Source of the DNA: Prochlorococcus sp. AG-409-F19
GTDB lineage: Bacteria > Cyanobacteriota > Cyanobacteriia > PCC-6307 > Cyanobiaceae
Reading direction: 5' to 3'
NCBI GenBank assembly: GCA_003215795.1
Contig: QCJV01000002.1
Coordinates: 57,945-121,944 of the forward strand
Length of the DNA stretch: 64,000 nucleotides
Each line of letters begins with the position of its first letter. Positions within the stretch are counted from its first letter, which is position 1. Of the stretch, positions 1-64,000 are shown in pieces. A program made the position numbers and the translations under genes. The notes below the pieces were generated by a model that searched no databases, was not told the origin of the DNA, and saw nothing but the letters and a program-made list of their open reading frames with translations.

Positions 1-191
1 GGCCCCAATAAAGCAAGTCCATCATGTTCAGGGCCTGCTTCTAAATAACACCAATCAGGATCATCCCAGATAAGTTTCATTCCCAAACCCATGTAAAATT
101 TTTTTGCTCTGTCGACATTATGAACACGTATGGCAACATGTCCAAGTCTTCCGACATTCACAAAGCTGTTTTCTAAATTCTGCTCGGCCAT
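1..191 (-). CDS. VOC/glyoxalase-family protein (partial, runs off the window start)
   Basis: Minus-strand translation MAEQNLENSFVNVGRLGHVAIRVHNVDRAKKFYMGLGMKLIWDDPDWCYLEAGPEHDGLALLG... has the VOC/glyoxalase fold pattern; start codon at 191 (CAT 189-191). Confidence 0.8.
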   Translation of the reverse strand, partial: MAEQNLENSFVNVGRLGHVAIRVHNVDRAKKFYMGLGMKLIWDDPDWCYLEAGPEHDGLALLG

Positions 192-246
192 TATAGAAAA
201 TTTACGTAACTTGAATAAATTGAATCAGAGTCGATTTTACTGGTCC

Positions 247-1266
247 TCATTCAACCTTCTTCAGCCATGCTGCAGCATCACATGCGTGATAGGTCAAGAT
301 AAGATCAGCTCCAGCTCTTTTAAAGCTCAACAAAGTTTCTAAAACTACAGATCTTTCATCTATCCAACCCTTTTCTGCAGCGGCTTTAATCATTGAATAC
401 TCCCCGCTGACATTATATGCAGCAATAGGTAATTCAGATTCCTGTCTGAGCCTATAGATAATATCAAGATAAGCAAGTCCAGGCTTAACCATGAGAATGT
501 CAGAACCTTCTTGCTCATCTAATTGCGCTTCAGTAATAGCTTCTCTTGCATTAGCAGGATCCATTTGATAAGTGCTTTTATCCTTAGGTATTGGTTTTTC
601 ATTGAGAGATCTTGGTGCAGAATCAAGAGCTTCCCTGAACGGACCATAATAGGCTGATGAATATTTGGCTGTATAACTAATAATGCCCACATTCTCAAAA
701 CCTTCATCATCCAAAGATTCACGTATGGCACCAACACGTCCATCCATCATGTCACTAGGTCCGATCAAATCTGCTCCTGCCTCAGCTTGAACAATTGCTT
801 GTTTGCAAAGGTTTTCAATTGTCTCATCATTTAAAACAATTCCCTCGGCACTGACTATCCCATCATGGCCATCTATTGAATAAGGATCTAACGCAACATC
901 TGTCATGATTGTCATTTCTGGTAATTCTTTCTTCAAACGTCTAATAGCCTTTGGAATTAAACCATTCTCGTTAAAACACTCTTCGCCTGCTTCGGTTTTA
1001 AGAGCATCATCAACCTTAGGAAATAAGACAACACATCTAATACCTAAATTCCATGCTCTTATGACTTCTTCGACCAAGCCGTCCAAGGTCCACCGGTTTG
1101 CACCTGGCATGGCAACAATCTGTTCAATGTCATTCCCCTCATGAACAAATAAAGGGTAAATAAAATCAGACGCAGCTAAGCTGTTTTCTCTAACCATGCT
1201 TCTTAAAGCAGGTGTTCTACGAAGACGGCGAGGACGATAAGTTAGTTCCATATGGTCAAAAAACAA
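247..1266 (-). CDS. hemB: Delta-aminolevulinic acid dehydratase (porphobilinogen synthase)
   Basis: YRPRRLRRTPALRSMVRE, SDFIYPLFVHEG, MVKPGLAYLDIIYRLR and YNVSGEYSMIKAAA motifs. The true start may be the internal ATG at MELTYRPRR. Confidence 0.97.
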   Translation of the reverse strand: MFFDHMELTYRPRRLRRTPALRSMVRENSLAASDFIYPLFVHEGNDIEQIVAMPGANRWTLDGLVEEVIRAWNLGIRCVVLFPKVDDALKTEAGEECFNENGLIPKAIRRLKKELPEMTIMTDVALDPYSIDGHDGIVSAEGIVLNDETIENLCKQAIVQAEAGADLIGPSDMMDGRVGAIRESLDDEGFENVGIISYTAKYSSAYYGPFREALDSAPRSLNEKPIPKDKSTYQMDPANAREAITEAQLDEQEGSDILMVKPGLAYLDIIYRLRQESELPIAAYNVSGEYSMIKAAAEKGWIDERSVVLETLLSFKRAGADLILTYHACDAAAWLKKVE

Positions 1267-1293
1267 ATTAATTACTCATGATCGTAAAGCCTT

Positions 1294-2232
1294 TTATAAA
1301 CGAGCAGAATGAATCCAATCCTTTCGAGGATCAGAAATACTGAGCTCTCGTAATTGATTAAATAGATCAATCTCTTTAGAAGATAAACAAGAAGGAAAGC
1401 GCAATGCAAGAGTGAAAATCAAGTCTCCACGGCCATTATTGATAGGCCATCCCTTGTCTTGCAATCGTAAGCTTGACCCTGGCAAAGTCCTAGCAGGAAT
1501 AGTTAATTGAGTTTCACCATCTGGTGTCATAGCTGTAACAATTGAACCTAAAAGTAACTCATCATAAGAAACAGGTAATTCTGCTTTGAGCTGATCTCCA
1601 TCCAATTGCCATACCTTATGTTTTTCTACTTCGAGCTTGATTAATATATGCCCTCTTCGTCCAGTTCCAGGCTGCAAATTTCCTTTTCCTTTTACTCTAA
1701 GACGATTACCATTAACAACTCCTCGAGGAATTCTTACTTCCACTGGCTCCTCATTTACAAAAAGTGTTCGCTGGGTTCCCCAAAAAGCCTCTGAAAAAGT
1801 TATTTTCACTATAATTTGCACATCAAGATTTGCTGGTTTTCGAAATTCACTAAAAGACGAATTATAAGACTGAGTAAATCCTTCCATTCCTCTTTTACCA
1901 ACAAATCGTCCAAGAAGATCATTAACAAAATCATCAAAATTGCTATAACTTCCAAAATCAACCTTTAGATCATCTATTCCAGAACCAATACCTGAAGATT
2001 GATTCCAAAATTGTCCAAATTGTTCATATTTTCTTTTCTTCTGAGGATCAGATAAAACTTCATAGGCCTCATTAATTTCTTTGAATTTTTCCTCTGCTTT
2101 CTTTTTACCTGGATTTACATCAGGGTGAAACTTCCTCGCAAGCCTGCGAAAAGCACTTTTTATTTCATTCAAATTTGCATTCTTATGAACTCCAAGGATC
2201 TTGAAATAATCGCGGTAATCATCAGTCTTCAT
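1294..2232 (-). CDS. DnaJ-class (CbpA-like) co-chaperone
   Basis: N-terminal J domain with HPD (FHPDVNPGKKKAEEKFKEINEAYEVLSD) plus C-terminal DnaJ substrate-binding domain, no zinc-finger repeats. Confidence 0.92.
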   Translation of the reverse strand: MKTDDYRDYFKILGVHKNANLNEIKSAFRRLARKFHPDVNPGKKKAEEKFKEINEAYEVLSDPQKKRKYEQFGQFWNQSSGIGSGIDDLKVDFGSYSNFDDFVNDLLGRFVGKRGMEGFTQSYNSSFSEFRKPANLDVQIIVKITFSEAFWGTQRTLFVNEEPVEVRIPRGVVNGNRLRVKGKGNLQPGTGRRGHILIKLEVEKHKVWQLDGDQLKAELPVSYDELLLGSIVTAMTPDGETQLTIPARTLPGSSLRLQDKGWPINNGRGDLIFTLALRFPSCLSSKEIDLFNQLRELSISDPRKDWIHSARL

Positions 2233-2372
2233 AAGAATTTTGAATCGACTATAATTTGATGAAAATTGACTGAGAATACTAAAAATTGCAAAGAAAACCT
2301 CTCTGAAAAGAGCTTTTCAACCATAAAAAATCGAAACAAGTCACCTTAACAAGATAGGCTGCTAGGAAATAA

Positions 2373-4058
2373 ATGATTGAAGGAGTCTCTGAAGTGGCCC
2401 TAATTCATGGATTTCATCTCAAAAATGTCAGAGGTGATGTTCTAGGCGGACTTACCGCAGCAGTTGTTGCACTTCCACTAGCCTTAGCTTTTGGTAATGC
2501 TGCGCTTGGCCCAGGAGGAGCTATATACGGATTGTATGGAGCTGTTGTTGTAGGGTTTCTAGCTGCTTTATTTGGAGGGACTCCTGCCCAAGTAAGCGGC
2601 CCTACTGGGCCAATGAGCGTAACAGTTGCCAGTGTTGTGGCAGCCCTTGCAGCAGCAGGAGTGTCTGACAAGCTCTCTGCAGGTGAAATTTTACCGCTTG
2701 TAATGGCAGCAGTTGTTCTTGGTGGTTTATTTCAAATTATTTTTGGAATTTTAAAACTTGGCAAATACATAACACTTGTTCCCTACTCGGTTGTATCCGG
2801 TTTCATGTCAGGTATAGGTGTCATAATTATTTGTCTTCAAATTGGACCTCTTCTTGGAATTAGCACTAAAGGTGGAGTATTAGCATCCCTTTCAACTGTT
2901 GTCAGTGGATTTGAACCTAATGGTGCAGCAATAGGCGTAGCAGTAATGACCCTTGGGATAGTATTTTTAACTCCTAGAAAAATCAGCCAATGGGTACCAT
3001 CTCCGCTTCTAGCATTATTAATAGTTACACCTCTTTCACTGCTTCTTGGAATAGATTCAATAGATAGAATTGGTACGGCTGGCCCTATCCCAGAAGGACT
3101 TCCTTCCTTAACTCTTCCTAGCTTCACTCAATATGGTGGAATTATTTTAAAAGCAGGACTTGTTCTTGCTGCATTAGGTGCAATTGACTCTTTGCTTACA
3201 TCTCTTGTTGCAGACAATATTTCTCAAACTCGACATAACTCAGATAGAGAATTAATAGGTCAAGGCATCGGAAACGCAGTTGCAGGTTTATTTTCTGGTT
3301 TACCTGGTGCTGGGGCAACAATGCGAACTGTTATCAATGTCAAATCTGGAGGATCTACTCCTCTGTCTGGCATGGTTCATTCAATAGTACTTTTACTAGT
3401 TCTATTAGGAGCAGGACCTCTGGCTGAAAAGATCCCTGAGGCACTTCTTGCAGGAATTTTAATAAAAGTTGGACTGGATATTATTGATTGGGGATTCTTG
3501 CTCAGAGCTCATAAGCTATCTCTTAAAACTGCCACAGTGATGTATGGCGTACTATTAATGACAGTTTTTTGGGATCTAATTTCAGCGGTTTTAGTAGGCG
3601 TTTTTGTTGCAAATATGCTCACAATTGACTCAATCACTCAAACACAATTAGAGGGAATGGAAGAAGACAACCCACTAGAAAGTTCATCAGCTTATGATTT
3701 ACCTCTTCCTGAAGATGAACAAAAAATCTTAGAAAGTTGCTCAGGTGAAGTAATGTTATTTAGGCTAAAAGGGCCTCTAAGCTTTGGAGCAGCGAAGGGA
3801 ATTACTGAAAGAATGATGTTAATTAGAAATTATAAAATCTTGATTCTAGATATAACTGATGTACCGCGATTAGGAGTTACAGCAACATTAGCTATTGAAG
3901 ATATGATTCAAGAAGCTCAAGTAAGTTCAAGAAAAGCCTATGTTGCTGGTGCTACAGGAAGAGTGAAAGAGAGACTATCAAAATTTGGAGTTGAGGGTCT
4001 AATTTCTACAAGGAAAGAAGCTCTTCAAATAGCAAGTAATGAAATACAAAAAGCCTAA
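2373..4058 (+). CDS. bicA: SulP-family anion transporter with STAS domain, BicA-type bicarbonate transporter
   Basis: GDVLGGLTAAVVALPLALAFG...GPTGPMSVTVA SulP signature; C-terminal STAS-like domain (EVMLFRLKGPLSFGAAKGI...ILILDITDVPRLG). Adjacent to sbtA/sbtB. Confidence 0.85.
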   Translation: MIEGVSEVALIHGFHLKNVRGDVLGGLTAAVVALPLALAFGNAALGPGGAIYGLYGAVVVGFLAALFGGTPAQVSGPTGPMSVTVASVVAALAAAGVSDKLSAGEILPLVMAAVVLGGLFQIIFGILKLGKYITLVPYSVVSGFMSGIGVIIICLQIGPLLGISTKGGVLASLSTVVSGFEPNGAAIGVAVMTLGIVFLTPRKISQWVPSPLLALLIVTPLSLLLGIDSIDRIGTAGPIPEGLPSLTLPSFTQYGGIILKAGLVLAALGAIDSLLTSLVADNISQTRHNSDRELIGQGIGNAVAGLFSGLPGAGATMRTVINVKSGGSTPLSGMVHSIVLLLVLLGAGPLAEKIPEALLAGILIKVGLDIIDWGFLLRAHKLSLKTATVMYGVLLMTVFWDLISAVLVGVFVANMLTIDSITQTQLEGMEEDNPLESSSAYDLPLPEDEQKILESCSGEVMLFRLKGPLSFGAAKGITERMMLIRNYKILILDITDVPRLGVTATLAIEDMIQEAQVSSRKAYVAGATGRVKERLSKFGVEGLISTRKEALQIASNEIQKA

Positions 4059-4086
4059 GTAACAATTCTGAAAGTCTAATAAAACT

Positions 4087-5082
4087 ATGGAGACAAATCT
4101 TGTTCTTCAAAACGTACTTACACCGCCTGTCCTTTTCTTTTTCTTAGGGATAATTGCAGTAATTGTCCGATCAGATTTAGAAATCCCAGCACCGCTTCCT
4201 AAACTTTTCTCATTATATCTTCTTCTAGCAATAGGGTTCAAGGGAGGTATGGAGCTTGAGAAAAGTGGGTTTAGTGGGCAAGTCCTACCAACTGTGTTCG
4301 CAGCAATAGCAATGTCTTTGATAATTCCACTTATATGTTTTTCTATACTTAGACTAAAGCTTGATGTATTTAATGCTGCAGCAATTGCAGCAGCATATGG
4401 TTCAATAAGTGCCGTTACATTCATAACCGCAGAAAGTTTCTTAGAAAGTCAAAGTATCAACTTTGATGGTTTCATGGTTGCTGCACTTGCATTAATGGAA
4501 TCCCCAGCAATTATTGTTGGGCTATTACTTGTAAAACTTGCAGGCCCCCAAAATAGACCTAAGTCTAGAGAAATGAAATGGAGTTCCATTTTCCGAGAGT
4601 CAGTTCTTAATGGTTCTGTTTACTTACTACTTGGAAGTCTCCTTATTGGATTCTTAACAGCAGCACATAACCCAGGGGGAGTAGAAAAAATGCTACCTTT
4701 TACAGGAAAACTCTTTTACGGCGCAGAGTGTTTCTTTTTACTTGATATGGGAATAGTTGCAGCACAAAGATTACCTGGTCTAAAAAAGGCAGGTCCATTC
4801 TTAATTTTCTTTGCTGTCTTAATGCCACTTTTTAATGCCTTTTTGGGTGTATTTGTAGCTAGAGCTTTGCTTCTAGAGCCAGGTAATGCACTTCTATTTG
4901 CTGTACTTTGTGCTAGCGCATCTTATCTTGCAGTCCCAGCTGCCATGCGAATGACTGTTCCTGAAGCTAAAGCAAGTTATTATATTTCTACTACTCTAGG
5001 CCTTACATTTCCTTTTAATATTGTCATTGGAATACCTTTATATATGGGCCTTGTTAATAACATCATTCCCTCTGCAGGTTAA
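4087..5082 (+). CDS. sbtA: Sodium-dependent bicarbonate transporter, SbtA family
   Basis: VLTPPVLFFFLGIIAVIVRSDLEIPAPLPKLFSLYLLLAIGFKGG and GSISAVTFITAESFLE motifs; followed 4 nt later by a PII-like gene. Confidence 0.88.
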   Translation: METNLVLQNVLTPPVLFFFLGIIAVIVRSDLEIPAPLPKLFSLYLLLAIGFKGGMELEKSGFSGQVLPTVFAAIAMSLIIPLICFSILRLKLDVFNAAAIAAAYGSISAVTFITAESFLESQSINFDGFMVAALALMESPAIIVGLLLVKLAGPQNRPKSREMKWSSIFRESVLNGSVYLLLGSLLIGFLTAAHNPGGVEKMLPFTGKLFYGAECFFLLDMGIVAAQRLPGLKKAGPFLIFFAVLMPLFNAFLGVFVARALLLEPGNALLFAVLCASASYLAVPAAMRMTVPEAKASYYISTTLGLTFPFNIVIGIPLYMGLVNNIIPSAG

Positions 5083-5086
5083 ATAA

Positions 5087-5368
5087 ATGAAAAGATTGGA
5101 TCTTATTTTTAGTGAAAGGGAACTAGAAGCTATCTTGTCAGGACTTGAGTCTGCAGGTGTTCCTGGTTATACAGTTACAAAACATGCTACTGGGAGAGGA
5201 CCTGAGACTATAGTTTCAGAAGATATGGAGTTCTCTGGCCTTGGAGCAAATGCACATGTAATTGTTTTCTGTGAAGAAGAAATTATTAGTAACATAAGGG
5301 ATAATGTTAAATCAATTCTTAGTTACTATGGTGGTGTTGCTTACGTCTCAGAAGCAATTGAATTATAA
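5087..5368 (+). CDS. sbtB: PII-like SbtB-type regulator (93 aa)
   Basis: Short PII-like fold sequence (KRLDLIFSERELEAILSGLESAGVPGYTVTKHATGRG...), directly downstream of sbtA in the same orientation. Confidence 0.8.
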   Translation: MKRLDLIFSERELEAILSGLESAGVPGYTVTKHATGRGPETIVSEDMEFSGLGANAHVIVFCEEEIISNIRDNVKSILSYYGGVAYVSEAIEL

Positions 5369-5407
5369 AAAGTGAAGCTTGTTAATCTCAGTTTTTAGAA
5401 TTTTTTT

Positions 5408-6364
5408 CTAAGAATGAACCCAATCCACACGAATTGATTTACGACTATTTAAGTATCTATCGATAGCCATAGCAGCAATACATCCATCAGAGGCAGCAAC
5501 TACTGCTTGTTTAAAAGGAGTGTTTCTTATATCACCTATAGCCCAAACACCTTCAGAAGTTGTTGACATAAAGTCATCAACAACTACACCACCATCTTCT
5601 TTTAATGCAATTTGATCTCCCAAAAAATCAGTAATGGGCTTTGAACCACTCATGTAGACAAATACCCCTTCTACTTCCAACAATTGATTCTCTTCTTGAG
5701 AACGATTCTTCAAAAGAACTCCAGTTACTCCTGCATCACTTCCCTCAATTTTCATTAATCTCGTCTTACTCCAATGTTTAACATTCTCCTTATTAATCAA
5801 ATCGATCGCTTGGTGATCTTCTTCTTTAGGATCATTTGATGTAATCCAATGTACGGTTGATGCGAATTTTGTAAGTACTTGCGCTTCCTCTATAGCCTCT
5901 TTATTGACACCGACAACAGCAACCTCTCTTGATTTATAAAAAGCTCCATCACAAGTTGCACAGTAACTAACTCCTCTCCCAAGGAACTCAGCTTCACCCT
6001 TAAAGGATGCTGGCCTACCCATTGCACCACTAGCTACAACAAGAGCACGACCTTTAAATGTACCTTCTGGAGTAAAAACTGTCTTCCAATCACCACTGGC
6101 ATCTATGCCAAAAACCTGTGCTCGCCGATAGTCAGTACCATATTGAATAGCCTGATCTCTCATTAGTTCCAACAATTTCTCACCACTAATATCAGTAGGA
6201 ACACCAGGATAATTTGCAATTTGATGTGTAATAGCAAGCGCCCCTACTGAGGGGTTTTTATCGAGAATAACTGTTTTCAAATCTGCTCTGGATGTATAGA
6301 GAGCACAACTGCAACCAGCAGGTCCACCTCCAACTATCACCACATCAGTTTCAATTGTTTCCAA
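5408..6364 (-). CDS. Thioredoxin-disulfide reductase-like flavoprotein
   Basis: FAD GGGPAG motif, CATCDG redox-active motif (GVSYCATCDGAFYK), GDIRNTPFKQAVVAASDGCIAA. Confidence 0.88.
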   Translation of the reverse strand: METIETDVVIVGGGPAGCSCALYTSRADLKTVILDKNPSVGALAITHQIANYPGVPTDISGEKLLELMRDQAIQYGTDYRRAQVFGIDASGDWKTVFTPEGTFKGRALVVASGAMGRPASFKGEAEFLGRGVSYCATCDGAFYKSREVAVVGVNKEAIEEAQVLTKFASTVHWITSNDPKEEDHQAIDLINKENVKHWSKTRLMKIEGSDAGVTGVLLKNRSQEENQLLEVEGVFVYMSGSKPITDFLGDQIALKEDGGVVVDDFMSTTSEGVWAIGDIRNTPFKQAVVAASDGCIAAMAIDRYLNSRKSIRVDWVHS

Positions 6365-6627
6365 AATTTTTAACGCTCCTTTAAAATTTGTTGTTGCTTA
6401 AGGCAGCATAGAAGACTGATAAAGGGAAAAGGGGGCATAGGTTTTGAGTCAAAATCAATTAGCACGCCCCATTTAGGTCAATTTCAAACTGCATTTATTC
6501 ATTATGATGTCGTATATGAACAAGGACCAGATATCTAAATAGAATTAGAAAAAACAACAGGAGATAATTTTAAAAATCCTGCTTAAAGAGATCCTTTATG
6601 GAAATTTAAATTTCTCATATCTCCGTG

Positions 6628-6762
6628 ATGAGCAAATCGAGAAACAGTTTTCAAACAGCAAGCAATTTTTGGCTTCTACCATCTTTAATTGGTGGATCGC
6701 TAGCAATAGGATATGAAATTTCCCATAAAGCCTTTGAGAGACTTAAAAAAAATCAACCATAG
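6628..6762 (+). CDS. Candidate small protein (44 aa) with one hydrophobic segment
   Basis: ATG 6628 to TAG 6762: MSKSRNSFQTASNFWLLPSLIGGSLAIGYEISHKAFERLKKNQP. Not in the supplied ORF track; one hydrophobic helix and a basic C-terminus. Confidence 0.4.
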   Translation: MSKSRNSFQTASNFWLLPSLIGGSLAIGYEISHKAFERLKKNQP

Positions 6763-6850
6763 CCATAAATTCCTAAAAAAGAAATTGTTATGACAGCAAA
6801 CGTAAAACAATACAAGCAAAATTACTTTTCTAAAGCATTGAAAAATCGTC

Positions 6851-6907
6851 CCATCATTTAAGGCGTCTTAAATGATGGTTCTCTTAATGGTCAATTCTTT
6901 AAGAGAA
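6851..6907. repeat. Two tandem inverted repeats (12-bp perfect stem with 4-nt loop, then 9-bp stem with 11-nt loop)
   Basis: CCATCATTTAAG gcgt CTTAAATGATGG (6851-6878), then TTCTCTTAA tggtcaattct TTAAGAGAA (6879-6907). Confidence 0.8.
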
Positions 6908-7028
6908 TTTAGCTTCCAGTAAATAGCCTTGAATTGCTTTAGGTTTATATACGCATAGTAGAAAAATCAACTTAGGAAAATCATGCGACATCGAAAATCT
7001 TCTAAGATTCTGTTCTAAGTGCAGTAGA

Positions 7029-7346
7029 TTGATGACAACCTCTGAAACTTTGCTCAAAGCTGTTTTTAACCGCCTTAAAATTCGAATAGACAAGAATGTC
7101 ACATCTTCAGTCTCCGAAGCATCAGACTTTCTAAAAGTTGCGCCTGGTCGCATAAAAAAAGAATGGGATCTATTTAAAGAAGAAATTATTGAAGAAGCTG
7201 ATCGAATTAATGATAGGCAGAGTGAAGAAAAAAATATAAGGGCAGATACCTTACCAAAAAAACCTCCTAACACTCTTCAAAATAAAATTAATAAAATAAG
7301 AAAAGAAATTGGAAAGCTATCAATTCAAATTGAGGAGTTCAATTGA
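7029..7346 (+). CDS. Hypothetical protein (105 aa, charged, helical)
   Basis: ORF in the same orientation as the ubiB-family gene, with a TTGA stop/start overlap at 7343-7346. Confidence 0.7.
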   Translation: MMTTSETLLKAVFNRLKIRIDKNVTSSVSEASDFLKVAPGRIKKEWDLFKEEIIEEADRINDRQSEEKNIRADTLPKKPPNTLQNKINKIRKEIGKLSIQIEEFN

Positions 7347-9037
7347 TAATTCCAAGCTCAATAATCAAATTCGTACGTCAATATTTTCGTGCTATAAGAA
7401 TTTGGAAATCTGTAATAACATTATTATTTCTCTTGTGGCTCGACTCACAGAAATGGACTTATATAGGTGGCTTCTCTTATGAAAAAGAAAATATAAGACA
7501 ACAAATTAGGGCAAAGTGGCTTACAAAAGAATTGCTAAAACTAGGCTCGGCCTTCATAAAGCTTGGACAACTAATTTCAGCCAGGCCAGATGTATTAGCA
7601 AAAAGTTGGATAATAGAACTAGCAGGTTTACAAGATAGAGTCCCAGCATTTGGCTTTGGGACAGTTCAAGAAATTTTAGAAAAAGAGCTTGGAGAGAGAT
7701 GCAAAGAGATTGTCGATCTTGATGACAAGCCTATTGCAGCCGCCTCAATCGCACAGGTTCATAGAGCATGCCTAAGTAGCGGAAGAAAAGTCGTTTTAAA
7801 AATTCAGCGTCCAGGCTTAGAAACATTCTTCAAAGTAGATCTAGAGATAATGCAACAAGTCGCTTCGGTACTCCAAAAAAAGAAATCTTTGAGCAAAGGG
7901 CGTGACTGGGTTGCAATGGCTAGAGAATGCAAAAGGGTGTTATTAAAAGAACTTGATTTTCAAGTAGAAGCTCAATATGCCGCAAGATTTCGTCAGCAAT
8001 TCCTTGATGAACCAAACATCAAAGTGCCTGGGGTCATCTGGGAACTAAGCACAAAAAAAATTCTTTGCTTGGATTATGTACCAGGTATCAAAATAAATGA
8101 TAAAGCAGAAATTATTAAGAACGGGATAAATCCTTCTTCAATTGCAGAATTGGGGGCATCTAGCTATTTAAAACAACTCATTGAATTTGGTTTCTTTCAT
8201 GCAGACCCTCATCCTGGGAATCTAGCGGTTTCTGCAGATGGTTCCCTTATTTTTTACGACTTTGGAATGATGGGAACGATTTCCGATCGTTTAAAAAATG
8301 AACTTGGAAGTATGGTTAAGGCAGCTGCCCTTGGTGATGCAACTCAGCTTGTGAAAAAGCTACAAGAAGCGGGATTGCTTGCAAAAGGAATCGATTTAGG
8401 TCCGGTGAGAAGATTAGTCAGGATAATGTTAAAAGAAAGACTTACGCCGCCCTTTGACACAGATACAATAGAAAAATTATCTGTAGATCTCTATGAGTTA
8501 GTTTATGGTCAACCATTTAGGCTTCCTGTTGAGCTGATTTTTGTGATGAGAGCTCTATCTACTTTTGAAGGTGTAGGTAGAAGTCTTGATTCAAGCTTTA
8601 ATCTAATCGCAATAACAAAGCCATATCTAATTCCACTAATGACATCTAGTAATTCTAATCCAAATGATTTGATCAACGAAATAGGTCGTCAATTTGGTGA
8701 GCTAGGAAGCAAAGCAGTAGGGCTCCCAAAGCGTCTTGATGAAAACTTAGAACGACTAGAGCAAGGGGATCTCCAACTACAAATCAGACTTGGAGAATCT
8801 GACAGGCAACTGCGCCGAATGATCAATGCTCAACAATCAATGGGGCAATCAATACTATTGGGTTGCCTTGGCATTTCAGCAGCTCTTCTAGCCTCGGGCA
8901 ACAAAGCAATTTTCTCTTTATTGCCAATAGGCATAGCTTTCCCTATTTCTCTAAAATGGCTAAAATTGCAAATGAAGATCAGAAGAGACGAAAAACTTGA
9001 GCAACTACAAAGAAAAAATGAATCAAAAAATAATTAA
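7343..9037 (+). CDS. ABC1/AarF/UbiB atypical kinase family protein
   Basis: KLGSAFIKLGQLISARPDVL (KxGQ motif), AAASIAQVHRA, FGFFHADPHPGNLAV, YDFGMMG motifs. Confidence 0.93.
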   Translation: MIIPSSIIKFVRQYFRAIRIWKSVITLLFLLWLDSQKWTYIGGFSYEKENIRQQIRAKWLTKELLKLGSAFIKLGQLISARPDVLAKSWIIELAGLQDRVPAFGFGTVQEILEKELGERCKEIVDLDDKPIAAASIAQVHRACLSSGRKVVLKIQRPGLETFFKVDLEIMQQVASVLQKKKSLSKGRDWVAMARECKRVLLKELDFQVEAQYAARFRQQFLDEPNIKVPGVIWELSTKKILCLDYVPGIKINDKAEIIKNGINPSSIAELGASSYLKQLIEFGFFHADPHPGNLAVSADGSLIFYDFGMMGTISDRLKNELGSMVKAAALGDATQLVKKLQEAGLLAKGIDLGPVRRLVRIMLKERLTPPFDTDTIEKLSVDLYELVYGQPFRLPVELIFVMRALSTFEGVGRSLDSSFNLIAITKPYLIPLMTSSNSNPNDLINEIGRQFGELGSKAVGLPKRLDENLERLEQGDLQLQIRLGESDRQLRRMINAQQSMGQSILLGCLGISAALLASGNKAIFSLLPIGIAFPISLKWLKLQMKIRRDEKLEQLQRKNESKNN

Positions 9038-9056
9038 AGAGCAAGATTGAAACAAG

Positions 9057-10373
<1,317 letters not shown>

Positions 10374-10511
10374 TTATTAGATCTTATGAGCTCTAGGGCC
10401 CATTTACTTAGACTTTTTTAGGGTTTTGGCATTTGCTTGGCTTTTTCAAAAATGAAAACTACAGGCAAAATGGAGATAACTTCAAACTAAAAACTAAAGA
10501 CTTCCTGAAAC

Positions 10512-10913
10512 ATGCGAATACTTCACACCATGCTTCGTGTTACTGATTTAGAAAAATCAATTTGGTTTTACTGCGAAATATTAGGCATGAGACTCTTAAG
10601 ACAAAAAGATTACCCTTCAGGCCGTTTTACACTTGCATTTCTTGGTTATGGAACAGAAGAGGACTCTGCTGTTCTTGAGTTAACTTATAATTGGGATACT
10701 CAGAATTATGATATAGGAAATGGTTTTGGTCATATTGCTCTAGGTGTTCAAAATATTTATAAAACCTGTTCATCAATTGAAAAAAATGGCTACAAAATTC
10801 ATCGAAAACCAGGACCAATGAAACATGGTAAAACAATTATTGCGTTCATTGAAGACCCAGATTCCTACAAGATTGAATTAATAGATCTTGAATCTAAAGA
10901 GAGAAATAGGTAA
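10512..10913 (+). CDS. gloA: Lactoylglutathione lyase (glyoxalase I)
   Basis: MRILHTMLRVTDLEKSIWFYCEILGMRLLR, GFGHIALGV, IEDPDSYKIELID. Confidence 0.93.
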   Translation: MRILHTMLRVTDLEKSIWFYCEILGMRLLRQKDYPSGRFTLAFLGYGTEEDSAVLELTYNWDTQNYDIGNGFGHIALGVQNIYKTCSSIEKNGYKIHRKPGPMKHGKTIIAFIEDPDSYKIELIDLESKERNR

Positions 10914-10918
10914 CTCAA

Positions 10919-13687
10919 ATGCCATATCAAACATCCCAATCACTATCAATGTCCCATAGTCTAACTTCTACTCCTGATCGTTTTAGTGATGATGCTTGGA
11001 ATCTCTTACTCAAAGGTGAACAAGAAGCACGTAGATGGAAACATGAATATTTTGATGTAGAGCATCTTCTTCAAGTTCTATTTAATGATGAAAAGTATCT
11101 AGATCTAGTTGAAGCACTTCCAGTCAATGGTTTAGAGCTGCTAGACAAATTGGAAGAGTTTCTTGCAAATATTCAACCTTGTAACTCATTAGAATTATTT
11201 ATTGGTGAAGATCTAGAGATACTTCTTGATAGGGCAGATACATTTCGTGGAGGTTGGGGTTCAAGGTTTATTGAAATATCACACATACTTTTTGCAATTG
11301 CTAGAGACAAACGAATTGGTTCTGAACTTTTTAACGAACTTGGTTTGACAAGTGAGATTTTAGAAGGAGAGTTAAAAAGTCTTCCAAAACCAATTATCCA
11401 GAGAGCATCAAAAGAACCTATATTTAAATCTGAGAAAAGATCAGGAATAGCAAATAATAATGAAGTTGAGCAAAATGAAATTAGTAAAATTACTATAGAT
11501 ACGAGAAAGGTAAAAGAAAACAATCAGCTGCAATTAGAACAAGAATCTAATGCACTAGAATTATATGGGAAAGATCTTACTCTTGCCGCAGAGAAAGGTG
11601 AGCTTGACCCAGTAATTGGGAGAGACGAGGAAATTCAACTTACCATAAAAGTGTTATCTAGAAGGGGTAAAAATAACCCCGTCCTAATTGGCTCATCTGG
11701 TGTAGGGAAAACAGCAATCGCTGAATTATTAGCTCAAAGGATTATTAAAGGTGATGTTCCTGACTCTATAAAGGGTTTAAAGTTAATTTTAATAGATGTA
11801 GGAGCCTTAATAGCTGGGACAAAATTCCGTGGACAGTTTGAAGAACGCTTTAGATCAGTTCTAAAAGAAGCAAGCAATCCTACTGCAGGAATTGTTTTAT
11901 TTATTGACGATTTGCATACAATTATAAGCAGTGAAAGATCAAGTACTGATGCTGGAAGTTTGTTAAAGCCTGTCCTCGCAAATGGAGATATCAGGTGTAT
12001 TGGAGCCACAACACCTGAAAGCTTTAGAAAAACCATCGAAAAAGATCAAGCTCTGAATAGAAGATTTCAACAGGTTCATATTAAAGAGCCATCTCTTGAA
12101 TTAAGCATCGAGATACTAAGAGGAATTAAAGAGCGTTATGAAAAACATCATGAAGTAAGTATTGCTGATGAAGCTTTAATTACAGCAACTCGTTTGTCTG
12201 ACAGATACATTAGTGATCGATGTCTCCCGGATAAAGCAATTGATCTTATCGATGAAGCTGCAGCTCAAATCAGAATGGAATCAACAAGTAAACCTAAAAT
12301 GATTCAAGAAACAGAGTTAAGTCTTAAAAAGATAGAGTCTATTTTATTAAATGATGAGAGCGGAATAACAGATCAAGATAAAGAAGAGTATCAGAATAAA
12401 AAATACATTCTAGAAAATAAACTGAATGATCTAATGGTGATATGGAATGATGAAAAAGATATCTTAGATGAACTAAAAGAACTTTCTTACCAAGAAAAGG
12501 ATATCGAGCAATCTATTGCTGAAGCTGAGTTAAATGGCCAACTAGAAGAAGCTGCAAGGCTTCAATATGATGAACTGCACCATCTACAGAAAAAAATATA
12601 TGTAATCTCCAATGAAAGGGAGACCTTAAAACGTGATAGTAAATCAATAATTAAAGAGCAAGTGGAATCAGAAGATATTGCAGAGATTGTTGCTCGATGG
12701 ACTGGTATACCAGTAAATAAAGTGCTTGCTGAAGAAAGACAAAAACTATTAAATCTCGAGAAAGACCTATCCAACAAAGTTATCGGTCAAAAAGAAGCTG
12801 TAAAAGCTGTTGCTGCCGCAATCAGAAGGGCCCGTGCTGGAATGAAAGATAGTCGAAGACCTATCGGGTCTTTTCTATTTCTTGGACCAACAGGGGTTGG
12901 CAAAACAGAACTTGCTAAAACACTTGCTTCGTCTTTATTTGATGAATCAGAAGCTTTGGTAAGACTTGATATGAGTGAATTCATGGAAAGAAATGCAGTA
13001 GCTCGGCTGATTGGCGCTCCTCCTGGATATGTTGGATATGAGCAAGGAGGACAACTCACCGAAGAAATTCGTAGCAGACCATATGCAGTCTTATTACTGG
13101 ATGAAATAGAAAAAGCTCATCCTGATGTATTCAATATTCTTTTACAAGTTTTAGACGATGGTCGTTTAACCGATTCGCAAGGCAGAACTATAGATTTTCG
13201 GCACACTGTAGTTGTCATGACAAGCAATCTTGCAAGTAGAGAAATTCTGGAAAACGCAAGATCATCTCAGAATCAAACTGACGATCCCATTTCACTGAAA
13301 GGAAAATTGGACAAGAGTATTAATGATGCCCTAAGCAAAAATTTTCGTCCTGAATTCTTAAATCGAGTTGATGAAGTTATTCGTTTTAATCCGCTCACGC
13401 AAAATAATCTTCAAAAAATAATCAAGCTCCAATTAAACGAATTAACAGATTTATTAGGAGAACAAAACTTAGAGCTTCGCGTAGACGAGTCAACTATTGA
13501 AAGTCTTTCAGTAGAAGCCTATGAGCCTGAATATGGTGCTAGGCCTTTAAGGCGTATTCTTAGAAGGCGTATAGAGAACCCCTTGGCAACTAAATTATTA
13601 GAAAACGAATTTTTAGGTGCAAAGGCAGTAAGAGTTACCACTTCTAAAGAGAGTCCAAATTCATTAGAGTTTTGTGCAGAAAACTAA
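10919..13687 (+). CDS. ClpB-type Hsp100 AAA+ ATPase (ClpB2-like)
   Basis: Two Walker A motifs (GSSGVGKTAIAE, GPTGVGKTELAK), coiled-coil middle domain, NBD2 LLLDEIEKAHPDVFNILLQVLDDGRLTDSQGR. Confidence 0.92.
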   Translation: MPYQTSQSLSMSHSLTSTPDRFSDDAWNLLLKGEQEARRWKHEYFDVEHLLQVLFNDEKYLDLVEALPVNGLELLDKLEEFLANIQPCNSLELFIGEDLEILLDRADTFRGGWGSRFIEISHILFAIARDKRIGSELFNELGLTSEILEGELKSLPKPIIQRASKEPIFKSEKRSGIANNNEVEQNEISKITIDTRKVKENNQLQLEQESNALELYGKDLTLAAEKGELDPVIGRDEEIQLTIKVLSRRGKNNPVLIGSSGVGKTAIAELLAQRIIKGDVPDSIKGLKLILIDVGALIAGTKFRGQFEERFRSVLKEASNPTAGIVLFIDDLHTIISSERSSTDAGSLLKPVLANGDIRCIGATTPESFRKTIEKDQALNRRFQQVHIKEPSLELSIEILRGIKERYEKHHEVSIADEALITATRLSDRYISDRCLPDKAIDLIDEAAAQIRMESTSKPKMIQETELSLKKIESILLNDESGITDQDKEEYQNKKYILENKLNDLMVIWNDEKDILDELKELSYQEKDIEQSIAEAELNGQLEEAARLQYDELHHLQKKIYVISNERETLKRDSKSIIKEQVESEDIAEIVARWTGIPVNKVLAEERQKLLNLEKDLSNKVIGQKEAVKAVAAAIRRARAGMKDSRRPIGSFLFLGPTGVGKTELAKTLASSLFDESEALVRLDMSEFMERNAVARLIGAPPGYVGYEQGGQLTEEIRSRPYAVLLLDEIEKAHPDVFNILLQVLDDGRLTDSQGRTIDFRHTVVVMTSNLASREILENARSSQNQTDDPISLKGKLDKSINDALSKNFRPEFLNRVDEVIRFNPLTQNNLQKIIKLQLNELTDLLGEQNLELRVDESTIESLSVEAYEPEYGARPLRRILRRRIENPLATKLLENEFLGAKAVRVTTSKESPNSLEFCAEN

Positions 13688-13768
13688 CAATTTGCTTATC
13701 TCCTAACCTATTATTTATAAACAGCCATTGCACTTGCCAAGGCATCATTAATTTCAGGCTGATATTTT

Positions 13769-14011
13769 GTGACAAGTTCAACTCCTCAAGAACCCACCAA
13801 TTCACTCTCTCCACCAGAGAAAAAGAAACCCTCTCCTAACAAGAGCTTCCTAGGCTCAACTTTTGATGAGTTGAAACTAGTTATTTGGCCAAGTCGTCAA
13901 CAACTCTTTAGCGAGTCGGTAGCAGTGATATTAATGGTTACACTATCAGCAGCATTAATAGCGTCAGTCAGCCGTTTTTTTGGCTGGGGGGCATCACAAA
14001 TCTTCAGTTGA
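13769..14011 (+). CDS. secE: Preprotein translocase subunit SecE (GTG start)
   Basis: Small single-TM protein with STFDELKLVIWPSRQQLFSESVAVILMV, immediately upstream of nusG. Confidence 0.93.
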   Translation: MTSSTPQEPTNSLSPPEKKKPSPNKSFLGSTFDELKLVIWPSRQQLFSESVAVILMVTLSAALIASVSRFFGWGASQIFS

Positions 14012-14065
14012 ATCAAGAAAGTTCAACATCTTTTCTTACAACTCACTTAAATTCTCATCACAAAC

Positions 14066-14728
14066 GTGTCAGAAATTGATCCCATACTCCAAGAATCTAC
14101 TCAAGTAATGGATACAACTTCTCCCTCCTCTAATACAGAGGACAGCGGTTCTCTTGGGAAAACAACTATTGCTCGCTGGTATGCAATTCAAGTTGCTTCC
14201 AGTTGCGAAAAAAAAGTGAAAGCCACTCTTGAACAAAGAGCTGTCACATTAGGTGTCAGCACTAGGATCCTAGAGATAGAAATCCCTCAAACGCCTGCTG
14301 TAAAAGTAAAAAAAGATGGAAGTAGGCAATCTACCGAAGAGAAAGTCTTTCCTGGATACGTACTTGTGCGAATGGTTCTTGATGAAGACACAATGATGGC
14401 TGTGCGAAGTACACCAAATGTCATCAATTTTGTTGGAGCTGAAGACCGTAGAGCAACTGGTAGAGGGAGAGGTCATATAAAGCCAAGACCCTTAAGCAGG
14501 CAAGAAGTAAATAGGATATTTAAACGGGCAGCAGAAAAGAAAACAGTTGTAAAGCTCGATTTAGCAGAAGGAGATCAGATTATTGTCACAGCAGGACCAT
14601 TTAAAGATTTCCAAGGAGAAGTAATAGAGGTTTCTGGGGAGCGAAACAAGTTGAAAGCTCTTCTTTCCATTTTTGGAAGAGAAACTCCAGTAGAGCTGGA
14701 ATTCTCTCAAATTAGTAAGCAAAACTAG
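14066..14728 (+). CDS. nusG: Transcription termination/antitermination protein NusG (GTG start)
   Basis: RWYAIQVASSCEKKVKATLEQRA...FPGYVLVRM...NVINFVG; KOW region VTAGPFKDFQGEVIEV. Confidence 0.96.
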   Translation: MSEIDPILQESTQVMDTTSPSSNTEDSGSLGKTTIARWYAIQVASSCEKKVKATLEQRAVTLGVSTRILEIEIPQTPAVKVKKDGSRQSTEEKVFPGYVLVRMVLDEDTMMAVRSTPNVINFVGAEDRRATGRGRGHIKPRPLSRQEVNRIFKRAAEKKTVVKLDLAEGDQIIVTAGPFKDFQGEVIEVSGERNKLKALLSIFGRETPVELEFSQISKQN

Positions 14729-14848
14729 CTTATTAATTGCTCATTAATTAATTTAGTGTGCATACAAATGAAGTAGGTTTGCCATAACCTTTTCAAAATT
14801 TTCCTTTTTACAAGGTAACCCGTAATTAATCATTTCCTCAATTAAAAG

Positions 14849-15274
14849 ATGGCAAAGAAAGTTGTAGCCGTGATCAAATTGGCCCTTCAGGCCGGTAAAG
14901 CAAATCCTGCGCCTCCAGTTGGGCCTGCTCTTGGTCAACATGGAGTCAACATTATGGCTTTTTGCAAGGAATACAATGCCAGAACCCAAGAAAAAGCAGG
15001 CTTGGTGATCCCTGTTGAAATTTCTGTTTTTGAAGACAGAAGTTTCACATTTATAACTAAAACTCCTCCAGCCTCAGTACTAATTACAAAAGCGGCAGGA
15101 ATTGCTAAAGGTTCTGGAGATTCAGCAAAAGGTCAAGCAGGTAAAATTAATCGTGCCCAACTAGAAGAAATTGCAAAAACCAAATTGCCCGATCTAAACT
15201 GTAATAATATTGAATCAGCGATGAAGGTAATTGAAGGAACTGCCCGCAATATGGGTGTTTCTGTAAGCGATTAA
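14849..15274 (+). CDS. rplK: 50S ribosomal protein L11
   Basis: [42 protein letters not shown]. Confidence 0.99.
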
Positions 15275-15321
15275 TTCTCTTATCAATTATCTTATTAAGA
15301 AAATTTTTCCACCATTAATTA

Positions 15322-15350
15322 GGGGGAGACAAACCTGTCGCTCGAACCCC
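15322..15350 (+). promoter_or_regulatory. Candidate structured cis-element in the rplK-rplA gap
   Basis: GGGGgaGACAaaccTGTCgctcgaaCCCC ends 9 nt before the rplA ATG; nested GGGG/CCCC and GACA/TGTC pairing. Confidence 0.5.
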
Positions 15351-15359
15351 AGAAATCTC

Positions 15360-16064
15360 ATGACAAAAACTTCAAAAAGAATGGCCGCCCTATCCTCCAA
15401 AGTCGAGGAAAGGCCATATCTCCCGTTAGAAGCAATCCAACTAGTTAAAGCAAATGCTACTGCGAAGTTCGATGAAACAATCGAAGCTCACATTCGCTTA
15501 GGTATTGATCCCAAATATACAGACCAACAATTAAGAACAACAGTTGCACTGCCAAAAGGGACTGGTCAAAAAGTACGAATTGCTGTTATAGCAAAAGGAG
15601 AAAAGGTTGCTGAAGCCAGTAAAGCAGGGGCAGACCTTGCCGGAGAAGAAGATTTAATCGAAACAATAAATAAAGGAGAAATGGATTTTGATCTGCTCAT
15701 ATCAACCCCCGATATGATGCCAAAAGTTGCAAAGCTAGGAAGAGTACTTGGTCCTAGAGGCCTAATGCCAAACCCTAAAGCAGGCACCGTAACTACAGAT
15801 CTAAATGGAGCTATACAAGAGTTCAAAGCTGGAAAACTTGAATTCAGAGCTGATCGAGCGGGGATTGTTCATGTTCGTTTTGGAAAAGCAAGTTTTTCTG
15901 CAGACGACCTTTTAGAGAATCTTAAGGTCTTATATGAGACTATTGATAAAAACAAGCCCAGTGGAGCAAAAGGTCGTTACTGGAGAAGCTTTTATATAAC
16001 TTCAACAATGGGAGCTTCTATAGAAGTAGATTTTGCTTCTTTGCAAGACAATAAAGAAGATTAG
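15360..16064 (+). CDS. rplA: 50S ribosomal protein L1
   Basis: [36 protein letters not shown]. Confidence 0.99.
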
Positions 16065-16106
16065 GGACCTCTTTGTTGTATCGTTAGTCTATTGGTTTAT
16101 TCCAAA

Positions 16107-16190
16107 CGGGCATGCGCCCGGCCATAGACAGCAGGTTGCGATTAATCTGAACAATTTTCAGGCTAATTAATTTAAATCCTGCCGAGGTAA
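16107..16190 (+). promoter_or_regulatory. Ribosomal protein L10 leader (candidate)
   Basis: CGGGCatgcGCCCG hairpin, GACAGCAGGTTGCG and downstream TCCTGCCGAGG in the 5' UTR of rplJ; resembles my memory of the L10 leader family. Not run against a covariance model. Confidence 0.75.
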
Positions 16191-16301
16191 ACGCAAAGAT
16201 TTTCCAAAAATGGATTGAATCAAGAGCGACCTCGTCTCTTAAGAAACTAGAGATTAAACGGCCGTGTGTCCGGCTTCTTCCCCCGATTCGATCCAATTCC
16301 T

Positions 16302-16829
16302 ATGGGCCGCACGCTGGAGAGCAAAAAACAAATTGTCGAAGAGATTAAAGGCCTCCTCGATGAAGCCGAAATGGCTTTAGTCCTTGATTTCAAGGGCTTA
16401 TCCATTAAAGAGATGTCTGACTTGCGTGCTCGTTTAGAGCCCAGCAAAGGTATCTGCAAGGTCACTAAAAACACCTTGATGCGTAAAGCTATTGATGGAG
16501 ATGCTTCTTGGAACGGCCTTGAATCTTTATTAACTGGCACCAATGCATTTGTTCTTGTAAAAGGCGATGTAGGAAGTGCTCTTAAGGCAGTCCAATCATT
16601 CCAAAAGGAAACCAACAAATCCGAGACTAAAGGAGGCCTTTTTGAAGGCAAACTTCTTTCTCAGGATGAAATAAAAGCAATTGCTGCTCTACCTTCTAGA
16701 GAAGCACTCATGGCACAGATTGCTGGCGCATTAAATTCAATCACTACAAAAATTGCTGTTGGAATTAATGAGGTTCCCTCCGGTATAGCAAGATCGCTCA
16801 ATCAACATGCTGAAAGTAGCGAAAGCTAA
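16302..16829 (+). CDS. rplJ: 50S ribosomal protein L10
   Basis: [42 protein letters not shown]. The ORF track opens at 16266, but the ATG at 16302 fits L10 N-termini. Confidence 0.97.
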
Positions 16830-16884
16830 CTAGCAAAATCTTCGACTAAAACTTTTTCTCCCAAATACTTGTTGTATTCCAATC

Positions 16885-17274
16885 ATGTCTTCAAAAACAG
16901 ACGAGATTTTAGAGTCACTTAAAACTCTTTCTCTGCTAGAAGCCTCTGAGCTTGTAAAACAAATAGAAGAGGCCTTTGGTGTCTCTGCTGCTGCTTCTGC
17001 TGGCGTTGTTATGGCGGCACCAGGAGCTGCCAGTGGTGGTGAAACTGCCGCTGAAGAAAAAACTGAATTTGATGTTGTTCTTGAAAGCTTCGATGCTTCA
17101 GCCAAAATCAAAGTACTTAAAGAAGTAAGAAATGCTACTGGCTTAGGTTTAGGAGATGCAAAAGCAATGGTAGAGGCAGCGCCTAAAACCATAAAAGAAG
17201 GCATTGCTAAAGAGGAAGCTGAAGCCTTAAAAAAAGCTATAGAAGACGTTGGCGGGAAAGTAACTCTTAAGTAA
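16885..17274 (+). CDS. rplL: 50S ribosomal protein L7/L12
   Basis: [47 protein letters not shown]. Confidence 0.99.
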
Positions 17275-17320
17275 TTCTTAGCTATTATTTGAGAATAAGG
17301 CCTATCATCTGTTATCTATC

Positions 17321-17349
17321 GCCGGTCATATTTGGCCGGCTATTTTTTT
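17321..17349 (+). terminator. Rho-independent terminator-like hairpin after rplL
   Basis: GCCGGTC atattt GGCCGGC (with one G-T pair) followed by TATTTTTTT. Confidence 0.85.
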
Positions 17350-17351
17350 CA

Positions 17352-17831
17352 ATGGTTAAAGCACATAATCGCGTAATAGCAGCAGCCACCGATGGGGCTT
17401 GTAGCGGAAACCCTGGTCCAGGTGGTTGGGGTGCACTCATACGTTTCGAAAATGGAGCCGTACAAGAATTTGGTGGCTATGAAGCTCAAACAACAAATAA
17501 CCGTATGGAACTTCAAGCTGCCCTAGAGGTTTTCAAACAGTTAAAAATACTTGATAGGCATCCAACACTTTCAATTCGAACAGATAGCAAATATCTTATT
17601 GATGGTTTTAATACTTGGGTACAAGGGTGGAAAAAAAAAGGGTGGAAAACTGCCTCGGGGAAGGCAGTCTTAAACCAAGACTTGTGGAAAGCATTAGACA
17701 ACTCTCGTTTATCTAATGTGACTCTCCAATATGTTAAAGGTCATAGTGGCGATCCTGATAATGAACGCGTAGATGATATAGCAGTAAGCTTTTCAAAAAA
17801 AATTGCAATCAAACTACAATGTGATCATTAG
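17352..17831 (+). CDS. rnhA: Ribonuclease HI
   Basis: [53 protein letters not shown]. Internal ATG at 17352 preferred over 17289. Confidence 0.96.
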
Positions 17832-17839
17832 AAGCAAGA

Positions 17840-19018
17840 ATGGGAAATACATCAGAAACTGGTTTTTCTTCAAGTAATTTTTTTTATAAGCAATTCTTTG
17901 GCCACATCCTGGAAAAAGATGATGGAATTGATGCTGAAAAACTAACTCAACTTACTCTGAACAGTCTAGAAAAAGCCTCGCTTTATAGAAAGTGGCCAGG
18001 CATATCAAACCTGTTAGCTGAATTAGCAAAAGATCTACAAAGAAAGGATGTCAAATTAGAGCAAACTTTATTTGGATGTAACTTTAGTAATCCATTAGGC
18101 CTAGCTGCAGGGTTTGATAAAAATGGAATTGCAGCTTCTATCTGGGACAATTTTGGCTTTGGCTTTGTTGAACTTGGCACGGTTACTTGGCATGCCCAAT
18201 CAGGCAATAGCAAGCCAAGACTTTTTAGACTCTCAAAAGAAAAGGCTGCTTTAAATCGAATGGGATTTAACAATAATGGGGCAGGCAAAATGAAAGAAAC
18301 TCTCGAGAAGCAAAAGGTACCTCCTCCAGGGAATAGACCCTCAATTATTGGGCTCAACTTAGGGAAATCAAAAATAACTTCTCTAGAGCATGCACCTGAT
18401 GATTATGCATCTTCTCTTGAAATGCTCGGATCACTGGCTGACTATGCAGTTATCAATGTGAGTTCGCCTAATACACCAGGTCTACGTCAATTACAAGACT
18501 CTATACAGCTTAGAAAATTAATTAAGAAGCTAAGACGCTTGCCATCTTGCCCACCACTCCTTGTTAAGATTGCGCCAGATTTAGACAATGAAGAAATTGA
18601 TGGGCTTGGCAAAGTAGTCTATGAAGAAGGATTAGCGGGAATAATAGCTGTTAATACTAGTTTAGATAGATTAGGGCTGGAAGAGCGCATTATTTTACAA
18701 ACAGGAAATCCTCTACGAATTGAAGCAGGCGGACTTAGTGGAAAACCACTACGTCCAAGAGCCTTAGAAGTCATTAGAAGGTTGAGAAAAAGTGCTGGGG
18801 AGGATTTACCCTTAATAGGTGTTGGAGGTATTGATTCTCCAGAAAGCGCCTGGGAGCGTATTGCCGCAGGTGCATCTCTTGTCCAAATATATACAGGGTG
18901 GATATTCCAAGGACCTAAACTAGTCCCTGATATACTTGAAGGTCTAATATCTCAACTCAACCGACATGGGTTCCAAAACATCTCAGAGGCTGTAGGCAGT
19001 GAGATACCATGGGTTTAA
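17840..19018 (+). CDS. pyrD: Dihydroorotate dehydrogenase (quinone-type, class 2)
   Basis: [70 protein letters not shown]. Confidence 0.97.
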
Positions 19019-20130
19019 GCAATAATTTTTCTCAATATAATGAAAGGTTGCTCCTTAAGCATGGTGGGAATCTAGAACAAGAAGCAAAAAGACTAGGGGT
19101 TCATATAAGTTCCCTCATTGATGCTAGTGCATCCTTGGTTCCCTTCTCCATTCCGACTCCTTTGCAAGATTGCCTAACACAAGAGATTAATGGAACTGCT
19201 CTTAAGACCTATCCTGATCGAAGTTATTTAACACTAAGAGAAGCCATTAGCAAATTCCATGAAATCCCATCTTGTATGGTTTTACCAGGCAATGGTGCCT
19301 CTGAAATAATTACTTGGGCTGCACGTGATGCAGCCAATCATGGAATCAGTGTTTTACCATCGCCAGGGTTCTTCGATTACAAAAGAGCTCTTAGGTGTTG
19401 GGGCGGCAAGTTCATAACTTGCCCCATCCCCTTGAAATGGAACTCTATTTTTCCTCAGGTTTTTCCATTAAAGCCACAAGAAAAAGTTATATGGATAACA
19501 AACCCACACAATCCCACTGGACAATGTTGGAGCCTACACTCTTTAGAAGCCTTACTAAATTCTCAAAATCTAGTGATATGCGATGAAGCTTTTCTGCCAT
19601 TAGTTCCTAATGGTGAGAAAGAATCACTGATTCCTTTAGTAGCTAATTACCCAAATCTAATTGTTATCAGAAGTCTCACGAAACTTTTTTCTATTGCGGG
19701 GTTGAGGCTAGGCTATGCAATTAGCTCTCCCATGAGACTTCAACAATGGCAAGAATGGAGAGACCCTTGGCCAGTTAATGGTTTAGCTGTCAAGTTAGGG
19801 ATAAAACTAATGACCGAGGAGAAAATCATAAAAGAGCAAATCAAAAAAGTTCAGAATTGGATCAAAGAAGAAGGGAGATGGCTTCAAAAAAACTTACAAA
19901 AACTACCAGGTATAACCACACATCCATCAGCTACTAATTTTCAACTAATAGAAAGTAACTTTCCCCTGAAAAACTTCCGAGAAGCTCTTGCTCATAAAAA
20001 TATCTTACTGCGAGATTGTAGTTCTTTTCAGGAATTGGGAGACAACTGGTTACGGGTCAGCCTCAAAGGGAAATCCGATAATCGAAGAATTATTAAAGCT
20101 ATGCAACAAATTCTTAACTGTACTTCCTGA
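19009..20130 (+). CDS. PLP-dependent aminotransferase, CobC/CobD-like (threonine-phosphate decarboxylase type)
   Basis: [14 protein letters not shown]...[48 protein letters not shown]. Confidence 0.82.
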
Positions 20131-21184
20131 TAACATCAACTAAGTGTAGATGTGCATCACGAACGGCAATATTGTCCATTCCTTTACTCATTTTATTAAG
20201 CAAGGTGTTCCCTTGACCATTAACAGGGGGAGAAGTATCTAGCAAACGTAGTATTGACTTAAGCAAAGGTTGATCGGCAGACATATTTTCATGAATTATC
20301 AATGCCCCACCAAACTGGGCTACATAAGCAGCATTTAAATCCTGGTGTTTATCTGCAGCATAGGGATAGGGAATAAGAATTGCAGGGGTTTTGCAAACTG
20401 CAATCTCACTTAAAGCTCCAGCACCTGATCGACTAATAACAAGATCTGCATGCTGCAATAATCCAGCAACTTCCTGAGTAAAAGTCTTTTCTACGAAGTT
20501 CGGGTTATTAATACCTGATGGATTGTCATTTGTTCCAATAATATGAACTACTCGATATCCCCTTTTTAATAAATCAGGTAAAATTTCTCTAACCATTTTG
20601 TTTAATCCAACAGCACCCTGGCTGCCGCCCATTGCAACAATCAAAGGGGTAGGATTATTAGGTATCCAAGAGGGTAAAGGATTGGGAAATAAAAATTCAG
20701 ATCTCACCGGCGTCCCAGTGAAGATTAGATTACAATTTTTTAAATGATCTTTAGCGATAGGAAGGCCCAAGGCCACCTGATCACAAAGCATACCTAATAA
20801 ACGTGTGACTTTTCCTGGGAAAGCATTGGACTCATGCAATATGATAGGAACCCTACATAACTTCGAGGCAATAATTGTAGGTGCGGAAATATAGCCTCCT
20901 GTGGTAAAAACAACGTCAAATTTTTTCCTTAAAATTAATCCAACAACAAAGACAATTGAAAAGCATAATTTCAGGCGCTGTAACAACCCTCTAATACCTT
21001 TGGCTTGTAAGGCCTGCACAGGAATCGTGATCAATTCATATTCTTTAGGTAAAATTGCTTTTTCTAGACGATTCTCAACTCCCAACCAACAGATATCCCA
21101 AGATTTAGGCAATGCTTCTAAAACTGAGAGCGCAGGGTAAATATGGCCACCTGTTCCACTAGCAGCAATTAGAAGCTTAGTCAT
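20114..21184 (-). CDS. murG: UDP-N-acetylglucosamine--N-acetylmuramyl-(pentapeptide) pyrophosphoryl-undecaprenol GlcNAc transferase
   Basis: LIAASGTGGHIYPALSV, HESNAFPGKVTRLL, MGGSQGAVGLN, SRSGAGALSEIAV. The ORF track opens at 21229; MTKLLIAAS at 21184 is preferred. Confidence 0.95.
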   Translation of the reverse strand: MTKLLIAASGTGGHIYPALSVLEALPKSWDICWLGVENRLEKAILPKEYELITIPVQALQAKGIRGLLQRLKLCFSIVFVVGLILRKKFDVVFTTGGYISAPTIIASKLCRVPIILHESNAFPGKVTRLLGMLCDQVALGLPIAKDHLKNCNLIFTGTPVRSEFLFPNPLPSWIPNNPTPLIVAMGGSQGAVGLNKMVREILPDLLKRGYRVVHIIGTNDNPSGINNPNFVEKTFTQEVAGLLQHADLVISRSGAGALSEIAVCKTPAILIPYPYAADKHQDLNAAYVAQFGGALIIHENMSADQPLLKSILRLLDTSPPVNGQGNTLLNKMSKGMDNIAVRDAHLHLVDVIRKYS

Positions 21185-21240
21185 AAAAAGTCGTTCAATA
21201 TACCTACAATTAAGATATAAATAACTCAAGGAAATCTGTT

Positions 21241-21987
21241 GTGCAAAAATCTCTAAAGCCTATTTTGACTTCTGGGTTATTTATTCTCTTAACTTTTTTC
21301 TCAGGTAATTTTTCACAAGCTAGAGACATCGAAATCCTAACGCAAGAACTCGAGAAAACTTTTAACACTACTAACAAATTAGACTTATTCAATCTTTTCT
21401 CTGAAGAAATAGCTCGAGATCTAGGACAAAAATATGATGCCTTTCTAAAAGATTTTCCTAATGCCACGTGGAAAATAAAGTTTCTAAAAGAGTTGCCTGA
21501 TGAGCGCCAATTGATTGAAATAACTGTCAAAGGTTCAAAAAAACGAAATGGTCAGAATTACAATCTCATATCAAAGCAAAAACTAGCTATTTCAATAAAT
21601 AATGGGAAAGTGATCAAGAAAGAAACTTTCAGTGACTACTCCATTCTGAAAAGTGGCAATAAAATGCTCAATGTGACTGTTCAGATACCAGATAGCGTTC
21701 TTACTGGAACTATCTATGACATAGATATAATTCTCGAAGAACCTCTTGAAGACTCAATAATTGCTGGTGGTTTAATAGCTATTAATAATAGGGAGTTAAA
21801 GTCCAATAACTCAAACAAAAATATAGAGTTAATGCCATTAGGGTCTGGGGGAATATTTAAAACTGCACGGGCACCACTCAATCCAGGTGAACAAAGATGG
21901 GCTGCGTTAATAGCTCATCCACAAGGCCTTGTCTCTATAACCAAGAAAATTAAAGTAGTATCTTCATCAAATGATTTTAGGCCTTAA
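21241..21987 (+). CDS. Hypothetical exported protein (signal-peptide-like N-terminus)
   Basis: MQKSLKPILTSGLFILLTFFSGNFSQA signal-like segment; no family recognised. Confidence 0.75.
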   Translation: MQKSLKPILTSGLFILLTFFSGNFSQARDIEILTQELEKTFNTTNKLDLFNLFSEEIARDLGQKYDAFLKDFPNATWKIKFLKELPDERQLIEITVKGSKKRNGQNYNLISKQKLAISINNGKVIKKETFSDYSILKSGNKMLNVTVQIPDSVLTGTIYDIDIILEEPLEDSIIAGGLIAINNRELKSNNSNKNIELMPLGSGGIFKTARAPLNPGEQRWAALIAHPQGLVSITKKIKVVSSSNDFRP

Positions 21988-21998
21988 ATATTTTTAAT

Positions 21999-23207
21999 TT
22001 AAAGTTGATCGTCTAATGCAGCTACACCTGGAAGAATTTTTCCTTCAAGCAATTCCAAACTAGCTCCACCACCTGTAGAAATATGAGACATCTTTGATGC
22101 TAAACCAGCCTTTTCTACTGCTGCAACTGAATCACCACCTCCAATAATTGTACAACAGCCTTTTGAACTCAAATCAGCCAATGTCATCGCAATAGCATTA
22201 GTACCTTTTGCAAATTTTTCAAATTCAAAAACACCCATTGGTCCATTCCAAATAACTGTTTTGCAATCTGCTAAAGCATCTTGAAATAACTTTATGGAAT
22301 CTGGTCCGATATCCAAACCCATCCATCCTTCAGGTATGGAGTTGATTTGAGCCAACTGACTATTAGCATCAGGAGCAAAATCATCAGCCAAAAGAACGTC
22401 GGTAGGCAAAAGTAACTCAACACCCTTAAGCTTAGCTTTTTCCTCAAGAGACTTAGCAAGTTCAAGCTTATCCTCTTCAACTAAGCTTTTCCCAACAGAT
22501 AAACCTCTTGCCTTGTAAAAAGTAAAAACCATACCTCCACCAATCAATACCTTGTCACATTTATCAATTAAGGATTCCAAAACACCAATCTTACTACTGA
22601 CCTTGGAACCACCAACAATTGCAACTAAAGGTCTTTTAGGTGAATCAATCGCGCCCTGTAAATATTGAAGCTCTTTTTCCATCAAGTAACCGGCTACGCT
22701 TGGATTCAAATGCTTTGCAACGCCTTCCGTAGATGCATGAGCTCTATGAGCTGCTCCAAAAGCATCGTTAACATAGATTTCTGCCAAAGAAGATAGTTTC
22801 TTTGCAAAATCTAAATCATTCTTTTCTTCCTCAGCTACAAAACGTACATTCTCCAAAAGCACCACATCGCCATTGCTCATTGCATTAACCTTAGATTCAG
22901 CGTCAGAGCCAATGCAACTTTCTGTCTTAATAACATTTTTATCTAATAATTCGCTTAATCTTTTACAGACAGGAGTAAGGCGCATATCTTCATTAACTTT
23001 GCCTTTCGGCCTCCCAAAATGTGCTGCAAGAATAATTTTGGATTGGCTCTCTATTAAATGTTTAATTGTTGGAAGAGCCGCACGGATTCTTGTGTCATCT
23101 GTTATTGAACCTTCTTCATTCAATGGAACATTAAAATCAACTCGAACCAAAACTCTCTTGCCGCATAGCTCCTCTACGCCGAGACTTGAAAGAGAACGTT
23201 TTGCCAT
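21999..23207 (-). CDS. pgk: Phosphoglycerate kinase
   Basis: [66 protein letters not shown]. Confidence 0.99.
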
Positions 23208-23565
23208 GAATTGCCTTTGAATCTTAAAAACTCGGTGAGCCTAACCCAAGAAAGGTATAAATAATTCCACTATCAGCCAGAGAATTCACCTGACCATACT
23301 CCTAAAAACTAAAAAGCATTGATATAACATGAAATTAATTTGTCTCACGGTAGAAACAGTCGTACATTTTTGAACATAAATTCCAAAAATTGCTCGTAAT
23401 TCCTAAGAAGAATCAACATTTCTAATCACATAAAAAAGAGAATCTTTTTAAATTCTGATTTAACTCTCACATCTCTTAAAAGTATTAGTCTAGAAAAAAG
23501 TAATTGAAGCTAGTTTGCCCTAATTTAGTAATTACTCTTGTCCCTTATTGAAGACCTATAGTGCC

Positions 23566-24429
23566 GTGAGCACCCAAATTATCCAGTGGTATCCAGGCCA
23601 CATAGCCAAAGCAGAAAGACAACTTAATCTCAGTCTTGCAAAAGTAGACCTTGTTATAGAAGTTAGAGATGCTCGTATCCCACGGTCCACTTCTCACCCA
23701 TGTCTTCAAAAATGGATAAAAAACAAAAAACATCTGTTAGTGCTTAACCGTAGAGATATGATCCATTCAACATCATTATCAGCCTGGGATAATTGGTTTA
23801 GACAGCAAGGACAAAAAGCACTATGGTGCAATGCAAAAGATGGAACTGGTACTAAACAAATCAAAGAAGCCGCAATACAACTAGGCCAAGAGTTAAATGA
23901 TCGTCGTAAATCAAGAGGGATGCAACAAAGAGCAGTTAGAGCACTTACTCTTGGTTTCCCTAATGTTGGCAAATCAGCTCTAATAAATAGATTAGTTAAT
24001 AGAAAAGTCGTACAAAGTTCTAGACGTGCAGGTGTCACACGATCTTTAAGATGGGTACGTGTTGGACAACAACTTGACTTACTTGATGCACCTGGGGTGC
24101 TGCCAAGTCGCTTAGAGAATCAAGAAGCAGCATTGAGGCTTGCGTTGTGCGATGATATTGGTCAGGCATCATACGATGTGGAATCTGTTGCAATAAGATT
24201 TCTAAGGATAATAGAACAATGTGAGCAACCACGTTTTTCTATTAAACCTTGCCATGTTCTCGAACAACGTTATGGAATCAAACTTAAAGAAGCTAAACAG
24301 AATGCACACCTATGGTTAAAAAGTGCAGCTGACCATCATACGTCAGGGAATACCAATCGAATGGCCCAACGTTTGTTAGATGATTTCCGGAAAAACTTAA
24401 TTGGTCCTATTTCGTTAGAGCTTCCTTAA
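23566..24429 (+). CDS. Ribosome biogenesis GTPase A (YlqF/RbgA family)
   Basis: Circularly permuted GTPase: IQWYPGHIAKAERQL, NRRDM, GFPNVGKSALINRL, LLDAPGVLPS. GTG start at 23566 preferred over TTG at 23548. Confidence 0.93.
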   Translation: MSTQIIQWYPGHIAKAERQLNLSLAKVDLVIEVRDARIPRSTSHPCLQKWIKNKKHLLVLNRRDMIHSTSLSAWDNWFRQQGQKALWCNAKDGTGTKQIKEAAIQLGQELNDRRKSRGMQQRAVRALTLGFPNVGKSALINRLVNRKVVQSSRRAGVTRSLRWVRVGQQLDLLDAPGVLPSRLENQEAALRLALCDDIGQASYDVESVAIRFLRIIEQCEQPRFSIKPCHVLEQRYGIKLKEAKQNAHLWLKSAADHHTSGNTNRMAQRLLDDFRKNLIGPISLELP

Positions 24430-25385
24430 TGCCTGAAAATCAAGAACAAGACTTTGGGATAGGGAAAGGAGAGCTTGTGATACTTCGCTATCTAAGACCA
24501 TTGCCAATGCGCTTAGATCGTTGGCTAGTGAGCCAACGTCCAGAGCAAAGTAGAGCAAGAATTCAAAAGTTCATTGAAAATGGTTTAGTCCTCGTTAACG
24601 GAAAGCACGGCAAAGCCAAAACCCCTCTTCGAAAAAATGATGAAATTAAAGTATGGATACTCCCACCTGAACCTCTACCCTATCTTAAACCAGAGGAAAT
24701 AGATTTGAACATCCTTTATGAAGATGAACACCTCATAATCATTAATAAGCAAGCAGGTTTAACGGTTCACCCAGCACCAGGTAATAAAAGTGGGACATTA
24801 GTTAATGGTTTACTACACCACTGTCGCGATCTTCCTGGAATTAACGGTAAGCTTCGACCTGGTATCGTGCACAGACTAGATAAAGACACTACGGGTTGCA
24901 TTGCAGTAGCCAAAAGCCAAGAAGCCTTAGTCAATTTACAGGTACAAATTCAAAAAAGAATTGCTTCTCGTCAATACTTAGCATTAGTGCATGGGGTGCC
25001 AGATGGCGATAAAGGGATGATCGTAGGTGCTATTGGTCGCCATCCGGTCGATAGAAAAAAATATGCAGTGGTCAATGATGCCTCCGGGAGATATGCTTGT
25101 ACCCATTGGGAGCTAAAAGAAAGATTGGGTGATTACTCTCTTCTAAGATTCAAACTAGATACTGGTCGTACTCATCAGATTCGTGTGCATTCTGCTCATA
25201 TCGGCCATCCAATACTTGGAGATGCAACTTATAGTCGTTGTAAAAAATTACCAACAAATCTTGCAGGTCAAGTATTACATGCCGTGCACCTTGGCATAAG
25301 GCATCCTATTTCAAATAAAGAGATGTTTTTCGAGGCTCCCTTGCCAGATGAATTCCTTAAAATTCTTTCTATTTTGCGCAAGTAA
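24429..25385 (+). CDS. RluA/RluD-family 23S rRNA pseudouridine synthase
   Basis: S4-like N-terminal domain; GIVHRLDKDTTGCIAVAKS, DTGRTHQIRVHSAHIGHPILGD. Confidence 0.95.
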   Translation: MPENQEQDFGIGKGELVILRYLRPLPMRLDRWLVSQRPEQSRARIQKFIENGLVLVNGKHGKAKTPLRKNDEIKVWILPPEPLPYLKPEEIDLNILYEDEHLIIINKQAGLTVHPAPGNKSGTLVNGLLHHCRDLPGINGKLRPGIVHRLDKDTTGCIAVAKSQEALVNLQVQIQKRIASRQYLALVHGVPDGDKGMIVGAIGRHPVDRKKYAVVNDASGRYACTHWELKERLGDYSLLRFKLDTGRTHQIRVHSAHIGHPILGDATYSRCKKLPTNLAGQVLHAVHLGIRHPISNKEMFFEAPLPDEFLKILSILRK

Positions 25386-25393
25386 GATATCGC

Positions 25394-27016
25394 TTAAGGA
25401 GTCGAAAAAATTGTTGGTGAAAAACGAACTAATTCCTTTGTAAGTAGAGACTTAGGAGTTTGGAATACTTGCTCCGCAGGACCTTCCTCCACAATTCGAC
25501 CTCTCTCAAGAACAATTACCCTATGACAAAAAGAGCTGGCCACAGATAAGTCATGTGTAACAAAGATAATTGCTAATCCAAGGTTCTTCTGTAGCAAACG
25601 AAGTAAGCTCAAAATATCTGACTGAATTTCCAGATCCAACATACTGATACTTTCATCACAGATGAGAACTTTAGGAGATAAGGATAATGATCTAGCGATT
25701 GCGACTCTCTGTTGCTGACCTCCAGAGAGATGTTCTGGTAGGCGATTAATAAAATTATCTACTGGAGTTAGACCAACTTGTTGTAATAATAAGCGAACTT
25801 TTTCTTTCACACTAGTTTTTGTTGCCAAATCATGAAGCAACAGAGGATCCGAGATTGCTTCTAAAACAGTCATTTTAGGGTTCAGAGAAGCAAAGGGATC
25901 TTGGAAAACCATCTGCAACGATTGCCGGAAAACCTTTAAATCACTTCCCTTTAAATTTGCAAGATTTGTTCCTAGTAATTTAACTTCTCCACCTCTAATT
26001 GGGATTAAACCTAAAAGAGCTCGGCATAATGTGCTTTTACCACACCCAGATACTCCTACTACCCCTAAAGTTTCTCCTTTACGCAATGAAAAGCTTACTT
26101 CATCAATGCTCCTAACCCAACTTGGTTTCCAAGGCGTCCCTCCCAATGCATGCCAGCAACGTAATCGGTCGACTTCTAAAACAACTGTCTCCCCTGGCTT
26201 TACAAGAGGAGTTGATTCCTCACGTATTTTTGCTGCAGCAACTAACCTCTTAGCGATAGAAGATCTAGGTGAATCTATTAGTTGCTGAGTAGGACAATCT
26301 TCTACAATTCTACCTTGATCAATAATTGCCATTCTTGAACACCATCTCGAGGCGATTGCAAGATCATGCGTAATAAGTAAAAGGGAACTTCCTAGCTCGT
26401 CACAAAGAAAACTTAATTCACCCATAATTTGACTAGCAATTGACACATCAAGGCTAGAAGTTGGTTCATCAGCAATTATCAATGGTGGGTTCAAAGCAAT
26501 GGCTAAAGCAATGGCCACCCGTTGGCGCATACCACCACTAAACTCATGGGGGTATGAATTGAAACGTTGTGGATTAATTCCAACTTTATCCAGTAATTCT
26601 TCAGCTCTAATTCTTATTAAAGAGGGTGATTGGTCTGGCTGATGAGCATACAAAGTATCAATAAGATGTTCTCCAATGGTCATTAAGGGATTCAGACGAG
26701 TTCCAGGATCCTGAAAAACTAATCCAATTAATTCTCCTCGCAATTTATGCAAAGCCTCATTGGATATTGTCAGTAAGTTATTACCACTCAACAAAATTTC
26801 CCCTCTGCAAATGCTCCCCGGTGGAATTATTTGTAATAAGGCCTTAGCTACAGTACTTTTACCACAGCCTGAACTTCCAAGCAATGCAAGGCGTTCTCCA
26901 CAAGCCATATTCAAATTCAATTCTTCTAAAACCCACTTCTTACTATGTGGATACGAGACACTCAAATCTTTAATATTTAAGACATCCTTTTGAGAACAAT
27001 TCATAAATTTCAGCAA
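25394..27016 (-). CDS. Dipeptide/oligopeptide-type ABC transporter, two fused ATP-binding domains
   Basis: Two Walker A (GSSGCGKSTVAK, GVSGCGKSTLCR) and two ABC signatures (FSGGMRQRVAIA, LSGGQQQRVAIA). Confidence 0.95.
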   Translation of the reverse strand: MLKFMNCSQKDVLNIKDLSVSYPHSKKWVLEELNLNMACGERLALLGSSGCGKSTVAKALLQIIPPGSICRGEILLSGNNLLTISNEALHKLRGELIGLVFQDPGTRLNPLMTIGEHLIDTLYAHQPDQSPSLIRIRAEELLDKVGINPQRFNSYPHEFSGGMRQRVAIALAIALNPPLIIADEPTSSLDVSIASQIMGELSFLCDELGSSLLLITHDLAIASRWCSRMAIIDQGRIVEDCPTQQLIDSPRSSIAKRLVAAAKIREESTPLVKPGETVVLEVDRLRCWHALGGTPWKPSWVRSIDEVSFSLRKGETLGVVGVSGCGKSTLCRALLGLIPIRGGEVKLLGTNLANLKGSDLKVFRQSLQMVFQDPFASLNPKMTVLEAISDPLLLHDLATKTSVKEKVRLLLQQVGLTPVDNFINRLPEHLSGGQQQRVAIARSLSLSPKVLICDESISMLDLEIQSDILSLLRLLQKNLGLAIIFVTHDLSVASSFCHRVIVLERGRIVEEGPAEQVFQTPKSLLTKELVRFSPTIFSTP

Positions 27017-27059
27017 GGCTGCTTAAGCCTGAATAAGATGAGTTAACCCACCGGGTCAA

Positions 27060-29390
27060 ATGTTAAACGCCTCTTCTGCGTCTAATACTACACAGACCAA
27101 ATTGGCCTGGGAGTTAAGCATGTCTGATGAACCTTTACTGAGAGAAGATCTCATTAGAAGTTCTGATGATTATGGCATCCCACTACCAGAATGGTTGAAA
27201 AATTGCATCAAGCAAGTCCCAACTCCTCTAGGAGAATGCTGCCCAGCTGACTCAGAAGCATTATTAGCATCAGCTTTTGATTTAGCATTTCGACTACATA
27301 AAGGTCAATTTAGAGCAAGTGGTGACCCATATATAATTCACCCTGTTGCAGTGGCCAACCTCCTCAAAGAGATTGGCGCCAGTCCAAAAGTCATAGCAGC
27401 AGGTTTTCTGCATGATGTTGTTGAAGATACAAATATTTCTCTTGATCAATTAGAAGAATATTTTGGAATTGAAGTTAGAAGCTTAGTTGAAGGAGTTACC
27501 AAGTTAGGAGGAATTCATTTCCCTAATAGAACCGAAGCTCAAGCTGAAAACCTCCGCAAAATGTTTCTAGCAATGGCTAGTGATATACGTGTAGTTCTTG
27601 TAAAGCTGGCAGATAGATTGCATAACATGCGAACCATAGATGCCTTGCAACGTGACAAGCAAGAGAGAATTGCTCTTGAAACACGAGAAATCTATGCACC
27701 CTTAGCCAATCGACTGGGGATAGGTCGCTTTAAATGGGAATTAGAAGACCTTGCATTTAAACTTCTTGAGCCAAATGCATATAAGAAAATACAACAAGAA
27801 GTGGTAACAAAACGCAGTGAAAGAGAAGAGCGTTTAAAAAAAACAGTTGAGTCACTTAAAACCCGCTTAATTGAATCAGGTCTAAATGATTGTGAAATCA
27901 CCGGACGTCCAAAACACTTATTTGGAATATGGAGCAAAATGCAACGCCAAGATAAAGAGTTTCATGAGATTTACGACGTTGCAGCACTTCGAATTATTGT
28001 TCCTAATTTAGAAACTTGCTATAGAGCATTAGCTGTTGTTCACGATACATTCAGGCCAATCCCAGGTCGTTTCAAAGATTATATAGGACTACCCAAACCA
28101 AATGGCTATCAATCACTTCATACAGCCGTAATTGGTAGACATAGACCAATAGAAGTACAAATAAGGACGTCTGAGATGCATCAAGTTGCTGAGTTTGGAA
28201 TTGCCGCGCACTGGAAATACAAAGAAGGTGGTTCTCCAGCTTCAGGCAACACAGAGCGGTTCAACTGGCTTAGACAACTGGTTGACTGGCAACAAGAAGA
28301 AGGTAGCTCTGATCACAATGACTATCTTTCATCTATTAAAGAAGATTTATTTGATGAAGAAGTATTTGTATTTACACCTAAAGGAGATGTTGTAGGCCTC
28401 CGAAAAGGCTCAACTGCAATAGATTTTGCTTATCGGATTCACTCTGAGATCGGCAACCATTGTCATGGCACTCGAATTAATGACAAGCTTTGTACATTGA
28501 CTACTCCATTAAACAATGGCGATTTTGTGGAAATTATTACAAGCAAGACAGCTCACCCTAGTCTTGATTGGTTGAACTATGTAGCAACTCCTACAGCAAG
28601 AAATCGCATAAGACAATGGTATAAAATTAGTCATAGAGATGAAACAATTCAGAGAGGTAAAGATCTACTAGAGAGGGATCTAGGTAGAAAAGGCTTTGAC
28701 ACATTACTCAATGGTGAGGCAATGAAAAAAGTAGCGGATAGATGCAATCTGAAATCAACCGATGATCTACTTGCTGCTCTTGGTTTTGGTGCAATTACAC
28801 TTCATCAAGTTCTTAATCGTCTAAGGGAGGAAATACGTCTTCAAAATATAACTACTTTATCTGCAGAAAAGAAGGATGAAGTAGTTGAACATATAGCAAG
28901 TCAGCAAGACACATTAACGCCGAGCAAATCTTCGCCCAAAAACTCTCCAATTATTGGCTTAGAAGGGCTTGAATATCGACTAGGTGGTTGTTGCAGTCCT
29001 CTCCCAGGAGAAGAAATCTTGGGTACTGTTGCTCTTGGAAATCATGGGATCACCATACATCGACAGGATTGTATAAATTTAGAATCAGTTCCAAATGCAA
29101 GACGTTTACCTGTGAGTTGGAATAATGATGAGCTTACTCAAAGCAATAAATTCTCTACGCAAATCAGGATTGAAGTCATTGACAGAGTAGGTGTTTTAAA
29201 AGACATCTTGATGCGTCTTTCAGATAATGGGATAAATGTGAGTGATGCACGTGTGCAAACTTCTTCTGGGAAGCCAGCTTGTATTGACCTCAAAATCGAG
29301 TTAAAAAATGCTGAGCAACTTTTGCTAACCATAAATAAGATTCGTGCTATGGCAGATGTTCTTGATATTGCTCGCACAGGCCAAAATTAA
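27060..29390 (+). CDS. spoT: Bifunctional (p)ppGpp synthetase/hydrolase (RelA/SpoT)
   Basis: HD domain (FLHDVVEDTNISL), synthetase motifs (FGIWSKMQRQ, DYIGLPKPNGYQSLHT), TGS and ACT-like C-terminus. Confidence 0.97.
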   Translation: MLNASSASNTTQTKLAWELSMSDEPLLREDLIRSSDDYGIPLPEWLKNCIKQVPTPLGECCPADSEALLASAFDLAFRLHKGQFRASGDPYIIHPVAVANLLKEIGASPKVIAAGFLHDVVEDTNISLDQLEEYFGIEVRSLVEGVTKLGGIHFPNRTEAQAENLRKMFLAMASDIRVVLVKLADRLHNMRTIDALQRDKQERIALETREIYAPLANRLGIGRFKWELEDLAFKLLEPNAYKKIQQEVVTKRSEREERLKKTVESLKTRLIESGLNDCEITGRPKHLFGIWSKMQRQDKEFHEIYDVAALRIIVPNLETCYRALAVVHDTFRPIPGRFKDYIGLPKPNGYQSLHTAVIGRHRPIEVQIRTSEMHQVAEFGIAAHWKYKEGGSPASGNTERFNWLRQLVDWQQEEGSSDHNDYLSSIKEDLFDEEVFVFTPKGDVVGLRKGSTAIDFAYRIHSEIGNHCHGTRINDKLCTLTTPLNNGDFVEIITSKTAHPSLDWLNYVATPTARNRIRQWYKISHRDETIQRGKDLLERDLGRKGFDTLLNGEAMKKVADRCNLKSTDDLLAALGFGAITLHQVLNRLREEIRLQNITTLSAEKKDEVVEHIASQQDTLTPSKSSPKNSPIIGLEGLEYRLGGCCSPLPGEEILGTVALGNHGITIHRQDCINLESVPNARRLPVSWNNDELTQSNKFSTQIRIEVIDRVGVLKDILMRLSDNGINVSDARVQTSSGKPACIDLKIELKNAEQLLLTINKIRAMADVLDIARTGQN

Positions 29391-29435
29391 TATCTAGGGG
29401 CTGAAGATTCCTTGAGATTTTAGAAAGTAGACAAC

Positions 29436-29473
29436 TCCACATTAAGAAATAAATTCGTATCTCTTAATGTGGA
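29436..29473. repeat. 12-bp perfect inverted repeat, 14-nt loop, between convergent genes
   Basis: TCCACATTAAGA aataaattcgtatc TCTTAATGTGGA in the spoT / DUF2062 convergent gap. Confidence 0.8.
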
Positions 29474-29555
29474 ATAGTTACATTCTCAAACCATGAATTA
29501 CATTTTCGGACTAATTATTTTTTGAACCATTTGGAGTTGAACCAAATCAATCACT

Positions 29556-30038
29556 TTATCGATGCCTATGGGACATTTTAATAGTACTTTTCTTTGAACA
29601 TAATTTAAAGAGCATATACGAAATGAGACCAGAAATTAAACCTAAAAGTAATCCCACCATTATTGAACCAAGTAATATCCTATTACTAATTACCCAACCA
29701 TGATTCCACATCTGCCGCTGAGTCAATCCCACAAAATTATTAAATTCTCTTTCTCTGCCCAAAAATAATGAACCAATCTTATAGTTAAACCAATAAAGAG
29801 GAATATATGTTAAGGGGTTACTGATCCATGTCCCAATAACAGCCAGCAAATGATTACCTTTCAGCAAACTAGCCAAGCATACCCCGATCAAGGATTGCAA
29901 TCCAAAAAAAGGGAAACAACCACTAAAAACACCAACAGCTATTCCACGTGCTCTCTTGGCAGGTGTTCCTTCAATTTCCCAAAGCAATCGCAACAAGCGT
30001 TGAAATTTGTTGGACCACTTAAAGAGGTATCTGAACAT
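29556..30038 (-). CDS. DUF2062-type membrane protein
   Basis: ARGIAVGVFSGCFPFFGLQSLIGVCLASLLKGNHLLAVIGTWISNPLTYIPLYWFNYKIGSLFLG. Confidence 0.88.
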   Translation of the reverse strand: MFRYLFKWSNKFQRLLRLLWEIEGTPAKRARGIAVGVFSGCFPFFGLQSLIGVCLASLLKGNHLLAVIGTWISNPLTYIPLYWFNYKIGSLFLGREREFNNFVGLTQRQMWNHGWVISNRILLGSIMVGLLLGLISGLISYMLFKLCSKKSTIKMSHRHR

Positions 30039-30100
30039 TTCGAATCCTTAAATGTGCTGCTGCAAAGTACGACTGTAATCGTAGAGAAAAATCTAATAAT

Positions 30101-31474
30101 TTGTTTATGAATCTGACAAATCCTACAGAGGAAACAATCGCTGCTATTGCTTCAGCAGTCTCACCAGGAGAAGGCGCCATTGCAATTGTCAAAATATCTG
30201 GGCCTTTAGCAAGGCAAGTTGTATCAACTATTGTTCGAGTCCCAGGGAAACAAGAATGGAAAAGCCACTCAATTCTTTATGGATACGTAATCAATCAAAA
30301 AACAAAAAAAAAGATCGATGAAGTTTTAATATTAATAATGGATGGTCCAAGGAGTTATACAGGAGAAGATGTAGTAGAGATTCATTGCCATGGAGGTTTA
30401 ATAGCAGTTCAGCAAACACTTGAACAAGTATTAATTCAGCCCCATACAAGAAGAGCATTCCCCGGAGAATTCAGTCAGCGCGCAGTTTTAAATGGACGAC
30501 TTGATCTTACTCAAGCAGAAGCTATTCACGAATTGATAAGTGCCCGAACTCAAAAAGCTGCTCAATTAGCGATGGCAGGAATTGATGGTGATATTAGCAA
30601 TGTTATAAAGGAAATAAAAAACAAGCTTATTGATCAACTTGGTGAGATTGAAGCAAGAATTGATTTTGAGGAAGATCTACCAGCACTAAATTCGAAGACC
30701 CTATTTGCTGATTTAATGCTAATTCGAGACCAATTAAGTCAACTTATTTCAGATGCAAAGCAAGGCTGCTTAATTCGTAATGGATTAAAAGTTGCACTTA
30801 TTGGGTCACCTAATGTAGGGAAAAGTTCTCTACTCAATTTTTTCAGTAAACAAGAAAAGGCTATCGTCACAAACGTGCCTGGCACTACAAGAGATCTTAT
30901 AGAAAGTGAAGTTATTTTAAAAGGAATTCCAATCACCCTTCTTGATACTGCTGGTATTCGAGAAACAAATGATGCAATAGAAAAGATTGGAATCGCACGA
31001 AGCCATAAAGCTTTAGAAACTGCAGATGCAGTGATACTGATTTTTGATGTTAGTCAAGGTTGGACAACTAATGACCAAAAACTCCTGGAGCAAATCCCAA
31101 CAGACACACCTAAGCTTTTAGTTGGAAATAAGTCTGATCTTCAAAGCCAGGCTTTAGGCTCCAAAGCAGATGCGACTATGAGTGCATTAACTGGTGAAGG
31201 AGGAGAGGAAGTAATTATGAAATTGTTAAAGATTTGTGGGGCTAATGCAACATCAGGAGTAGAAATTGCACTTAACCAAAGGCAACTTGATCTTGTAACA
31301 GATGCCCTAAACGCCATTGATCAAATAACGGTGGTCGTCACACAACAATTACCATGGGATTTCTGGACCATTGATCTAAGAGAAGCTATCTACAAATTAA
31401 ATGAAGTAACTGGGGAAGACATCACAGAAGTATTACTAGACCGAATATTTGCAAGATTTTGTATCGGCAAGTAA
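30101..31474 (+). CDS. mnmE: tRNA modification GTPase MnmE (TrmE)
   Basis: EETIAAIASAVSPGEGAIAIVKISG, GSPNVGKSSLLN, DTAGIRET, C-terminal FARFCIGK. Confidence 0.98.
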   Translation: MFMNLTNPTEETIAAIASAVSPGEGAIAIVKISGPLARQVVSTIVRVPGKQEWKSHSILYGYVINQKTKKKIDEVLILIMDGPRSYTGEDVVEIHCHGGLIAVQQTLEQVLIQPHTRRAFPGEFSQRAVLNGRLDLTQAEAIHELISARTQKAAQLAMAGIDGDISNVIKEIKNKLIDQLGEIEARIDFEEDLPALNSKTLFADLMLIRDQLSQLISDAKQGCLIRNGLKVALIGSPNVGKSSLLNFFSKQEKAIVTNVPGTTRDLIESEVILKGIPITLLDTAGIRETNDAIEKIGIARSHKALETADAVILIFDVSQGWTTNDQKLLEQIPTDTPKLLVGNKSDLQSQALGSKADATMSALTGEGGEEVIMKLLKICGANATSGVEIALNQRQLDLVTDALNAIDQITVVVTQQLPWDFWTIDLREAIYKLNEVTGEDITEVLLDRIFARFCIGK

Positions 31475-31579
31475 AACAACTTATTATTGAACAATGAATT
31501 ATTACTCTCTTAAAAAATCACCAATTCATCAGGCTCCTAAACCTCCTCTAATCAAATCTTTGTTCTATCTATTGGACTT

Positions 31580-32449
31580 TTGAATATAATTACACCAACA
31601 ATTAAACATCTGTTAGATACGTGGCTTGATGAAGATTTAGGCCGAGGAGATCTCACTCAAGCAGGTATTAACAGTAACGAGGTTGTAAATGCGCATTGGG
31701 AATGCAAGCAAGAGGGTATCTTCTGTGGAGGAGGGCTTGTGAAATGTCTGTTTAGTCAGCTTGATCCATCAGTCACCATACTTCTACATAAAGCTGATGG
31801 GGAAAGTTTCATGCATGGTGAAAGAGTAATAGAATTAAATGGACCCGTCTCTTCGCTCTTAGCTGGTGAGCGAACAGCTCTAAACTTAGCCATGCACCTC
31901 TCTGGGATAGCTACAACAACTAACAAACTAGTTTCAGAGCTGAAAGGTACGGGAGTTCTTTTAGCAGATACAAGAAAAACGACACCAGGACTTCGACAAT
32001 TAGAAAAATATGCTGTGAGATGTGGAGGAGGCATTAATCATCGCTTAGGCCTAGATGATGCTGCGATGTTAAAAGAGAACCACATCGCATGGAGTAATGG
32101 GATAGAAAAATCTATCAAGAGTCTAAGGAAAAACATCCCTTGGACCAGTAAGATTATTGTTGAAGCTGAAACAGAGCAACAAGCAAAAGAAGCAGTTTTA
32201 GCTGGAGCTGATGGAGTCCTTCTTGATGAGATGTCAGTTACAAATATACAAAAACTAGTGCCTCAATTACGAGCCCTCGCAAAACAAGCATCTAGACAAG
32301 TCGTGATCGAGGCATCTGGTATCAATCCCAAAGAAATTAAGAATTATGCATCTACGGGAATTGACATTATTTCAAGTAGTGCACCAATTACTAAAAGTAC
32401 TTGGATTGATTTCAGTATGCGATTTAGTGAGAAAGGAGAAAGCAAATAA
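31580..32449 (+). CDS. nadC: Nicotinate-nucleotide pyrophosphorylase (carboxylating)
   Basis: [60 protein letters not shown] start. Confidence 0.97.
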
Positions 32450-34260
32450 TGTTTCAAATCTATCAAGAAATAAATAAGCAACTCAAGGAAGCATTAAATA
32501 CTGCTTTTGCTAAAGAAGCATTAGCTGCTAAAAAGACCGGCGACTCTCTCAATCCACAATTGATGCCAGCATCAAAACCAGAGTTTGGAGACTTCCAAGT
32601 AAATGGTGCATTAACATTAGCTAAAAAAATTAAACTACCTCCAAGGTCTATAGCTGAGATAATAGTTAAACAACTTAAAATGAATGATGAATTCAACAAG
32701 CTTTGTTATCCGCCAACAATAGCCGGTCCTGGTTTTATCAATTTAACTATTCAGAATGATTGTCTTAGTCAAGAATTATCCAGAAGGCTAAAAGATAAGA
32801 ATCTTGGAGTTCCACTAGCGCAAAGTGACGATCAAACAAAGCAACCCAAACCCATTATTGTTGATTTCTCTAGTCCCAACATTGCCAAGGAAATGCATGT
32901 TGGACATTTAAGATCAACTATCATTGGTGATTCAATCGCAAGAATTTTAAGTTTTCGAGGTTATAAGGTACTACGCCTAAATCATGTAGGTGACTGGGGG
33001 ACACAATTTGGTATGTTGATCACATACCTGAAATTAATTATTCCAGAAGCATTGACAACTCCTAATCTAATAAAAATTGGTGACTTAGTTGATTTTTACC
33101 GAAAAGCAAAGAAGCGTTTTGATGACGACGAATACTTTCAGAGGTGCTCACGAGAAGAAGTTGTCAAACTTCAACAAGGTAACAAAGAAAGTCTTAAGGC
33201 TTGGGAACTATTATGTCAGCAATCTCGCCAAGAATTTCAGAAGATCTATGATCGTCTAGATATTGAACTGTCTGAGAGAGGCGAATCTTTTTACAACCCT
33301 TTCTTAATCGATGTGGTGAAAGATCTCAAGAAATTAGGTCTATTAGTTGAAGACGAAGGGGCTGAATGCGTTTTCTTAGAAGGTATGAAAGGGAAAGAAG
33401 GGAAACCTCTACCTTTAATCATTCAAAAGTCTGATGGAGGATTTAATTATGCAACAACTGACTTAGCTGCAATTCGGTATAGACTCCAGTGTCCTCCAAA
33501 TGGTGATGGGGCCGGACGAATCATCTACGTCACTGATTCTGGACAATCCAATCATTTTTCAAGTGTCTTTCAAGTTGCAAAGCGAGCAAAATGGGTTCCA
33601 AAAGAATGTAAAATTGAGCATGTACCATTTGGACTTGTACAAGGTGAAGATGGTAAAAAGCTAAAAACACGCTCAGGAGAGACAGTACGCCTCAAAGAAT
33701 TACTAGATGAGGCCATAGACAGAGCCAAAGCAGATATCGTAAGACGTCTTCATGAAGATAACCGTCAAGAAACACAAGACTTTATTAGTTACGTCTCAAC
33801 TACAATCGGGATTGGAGCTGTTAAATATGCAGACCTTAGTCAAAACAGAACTACAAATTATCAATTTAGTTTTGATCGAATGCTGTCATTACAAGGGAAT
33901 ACAGCACCATATCTATTATATGCTCTAGTTCGTATTGCTGGTATTAATCGCAAAGGTGGGCATTTTGATACTTCAGATAAGCCCCTAAAATTTAGCGAGC
34001 CTGGAGAATGGAAATTAATTAGAGAACTATTGAAATTTGATGAAATAATTCTAGCTGTAGAAGAAGAGTTATTGCCAAATCGATTATGTAGTTATTTATT
34101 TGAATTGAGTCAAGAATTTAATCGGTTTTATGATCAAATACCGGTCTTAAAAGCACAAGAACCAGAAAGGTCATCTCGACTAGCTCTATGTCAACTAACC
34201 AGAGATATTCTGAAAAAGGGGTTAAATCTATTGGGTATTTCAACATTAGAGAGAATGTGA
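32449..34260 (+). CDS. argS: Arginyl-tRNA synthetase
   Basis: [60 protein letters not shown]. Confidence 0.98.
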
Positions 34261-35381
34261 TGAAATCATTTAACCCATACCCAAAAAAAATCCCTAAAGC
34301 TCGTCTGGAGATAGAGCAAATGAAGCAATACTCAGCCCCTTTGGAAGGACGTAGACAGATGCTACGTCTTGATTTTAATGAAAATACGATTGGGCCTAGC
34401 CCCAAAGTAATAGAAGCAATTCACAATATTACCTCTGAAGAAATAGCTGTATATCCTGAATACAACGGTTTGAAAAAAGCATTTGCAGAGAATCTAAATT
34501 CTTCTTTAACTGTAGGTTCTGTAATTCCTAATCAAATAGCTATCTTTAATGGTGTTGATGCTGCAATCCATTCTATTTTTTATGCCTATGGCGATCGTGG
34601 AAAAACATTTTTAACAACAAAGCCTACCTTTGGTTACTATAATCCATGTGCAAATATGCAAGGGATGAAAATCCTTGAAATTCCATATGAAGGTAGAAGC
34701 TTTGAATTTCCTATTAAAGAAATATCCTTATCTCTAAGAAATCTAAATCCAGAAATCCTAATCATATGCAATCCCAACAACCCAACAGGAACTAGCTTAG
34801 ATGCAAGAAGAATTATTCAGTTAGCAGAGCAATTTCCTCGCACACTAATAGTAATTGACGAGCTCTACGAGGCATTTTTAGGAGATAGTATTATTCCAAT
34901 AGTAAATTATTATGAAACGCCTAATCTTGTTGTACTTAGATCTCTTTCTAAAACCTCAGGACTCGCAGGATTACGGATAGGTTTTGCAATAGGTCATCCT
35001 GATGTAATTGATCGCATCTGTCGTGTAACTGGTCCATATGACATTAATAGTTTTGCAGTCACTGCTGCTTTTGCAGCACTTAGGGATCAAGCCTATATCG
35101 ATAATTATGTAGCCGAGGTCCTAAAAGCTAGGTTATGGATAAAGGAAGAGTTATCAAATGAGAAAATAAATCATCATATAAATTCTGGTAATTACTTTTT
35201 ACTCTGGCCAGATCAAAATCCAACAGCAATAGAAGAGCATCTAAAAGCTTCAGGTATTCTAGTTCGAAATATGAAGAACAAGTATGCAATCGATGGCTCC
35301 TTAAGAGTCAGTATTGGTACAATTGATCAAATGAAATTGTTTTTAGACATGTATAAAAAAGCAACTAAATTACTTCATTAA
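34260..35381 (+). CDS. Histidinol-phosphate aminotransferase-like PLP enzyme
   Basis: RLDFNENTIGPSPKVIEAI, NPNNPTG, DELYEAFLGDS, RSLSKTSGLAGLRIGFAIG. ATGA overlap with the argS stop; HisC assignment by motif only. Confidence 0.85.
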   Translation: MKSFNPYPKKIPKARLEIEQMKQYSAPLEGRRQMLRLDFNENTIGPSPKVIEAIHNITSEEIAVYPEYNGLKKAFAENLNSSLTVGSVIPNQIAIFNGVDAAIHSIFYAYGDRGKTFLTTKPTFGYYNPCANMQGMKILEIPYEGRSFEFPIKEISLSLRNLNPEILIICNPNNPTGTSLDARRIIQLAEQFPRTLIVIDELYEAFLGDSIIPIVNYYETPNLVVLRSLSKTSGLAGLRIGFAIGHPDVIDRICRVTGPYDINSFAVTAAFAALRDQAYIDNYVAEVLKARLWIKEELSNEKINHHINSGNYFLLWPDQNPTAIEEHLKASGILVRNMKNKYAIDGSLRVSIGTIDQMKLFLDMYKKATKLLH

Positions 35382-36107
35382 ATTAATGATTGTCCTCTCA
35401 GGTAGCTTGTTTGGCAGTACATAGCGTTTACCTGATTTTATTATTTCAAGGTTCTTTGTTAAATTTAAGAAAGGCTGAATATCCGTCTGATCACAATTAG
35501 AAGGCCTATTTCCGCGAAGATATTGCGTAGGAATAACAATTTTAGGATTTAATTCATCAACTATTTTGGCAGCCTGTTTAGCTGTAAAGACTTTTGCACC
35601 TCCTCCAACACCTATGAACAAAACATCAGGTCGACCTAAACGCAATTTGTCTTGTGGATTTAAAGGACCAGCAATACCTCCTAAATGAGCAAAGTTTATT
35701 CCTCCCTGCGTCCATTGCCAAAATGTTCCATAACCAAATCTTCTCCCCCCTATGTGATCATGTGCAGTAGAAAAACCCTCCAAATTTAAACCCCGAATTC
35801 GATATGAACCAGGTTTCACAAAAAAAACACCTTTCTTTTTCCAAAAACCTTCATCGGCCAACTCAGAGCTTGCAAGAATAATATCTGGAATAACATTTGG
35901 TTCTCGCAACCCTTTTGCACATGCAACTGCCTTAAAAGGATTTAACAAAACCGAATGCCCCCCTCCTTCAATTAAAAAAGAACTATGGCCAAAACTCTTA
36001 ATTTCTAATGCCTCAGCAAGGCCTGGTGAAATGGAATTAATCACCATTGCAAAAGCAATGGATACTTGTTTAAAAATTAATCGAAATCGCAAAAATTTAG
36101 TGATCAT
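35370..36107 (-). CDS. Metallo-beta-lactamase-fold hydrolase (UlaG-like), probably exported
   Basis: EIKSFGHSSFLIEGGGHSVLLNPF, GFSTAHDHIGG, HLGGIAGPL; hydrophobic N-terminus. Confidence 0.83.
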   Translation of the reverse strand: MITKFLRFRLIFKQVSIAFAMVINSISPGLAEALEIKSFGHSSFLIEGGGHSVLLNPFKAVACAKGLREPNVIPDIILASSELADEGFWKKKGVFFVKPGSYRIRGLNLEGFSTAHDHIGGRRFGYGTFWQWTQGGINFAHLGGIAGPLNPQDKLRLGRPDVLFIGVGGGAKVFTAKQAAKIVDELNPKIVIPTQYLRGNRPSNCDQTDIQPFLNLTKNLEIIKSGKRYVLPNKLPERTIINLMK

Positions 36108-36123
36108 ATCAAAAAAAAAATTG

Positions 36124-36717
36124 TCATGCCTCAGCCAATCTTAAAAAGTTATCTAGCAGGTGATGGCCAGATTCAGTCAGGACACTTTCAGGATGAAACT
36201 GCACTCCATATAAATTTGGGAAGTCTTTGTGGCGTAGTCCCATTATTGTGCCATCTTTTAACCAAGCAGTAACTTCCAAAGACTTTGGCAATGAAGCTCT
36301 ATCAGCAATTAGACTATGATATCTAGTCGCAACCAGAGGATTTGACAAACCTGAAAAAATACCATTGCCATGATGGAAAACATTCGATGTTTTTCCATGC
36401 ATAAGTTCCTTAGCTCTAACAATTTTTCCACCAAAAGTTTGAGCAATTGCCTGATGGCCTAAGCAAACTCCAAGAATAGGTTGATTGCTAGATAATTCAT
36501 TTAAAATATCTAAACAAACTCCAGATTGATCAGGATCTCCTGGTCCAGGAGAAAGAACAACTGCTGCAGGTTTTAGAGCCTTTATTTGAGAAATAGAAAT
36601 CTCATCATTTCGTTTTACTAAAATCTCTTTTGCTAAGGAATGTTTTCCAGAGAGCTCCCCAAAGTACTGGACAAGATTAAAAGTAAAGCTGTCATAATTG
36701 TCAATAACTAAAAGCAT
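36124..36717 (-). CDS. trpG: Anthranilate / aminodeoxychorismate synthase glutamine amidotransferase subunit
   Basis: LLVIDNYDSFTFNLVQYFGEL, LSPGPGDPDQSG, GVCLGHQAIAQTFGG, FHPESVLTESGHHLLDNF. Confidence 0.95.
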   Translation of the reverse strand: MLLVIDNYDSFTFNLVQYFGELSGKHSLAKEILVKRNDEISISQIKALKPAAVVLSPGPGDPDQSGVCLDILNELSSNQPILGVCLGHQAIAQTFGGKIVRAKELMHGKTSNVFHHGNGIFSGLSNPLVATRYHSLIADRASLPKSLEVTAWLKDGTIMGLRHKDFPNLYGVQFHPESVLTESGHHLLDNFLRLAEA

Positions 36718-36730
36718 AGGATTTCACTTT

Positions 36731-37195
36731 CTAGGCCCCAAATTTCTCTAAGAGTGAGGGCATTATCAAGAGAATAGCAATAATCAATGCAATCATCGAT
36801 CCAATTAATACTGAGGCTGCTGCACAATCCTTAGCAATTCTAGCCAAAGGATGGAAACGCCTACCGATAGATAAATCAACGACTGCTTCAATAGATGTAT
36901 TAATTAATTCCAATATCAAAATGGCGCCAATAGTATTGGCAATTATTGCAAGTTGAAGTAAGGGTAAATCCAACCAGATAGCCAAAGAAGCAACTAATAC
37001 ACCAATAAAGGTATGAATGCGAAAATTTCTTTGGCTCTTAAAAGCATACCCAATACCTTTCGCAGCATATTGAAAACTTGAAGGCAAATCTTTTGAGGTT
37101 TTCCAGGAGTTTCTCCTAGAAGAATTATTTATATGGTCACCTAACTCTAGGACTTCCTCAACATTCTTTTTTTGACTATGGAGTCTAATCATCAA
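36731..37195 (-). CDS. dgkA: Diacylglycerol/undecaprenol kinase family
   Basis: FQYAAKGIGYAFKSQRNFRIHTFIGVLV, ELINTSIEAVVDL, AKDCAAASVLI. Confidence 0.93.
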   Translation of the reverse strand: MMIRLHSQKKNVEEVLELGDHINNSSRRNSWKTSKDLPSSFQYAAKGIGYAFKSQRNFRIHTFIGVLVASLAIWLDLPLLQLAIIANTIGAILILELINTSIEAVVDLSIGRRFHPLARIAKDCAAASVLIGSMIALIIAILLIMPSLLEKFGA

Positions 37196-37776
37196 TAAGG
37201 TTTAACAGGTGTATGAGAAAGTATTTGATCCTTTATTTTGATTAGCTCTTCTTGCAAATTCAACATATTAATACGACTTTTTGAACAAGGATGGTCCCAC
37301 CCAAGCAAATGCAAAATTCCATGACTGACCAACCAGCTGAGTTCCTGTCCTAATGATTGATCATAAAAACGTGCTTGACGACAAGCAGTCTCCACTGAAA
37401 CAAAAATATCACCTAATTCTATAGCAACCTTTGAAGGTGGTAGAAAGTCCTCTTCAAGGGCTGGAAATGCAAGCACATCTGTTGGCATATTGTTATGTCT
37501 CCATGTCTTGTTTAATTCTGAAATCACTGAATCATTTGTAAATACTAACCCGAGGCTTAAAGAGTTATTTTTCCTGACAGGTTCTGGACAAGTTAATTGA
37601 GGATTCTGTCTTACAAAATCAATCCATCTTGTCAAAGTAACTCGCCAAGAATTTAAATCTGTTAGGAGGCTTCTGCTCTCTTCATCAAGATGATGTTTAA
37701 CTGTCAAAGGAATGCAGCTAGTGAAAGCAAGATCAAGACTTAAGACTTCGGAACTTACATGCTGCTCTATGTTCAT
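37192..37776 (-). CDS. ybeY: Endoribonuclease/rRNA maturation factor YbeY
   Basis: NKTWRHNNMPTDVLAFP, LGDIFVSVETACRQA, HGILHLLGWDH. The ORF track start (38007) runs through the upstream gene; MNIEQH at 37776 preferred. Confidence 0.94.
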   Translation of the reverse strand: MNIEQHVSSEVLSLDLAFTSCIPLTVKHHLDEESRSLLTDLNSWRVTLTRWIDFVRQNPQLTCPEPVRKNNSLSLGLVFTNDSVISELNKTWRHNNMPTDVLAFPALEEDFLPPSKVAIELGDIFVSVETACRQARFYDQSLGQELSWLVSHGILHLLGWDHPCSKSRINMLNLQEELIKIKDQILSHTPVKPY

Positions 37777-37778
37777 AA

Positions 37779-37970
37779 TCAATGAGGAACAGATGGTCTG
37801 ACAAAAAACGCAAGCAGAACAATAAAGCCAAGAAATCCAACAGCGGTCAAAGAAAAATGCAAAAGACTTTGGTTCCCTTTGCGAACCATATTCTTCATAG
37901 CTAATTTCACAAAGCTTGATGAAGGGGCTTTCTTCTCGGAAGTTTTGGTGGAAATGGGATTTTTTTTCAT
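37779..37970 (-). CDS. Small membrane protein, DUF3285-like (63 aa)
   Basis: [63 protein letters not shown]; single C-terminal TM helix between prfB and ybeY. Confidence 0.85.
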   Translation of the reverse strand: MKKNPISTKTSEKKAPSSSFVKLAMKNMVRKGNQSLLHFSLTAVGFLGFIVLLAFFVRPSVPH

Positions 37971-39104
37971 TAATCTTCACTGTCAAATTGATGATCTTGT
38001 TTGTCAATTCCTTGTAACAAGAGAGATTGAATGAACAAATCTAAATCACCATTCATAACAGCCTGAACGTCCGTAGATTCTTTCCCAGTACGTAGGTCTT
38101 TCACCATCTGATAAGGGTGGAAAACATAATTTCTTATTTGATTTCCCCAAGCTGCCTCAACCATGTCACCACGAATATCTGCAATTTCTGAAGCACGTTG
38201 TTCTTGAGCAATTACCATCAATTTTGCTTTTAATAGGGCCATAGCCTTCTCTTTATTCTGAAGCTGAGAACGTTCTTGAGTACAACGAACTGCTAAACCC
38301 GTTGGTATATGAAGAATACGAACAGCAGTTTCCACTTTATTAACATTTTGCCCTCCAGCACCGCCAGATCGACTTGTAGTTATCTCTAAATCTTTATCAG
38401 GAATCTCTAGTGGAATATCCTCATCAAGTTGAGGCATAACTTCGACTCCTACGAAACTAGTCTGACGTTTCCCATTGGCATTAAAAGGAGAGATTCTCAC
38501 TAACCGATGGGTACCTTTCTCATTTTGTAAATAACCATATGCATAGCGTCCATCTATTTCAATACTCGCACTTTTGATGCCCGCTTCTTCACCTTCAGAA
38601 AGTTCATTTAGCGTCACTTTCATACCATGCGCCTCTGCCCATCGTGTATACATTCTTAAAAGCATCTGAGCCCAATCTTGAGCATCTGTCCCTCCAGCAC
38701 CCGCATTTATTGCTAAGACAGCTCCATCCTTATCATAAGGACCACTCAACAACCTTTCAAGCTCCCAAAGATCCAGTTCAGCTTCTAATTTATCCAAACC
38801 ATTTTGAGCCTCTGTAAGCAATTCATCATCTTGCTCAAGATCATATAGATCTAAAACAGCATTCGCATCTTGGATAATTCCCTGCCATTCTATTAATTTA
38901 GTTAGTTGATCCCTAACCTCATCCAAAAGGCGCATTTGTTTTTTAGCTTTCTGTTGATCGTTCCAAAAGTCAGGCTGAGCTGCAATCTGCTCAAGATCCA
39001 ACTTCCTTGCATTTAAAGCTGGTACGTCAAAGACAGTCCTGAGCATTGCTCAGGCGATCACTCAACAAAGAAATAGACCTTTTAAAGTCAATCAGATCAT
39101 GCAC
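37970..39104 (-). CDS. prfB: Peptide chain release factor 2, expressed by programmed +1 frameshift: complement(join(37970..39028,39030..39104))
   Basis: Main ORF has SPF ([20 protein letters not shown]) and GGQ ([18 protein letters not shown]). A 25-codon GTG-initiated leader ([25 protein letters not shown]) ends CTT TGA C, followed in +1 by [23 protein letters not shown], matching the RF2 N-terminal layout. Confidence 0.95.
39026..39032 (-). promoter_or_regulatory. prfB +1 recoding site (mRNA CUUUGAC)
   Basis: Minus-strand CTTTGAC with in-frame UGA at codon 26 of the GTG leader and SD-like CAGGAC three nt upstream of CUU. Confidence 0.93.
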
Positions 39105-39183
39105 GACTTAAACCTCTAAAGCTAATAAAAAATCCCAGCATAACAATCATCGTTAAGATAATCAGCAAGCAAGCATTGAGTTC

Positions 39184-39447
39184 ATGGCAAAAGTTGAGAT
39201 TTACACATGGCAATACTGCCCTTTTTGCATTAGGGCAAAAGCACTATTAGATCAAAAAGGGATCAATTATGAAGAACACTCCATAGATGGTGATCAAAAA
39301 GCACGATCAATAATGATCGATAGAGCAAATGGTCGTAAGACCGTGCCTCAAATTTTTATTAACGATGAAGGTATTGGAGGCTGCGAAGAACTTTATTCAC
39401 TCGAAAGTGCCAATCAATTAGAACAACTAATCAAGCAAGACAAATAA
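39184..39447 (+). CDS. grxC: Glutaredoxin
   Basis: [44 protein letters not shown]. Confidence 0.96.
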
Positions 39448-39451
39448 AATT

Positions 39452-40378
39452 ATGAAACAGTTATTTGTCCTTGACCCAATCGAGCTGATTGATCCTGCTA
39501 AAGATTCTTCTGCAGCCTTAATAGAAGCTTGTTATCGTGCATCAATTGAAATCTGGGTTTGCACTCCTTCCGACCTTCAAGCAAAAGGTGCTAAAGCAGG
39601 TGTAGTAGCTAAGACTATAATTCCAGAACCTTGGGTAACACTTGGTGAACCACAAAATCTTTCTCTTAATGAATTTCATTGTATTTGGATGCGCAAAGAT
39701 CCCCCAGTAGATGAAGCTTTTTTATACGCAACACACTTATTGGAAGTTGCAGAGCGCAATGGTGTTCTTGTTCTAAATAAACCATCATCTCTAAGAGCGT
39801 GGAACGAAAAGCTTGGTGCGCTCAGATTTAGCAACCTAATGGCACCTACACTTGTTGCTAGTAGAGTTAATGAATTAAAAGAATTTGCTCATGAACAAGG
39901 AGAAGTCGTCTTAAAACCGCTTGGTGGTAAAGGAGGTCAAGGAGTAATTCGAATAGGAGATGCGGCAAAAGGGCTTGATGCATTATTGGAACTGGTTACA
40001 TCACAAGAACAAATGCCTGTAATGATGCAAAAATTTCTGCCAAAAGTAATTGAAGGAGACAAGCGAATCTTATTAGTCAATGGCGATCCTTTAGGCGCTA
40101 TTAACCGCAAACCCAAGAACGGAGATTTCCGAAGCAATCTAGCTCTAGGTGGCAAAGCTGAAGCCACAACACTTTCAGTCCGAGAACAAGAGATTTGTAA
40201 AAAGTTAGGGCCTTCATTAAAAAGTGAAGGTCTCTTCTTTGTAGGTATTGATGTGATTGGAGGAATGTTAAGTGAAATCAATGTCACCAGTCCTACAGGC
40301 ATTAGGGAAGTAGAACGCTTAGCAAATATTCCACTTGCTGATCAAGTCATAAAACGTCTACTAAAAGATTTTCCTTGA
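39452..40378 (+). CDS. gshB: Glutathione synthetase
   Basis: [73 protein letters not shown]. Confidence 0.97.
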
Positions 40379-41784
40379 GGAGAAACATTAAGCTCTAACT
40401 GATCAGCTAAAACAGCCAATTTCAATTCAACTTCGTGTAACTCACTCTCTAACGATGATCCTTTCACTAACCCTGCCCCAGCCATTAAAAATAAATGACT
40501 ACCCTTTGTATATCCACATCGAATAGCAACTCTAAAGTCGGCATTACCAAGATTATCTATCCATCCAATAGGGGCTGCATAAGATTCACGATCAAAGGGT
40601 TCCAACGTTCTTAACCATTGCATTGCTTTACTTCTGGGCAAGCCAGCTACTGCAGGAGTAGGATGCAAAGCCTCAACTAATTCAAGAGCAGGAAGGCCCT
40701 TTGAAGAAGCTTTTAATGGCGTGTGCAAATGAATGAGATGACCGTGCCTTGCTAATCGAGGAGGTCTAAGACGAATTGGATCTAAACCTTTCTCAATCAA
40801 TTGATTCGTTACAGATGAAACAACTAATTCATGCTCCCTTAAATTTTTGTCAGACCTAAGCAAATCCCATCCTTCATCATGGCAACCTGCTGTACCTGCA
40901 AGAGCATCAGTTTGCAGAATAGTTTTCTTGATACTTAATAAGCGCTCTGGCGAAGCTCCGAAGAATGATTCATCATCAGAACGTTGCCAAAGGAAGCGAC
41001 AACTTCCCTTTTGATATCTTCTCAAACTATTAAGTAATACAAGAGGGTCTAAAGGCTTAGTAAGTAGGACTGACTGTCGAACTGCAAGAACCAATTTATT
41101 CAATTCACCAGAGTCAACTAAATCAATACCTTTTTCCAGTGCTAATCGATAACTTTTCTGCCATGTTTGAGAAGTTGGTATCGTTAAATCTATTTTTATG
41201 AACTCGGGAACCTTTTCTAGGGCTGATATTGATCCATTTATCTTCTGTCGCATCAACCATAATTGCTCTACAAAATTTCTTACATCAGTTGCATTAGAAA
41301 CTACAGCGTTTAGTCTTAACCATGCGCTCCCAGCTTGACGGGTTAATTGCCAACGAGAGAGTACTGCCTGAACACCAGGAGTACTTTTAACCACCGTCTT
41401 ATCATGAGCCGCTTGCTCAAAAAAAGTAAATTTAAATAGAATCCTTGGATGAGCATGATTAGGAGCATCAGGAGATACATCAATTAACCTTGCAAGAGTC
41501 TCATCACTAAACCTTTGGGCCAATTCAAATCTCCGAGGACCAATCAAATCAAAATTTTGACATTGACCTGAAGCAGCTATAGAAAGACCAGGCAGCTGAT
41601 CCCATAGGAAACTAAATTGCAACTGATCAGCAATTACAGTTAAAGCATTAACTGGATCAACAGTATTTATTGGCAATGCAAGACTTAAGACACACTCATC
41701 GGATCGCCTTAAAGCCCAGCTTCTTAAAGAAACTTGAAGAATTTCACTAAAAGTGAGACTAGTCTTCATGGCTAATTTGGGCAA
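40342..41784 (-). CDS. menF: Isochorismate synthase
   Basis: Chorismate-binding domain: [49 protein letters not shown]. Confidence 0.93.
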
Positions 41785-41849
41785 TGATGAAAGAGACTAA
41801 TCAAATAGATAAATCGTAATTCAGACTAGGAGCGGGAGCTCAAAATCCT

Positions 41850-42806
41850 ATGAAAGACAAAAATGCTGTTGCATCACTTCATTCTTCAACAAACAGCAAA
41901 AGGAAATTATGGAAAAAAGCAATTAAATGGCCATTATATTCAGTCGCAATTATGCCAATTATTTTGGCAGCAGGCTGGCATCACGGCGAGGGAAAAGATA
42001 TTCGCATCGGTCAACTTCTAGGTTTTCTGCTTGCATCTATTTTGCTTTTAATCTGGGAAAATCTAACAAACGATCTTTTTGACGCATCTACAGGAATAGA
42101 TGAATTCAAGCTTCATTCAGTTGTAGCACTAACTGGCAAACGAAAACTTATTCGCAATCTCGCTTATTGCATGCTTGCATTAGGTCTTGCATTAATTCTA
42201 ATACTCGCATTCAAAAGTCACTTTGCAGTGTTCCCCCTAGTAATTGGGAGCTGTTGCCTAGGCTATTTGTATCAAGGTCCTCCATTCCGCCTTGGCTATC
42301 AAGGGTGGGGAGAGCCTTTGTGCTGGATTGCATTTGGTCCATTAGCAACCGCTGCAGCTCTCTTAGTTCTTGCACCTTATTCAAGTAATGTAAATTCAAT
42401 TCCTTGGGCAACCGCAATATTGCTTGGTGCAGGTCCTGCGGTAGCGACATCATTAGTTCTCTTTTGCGCAAATTTCCATCAAGTTGTCGAAGATTCAGCT
42501 CACGGGAAAAAAACATTATTAGTGCGTATAGGAACACAAAAAGCTGCTGAACTTGTTCCATGGTTTATTGGTTTAAGCATTAGCCTTGAATGGATTCCAA
42601 TATTTTTAGGTAAGTGGCCCATTACTGCTTTCCTAGGAATAATTGGAATACCTCCTGCGATAACACTTATACGTTTACTTAAGAAACACCACAATCAACC
42701 CACCTTAATTAGTGAAAGTAAATTCCTGGCTTTACGTTTTCAAGCTTTAAATGGCATTGGTTTGAGCATGGGTTTAGCCCTAGGTAAGTACTTACATACA
42801 TTCTGA
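41850..42806 (+). CDS. menA: 1,4-dihydroxy-2-naphthoate prenyltransferase (UbiA family)
   Basis: LIWENLTNDLFDASTGIDEFK, YLYQGPPFRLGYQGWGEPLCWIAFGPL, HQVVEDSAHGKKTLLVRIG. Confidence 0.95.
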   Translation: MKDKNAVASLHSSTNSKRKLWKKAIKWPLYSVAIMPIILAAGWHHGEGKDIRIGQLLGFLLASILLLIWENLTNDLFDASTGIDEFKLHSVVALTGKRKLIRNLAYCMLALGLALILILAFKSHFAVFPLVIGSCCLGYLYQGPPFRLGYQGWGEPLCWIAFGPLATAAALLVLAPYSSNVNSIPWATAILLGAGPAVATSLVLFCANFHQVVEDSAHGKKTLLVRIGTQKAAELVPWFIGLSISLEWIPIFLGKWPITAFLGIIGIPPAITLIRLLKKHHNQPTLISESKFLALRFQALNGIGLSMGLALGKYLHTF

Positions 42807-42822
42807 GAAGCTGACACACTCT

Positions 42823-43797
42823 ATGAAACTAAAACTAGAGGTCAAACCTTTTTCGTTTCATCTGCTGAAACCTATCCAAACATCGCAAGGAGTTATCACC
42901 AGAAAAGAAGGGTGGCTAATAAAACTTCAAGATCAAGACAGTCGAATTGGTTGGGGAGAAATTTCTCCAATTAATTCTTCAGAACTAACTCAATGTAAAA
43001 AGATACTTACGAAGCTTGGTAGCTCAATAAACAAAGAGAATTTAGAAAATCAAATCAAAACATGGCCAGGGCCCATAGGATTTGCATTTGGTGCGGCGCT
43101 CGCAGAAATAAACTTACTAATTGGGGATCATTCAGAACAAAGATGGCTACAAGTTTCTTCATCAGCAGTTTTACTACCTAACAATGAGTTAGAACTACTC
43201 AAAAGCCTAGATTCCACTCTTGAAAATCAATATAATGATTGTACAAAAGCACTAACTTTTAAGTGGAAAGTTGCTAATTACTCAAATGAAATTGAATCAG
43301 TTCTGCTTCAAAAAATCTTGAAAAAATTACCACATGACGTATTTTTAAGAATTGACGCAAATTGCGGCTGGACTCGAAGTCAAGCTAAAGAATGGGCCCA
43401 AGAGTTGCATCAAGAACCAAGGCTAGAATGGCTAGAGCAACCTCTTCCAGCAGATGATATTGAAGGTTTAGAAGAGCTGGCTCAATACATTCCAGTAGCT
43501 CTTGACGAATCTTTAATCAAAACACCATCTTTACGTCAGACCTGGAAAAGCTGGCAGATTCGTAGGCCGTTATTAGAAGGGGATCCTAGGATTTTACTGA
43601 AAGAATTAACTAATAAAACACGTTTTCGAGTTATCAGCACTTCTTTTGAAACAGGGATCGGTCGACGATGGGTCGAACATCTAGCGGCATTACAACAAAA
43701 AACTTCTACGCCTACACAACCTGGTCTAGCACCAGGTTGGTTGCCAATCAGTCCTCTATTCAACAAAAACCCAAAAACAGTATGGGAGGCAGCGTGA
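42823..43797 (+). CDS. menC: o-Succinylbenzoate synthase (enolase superfamily)
   Basis: FLRIDANCGW, WLEQPLPADDIEGLEEL, VALDESL, STSFETGIGRRWVEHLAA; position between menA and menE. Confidence 0.93.
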   Translation: MKLKLEVKPFSFHLLKPIQTSQGVITRKEGWLIKLQDQDSRIGWGEISPINSSELTQCKKILTKLGSSINKENLENQIKTWPGPIGFAFGAALAEINLLIGDHSEQRWLQVSSSAVLLPNNELELLKSLDSTLENQYNDCTKALTFKWKVANYSNEIESVLLQKILKKLPHDVFLRIDANCGWTRSQAKEWAQELHQEPRLEWLEQPLPADDIEGLEELAQYIPVALDESLIKTPSLRQTWKSWQIRRPLLEGDPRILLKELTNKTRFRVISTSFETGIGRRWVEHLAALQQKTSTPTQPGLAPGWLPISPLFNKNPKTVWEAA

Positions 43798-45032
43798 AAA
43801 AAGTTACGGCAATCTTTTGCAATCCTAATAAGTTAGAAGAATGCTCTCAAAAGCTAAGAAATAGCTTAAATGCTGGCAATTGGGTTCAATTGCTACCTGA
43901 TAAAAATATCAACGAAAAGCTTATAACAAAAAATATTTTAGCCAAAGAAGCCGGGGTAATTATTAAGAGTGGAGGAAGTCTAGGTGAACATAAACAATGT
44001 CTACACCCTTGTAGCAATCTAAACATGTCAGCATTGGCGACAGCCCAGTGGCTAAGAGCTCAAGGACTAGAACCTAGACAAGCTAATATTATAAACACGT
44101 TACCCCTTCACCATGTAAGTGGATTACTAGCTTGGTGGAGAAGCCTTTGCTGGAGGGCAGAGCATCTTTGGATCACGCCAAGCATGATGCATCCTCCAAC
44201 ACAACTAGAGGAAGCAATTCATAGAATGGTGTCTAATAGCGCAGGGCCACTGTTGACTTCGTTAGTACCAACACAACTCTCTCGTCTTATTGAGGACTCT
44301 TCAGGGGTTAGGTGTTTACAATTATTCTCTGTTATATGGATAGGGGGTGCTTCTATTTCAAACAACCTGGCCGCAAAAGCAAGGAGCCTAAGAATTCGGT
44401 TAGCACCCTGTTATGGGACAACTGAAACTGCGGCAATGATAGCAGTTCAAAGACCAGATGATTTTTTGTTAGGCATAGACTCCGTAGGAGAGCCCTTAGA
44501 GGACATTCAATTAAAGATTGAGCAATCAAATGCATTGCAGATTCGTACTAAAAGGCTGGCAAACGTACTCAATGCAGATGGAAGTCTTCAATCTATTGCA
44601 AATGAAAATGGTTGGTGGGAGTCTGGAGATGCCGCACAACTAACCATTCGTCGTCATGCCCAACAATTAAGAATCATTGGAAGAAGAGATACAGCAATAA
44701 ATTCTGGGGGCGAAACTATTTTCCCAGAACAACTTCAAGCTCTTCTGCTTAATGACGCTAAACAGAGAGGTCTTCCTATCGACAATATTTTACTCGTACC
44801 TAAACAAAATGAAGAGTGGGGAGAAAGATTAGAGGCACTTGTAAAGTTTAAAACTTCAAAAGAAAATATTAATTCATTGGAACTATTCCAACAACTAAAG
44901 GCAATTGTTGCAAACTGGTCTTCTCCTGAAAGACCAATTGCATGGCACAACTGTCCTGAGCTATCGACTAATCCCTTAGGGAAGTGGGAGATAAAGAAAT
45001 GGCAATCTTGGTTAAAAACCAAAGAGATATAA
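43794..45032 (+). CDS. menE: o-Succinylbenzoate-CoA ligase-type adenylating enzyme
   Basis: IIKSGGSLGEHKQC, NTLPLHHVSGLLAWWRSL, APCYGTTETAAM, WWESGDAAQL. GTGA overlap with the menC stop at 43794-43797. Confidence 0.93.
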   Translation: MKKVTAIFCNPNKLEECSQKLRNSLNAGNWVQLLPDKNINEKLITKNILAKEAGVIIKSGGSLGEHKQCLHPCSNLNMSALATAQWLRAQGLEPRQANIINTLPLHHVSGLLAWWRSLCWRAEHLWITPSMMHPPTQLEEAIHRMVSNSAGPLLTSLVPTQLSRLIEDSSGVRCLQLFSVIWIGGASISNNLAAKARSLRIRLAPCYGTTETAAMIAVQRPDDFLLGIDSVGEPLEDIQLKIEQSNALQIRTKRLANVLNADGSLQSIANENGWWESGDAAQLTIRRHAQQLRIIGRRDTAINSGGETIFPEQLQALLLNDAKQRGLPIDNILLVPKQNEEWGERLEALVKFKTSKENINSLELFQQLKAIVANWSSPERPIAWHNCPELSTNPLGKWEIKKWQSWLKTKEI

Positions 45033-45042
45033 TCACTCTATT

Positions 45043-45489
45043 TCAGGAAGATACTTCTAACCAACGATCAATGTCTTTAGGCAAGTCACAAGGATGGCGT
45101 AATTCACTATGAATTGCACGATGCCTAATTAAAGAATGTGCGACCATATTTTCACCTTTTTTAAAAACATATTTAACTTGAAAACAACCAGCATCTAATC
45201 TCAACGGGGATAATTCAATCTCCAAATGATCCTCTATACGAATTGGGGAAAAGAAATCTGCCTCGCAATGGACAATCGGCAAAGCAATGGGAATGAAAGA
45301 CTTGATATCTACTAAAGAAGGAAAAATATCTATTGCCTTGAGTCCATAAAGCTGCAAGCTTTCTTCCCAAGCCTCGTGGGACCAGCGTAATAAATGATAA
45401 AAGTGAATAACACCTGCAGCGTCAGTATCCCCAAAGCGAACAATACGTTCTAAAAGTAGCCAATCTCTAGGATTGGTAGATGACATCAT
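45043..45489 (-). CDS. 1,4-dihydroxy-2-naphthoyl-CoA thioesterase-like hotdog protein
   Basis: IVRFGDTDAAGVIHFYHLLRWSHEAWEESL hotdog motif; next to menE. Confidence 0.88.
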   Translation of the reverse strand: MMSSTNPRDWLLLERIVRFGDTDAAGVIHFYHLLRWSHEAWEESLQLYGLKAIDIFPSLVDIKSFIPIALPIVHCEADFFSPIRIEDHLEIELSPLRLDAGCFQVKYVFKKGENMVAHSLIRHRAIHSELRHPCDLPKDIDRWLEVSS

Positions 45490-45491
45490 AC

Positions 45492-46688
45492 TTATCGATC
45501 TACTGAACCCATAATAACGTCTATAGAACCAAGGATGGCCATAATATCAGCTACTTTTGTACCTTTTAAAATGTGAGGGAGAATTTGTAAGTTATTTAAA
45601 TCAGCAGCACGTATTTTAAATCTCCAAGGAGTAACATCATTGTTGCCTTGAATAAACACACCAATTTCTCCCTTCCCTGATTCTAAGCGTGTATATAGTT
45701 CACCATTGGGAATCTTAAAAGTTGGAGCAACTTTCTTAGCAACGTACTGATAGTCAAACCCTGCAAATGGGCTATTTTTCCCTTCTGCTTGTCGAGAAGC
45801 CTCAAGATTCTCGGTAGGTCCACCAGGAATAGAATCACATGCCTGACGTAAAATCTTCAAAGATTGGCGCATCTCCTCAATTCTTACTCTGTACCTAGCA
45901 AAACAATCACCCTCCTGTTCACAAGCAACATCCCAATCAAAATCGTCATAGCATTCATATTGATCCACCTTCCTCAGGTCCCAGGGAACACCTGATGCTC
46001 TTAACATTGGTCCAGACAAGCTCCAATTCAGTGCTTGTTCTTTAGAAATTGCCCCTAATCCTTCAATCCGCCGTCTAAAAATTGGGTTATTAGTAATAAG
46101 TTTTTCATATTCATCAATCTTGGGGGCAAACCAATTACAAAAATCTCTGCACTTCTCAAGCCAACCCCATGGCAAATCACAAGCAACTCCTCCTATTCGA
46201 AAGAAATTATTATTGATTAACCTTTGGCCAGTTGCGGCTTCCCAAAGGTCATAAATCATTTCACGCTCTCTAAAAATATAGAAAAAAGGAGTTTGAGCGC
46301 CGACATCTGCTAAAAATGGTCCTAACCAAAGAAGATGATTAGCTATCCTATTTAATTCCAGCATTAAGACCCGAATATAACTTGCACGCTTAGGTATAGA
46401 GATATTTGCTAAACGTTCAGGTGCATTTACAACGATTGCCTCATAAAACATTCCTGCCGCATAGTCCATACGACTTACATACGGAACAAACATGACATTT
46501 GTTCTATTTTCAGCAATTTTCTCCATGCCTCGATGTAGATATCCAATTACTGGCTCACAATCAATTACATCTTCGCCATCAAGTGTGACTACTAAACGAA
46601 GAACACCATGCATTGAAGGATGATGAGGGCCAAAATTGACCACCATTGGCTCCGTTCGGGTTTCCAGCTGCGTCATGGGGCCAAACAT
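45492..46688 (-). CDS. ndhH: NDH-1 subunit H
   Basis: [57 protein letters not shown]. Confidence 0.99.
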
Positions 46689-46720
46689 TTACAGAGACAC
46701 TTAGATATTAGGAACTACTT

Positions 46721-47626
46721 ATGAAAGAAGATTCAAAGATTGTCACATCCAAGTTCAAACACACACCTGTTCTCTCTCGAGAAGTAATAAATGCAATTGG
46801 CCAACTTCCAGCAACCTTACTGAAAAAAGGGAAGGTCATTGATGCAACTATTGGCGGAGGAGGACATGCATCATTAGTCCTCAAAACCTATCCAAATCTT
46901 CACATAATTGGCTTAGATCAAGACCCAATGGCTATCAGTGCAGCCACAGATCGACTAGAAATTTATGGTTCAAGAGTCAAAATTCTTTCATCAAATTTTG
47001 CTGACTTTGATCCACAAGAAAAAGTTTCATTTGTTTTTGCTGATCTAGGGGTCAGCAGCCCACAAGTTGATGAAGCAAAAAGGGGTTTTAGTTTCCGTTT
47101 AGATGGACCTTTAGATATGCGAATGAACCCTAAAAAAGGTCTTACAGCAGCAAAACTAATACAAGAAACTGATGAAAAAGCTCTCGCTGATTTGATCTAT
47201 AAATATGGTGAAGAAAGGTTCTCAAGACGTATAGCAAGACGTATCAAACAAGATTTGTTTGCAAATTCTTCTTATACGGGAACAGCTTCTCTTGCTTCTT
47301 CCATAGCAAGCTGCTATCCAGCAAGGTTTCGCAATCGGCGCATTCATCCTGCCACTAAAACTTTTCAAGCTTTACGAATAGCTATTAATAATGAACTAGA
47401 AGCTTTAGAGAAGCTCCTATTAAAAGCCCCCAATTGGCTTTTACCAGGAGGGATTATAGGAATTATTAGTTTTCATTCTCTTGAAGATAGATTGGTCAAA
47501 CATTCCTTTATGAAAGATGAGCGTTTAAAAAGAATCACTCGTAAACCAATTGTTGCAAGCCCTGAAGAGAAATCATTGAATGTTCGTAGCAGAAGTGCCA
47601 AATTTCGCATAGCAATGAAAGCCTAG
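46721..47626 (+). CDS. rsmH: 16S rRNA (cytosine1402-N4)-methyltransferase
   Basis: [68 protein letters not shown]. Confidence 0.98.
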
Positions 47627-47633
47627 ATGCCTT

Positions 47634-48782
47634 TTAACCTCTTAACTTAACCACCACATTTGAAATGGCTTGTACAGCTATTTCGATATTACTTAAGGTT
47701 GTTGAGCGACCGATGCTGAGACGTAATGATGCCTCAGCTTGTTGAGTTGTCCTTCCAAGAGAGATAAGCACATGGGAAGGAGATCCATTGCTGCATGCAG
47801 ACCCACTGCTGCAAGAGAGGAGAGGTCTTAATTGTTTATGTAAACGAGAACCAATGACACCACCTACGGTGAAATTTAAATTATTAGGCAATCTCCTTTC
47901 CAACGAACCATTAATTGTTAGATCAGGAATTTCATTATTTAAACCTTGCCAAAGTTGATCTCGAAGATCTTTGAGATATTTATAATGAACATCTAAATGT
48001 TCAATTGCAAGTTCTGCAGCCTTAACAAATCCAATCACTAATGGTACTGGAAGAGTGCCAGCTCTAATTCCATTCTCTTGATTACCACCCCATTGTAAAG
48101 GCATAACATCACAAGTTTCATTAACAATTAATAGTCCAATGCCTTTTGGGCCATAAATTTTATGACCACTAATACTTGCAAAATCAATCCCTATCTTCTT
48201 AAAATCAATTGGAACATTTCCAAAACCTTGTGCAGCATCTGAATGGAAAGTAATTCCGCGGGATTTACATAAAGAAGCGATTTCTGAAATAGGTTGAAGA
48301 ACTCCAATTTCATTATTAGCAACCATTACACTGACTAAAAAGGTATCCTCTGAAAATACATTCATTAAACTATCTAAAGTTATTATTCCATCTGAATTAG
48401 GGGTTAACTCAGTAACACGAAAACCTTCTTTTTCTAATTGTCTCAATGGCTGAATGACTGAATTGTGCTCCGTAGATATTGTGATCAAATGACCAGGTCT
48501 ACCATATTCCAAAGCTTTTGCCCTTGCATGACCAAGCAAAGCTAAATTATTGGCTTCAGTGGCACCGCTTGTAAAAATTAGTCGCTGAGATGAAATATCG
48601 AGAAGAGCTGCTAATTTATCTCTTGCAACAGTTATAGCTGCTGATGCATTAAGCCCAAGGCGATTCTGTTTACTTGAAGGATTGCCCCAAACCTCAGTCC
48701 AGTAAGGAGCCATAGCCTTCATCACCTCTTCAGAGCAGGGCGTAGTTGATTGATAATCAAATGCTAGTGGCGTAGTCTTCAT
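47634..48782 (-). CDS. Cysteine desulfurase (NifS/IscS family)
   Basis: AFDYQSTTPCSEEVMKAM, TSGATEANNLALLG, SDAAQGFG, SGHKIYGPKGIG, CSSGSACSNGSPSHVL. Internal ATG at 48782 preferred. Confidence 0.94.
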   Translation of the reverse strand: MKTTPLAFDYQSTTPCSEEVMKAMAPYWTEVWGNPSSKQNRLGLNASAAITVARDKLAALLDISSQRLIFTSGATEANNLALLGHARAKALEYGRPGHLITISTEHNSVIQPLRQLEKEGFRVTELTPNSDGIITLDSLMNVFSEDTFLVSVMVANNEIGVLQPISEIASLCKSRGITFHSDAAQGFGNVPIDFKKIGIDFASISGHKIYGPKGIGLLIVNETCDVMPLQWGGNQENGIRAGTLPVPLVIGFVKAAELAIEHLDVHYKYLKDLRDQLWQGLNNEIPDLTINGSLERRLPNNLNFTVGGVIGSRLHKQLRPLLSCSSGSACSNGSPSHVLISLGRTTQQAEASLRLSIGRSTTLSNIEIAVQAISNVVVKLRG

Positions 48783-48865
48783 TAATTCATTCGTGAAAAT
48801 TAACCAAACATCAATATCCTGGATGATATTGGTTTGCAAGTCCCAAGGTCTAAATACTCAATTTC

Positions 48866-49594
48866 ATGGAAGAACTATTACCTCAAAATCCAGAGAATCA
48901 AGAACAAGCTCGTATCTTACTAGTAGATGATGAGCCTGGTATTAGAACAGCTGTCCAAGCCTACTTAAAAGACGAAGGCTTTGATGTTGAAACTGCAATT
49001 GATGGTGAAGATGGCTTGCAAAAAGCAACTCAAATGATGCCCGATGTCGTAATTACTGACGTAATGATGCCTAGATGTGATGGATACGAGCTACTAAAGA
49101 AGCTTCGTTCAGACGAACGCCTTGGAGGAACACCGGTGATTTTTCTAACTGCAAAGGGCATGACATTGGACCGGACTCAAGGTTATGAAGCAGGAGTTGA
49201 TGATTACATTCCCAAACCATTCAATCCTGATGAATTAGTTGCAAGAGTAAGAAATGTCGTCAGAAGACAAGAACGTTTACTAGCAGAAGCAGCACGTTTT
49301 GCAGATACAGATGTTAGTCAAATGGCTAAGCAAATTACAGAGATAAAGTCGATGCTGACTCAGAGCGATAAAACTTCAGCAAGAAAAGATCTAATTCTTC
49401 CAAGCTTTACTCCTAGAGAAGCCAGTGTTCTTCAACTGGTTGCAGAAGGACTTATGAATAAGGAAATAGCAAGACAGCTGGAAACATCTATTAGGAATGT
49501 AGAGAAGTACGTCAGTCGACTATTCATCAAAACAGGAACTTCAAGTAGGACAGAGTTAGTAAGATATGCACTTGAGAATCACCTTGTAACTTAA
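48866..49594 (+). CDS. Two-component response regulator, receiver plus LuxR/NarL-type HTH
   Basis: LLVDDEPGIRTAVQAYL, VITDVMMPRCDGYELL, FLTAKG, YIPKPFNPDEL; C-terminal FTPREASVLQLVAEGLMNKEIARQL. Confidence 0.95.
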   Translation: MEELLPQNPENQEQARILLVDDEPGIRTAVQAYLKDEGFDVETAIDGEDGLQKATQMMPDVVITDVMMPRCDGYELLKKLRSDERLGGTPVIFLTAKGMTLDRTQGYEAGVDDYIPKPFNPDELVARVRNVVRRQERLLAEAARFADTDVSQMAKQITEIKSMLTQSDKTSARKDLILPSFTPREASVLQLVAEGLMNKEIARQLETSIRNVEKYVSRLFIKTGTSSRTELVRYALENHLVT

Positions 49595-49596
49595 AG

Positions 49597-50313
49597 CTAT
49601 TTTATTTTTTCGAATTCAACTAATTGCGAAAAGTAAAAAGGTGCTTGATTAAGTTTTCTTTTTTTAACTCTAAAGCCACATTGAAATGCTGCATTCACTA
49701 TTCCTTTTTCTCTAAGAATATAAGCTCTTGTAGTTTTACTTGGGCCAGGGAAAAATTGGCCAATTGTCTTTAATAAAGCTAACAATGGACTATATGGCGC
49801 AAAGCTTACTATTAACCTTGTTTCAGTTAAATTGCACAAATGTCGTACCATTTCTTCAGCTGCTTTCTGTGGGTAATGAATAAATACATCTAAACAAATT
49901 ACAGTATGAAATAAACCACTCAAACTCTCTAAATCAGAAGTTTTCAATGTCATTCGTGTTAAATCAAGACCATCTAATTTTGCTCTTCGCTTAGTCTCTG
50001 CAACCATTGCATCTGAAATATCGCTTGCTACAACAGAAGCAGCACCCAATGATAAAAGAGGCAAAGAAAGGCTCCCAACACCACAACCTGCATCGCAAAA
50101 TGATTGCTGGCTAATACCACCAGCTTCTTTAATCCAAGAGAGAACATCATCAACAGTCTTTTGGTGCCCTATTCGAATATTTCGTTGCACCTTATTAACA
50201 TCATCACTATTGCTATAAATTCTGTTCCACCTTTCAAAACCAGTACCATTGAAATAAGTCAAGACTTCAGCCTTTTCAGACTGCTTTTGTTCTTGTAAAC
50301 CTTCCTCTTGCAT
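49597..50313 (-). CDS. chlM: Magnesium-protoporphyrin IX methyltransferase
   Basis: YFNGTGFERWNRIYSNSDDVNKVQRNIRIGHQKTVDDVLSWI, FCDAGCGVGSLSLPL. Confidence 0.97.
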   Translation of the reverse strand: MQEEGLQEQKQSEKAEVLTYFNGTGFERWNRIYSNSDDVNKVQRNIRIGHQKTVDDVLSWIKEAGGISQQSFCDAGCGVGSLSLPLLSLGAASVVASDISDAMVAETKRRAKLDGLDLTRMTLKTSDLESLSGLFHTVICLDVFIHYPQKAAEEMVRHLCNLTETRLIVSFAPYSPLLALLKTIGQFFPGPSKTTRAYILREKGIVNAAFQCGFRVKKRKLNQAPFYFSQLVEFEKIK

Positions 50314-50340
50314 TGGAAAAAAGATTGATAGAGAAAGATA

Positions 50341-51504
50341 CTACTCAGCTGGCTTCCAATTAAGTAAATTAGATTCCAAATGAAACTGCCATCTCAACAA
50401 TTCCTTTAGAGAACGTCCAATAAAGAATTCCTGAATTTTTTTTCCCTGTTGAAATAAAAGCCTAGGCGAAACCGTTGCTGCCCATACAGCAAAAGAAGGG
50501 TCTCCAGTCCATTTAGCCAATTTCATGCAGCCATCCAACAATGGAAAAGTTGTTCCAGCCAAAGTACCATCTTCCAATCTACAAGAACCCTCCTCAATGG
50601 ATAAAAACCTTTGATCCCATAGAAAATATTTCTCTTGCAAGCCATAAGGAGCCAAAGCATCACTAACTAAAAACAGTCGATTAGCAGCCAACTTATACAA
50701 AATCAAAGCCATATTAGGGTGCACATGAATGCCATCAGCTATCAGGCCCATCGCAATTCCATCTTGCAAAAGGGCAACAGAAACAGGGCCTGGCTCCCTG
50801 TGATTTAGTTCAGGCATTGCATTGAAGCAATGAGTAATCATGCTGACACCTAAATCAAAAGCAGCTTTGCATTGTTCTGTATTTGCTGCGGAATGCCCCA
50901 ATGAAACAAGAATTCCAAGCTCATTTAATTTTCGTATAACTTCTATAGAGCCTTCTAACTCAGGGGCCAAAGTAAATAAAGAGATTTCCTTTTCAAATCC
51001 GCTAATTCTTTCTTTTAACGCTTGCAAACTGGGCAAACAAATCTGATTAGGATCATGAGCTCCTTGAAAAGTTGGTGCCAGAAAAGGACCTTCAATATGA
51101 GCTCCAAGCAACTTACATCTCCTATGAGAGCTTTGCTCCCTAGCTTGCCTCAAAGCCATTAAAGAATTTCTTAAAGATGAAACACTGCAACTGACCAGTG
51201 TTGGTGCAATCGCTTCAACGCCATCACTCCAAAGAAGATCCAATAAATCATTTAACTGCGGTAATTGTTGAACATCTAAATCTGTAAAAGATAAACCAAG
51301 CCCACCATTGATTTGAAGGTCTACTCCTCTTGGGCTCAACAAATCACCATCCCAATCTTCATCCTCAAGAGATGGCACTGCAACAGTTGACATTGGTTTT
51401 AAGGAGCATATCTGATCCTTGTCATCAACGTGAACACACCACAACTCTTCATTTAAGGAAGTGTTCAATGGTCCTGGTATTCGAATATTTATTAAATTGC
51501 GCAT
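50341..51504 (-). CDS. nagA: N-acetylglucosamine-6-phosphate deacetylase-like
   Basis: GVDLQINGGLGLSFTD, GAHIEGPFLAPTFQGAHDP, LGHSAANTEQCKAAFDLGVSMITHCFNAM, LVSDALAPYG. Confidence 0.9.
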   Translation of the reverse strand: MRNLINIRIPGPLNTSLNEELWCVHVDDKDQICSLKPMSTVAVPSLEDEDWDGDLLSPRGVDLQINGGLGLSFTDLDVQQLPQLNDLLDLLWSDGVEAIAPTLVSCSVSSLRNSLMALRQAREQSSHRRCKLLGAHIEGPFLAPTFQGAHDPNQICLPSLQALKERISGFEKEISLFTLAPELEGSIEVIRKLNELGILVSLGHSAANTEQCKAAFDLGVSMITHCFNAMPELNHREPGPVSVALLQDGIAMGLIADGIHVHPNMALILYKLAANRLFLVSDALAPYGLQEKYFLWDQRFLSIEEGSCRLEDGTLAGTTFPLLDGCMKLAKWTGDPSFAVWAATVSPRLLFQQGKKIQEFFIGRSLKELLRWQFHLESNLLNWKPAE

Positions 51505-51561
51505 GTCAGTGAATAGTTCGAAGAGCTAATGCAGAATTTATAATTCTCGTCATTATTATTA

Positions 51562-52119
51562 ATGAACCTTGCATCCCAAAACGTGACTTCAGCAAATGCT
51601 GAACAAAGCAACTCAGTAGCTGTGATAATGGGTAGCGATTCAGATTTACCTTCACTTCAACCAGCAATTAAAATTCTAGAAGATTTTGGTATCCAAGTAG
51701 AGACACGAATACTTTCAGCGCATAGGACGCCTCATAAAATGATTCAATTCGCAGATGAAGCAGAAAGTAAAGGTCTCAAAGTAATAATTGCTGGTGCTGG
51801 AGGAGCTGCTCATTTGCCAGGAATGGTTGCTTCTCTAACGAATATCCCTGTTATTGGAGTACCAATTTCAACCAAAACTCTAAAAGGTATTGATTCCTTA
51901 TACTCAATCGTACAAATGCCTGGAGGGATACCAGTTGCAACAGTTGCAATCAACGGTGGCTTAAACGCAGGATTATTGGCAGCACAAATCTTAGGTACTG
52001 CAATCCCATCAATAAGATCAGAAGTATCACAATATAGAAAAAAACTACGCAATGAAGTTAAAACAAAAGATCAAAAGCTAATTGACATTGGCATCTCGCA
52101 ATATATCGCCGACATGTGA
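51562..52119 (+). CDS. purE: N5-carboxyaminoimidazole ribonucleotide mutase
   Basis: VAVIMGSDSDLPSLQPA, ILSAHRTPHKMIQFA, GAGGAAHLPGMVASLTNIPVIGVPI. Confidence 0.98.
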   Translation: MNLASQNVTSANAEQSNSVAVIMGSDSDLPSLQPAIKILEDFGIQVETRILSAHRTPHKMIQFADEAESKGLKVIIAGAGGAAHLPGMVASLTNIPVIGVPISTKTLKGIDSLYSIVQMPGGIPVATVAINGGLNAGLLAAQILGTAIPSIRSEVSQYRKKLRNEVKTKDQKLIDIGISQYIADM

Positions 52120-52126
52120 ACTATCT

Positions 52127-52762
52127 TTATTGAAAAATGTTGAGCTCAATTAATTTCCTGATCACATCATCGACACACTCATCTAAACCCTGTAATGCAG
52201 TATCAATCTTCAAGTCTGGCTTTTCAGGCTCTTCATAAGGACTAGAGATGCCAGTGAAATCTTTAATCTCCCCTGCTCTTGCTTTTGCATAAAGACCCTT
52301 AGTATCACGTTTCTCACAGACCTCTAAGTTCGCAGCGCAATAGATCTCCAAAAAATCATTTTCCTTAACCAAACGTCTCGCCTTTTCCCGATCACTACGA
52401 AAAGGAGATACAAAAGCAGTCAAAACAATAATTCCAGCATCTAAAAATAGCTTGGACACCTCACCAATCCGACGAATATTCTCTTCCCTATCCGAATCAG
52501 AAAACCCTAAATCTTTACACAAGCCATGACGAATGTTATCTCCATCTAATACATAAGTTGATAGTCCTTTGTTAAACAAAGCTACATTCACAGCATTCGC
52601 TAAAGTGCTTTTTCCTGATCCTGACAACCCTGTAAACCAAAGAATGACACTTTTATGATTTCTTCTGTGCTCAAGAGACTCTCGATTGATAGAAGCCTTA
52701 TGCCAAACAATATTTGATGAATTAGTAGTCATTTCTCTTTTAGATCGTGTAAGCGTTTCCAA
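52127..52762 (-). CDS. cysC: Adenylylsulfate kinase
   Basis: VILWFTGLSGSGKSTLANAV, LDGDNIRHGLCKDLGFSDSDREENIRRIGEV. Confidence 0.98.
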   Translation of the reverse strand: METLTRSKREMTTNSSNIVWHKASINRESLEHRRNHKSVILWFTGLSGSGKSTLANAVNVALFNKGLSTYVLDGDNIRHGLCKDLGFSDSDREENIRRIGEVSKLFLDAGIIVLTAFVSPFRSDREKARRLVKENDFLEIYCAANLEVCEKRDTKGLYAKARAGEIKDFTGISSPYEEPEKPDLKIDTALQGLDECVDDVIRKLIELNIFQ

Positions 52763-52801
52763 TCACAATTTTTACATGTTAATGGAATCCTTTTTCTAGA
52801 T

Positions 52802-53125
52802 TTATCCACCAGATTGCTTTGGATGGAAACCATCTTTCTTTAAAAATTCAATTGCAGACTGGACCTGGTCTCCCTGCAATTCAATATTTTCTGCTTTTAA
52901 TGTTCCTCCAGTACCACATTTAGTTTTGAGTTTCTTTAAAAGCTTTCGTAATTCAATATCACTCAAATCTAATCCAGTAATAATCGTGACGGTTTTACCT
53001 CCCCTACCTCCTCTTAATCGCTGCACTCGCACTAATTGGTCAACCTTTGATTTGATGTCTAAAGATTTTTTCGCACTCGAATTTTGTGCAGGATTTTCAA
53101 ATTCTCTCCAAATTCCTTTAGGCAT
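52802..53125 (-). CDS. SUI1/YciH-family translation factor
   Basis: VQRLRGGRGGKTVTIITGLDLSDIELRKLLKKLKTKCGTGGTLK...IELQGDQ. Confidence 0.95.
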   Translation of the reverse strand: MPKGIWREFENPAQNSSAKKSLDIKSKVDQLVRVQRLRGGRGGKTVTIITGLDLSDIELRKLLKKLKTKCGTGGTLKAENIELQGDQVQSAIEFLKKDGFHPKQSGG

Positions 53126-53171
53126 TTTCGTTTAAGTCTCTAACCTATTAAATATCTTCCCTCTTTATCAG

Positions 53172-54422
53172 GTGACAAGCCCAGTTCCTTCTCAACCAAA
53201 AGATCATGATCTTGTTATTACTGCACGTCCCTCTTCTATAGGAAGATTTGGTCGCTATGGAGGCCAATATGTACCAGAAACACTCATCCCTGCATTAACT
53301 GAACTAGAGAAAGCAGCAAAAACAGCCTGGCAAGACCAGTCTTTTACACAAGAACTATCACAATTATTACAAACTTATGTAGGTAGGGAAACACCCTTAT
53401 ATGAAGCGAAGAGACTTAGCGAGCACTATCAAGGCAAAAATGGTGGCCCAAGGATTTGGCTGAAAAGAGAAGATTTAAATCACACAGGAGCTCACAAAAT
53501 CAATAATGCCTTAGGACAGGCTCTTTTAGCTATAAGAATGGGAAAAAAAAGAATTATTGCTGAGACTGGAGCCGGACAACATGGAGTAGCAACAGCCACT
53601 GTATGTGCTCGTTTTGGACTGAAATGCGTTATTTACATGGGCAAAGAAGATATGGAAAGGCAAGCATTAAATGTTTTCAGGATGAAATTACTCGGAGCCA
53701 AGGTTCATCCTGTGACTGCTGGAACTGCAACACTAAAAGATGCCACTAGTGAAGCAATTCGAGATTGGGTCACGAATGTCGAATCAACTCACTATATTCT
53801 TGGATCAGTTGCTGGACCACATCCTTATCCAATGCTGGTAAGAGATTTTCATGCAGTCATTGGTGAAGAAGCAAAAGAACAATGCCAAAAAGCCTTTGGC
53901 AGGTCTCCTGATGTCCTCCTGGCCTGCGTAGGTGGAGGGTCTAATGCAATGGGATTATTCCATCCTTTTGTTGAAGATAGATCAGTAAGAATGATTGGAG
54001 TAGAAGCTGCAGGAGAAGGGGTAAATACAAACCGCCATGCCGCAACAATTACAGAAGGTCGCATAGGTGTTTTACATGGTGCTATGAGTCTTCTTCTCCA
54101 AGACGCCAATGGCCAAGTTAAAGAAGCTCATTCAATTAGTGCAGGGCTTGATTACCCAGGAGTTGGTCCTGAACATAGTTACTTCAAAGAAATTGGGAGA
54201 GCAGAATATGTCGCAATAACTGATCAAGAGGCACTTAGTGCGCTTCAACTAGTCAGTGAGAAAGAGGGAATCATTCCTGCATTAGAAACTGCTCATGCTT
54301 TTGCATTTCTGGAAAAGCTTTGTCCAGATCTACCTCAAGGGACAGAAATTGTTATTAATTGTTCTGGGCGCGGCGACAAAGATGTAAACACAGTCGCAAA
54401 AAGCCTGAATTATATGGATTGA
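53172..54422 (+). CDS. trpB: Tryptophan synthase beta subunit (GTG start)
   Basis: [52 protein letters not shown]. Confidence 0.99.
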
Positions 54423-54442
54423 CTTTTCTTTAAATCATAAAA

Positions 54443-54796
54443 TTAATATCGTGGTACTGAATCGTCTACTTCCTGGCTCCAAGCATCTATTCCACCTTTA
54501 AGATTCCAGACTGGATAATGAAAGTCCTGTTCTAATAGCCAAACGCCAAAATTCCAACTTCTCAAACCAGAATGGCAAAGAACCACAATTTTTTTTTCAA
54601 GCGGTAAGTTTTCTCGAAACGTTTGAGACCAAGAGCTGAATCCACTTAATGGCAAATGTAACACTTGGTAGGGGAAAGGAGCTATCGTCAATTCTTCTGT
54701 TTCTCTAACATCTACTAGAATTAACCTGGAGGGATCATCAAGTATCCATGTCTGCAAGTCTTCTGGAGAAATCTGTATGGGAATTTTCTGATTCAT
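54443..54796 (-). CDS. Rhodanese-like domain protein
   Basis: LILVDVRETEELTIAPFP...KIVVLCHSGLRSWNFGVWLLEQDFHYPVWNLKGGIDAWSQ. Confidence 0.93.
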   Translation of the reverse strand: MNQKIPIQISPEDLQTWILDDPSRLILVDVRETEELTIAPFPYQVLHLPLSGFSSWSQTFRENLPLEKKIVVLCHSGLRSWNFGVWLLEQDFHYPVWNLKGGIDAWSQEVDDSVPRY

Positions 54797-54870
54797 TTCA
54801 TTATTGTATAGAGCTAAAAGAGTTTTAATCGCTTATATAGAAGATTAGCTAAGCAAAGTAATTCAAGTAT

Positions 54871-56475
54871 ATGAAGGCAAACCCCTTCGTTTTCAGCTTA
54901 GGTTTAACTCTTGTACTCATAGTGGTAGCTACACTAGGAATATGGAAAGAATCAAATACAAACAAGCCTTTGAAGCTAGACATTCAAACAATAGAGGTTC
55001 CTGACTCCGGTAGATATATTCCTAAAAATTCATATCTCACAATTCATTTCAATATAGATGCTAATCAGATACCCAAATACATAGCATCACTTTCAACGCA
55101 AAAAAAACATAATCTGGCACTAAACAAAGGGAACACTTTTAGAAACGGTTTATTTGCATTAATAGGTTTAGATTTTGAACAAGACCTATCAAAATGGATC
55201 AAGCCTAGGTTTAGTTTTTCTATTTTAAATAATGTCGGTGTTCCTAACGAGAAAGCTTGGTTATTAGCTCTAGAAGGTATTAATAATGATGCAACTCAAA
55301 ACTTCATAACTAGCTACTGGGAAAAGCAAAGTTCTAGTGGATTAGAAATAGAAAAAGAGGAATTTGAAGGGGAATATATAATACACGAAATAAATCAGAA
55401 TCTTGAAAATGACAACCAGTCAATTTCCATGTCGCTATTTGACAATAATGTGCTTATAGTTTCCTCCGACAAGCAAGTAATTGAACAAGCAATCCAAGTT
55501 TCCAAGGATCCAAGTAAAAATCAACTATTCGATAATGAATTAAAAGAAACAATAGCTAATCTTGATGATGGTTCTGCATTAATAACTGCGTCATCAGAAG
55601 CACTTCAATCCTTTTTACAGGTTCCAGCACTAGTTGTTGAAAAAATTAAACCTAGTGGATTTGCAGCATCAGTCAAAGCCGAAGGCAATAAAATATTCTT
55701 AGATAGTTATTTTAAATTTAATGAAAATTTCAATTTCATGGGAACTAATAATAACAATGATGTAATTCCATTTAACTATCAAGAATTAAACCTTGAAAAT
55801 ATAGCTATTATTAATAAAGCTACGAAATTAATAGATATAGATAAAGCAGATATTTACTCCAAATGGTTTGGCGATTTGTTCAGAAAGTCATTATTAGATT
55901 TTCAGACACCTATATCAAATATAATTGTTGAACTGGAGAAAGATGAATTGATCATAGGTACTAATACGAAAGGATGGCTATTAGGAGTTAAAGGTGATGA
56001 TATATTAAGCAAGATTGAGTCAATTCTTGAAGATCAAGGTTTCAACAAATCAATTGTAAACCTACAAGATAAAACAATAACAGTATGGTCAAAGCTAGTT
56101 GTTAAGCGAGAAGAACTTCTTTATGAATTATTTCCTAAAATTGAGTTAATATTATCAAAAACACCTAATATCAATTTGTGGACAAATGATATTTCCTTGC
56201 TAGAAGAAAGACATAGAGAAAATCAATCTGGTCAGCAAATAGATCAACTAAATCAAATAGTGACAAAACCAGAAATTGAGACAACCCAGAAATTATCACT
56301 TGGAGAAGACTCTACTCAACGAATCTTAAATAGTTGGAAACCTTGGCAAATAATAAAAACAGGTGTCAGTAAAGCTCCTAATCTGAAAGCAACCCATTTA
56401 GAATTAAATGTTGGGGAAGATAATCAAAATGAGGAATCAGCTTTAAATTTAAGGGGGGTACTATCAATAAATTAA
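54871..56475 (+). CDS. DUF3352-like membrane-anchored protein
   Basis: N-terminal TM helix, then YIPKNSYLTIHFNIDANQIPKYIASL...; DUF3352-like pattern assigned by memory. Confidence 0.7.
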   Translation: MKANPFVFSLGLTLVLIVVATLGIWKESNTNKPLKLDIQTIEVPDSGRYIPKNSYLTIHFNIDANQIPKYIASLSTQKKHNLALNKGNTFRNGLFALIGLDFEQDLSKWIKPRFSFSILNNVGVPNEKAWLLALEGINNDATQNFITSYWEKQSSSGLEIEKEEFEGEYIIHEINQNLENDNQSISMSLFDNNVLIVSSDKQVIEQAIQVSKDPSKNQLFDNELKETIANLDDGSALITASSEALQSFLQVPALVVEKIKPSGFAASVKAEGNKIFLDSYFKFNENFNFMGTNNNNDVIPFNYQELNLENIAIINKATKLIDIDKADIYSKWFGDLFRKSLLDFQTPISNIIVELEKDELIIGTNTKGWLLGVKGDDILSKIESILEDQGFNKSIVNLQDKTITVWSKLVVKREELLYELFPKIELILSKTPNINLWTNDISLLEERHRENQSGQQIDQLNQIVTKPEIETTQKLSLGEDSTQRILNSWKPWQIIKTGVSKAPNLKATHLELNVGEDNQNEESALNLRGVLSIN

Positions 56476-56549
56476 TAATTTTGCTTTGACGTACTGATCA
56501 AACACTTATTTTCAAATAAAAAAAGAAGTATCTTTATTGATGGAAAGCT

Positions 56550-57728
56550 TTGGAGCATAAAGCTATAGAAAATTCAAAAAATACAACCAACCTGGTGTTA
56601 AGACCAGGCCTTGAAGGTGTTCCAGTTACTCAATCGGCGATCTGTGATATTGATGGGAATCAAGGAGAGCTCAACTATAGAGGTTATCCAATTGCAGAAT
56701 TAGCAGCCAAAAGCAGTTTCTTAGAAACGACTTTTCTTCTTATTTGGGGCGAACTACCAAGCGCAAGCCAATTAAGAGATTTCGAAGAAGCAATTCAAAT
56801 GCATCGTCGTTTAAGTTTCAGAGTAAGAGATATGATGAAATGCTTTCCCGCATCAGGTCATCCAATGGATGCACTCCAATCGAGTGCTGCTTCTTTAGGG
56901 CTCTTTTACTCAAGAAGAGCAATAGATGATCCAGAATATATCTATGACGCAGTTGTTAGATTAATAGCCAAAATACCCACAATGGTTGCTGCTTTTCAGC
57001 TAATCCGAAAAGGGGAGGATCCGATAAGACCTAGAGACGATTTACCTTATTCAGCCAATTTCCTTTATATGCTTACTGAAAAGGAGCCAGATCCTCTTGC
57101 AGCACGAGTATTCGATAGATGTCTAATCCTTCATGCAGAGCACAGCTTAAATGCAAGTACATTTAGTGCTCGAGTTACTGCAAGTACATTGACAGATCCT
57201 TACGCAGTGATTGCTTCAGCAGTTGGAACTCTTGCAGGACCGTTGCATGGGGGGGCAAACGAAGATGTTATTGCCATGCTTGAAGAAATTAATTCACCTG
57301 ACAAAGCTAAGGCATATTTAGAACGTGCAATCACCAAAAAAACAAAAATCATGGGCTTTGGGCATAGAGAATACAAGGTAAAAGATCCTAGAGCTACTCT
57401 CCTTCAAAGTTTTGCAGAAGATTTGTTTGCCCGCTTTGGAACAGATGAAATGTATAACGTAGCAAAAGCAGTCGAGAATGAAGCTTCTCCGTTGCTAGGT
57501 CCAAAAGGGATATACCCAAATGTTGACTTCTATTCAGGTCTTGTTTATAGAAAATTAGGGATTCCTAGAGATCTATTTACTCCTATTTTTGCAATTTCAA
57601 GAGTTGCTGGATGGCTTGCACATTGGCGCGAGCAACTGAGTGCAAATAGAATCTTTCGGCCCACGCAAATTTATACAGGTGCTAAAACGAGAACTTGGGT
57701 CGCTTTAGATGAGCGAGCTAAGAACTAA
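56550..57728 (+). CDS. gltA: Citrate synthase (TTG start assigned; true start uncertain)
   Basis: LRPGLEGVPVTQSAICDIDGNQGELNYRGYPI, LHAEHSLNASTFSARVTAST, GPLHGGANEDVIAM, GFGHREYKVKDPRA. Confidence 0.97.
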   Translation: MEHKAIENSKNTTNLVLRPGLEGVPVTQSAICDIDGNQGELNYRGYPIAELAAKSSFLETTFLLIWGELPSASQLRDFEEAIQMHRRLSFRVRDMMKCFPASGHPMDALQSSAASLGLFYSRRAIDDPEYIYDAVVRLIAKIPTMVAAFQLIRKGEDPIRPRDDLPYSANFLYMLTEKEPDPLAARVFDRCLILHAEHSLNASTFSARVTASTLTDPYAVIASAVGTLAGPLHGGANEDVIAMLEEINSPDKAKAYLERAITKKTKIMGFGHREYKVKDPRATLLQSFAEDLFARFGTDEMYNVAKAVENEASPLLGPKGIYPNVDFYSGLVYRKLGIPRDLFTPIFAISRVAGWLAHWREQLSANRIFRPTQIYTGAKTRTWVALDERAKN

Positions 57729-57761
57729 TACGAGTAAATTAAAAGCAAGTAATTATCTAGA

Positions 57762-58916
57762 ATGTTCACTACTCTAAAAATAGTTTTCATTGCAGTAGTG
57801 GATACAGGCTTGGATCTCGAAATAAGTTTCAATCATCTTCTGCAAGGTATTGGTCTACCTTCAAGCATTGCGCACCTTCTGTGGTTGCCACTCCCAATGC
57901 TTCTAGTTCTCACAGCTTCTCTAATAGGAGTTCTAGTGACAGTATGGCTTGAGAGAAAGATTTCTGCGGCAGCTCAACAAAGGATTGGGCCAGAATATGC
58001 AGGTGCCTTAGGCATTCTTCAGCCAGTTGCAGATGGATTAAAACTACTAGTCAAGGAAGATATCATTCCTAAAAAAGCAGATAGTCTGCTTTTTACACTG
58101 GGTCCTATTTTGGTTTTAATTCCAGTGATCCTTTCTTGGCTAATTGTTCCCTTTGGCCAAAATTTGTTGATTAGCAATGTAGGTATCGGAATTTTTTTAT
58201 GGATTGCATTAAGTAGTATTCAGCCAATTGGACTTTTAATGAGTGGATATGCTTCGAATAATAAATATTCCCTCCTAGGAGGTCTCAGGGCCGCAGCGCA
58301 ATCAATCAGTTATGAGATTCCTCTTGCCTTAGCTGTATTGGCAGTAGTTATGATGAGTAATTCTCTAAGTACAGTTGATATTGTTAATCAACAAAATACT
58401 GCCGGCTTATTAAGTTGGAATATCTTTAGGCAACCTGTTGGTTTTTTAATTTTCTGGATATGCGCTCTTGCTGAATGTGAGAGACTCCCATTTGATCTTC
58501 CAGAAGCAGAGGAAGAACTAGTTGCTGGGTATCAGACTGAATATGCAGGAATGAAATTTGCTCTTTTTTATTTAGGGAGCTACATAAATTTAATTTTATC
58601 TTCTTTATTAGTCTCAGTTCTTTACCTTGGAGGCTGGGGCTTCCCAATCCCTATAGACCTAATTACCCATTCTTTAGGCCAATCACCTAATGCACCAGTT
58701 ATTCAAATCATTGCTGCAACGATAGGAATAATAATGACAGTATTCAAAACTTACTTATTGGTCTTCTTAGCAATATTACTTAGATGGACAACACCAAGAG
58801 TGAGAATAGATCAATTGCTTGATCTTGGGTGGAAATTCTTACTTCCGATTTCTCTCGTCAATTTACTATTTACTGCTGCTTTAAAACTAGCCTTTCCTAT
58901 TGCATTTGGTGGCTAA
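57762..58916 (+). CDS. ndhA: NDH-1 subunit A
   Basis: [68 protein letters not shown]. Confidence 0.99.
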
Positions 58917-59039
58917 AAGAAAACCTAAGGAATTAGCAATTGAAAACAATTTGCATTTTTAAATATAAAGGCACTTATTTCTATAGAAACCCCTGTAAGA
59001 TTTGATTATGAGGTTCATCAAATAATTAAATAAATTCCA

Positions 59040-59657
59040 ATGGTTACTTTTTTTCAGAAAGCAGCAGAATATGCACAAGATGCGATAAGTGCAGGCAAAT
59101 ACCTTTTACAAGGCTTAGCAGTTACCTTTGACCATATGCGTAGACGACCAATTACGGTCCAATATCCATACGAAAAACTAATTCCTTCAGAAAGATATCG
59201 AGGACGAATACACTATGAGTTTGACAAGTGTATTGCATGTGAAGTTTGTGTAAGAGTTTGCCCAATTAATTTACCAGTCGTCGACTGGGTCATGAATAAA
59301 GAAACAAAAAAGAAAGAGCTCAGGAATTATTCCATTGATTTCGGAGTATGTATATTTTGTGGAAATTGTGTTGAATATTGCCCCACAAATTGCCTTTCCA
59401 TGACTGAAGAATATGAACTTGCAGCGTTTGATCGTCATAATTTGAATTTTGATAATGTAGCTCTAGGGAGACTACCTACAAACGTAACTACGGACCCTTC
59501 TGTCATAGCTTTAAAAGAATTAGCTTATCTTCCTCAAGGTGTAATGGATCCCCATGAATTAGAAAAAGATAGCTCCAGAGCAGGCAAGTTACCTTCTGAA
59601 GTACTAATAAAAACTATTGACAATGATACAGCGTCAATTGGAGAGAAAACACAATGA
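59040..59657 (+). CDS. ndhI: NDH-1 subunit I
   Basis: Two 4Fe-4S motifs: [18 protein letters not shown] and [23 protein letters not shown]. Confidence 0.99.
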
Positions 59658-60256
59658 CTATCTCGACTAGTACAGAGTTAATTTGCTTCTTAATTCTTTC
59701 CAGCGTCATTGTTAGTGGTGGACTTGGAGTTGTATTAATTGAAAATATAGTTTACTCGGCTTTTCTACTTGGTGGTGTCTTCATGTCCGTGGCTGGATTA
59801 TATTTACTTTTGAATGCCAGTTTTGTTGCAGCAGCCCAAGTTTTAGTTTATGTAGGTGCCGTGAATGTTCTAATACTCTTTGCAATAATGTTAGTAAATA
59901 AAAAGGAAGTAATGAAACCTATAAAAGGTTTAAAACTGAGAAAGTTCTTCTCTGGATGTGTTTGTGCAGGACTTCTTGCTCTCTTATTTAGGGTAAACAT
60001 AATAACAAATTGGGCAACTCCAGGACCTCAGGCTATAGGAGAAATAGCAACCGAGCGAATTGGTGAGCACTTATTCACTGATTACCTTCTACCTTTTGAA
60101 TTAGCATCAGTACTTTTACTAATGGCTATGATTGGTGCAATAGTATTAGCTAGAAGAGATGTTATATCAATTGAGTTAGAAACGACTAAATCAATTCAAG
60201 AAAATATTATTAATAATTCTACGGATAATGTCCTACTTAATCAATCAAATGATTGA
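59654..60256 (+). CDS. ndhG: NDH-1 subunit G
   Basis: [48 protein letters not shown] overlap with the ndhI stop. Confidence 0.98.
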
Positions 60257-60272
60257 TTAAGTAGGACATTAT
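60225..60272. repeat. Perfect 23-bp inverted repeat with 2-nt loop spanning the ndhG stop codon
   Basis: ATAATGTCCTACTTAATCAATCA aa TGATTGATTAAGTAGGACATTAT; arms 60225-60247 and 60250-60272. Confidence 0.97.
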
Positions 60273-60292
60273 TTAAACCAAGCTCTAGTAAG

Positions 60293-60619
60293 ATGTTTAA
60301 CTCTCAAGAATTAATACCTCTAAACGCATATTTATTAATTGCATCAATACTTTTTTGCATAGGTGTATGGGGTTTAATTAATAGTCGCAATGCAGTCCGA
60401 GTCCTAATGAGCATTGAACTAATGTTAAATGCAGTGAATATAAACTTAATGGCCTTTTCATCTTATATTGATGGAAATCTAATAAGAGGTCAAGTTTTCA
60501 CTGTATTTGTTATTACTGTCGCAGCTGCTGAAGCAGCTGTTGGGTTAGCAATTTTACTTTCTCTATATAGAAATAGAACTACAGTTGATATGGAAAGTTT
60601 CAACCTGCTCAAATGGTAA
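60293..60619 (+). CDS. ndhE: NDH-1 subunit E
   Basis: [43 protein letters not shown]. Confidence 0.98.
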
Positions 60620-60628
60620 CTATAAAAA

Positions 60629-61561
60629 ATGAATATTGATTTAGTATGGATAATATATAAATCAAACAGCCAACCTGCAGAACAAGAAGCTCTTTCATGC
60701 TCTAACTATCTACAATCTTTAGGTGTGAAAGTTACTGCTGTGGAAAGCAGTTTAGAATCCAATCCATTTCCAATTCTTCTAAAAGAAGCAACCCAACTCC
60801 CGAACTTAGCAGTTGTTCTTGGTGGAGATGGAACAGTGCTTGGAGCAGCAAGACATCTTTCTAGACACAAAATACCTATTTTAAGTTTCAATGTTGGAGG
60901 TAATTTGGGGTTCCTTACACATGACCGGCAATTATTAAAAGATAAAAAACTTTGGGACAAGCTGGAAAAAGATCAATATGCACTTCAAAGTAGAATGATG
61001 CTTCAAGGACAGTTAGAAGTAAATAAAAATATTGATCCTGAAAACAAAAAAGAAGATTTATTTTGGGCATTAAATGATATTTATTTTCATTCCTATAGAG
61101 ATGAAGTCTCACCAACCTGCTCACTTCAACTAGAAATTGATGGAGAAGCTGTAGATATATACAAAGGTGATGGTTTGATCTTATCTACCCCAACCGGTTC
61201 AACCGCCTATGCAATGGGTGCGGGAGGGCCCATTCTTCATCCGGGTGTTGAAGCAATTGTTGTTAGCCCAATATGCCCCATGAGCTTATCAAGCAGAACT
61301 ATTGTTGTTCCAGCTGGGTCTACCCTAATAATTAAACCCCTTGGGAGCAAAAACCGTAAAGTCAAAATTTGGCAAGACGGTGTTGGAAAATCACTTATTC
61401 AAGAAGGTGAAAGATGTTTAATTCAAAAAGCAAGGCATAGTGCCTTACTGATCCTTCTAGAACAAAGCTCCTCCTACTTCAGAACACTCGCACAAAAACT
61501 TCATTGGGCAGGCAGCTTAGTCAATGACTCAATAGAACAAAGTAGGCACAATGGCTTTTGA
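60629..61561 (+). CDS. nadK: NAD kinase
   Basis: VVLGGDGTVLGAARHL, NVGGNLGFLT, DGLILSTPTGSTAYAMGAGGPILHP. Confidence 0.98.
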   Translation: MNIDLVWIIYKSNSQPAEQEALSCSNYLQSLGVKVTAVESSLESNPFPILLKEATQLPNLAVVLGGDGTVLGAARHLSRHKIPILSFNVGGNLGFLTHDRQLLKDKKLWDKLEKDQYALQSRMMLQGQLEVNKNIDPENKKEDLFWALNDIYFHSYRDEVSPTCSLQLEIDGEAVDIYKGDGLILSTPTGSTAYAMGAGGPILHPGVEAIVVSPICPMSLSSRTIVVPAGSTLIIKPLGSKNRKVKIWQDGVGKSLIQEGERCLIQKARHSALLILLEQSSSYFRTLAQKLHWAGSLVNDSIEQSRHNGF

Positions 61562-62051
61562 AATAGAAAGACGTTTCATGATCCAAGGGGAAGGATGGAA
61601 AGTCTTTGCTAAAGAAATGCAAAAATTTCATCAAGCTTATTTATCAACAAATTTTGACGAATGGATCATAAGAACGAGAATCATAAATAACAAGAAATCT
61701 GAACTCACTTTCAAGAAATCTTCAGAGCTAATGATTAGCCATGAATTTGAATACCCTATTCCATTACAAGACGCCCTCTGTTTATGGGATCTAAGCACAA
61801 AAAAACTAATCAAACATAGATATATACTTGATTTTAGGCCCGGAGACTGGGTTGTTGACTGTTTTATGGGTGACAACTACCCATTAGCCCTAGCTGAAGT
61901 CGAATTATCTTCAAAAACGGAAGTTATAGAAAAGCCTAGCTGGTGCGGTGAAGAAATTACTGGAATTAAAAAATTAAGCAATGCCTCACTTGCGCAAATA
62001 CCTATTTCTGATTGGTCTCCAAAAGAACTCCAATACTTCAATCTCAAATAA
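61551..62051 (+). CDS. CYTH-domain (triphosphate tunnel) protein
   Basis: FEIERRFMIQGEGW, IRTRII, KHRYIL, WVVDCF, LALAEVELSS. Confidence 0.92.
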   Translation: MAFEIERRFMIQGEGWKVFAKEMQKFHQAYLSTNFDEWIIRTRIINNKKSELTFKKSSELMISHEFEYPIPLQDALCLWDLSTKKLIKHRYILDFRPGDWVVDCFMGDNYPLALAEVELSSKTEVIEKPSWCGEEITGIKKLSNASLAQIPISDWSPKELQYFNLK

Positions 62052-62217
62052 ATAAACAATCACCATAAAAATTCCAGATTAGCTTGAGATTTAATTGACG
62101 AAATTCTGCTCTTCAGATGGTCAGATAGTGAACTTTATTTGGCTTATGCCGAGCTCTCAGAAATTTCCTCTGCTGAATCCTTCTAATCAATCTAATAGGT
62201 TCTAAGCCCAATGCACG

Positions 62218-62511
62218 CTAACCATCGGTTGCGGGAGGCTCGTCATCAGGCAAAGAACAACAATTAAATCCATCCCGACAAATTTTCCCATGATCCATAG
62301 CCCAATTTAATAGGGCAACTCGATTTTTAGAGCCTGTTTTAGTAAACATATTGCTCACGTGATTATCTACAGTACGTTTACTGATCGTTAATTTTTGAGC
62401 TATCTCTTGATTAGTTAGCCCATCAGCAACAAGTTCAATAATCTCCATCTCTCTTGCAGAAAGGGACATTTGAACAGAATTGGAGAAATCTCCTGAAAAC
62501 ATGCCCTCCAT
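62218..62511 (-). CDS. pedR: Small LuxR-type HTH transcriptional regulator (PedR-like)
   Basis: LSAREMEIIELVADGLTNQEIAQKLTISKRTVDNHVSNMFTKTGSKNRVALLNWAMDHGKI. Confidence 0.85.
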   Translation of the reverse strand: MEGMFSGDFSNSVQMSLSAREMEIIELVADGLTNQEIAQKLTISKRTVDNHVSNMFTKTGSKNRVALLNWAMDHGKICRDGFNCCSLPDDEPPATDG

Positions 62512-62549
62512 CGCAACTGATCTAATTCATATTACGCAAGCTAGGGTCA

Positions 62550-63464
62550 TTGATAAGTAATAGTAATTATCTAATAAGAAACTTGAATTCCATTCTTCAA
62601 AAATCTCTTCACTCAAGTGAAGTCACAATCACGGCAGAAGTCATGCCCCCACGAGGAGGAGATGCCTCAAAGGCCCTTTCTAATGCAAGGCATTTAAGAG
62701 GAAAAGTTCACGCCATTAATGTTACCGATGGAAGCAGAGCAATCATGAGGATGAGTAGTCTTGCAGTTTGTAAATTACTTTTAGAACAAAAAATAGAACC
62801 TATTCTACAAATCACTTGTAGAGATAAAAATCGAATTGGTCTTCAAGCGGAAATTCTAGGGGCAAATGCTTTAGGAATTAAAAATGTTTTATGCCTTACC
62901 GGTGATCCAGTACGTGTGGGCGACCAACCTAATGCAAGGCCAGTACATGATTACGAATCAGTTCAGCTTCTAAAACAAATCTCTGCACTTAATAGAGGAG
63001 AAGATCCTGTTGCTGGATTTCTTGAAAATGGTCCAACAAAACTATTTCCTGGAGCAGCAGCAGATCCTAATTCTAAAAATTTCAATAGCCTCAGGAAGAG
63101 GCTAGAAAGAAAGAAGCTTAGCGGAGCTAAGTTTTTACAAACGCAAATGGTAATGGATCCAAAAATACTTGAAAGATTTTGTAAAGAAATTGCGGACCCT
63201 CTTGAACTTCCTACGTTAGCGGGTGTCTTTTTATTGAAATCTGCCAAAAACGCTCATTTTATTAACAAGGTTGTTCCAGGCGCATCTATACCAGAGGAAA
63301 TCTTAAATAGGCTCGATACAGCTGAAGATCCTTATTTAGAAGGAATATCAATTGCTGCAGAGCAAATTAAAAGCTTTACAGGAATAGCCAAAGGAGTCCA
63401 CATTATGGCAATAAAAGCAGAGGCTAAGATCCCACAAATACTTGAGCTAGCAAACATACATTAA
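62550..63464 (+). CDS. metF: Methylenetetrahydrofolate reductase-family protein (TTG start)
   Basis: ITAEVMPPRGGDASKAL, VHAINVTDGSRAIMRMSSLAVCKLL, NVLCLTGDPVRVGDQP. Confidence 0.9.
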   Translation: MISNSNYLIRNLNSILQKSLHSSEVTITAEVMPPRGGDASKALSNARHLRGKVHAINVTDGSRAIMRMSSLAVCKLLLEQKIEPILQITCRDKNRIGLQAEILGANALGIKNVLCLTGDPVRVGDQPNARPVHDYESVQLLKQISALNRGEDPVAGFLENGPTKLFPGAAADPNSKNFNSLRKRLERKKLSGAKFLQTQMVMDPKILERFCKEIADPLELPTLAGVFLLKSAKNAHFINKVVPGASIPEEILNRLDTAEDPYLEGISIAAEQIKSFTGIAKGVHIMAIKAEAKIPQILELANIH

Positions 63465-64000
63465 TTAACCGTTCCAATAAGATCAGTCCCTAACAATTCC
63501 GCCATAGCCTTCTGCTGTGGGGATGGTTGCCCTAGATCTTGTCTTCGAGAATCTGTAATCAACCAATCAAGAGCTGCATCTTGTAAATCTAAATGGTCAC
63601 CATTTTTGTCAACGCAATATCTACCAAAAACTAGTTTTTCTAAAAGTTGCACACCTGGCCCAATACGGGAATAGTCAAAAATTATTGAATTGTCAATTGT
63701 TGCTCCTTCGCAAATATAACAACTTGGGCCAATCATTGAAGGACCAACAATTGTTGCTCCATCTTCAATGCAAGTCATGCCTCCTACATAAATAGGTCCA
63801 GTAACATTAATCTTATCCCAATTAGCGGAAACATTTAGTCCAGTAAAGATGCCAGGCCTAATTTCCTTTCCAGGTATTTCAATTTGTCTAACTTCCCCAA
63901 GTAAAACATTTCGAATCGCACTCCAATAATCTGGAACTTTACCTATATCGACCCATTCAAAATCCATTGATAATGCAAAGAAAGGTGCTCCTATCTCTAC
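63461..64000 (-). CDS. Nucleotidyltransferase-family (mannose-1-phosphate guanylyltransferase-like) C-terminal region, partial
   Basis: Open in frame from 64000 (VEIGAPFFALSMDFEWVDIGKVPDYWSAIRNVL...) with left-handed beta-helix repeats. The ORF-track start at 63967 is an internal Met. Confidence 0.85.
   Translation of the reverse strand, partial: VEIGAPFFALSMDFEWVDIGKVPDYWSAIRNVLLGEVRQIEIPGKEIRPGIFTGLNVSANWDKINVTGPIYVGGMTCIEDGATIVGPSMIGPSCYICEGATIDNSIIFDYSRIGPGVQLLEKLVFGRYCVDKNGDHLDLQDAALDWLITDSRRQDLGQPSPQQKAMAELLGTDLIGTVN

Follow-up and report, generated by a model that had tools for sequence, protein, structure and literature searches.

A conserved hairpin containing the SD-like element at the prfB frameshift site of Cyanobacteriia: a candidate stimulator of +1 frameshifting

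The programmed +1 frameshift of prfB, the RF2 gene, is a model for how the ribosome changes frame, and its Shine-Dalgarno (SD)-like stimulator with a 3-nt spacing has been described as almost universal. A survey of 12,753 genomes placed the frameshift in 64% of them, its SD-like consensus being near AGGGGG, CTTT three nucleotides downstream and a C after the UGA that is "almost universally conserved" (PMC12421855). The SD spacing of +1 shifting is likewise given as 3 nt (PMC5009743), and in the standard model SD pairing near the P codon tenses the mRNA and favours the slip from CUU to UUU (PMC8710568). For cyanobacteria, the frameshift of Synechocystis 6803 has received a passing mention (PMC9426592). 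The prfB locus of Prochlorococcus sp. AG-409-F19, analysed here within a 64-kb stretch of its genome (hereafter the window), raises the question of what drives the shift at a site where the SD-like element is short, closer to the shift codon and partly enclosed in a hairpin.

The RF2 gene of the window and its frameshift

Minus-strand positions 39104-39026 comprise a GTG opening a frame of 25 codons in total, then CTT TGA C, with TGA as codon 26 (39029-39027) and C at 39026 (Table 1); coordinates and sequence are those given by the original prediction. An in-frame TAA lies two codons 5' of this GTG, which is thus the sole upstream start of the usual kinds, and the GAGG expected just upstream of it was found 8 nt away. 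In the +1 frame, RF2 continues to a TAA at 37972-37970, giving a joined protein of 377 aa that scored 471.9 bits against the TIGR00020 prfB model (cut-off 370), with the RF1 and PrfH models under cut-off. PDB RF2 chains align with it from residue 4 on and the SPF and GGQ motifs are both present; we identify the gene with the GTG 39104 leader as an RF2 orthologue. The genome (G000, 54% complete) holds one prfB and one weaker RF1-like match. The stop codon of prfB at 37970 shares a base with the start codon of the small ORF that follows (TAATG), which hints at translational coupling between the two.

Table 1. Features of the prfB locus in the window
Feature	Coordinates	Strand	Evidence
GTG start codon, codon 1 of the prfB leader	39102..39104	-	TAA upstream; sequence conservation starts at GTG
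Zero-frame leader ORF, 25 codons + UGA	39027..39104	-	Leader peptide kept in 80/80 named relatives
Hairpin CCUGAGC-AAU-GCUCAGG, 7 bp, 3-nt loop	39038..39054	-	Inverted-repeat scan, folding, covariation
SD-like AGGA, three bases in the hairpin 3' arm	39037..39040	-	All 153 Cyanobacteriia loci have AGGA at -8..-5 from CUU
CUU shift codon (P site; +1 slip to UUU)	39030..39032	-	Sequence; invariant in relatives
In-frame UGA then C (weak termination context)	39026..39029	-	Sequence; invariant in relatives
RF2 frame entered by the +1 shift, from GAC on (352 codons + TAA)	37970..39028	-	TIGR00020, SPF + GGQ motifs, PDB RF2 matches

The same arrangement was recovered far beyond the window. CTT TGA C stands at the same place behind the leader peptide in all 80 named picocyanobacterial loci (Prochlorococcus, Synechococcus and Cyanobium), where the leader ends Q-(D/E)-C-L, in five more genomes of the window's own family, and in 68/68 loci read from other Cyanobacteriia families (63 genomes, five fetched twice), i.e. 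85 picocyanobacterial and 68 other loci for a total of 153 Cyanobacteriia loci. The comparison of leaders across cyanobacteria that had been proposed as a check therefore upholds the predicted programmed frameshift at CUU UGA C, and no relative within the class combined an intact RF2 with a closed leader or a missing CUUUGAC. An early in-frame UGA, a stop that RF2 itself recognises, with RF2 going on in the +1 frame, and a CUU_U slippery site with C after the UGA, in the window as in its relatives, are the marks of the prfB frameshift; from these sequences we infer that prfB of Prochlorococcus sp. AG-409-F19 frameshifts in vivo. The frameshift itself is already known in kind, as had been acknowledged from the start and as its occurrence in nearly two thirds of surveyed genomes (PMC12421855) confirms.

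Expression of RF2 without any frameshift appears hardly credible. It would require that RF2 begins at ATG 39046, the gene caller's choice, or that the TGA reflects a sequencing error or a pseudogene. The longest mechanical ORF does start at this ATG, and yields an RF2 with an artificial N-terminus (MLRTVF), but the codon is present in only 54/85 picocyanobacterial loci and replaced in the other 31, and in 23/85 the RF2 frame lacks any start codon ahead of the site. Initiation there was rejected as a general mode because of this poor conservation, and the predicted truncation of the supplied ORF holds. Error and pseudogene were discarded, the same TGA and leader recurring in about 150 loci. Readthrough of the UGA was also rejected: the zero frame meets its next stop after 11 codons, so that only a +1 shift yields RF2.

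Start codons of the leader differed between lineages. Among 84 picocyanobacterial loci, the leader starts with TTG in 56 and GTG in 26, never with ATG, the other two having a GTG one codon away; in the other Cyanobacteriia, it starts with ATG in 65/68 loci. The tree needs at least 4-6 exchanges between TTG and GTG inside the picocyanobacterial clade, with no return to ATG. This pattern suggests selection for weak prfB initiation in picocyanobacteria, which would act as an extra brake, a feature absent from the original prediction.

A short SD-like element inside a hairpin

Each site was aligned to the 16S anti-SD, the organism's own 16S rRNA ending in ...GGATCACCTCCT. At the E. coli site, the anti-SD is paired to 7 nt (AGGGGGU) that end 3 nt before CUU, in a duplex of -10.7 kcal/mol, whereas the AGGA of the window forms 4 bp worth -4.0 kcal/mol. 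All Cyanobacteriia loci pair through AGGA(+1) only, at an aligned spacing of 2, one nucleotide closer than in E. coli (4 nt if one merely takes the distance between the last paired base and CUU). The 6-7 nt SD pairing of the E. coli-type cassette (AGGRGG-N3-CUU UGA C) was therefore not found at these sites, which hold AGGA alone at aligned spacing 2. SD pairing probably still matters in Cyanobacteriia, since AGGA is invariant, including the A at -5 that lies outside the stem.

An inverted-repeat scan of terminator style first picked out CCTGAGCAATGCTCAGG at 39054-39038. No other perfect 7-3-7 inverted repeat of five or more G-C pairs occurs in the 64-kb window (0.1 in shuffles); the hairpin folds at -11.3 kcal/mol, and a single-sequence fold of the 41-nt stretch gives z = -2.5. 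Its 3' arm holds the AGG of AGGA and its last stem base lies 5 nt before CUU. An intrinsic terminator was rejected, the stem being followed by ACUGUCUUUG without a U tract, and Rfam and tRNA scans of the 64-kb window gave no matches, no Rfam family fitting the hairpin.

The original prediction, in which this hairpin containing AGGA went unnoticed, had presented the site as a canonical mirror of the E. coli arrangement. The likeness stands for CUU UGA C, the 25-codon leader, UGA as codon 26, the +1 position of the RF2 frame and the presence of an SD-like element upstream; it fails for SD strength, register and hairpin, and "canonical" is too strong for a 4-bp AGGA (-4.0 versus -10.7 kcal/mol) set in a conserved hairpin that E. 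coli is without. With an AGGA one nucleotide closer, lying in this hairpin, and a non-AUG start, the window's prfB is a variant of the prfB frameshift distinct from the canonical E. coli cassette.

The hairpin and the SD also trade off between lineages: the SD is weakest in the class that carries the hairpin, and the sister lineages that lack one have longer SDs. Hairpins of -11 to -13 kcal/mol accompany an SD of -4.0 kcal/mol in Cyanobacteriia, against roughly 0 to -5 and -8 to -11 kcal/mol, respectively, in the sister lineages and E. coli, the latter being the sole comparator from outside the phylum (other bacteria were covered through PMC12421855, PMC5009743 and PMC8710568). No such hairpin exists in the non-photosynthetic family f24, in the deep lineages (median folding energies of 0 and -4.3, respectively) or in E. 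coli; SD duplexes in these three come to -8.0, -10.5 and -10.7 kcal/mol. Pairing of 5-7 nt at spacing 3 was seen in 12 deep, non-photosynthetic lineages of the phylum, and of 5 nt at spacing 2 in family f24 (19 loci).

Some prfB sites diverged in other ways. In family f24, L194 carries an apparent CCC TGA shift site (AAGGAG TGC CCC TGA A) with RF2 in the +1 frame, and L090, L102 and L193 have lost both the frameshift, RF2 being read in a single frame through ...ACA TTT GAT... or ...AAT TTT GAT..., and the SD-like element. L190, of family f31, has CTT TGA T in place of CTT TGA C, with AGGGGG at spacing 3.

Covariation and codon choice in the stem

Six or seven of the seven pairs are kept in 152/153 Cyanobacteriia loci: 82 of the 85 picocyanobacterial loci have all seven and 3 have six, and among the 68 others 48 have seven, 19 six and one five. 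In relatives the two arms vary jointly, with the combinations CCTGGGC/GCCCAGG, CCTGAGC/GCTCAGG, CCTGGGT/ACCCAGG and CCTGAGT/ACTCAGG. The pair -18/-10 is GC in 118 loci, AU in 20 and GU in 15, with one break, an A at -18 is matched by U at -10 in 20/21 cases (Fisher p ~1e-5 within AT-rich loci, relatedness uncorrected), and the pair -16/-12 alternates between CG, UA and UG. Across 55 distinct sequences and 500 shuffles, 96.1% of cells pair (91.7 shuffled), 24 cells are changed on both sides (11.2 shuffled), and the covariation score of 0.221 (0.144 shuffled) was equalled in 0/500 shuffles. Slid registers performed far worse, 11-55% of their cells pairing, and RNAalifold independently gave the same helix. 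On the protein tree, position -18 changes about 11 times; among the independent pairs with strong support, four in all, the partner agrees in about three and opposes in none, too few for significance alone.

These patterns bear on whether the repeat is an RNA structure at all. Across loci, G.U pairs number 35 and A.C only 1, an asymmetry better matched by a sense-strand RNA than by a DNA palindrome, and one that disfavours a DNA operator. The repeat might still be a role-free by-product of the conserved RLGxxQDYL protein sequence, beside an ordinary frameshift of E. coli type: conservation extends to the leader peptide, whose amino acids fix some stem bases, and in GC-rich loci codon usage alone yields at least 6 pairs 57% of the time. 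We evaluated this with a codon null, synonymous codons being redrawn with each group's own usage. All seven pairs occur in 39 of 42 AT-rich loci for an expectation of 2%, and in 44 of 45 GC-richer loci for an expectation of 19%, the loci being related and the counts thus non-independent trials. The leucine codon of the 5' arm is CTG in 153/153 loci, including 42/42 AT-rich ones where CTG makes up only about 5% of leucine codons. By this measure, codon choice in the hairpin is beyond what codon usage explains. Adding the compensatory changes across codons, the G.U to A.C asymmetry, and an SD strength and register unlike those of E. coli, a by-product appears very unlikely, and both the structure of the hairpin and the selection on it are shown computationally.

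Possible roles of the hairpin and implications for Cyanobacteriia

A conserved, stable hairpin adjoining the shift site is what an upstream-hairpin-stimulated +1 frameshift would display, and precedents exist in engineered systems. On E. coli 70S ribosomes with RF2 absent, hairpins placed upstream of CUUUGA promote the +1 shift to ~60% of the SD effect (PMC6321510), and upstream hairpins do so in yeast too (PMC3639245). They share with the cyanobacterial site a stable hairpin 5' of a +1 site and, for the 70S work, the CUUUGA itself; they are artificial or virus-derived, whereas the cyanobacterial one is native, has 7 bp closed by a triloop, and overlaps the SD.

On this basis, we propose that Cyanobacteriia have an altered 5' stimulator, in which an upstream hairpin refolds and supplies much of the +1 force that long SD:anti-SD helices provide elsewhere, a proposal to which we give an even chance. 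The 7-bp triloop hairpin, sharing AGG with the weak 4-bp SD, would refold on leaving the paused ribosome and pull the mRNA toward its 5' end; acting together or in competition with AGGA:anti-SD pairing, it would add to, or replace, the SD tension at the slip from CUU to UUU. The stronger version, that in oxygenic cyanobacteria the refolding hairpin arose at the base of the class and largely replaced SD:anti-SD pairing as the +1 driver, is plausible but held with somewhat less confidence. Geometry speaks against refolding: when the P site holds CUU, the mRNA exit region is occupied by the hairpin's 3' arm (-12 to -6), and the outer stem pairs may therefore form too late. The engineered upstream hairpin was also longer (12 bp versus 7 bp), and a 5-nt spacing halved activity in a related -1 attenuation assay (PMC3639245).

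The main rival is that the hairpin restrains the shift, because three of the four SD bases lie in the stem, making hairpin and SD pairing mutually exclusive. By competing with the anti-SD for AGG, it would lower frameshifting or tie its response to ribosome spacing or temperature, in agreement with the invariance of AGGA and with a plausibly low demand for RF2, TGA ending 13/52 long ORFs in the window. Yet at -4.0 kcal/mol the SD has little strength to lose; were a strong competitor added, not much stimulation would remain for an essential gene, and the engineered hairpins mentioned above stimulate +1 shifting. We therefore infer stimulation rather than restraint, which we consider unlikely albeit worth weighing.

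The hairpin could also be an RNA element conserved for a different function (binding of a protein, stability of the mRNA, or a block to internal initiation or antisense pairing) and lie beside the shift site by chance. Structure and conservation alone do not tell function, and as ATG 39046 falls in the loop, the hairpin could hide it. However, it is kept in the 31/85 loci lacking this ATG, it sits at the same place with respect to CUU in all loci, it includes the SD-like element and no Rfam family matches it, which makes such a coincidence improbable.

Stimulation by an upstream hairpin would have relatives among recoding systems. The 5' stem-loop of T4 gene 60 is likewise a stem behind the ribosome proposed to move the mRNA, but it serves the bypassing of 50 nt (PMC5009743), whereas prfB makes a one-nucleotide autoregulatory shift. 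The dnaX cassette also combines an SD and a hairpin as two stimulators, but for a -1 shift, with the hairpin downstream and the SD 9-14 nt upstream (PMC5009743). We found no earlier description of an SD-overlapping hairpin at the cyanobacterial prfB site in the searchable literature, and its presence throughout Cyanobacteriia appears previously undescribed.

For genome annotation, the N-terminus of cyanobacterial RF2 needs the leader, which starts here at a GTG. If the proposal is true, Cyanobacteriia harbour natural hairpin-driven +1 frameshifting in bacteria, and a hypothesis so far tested with engineered hairpins only becomes testable in native genes. A whole class departing from the SD rule, yet regulated, would separate the task of the stimulator, pulling on the mRNA, from the means by which it is achieved.
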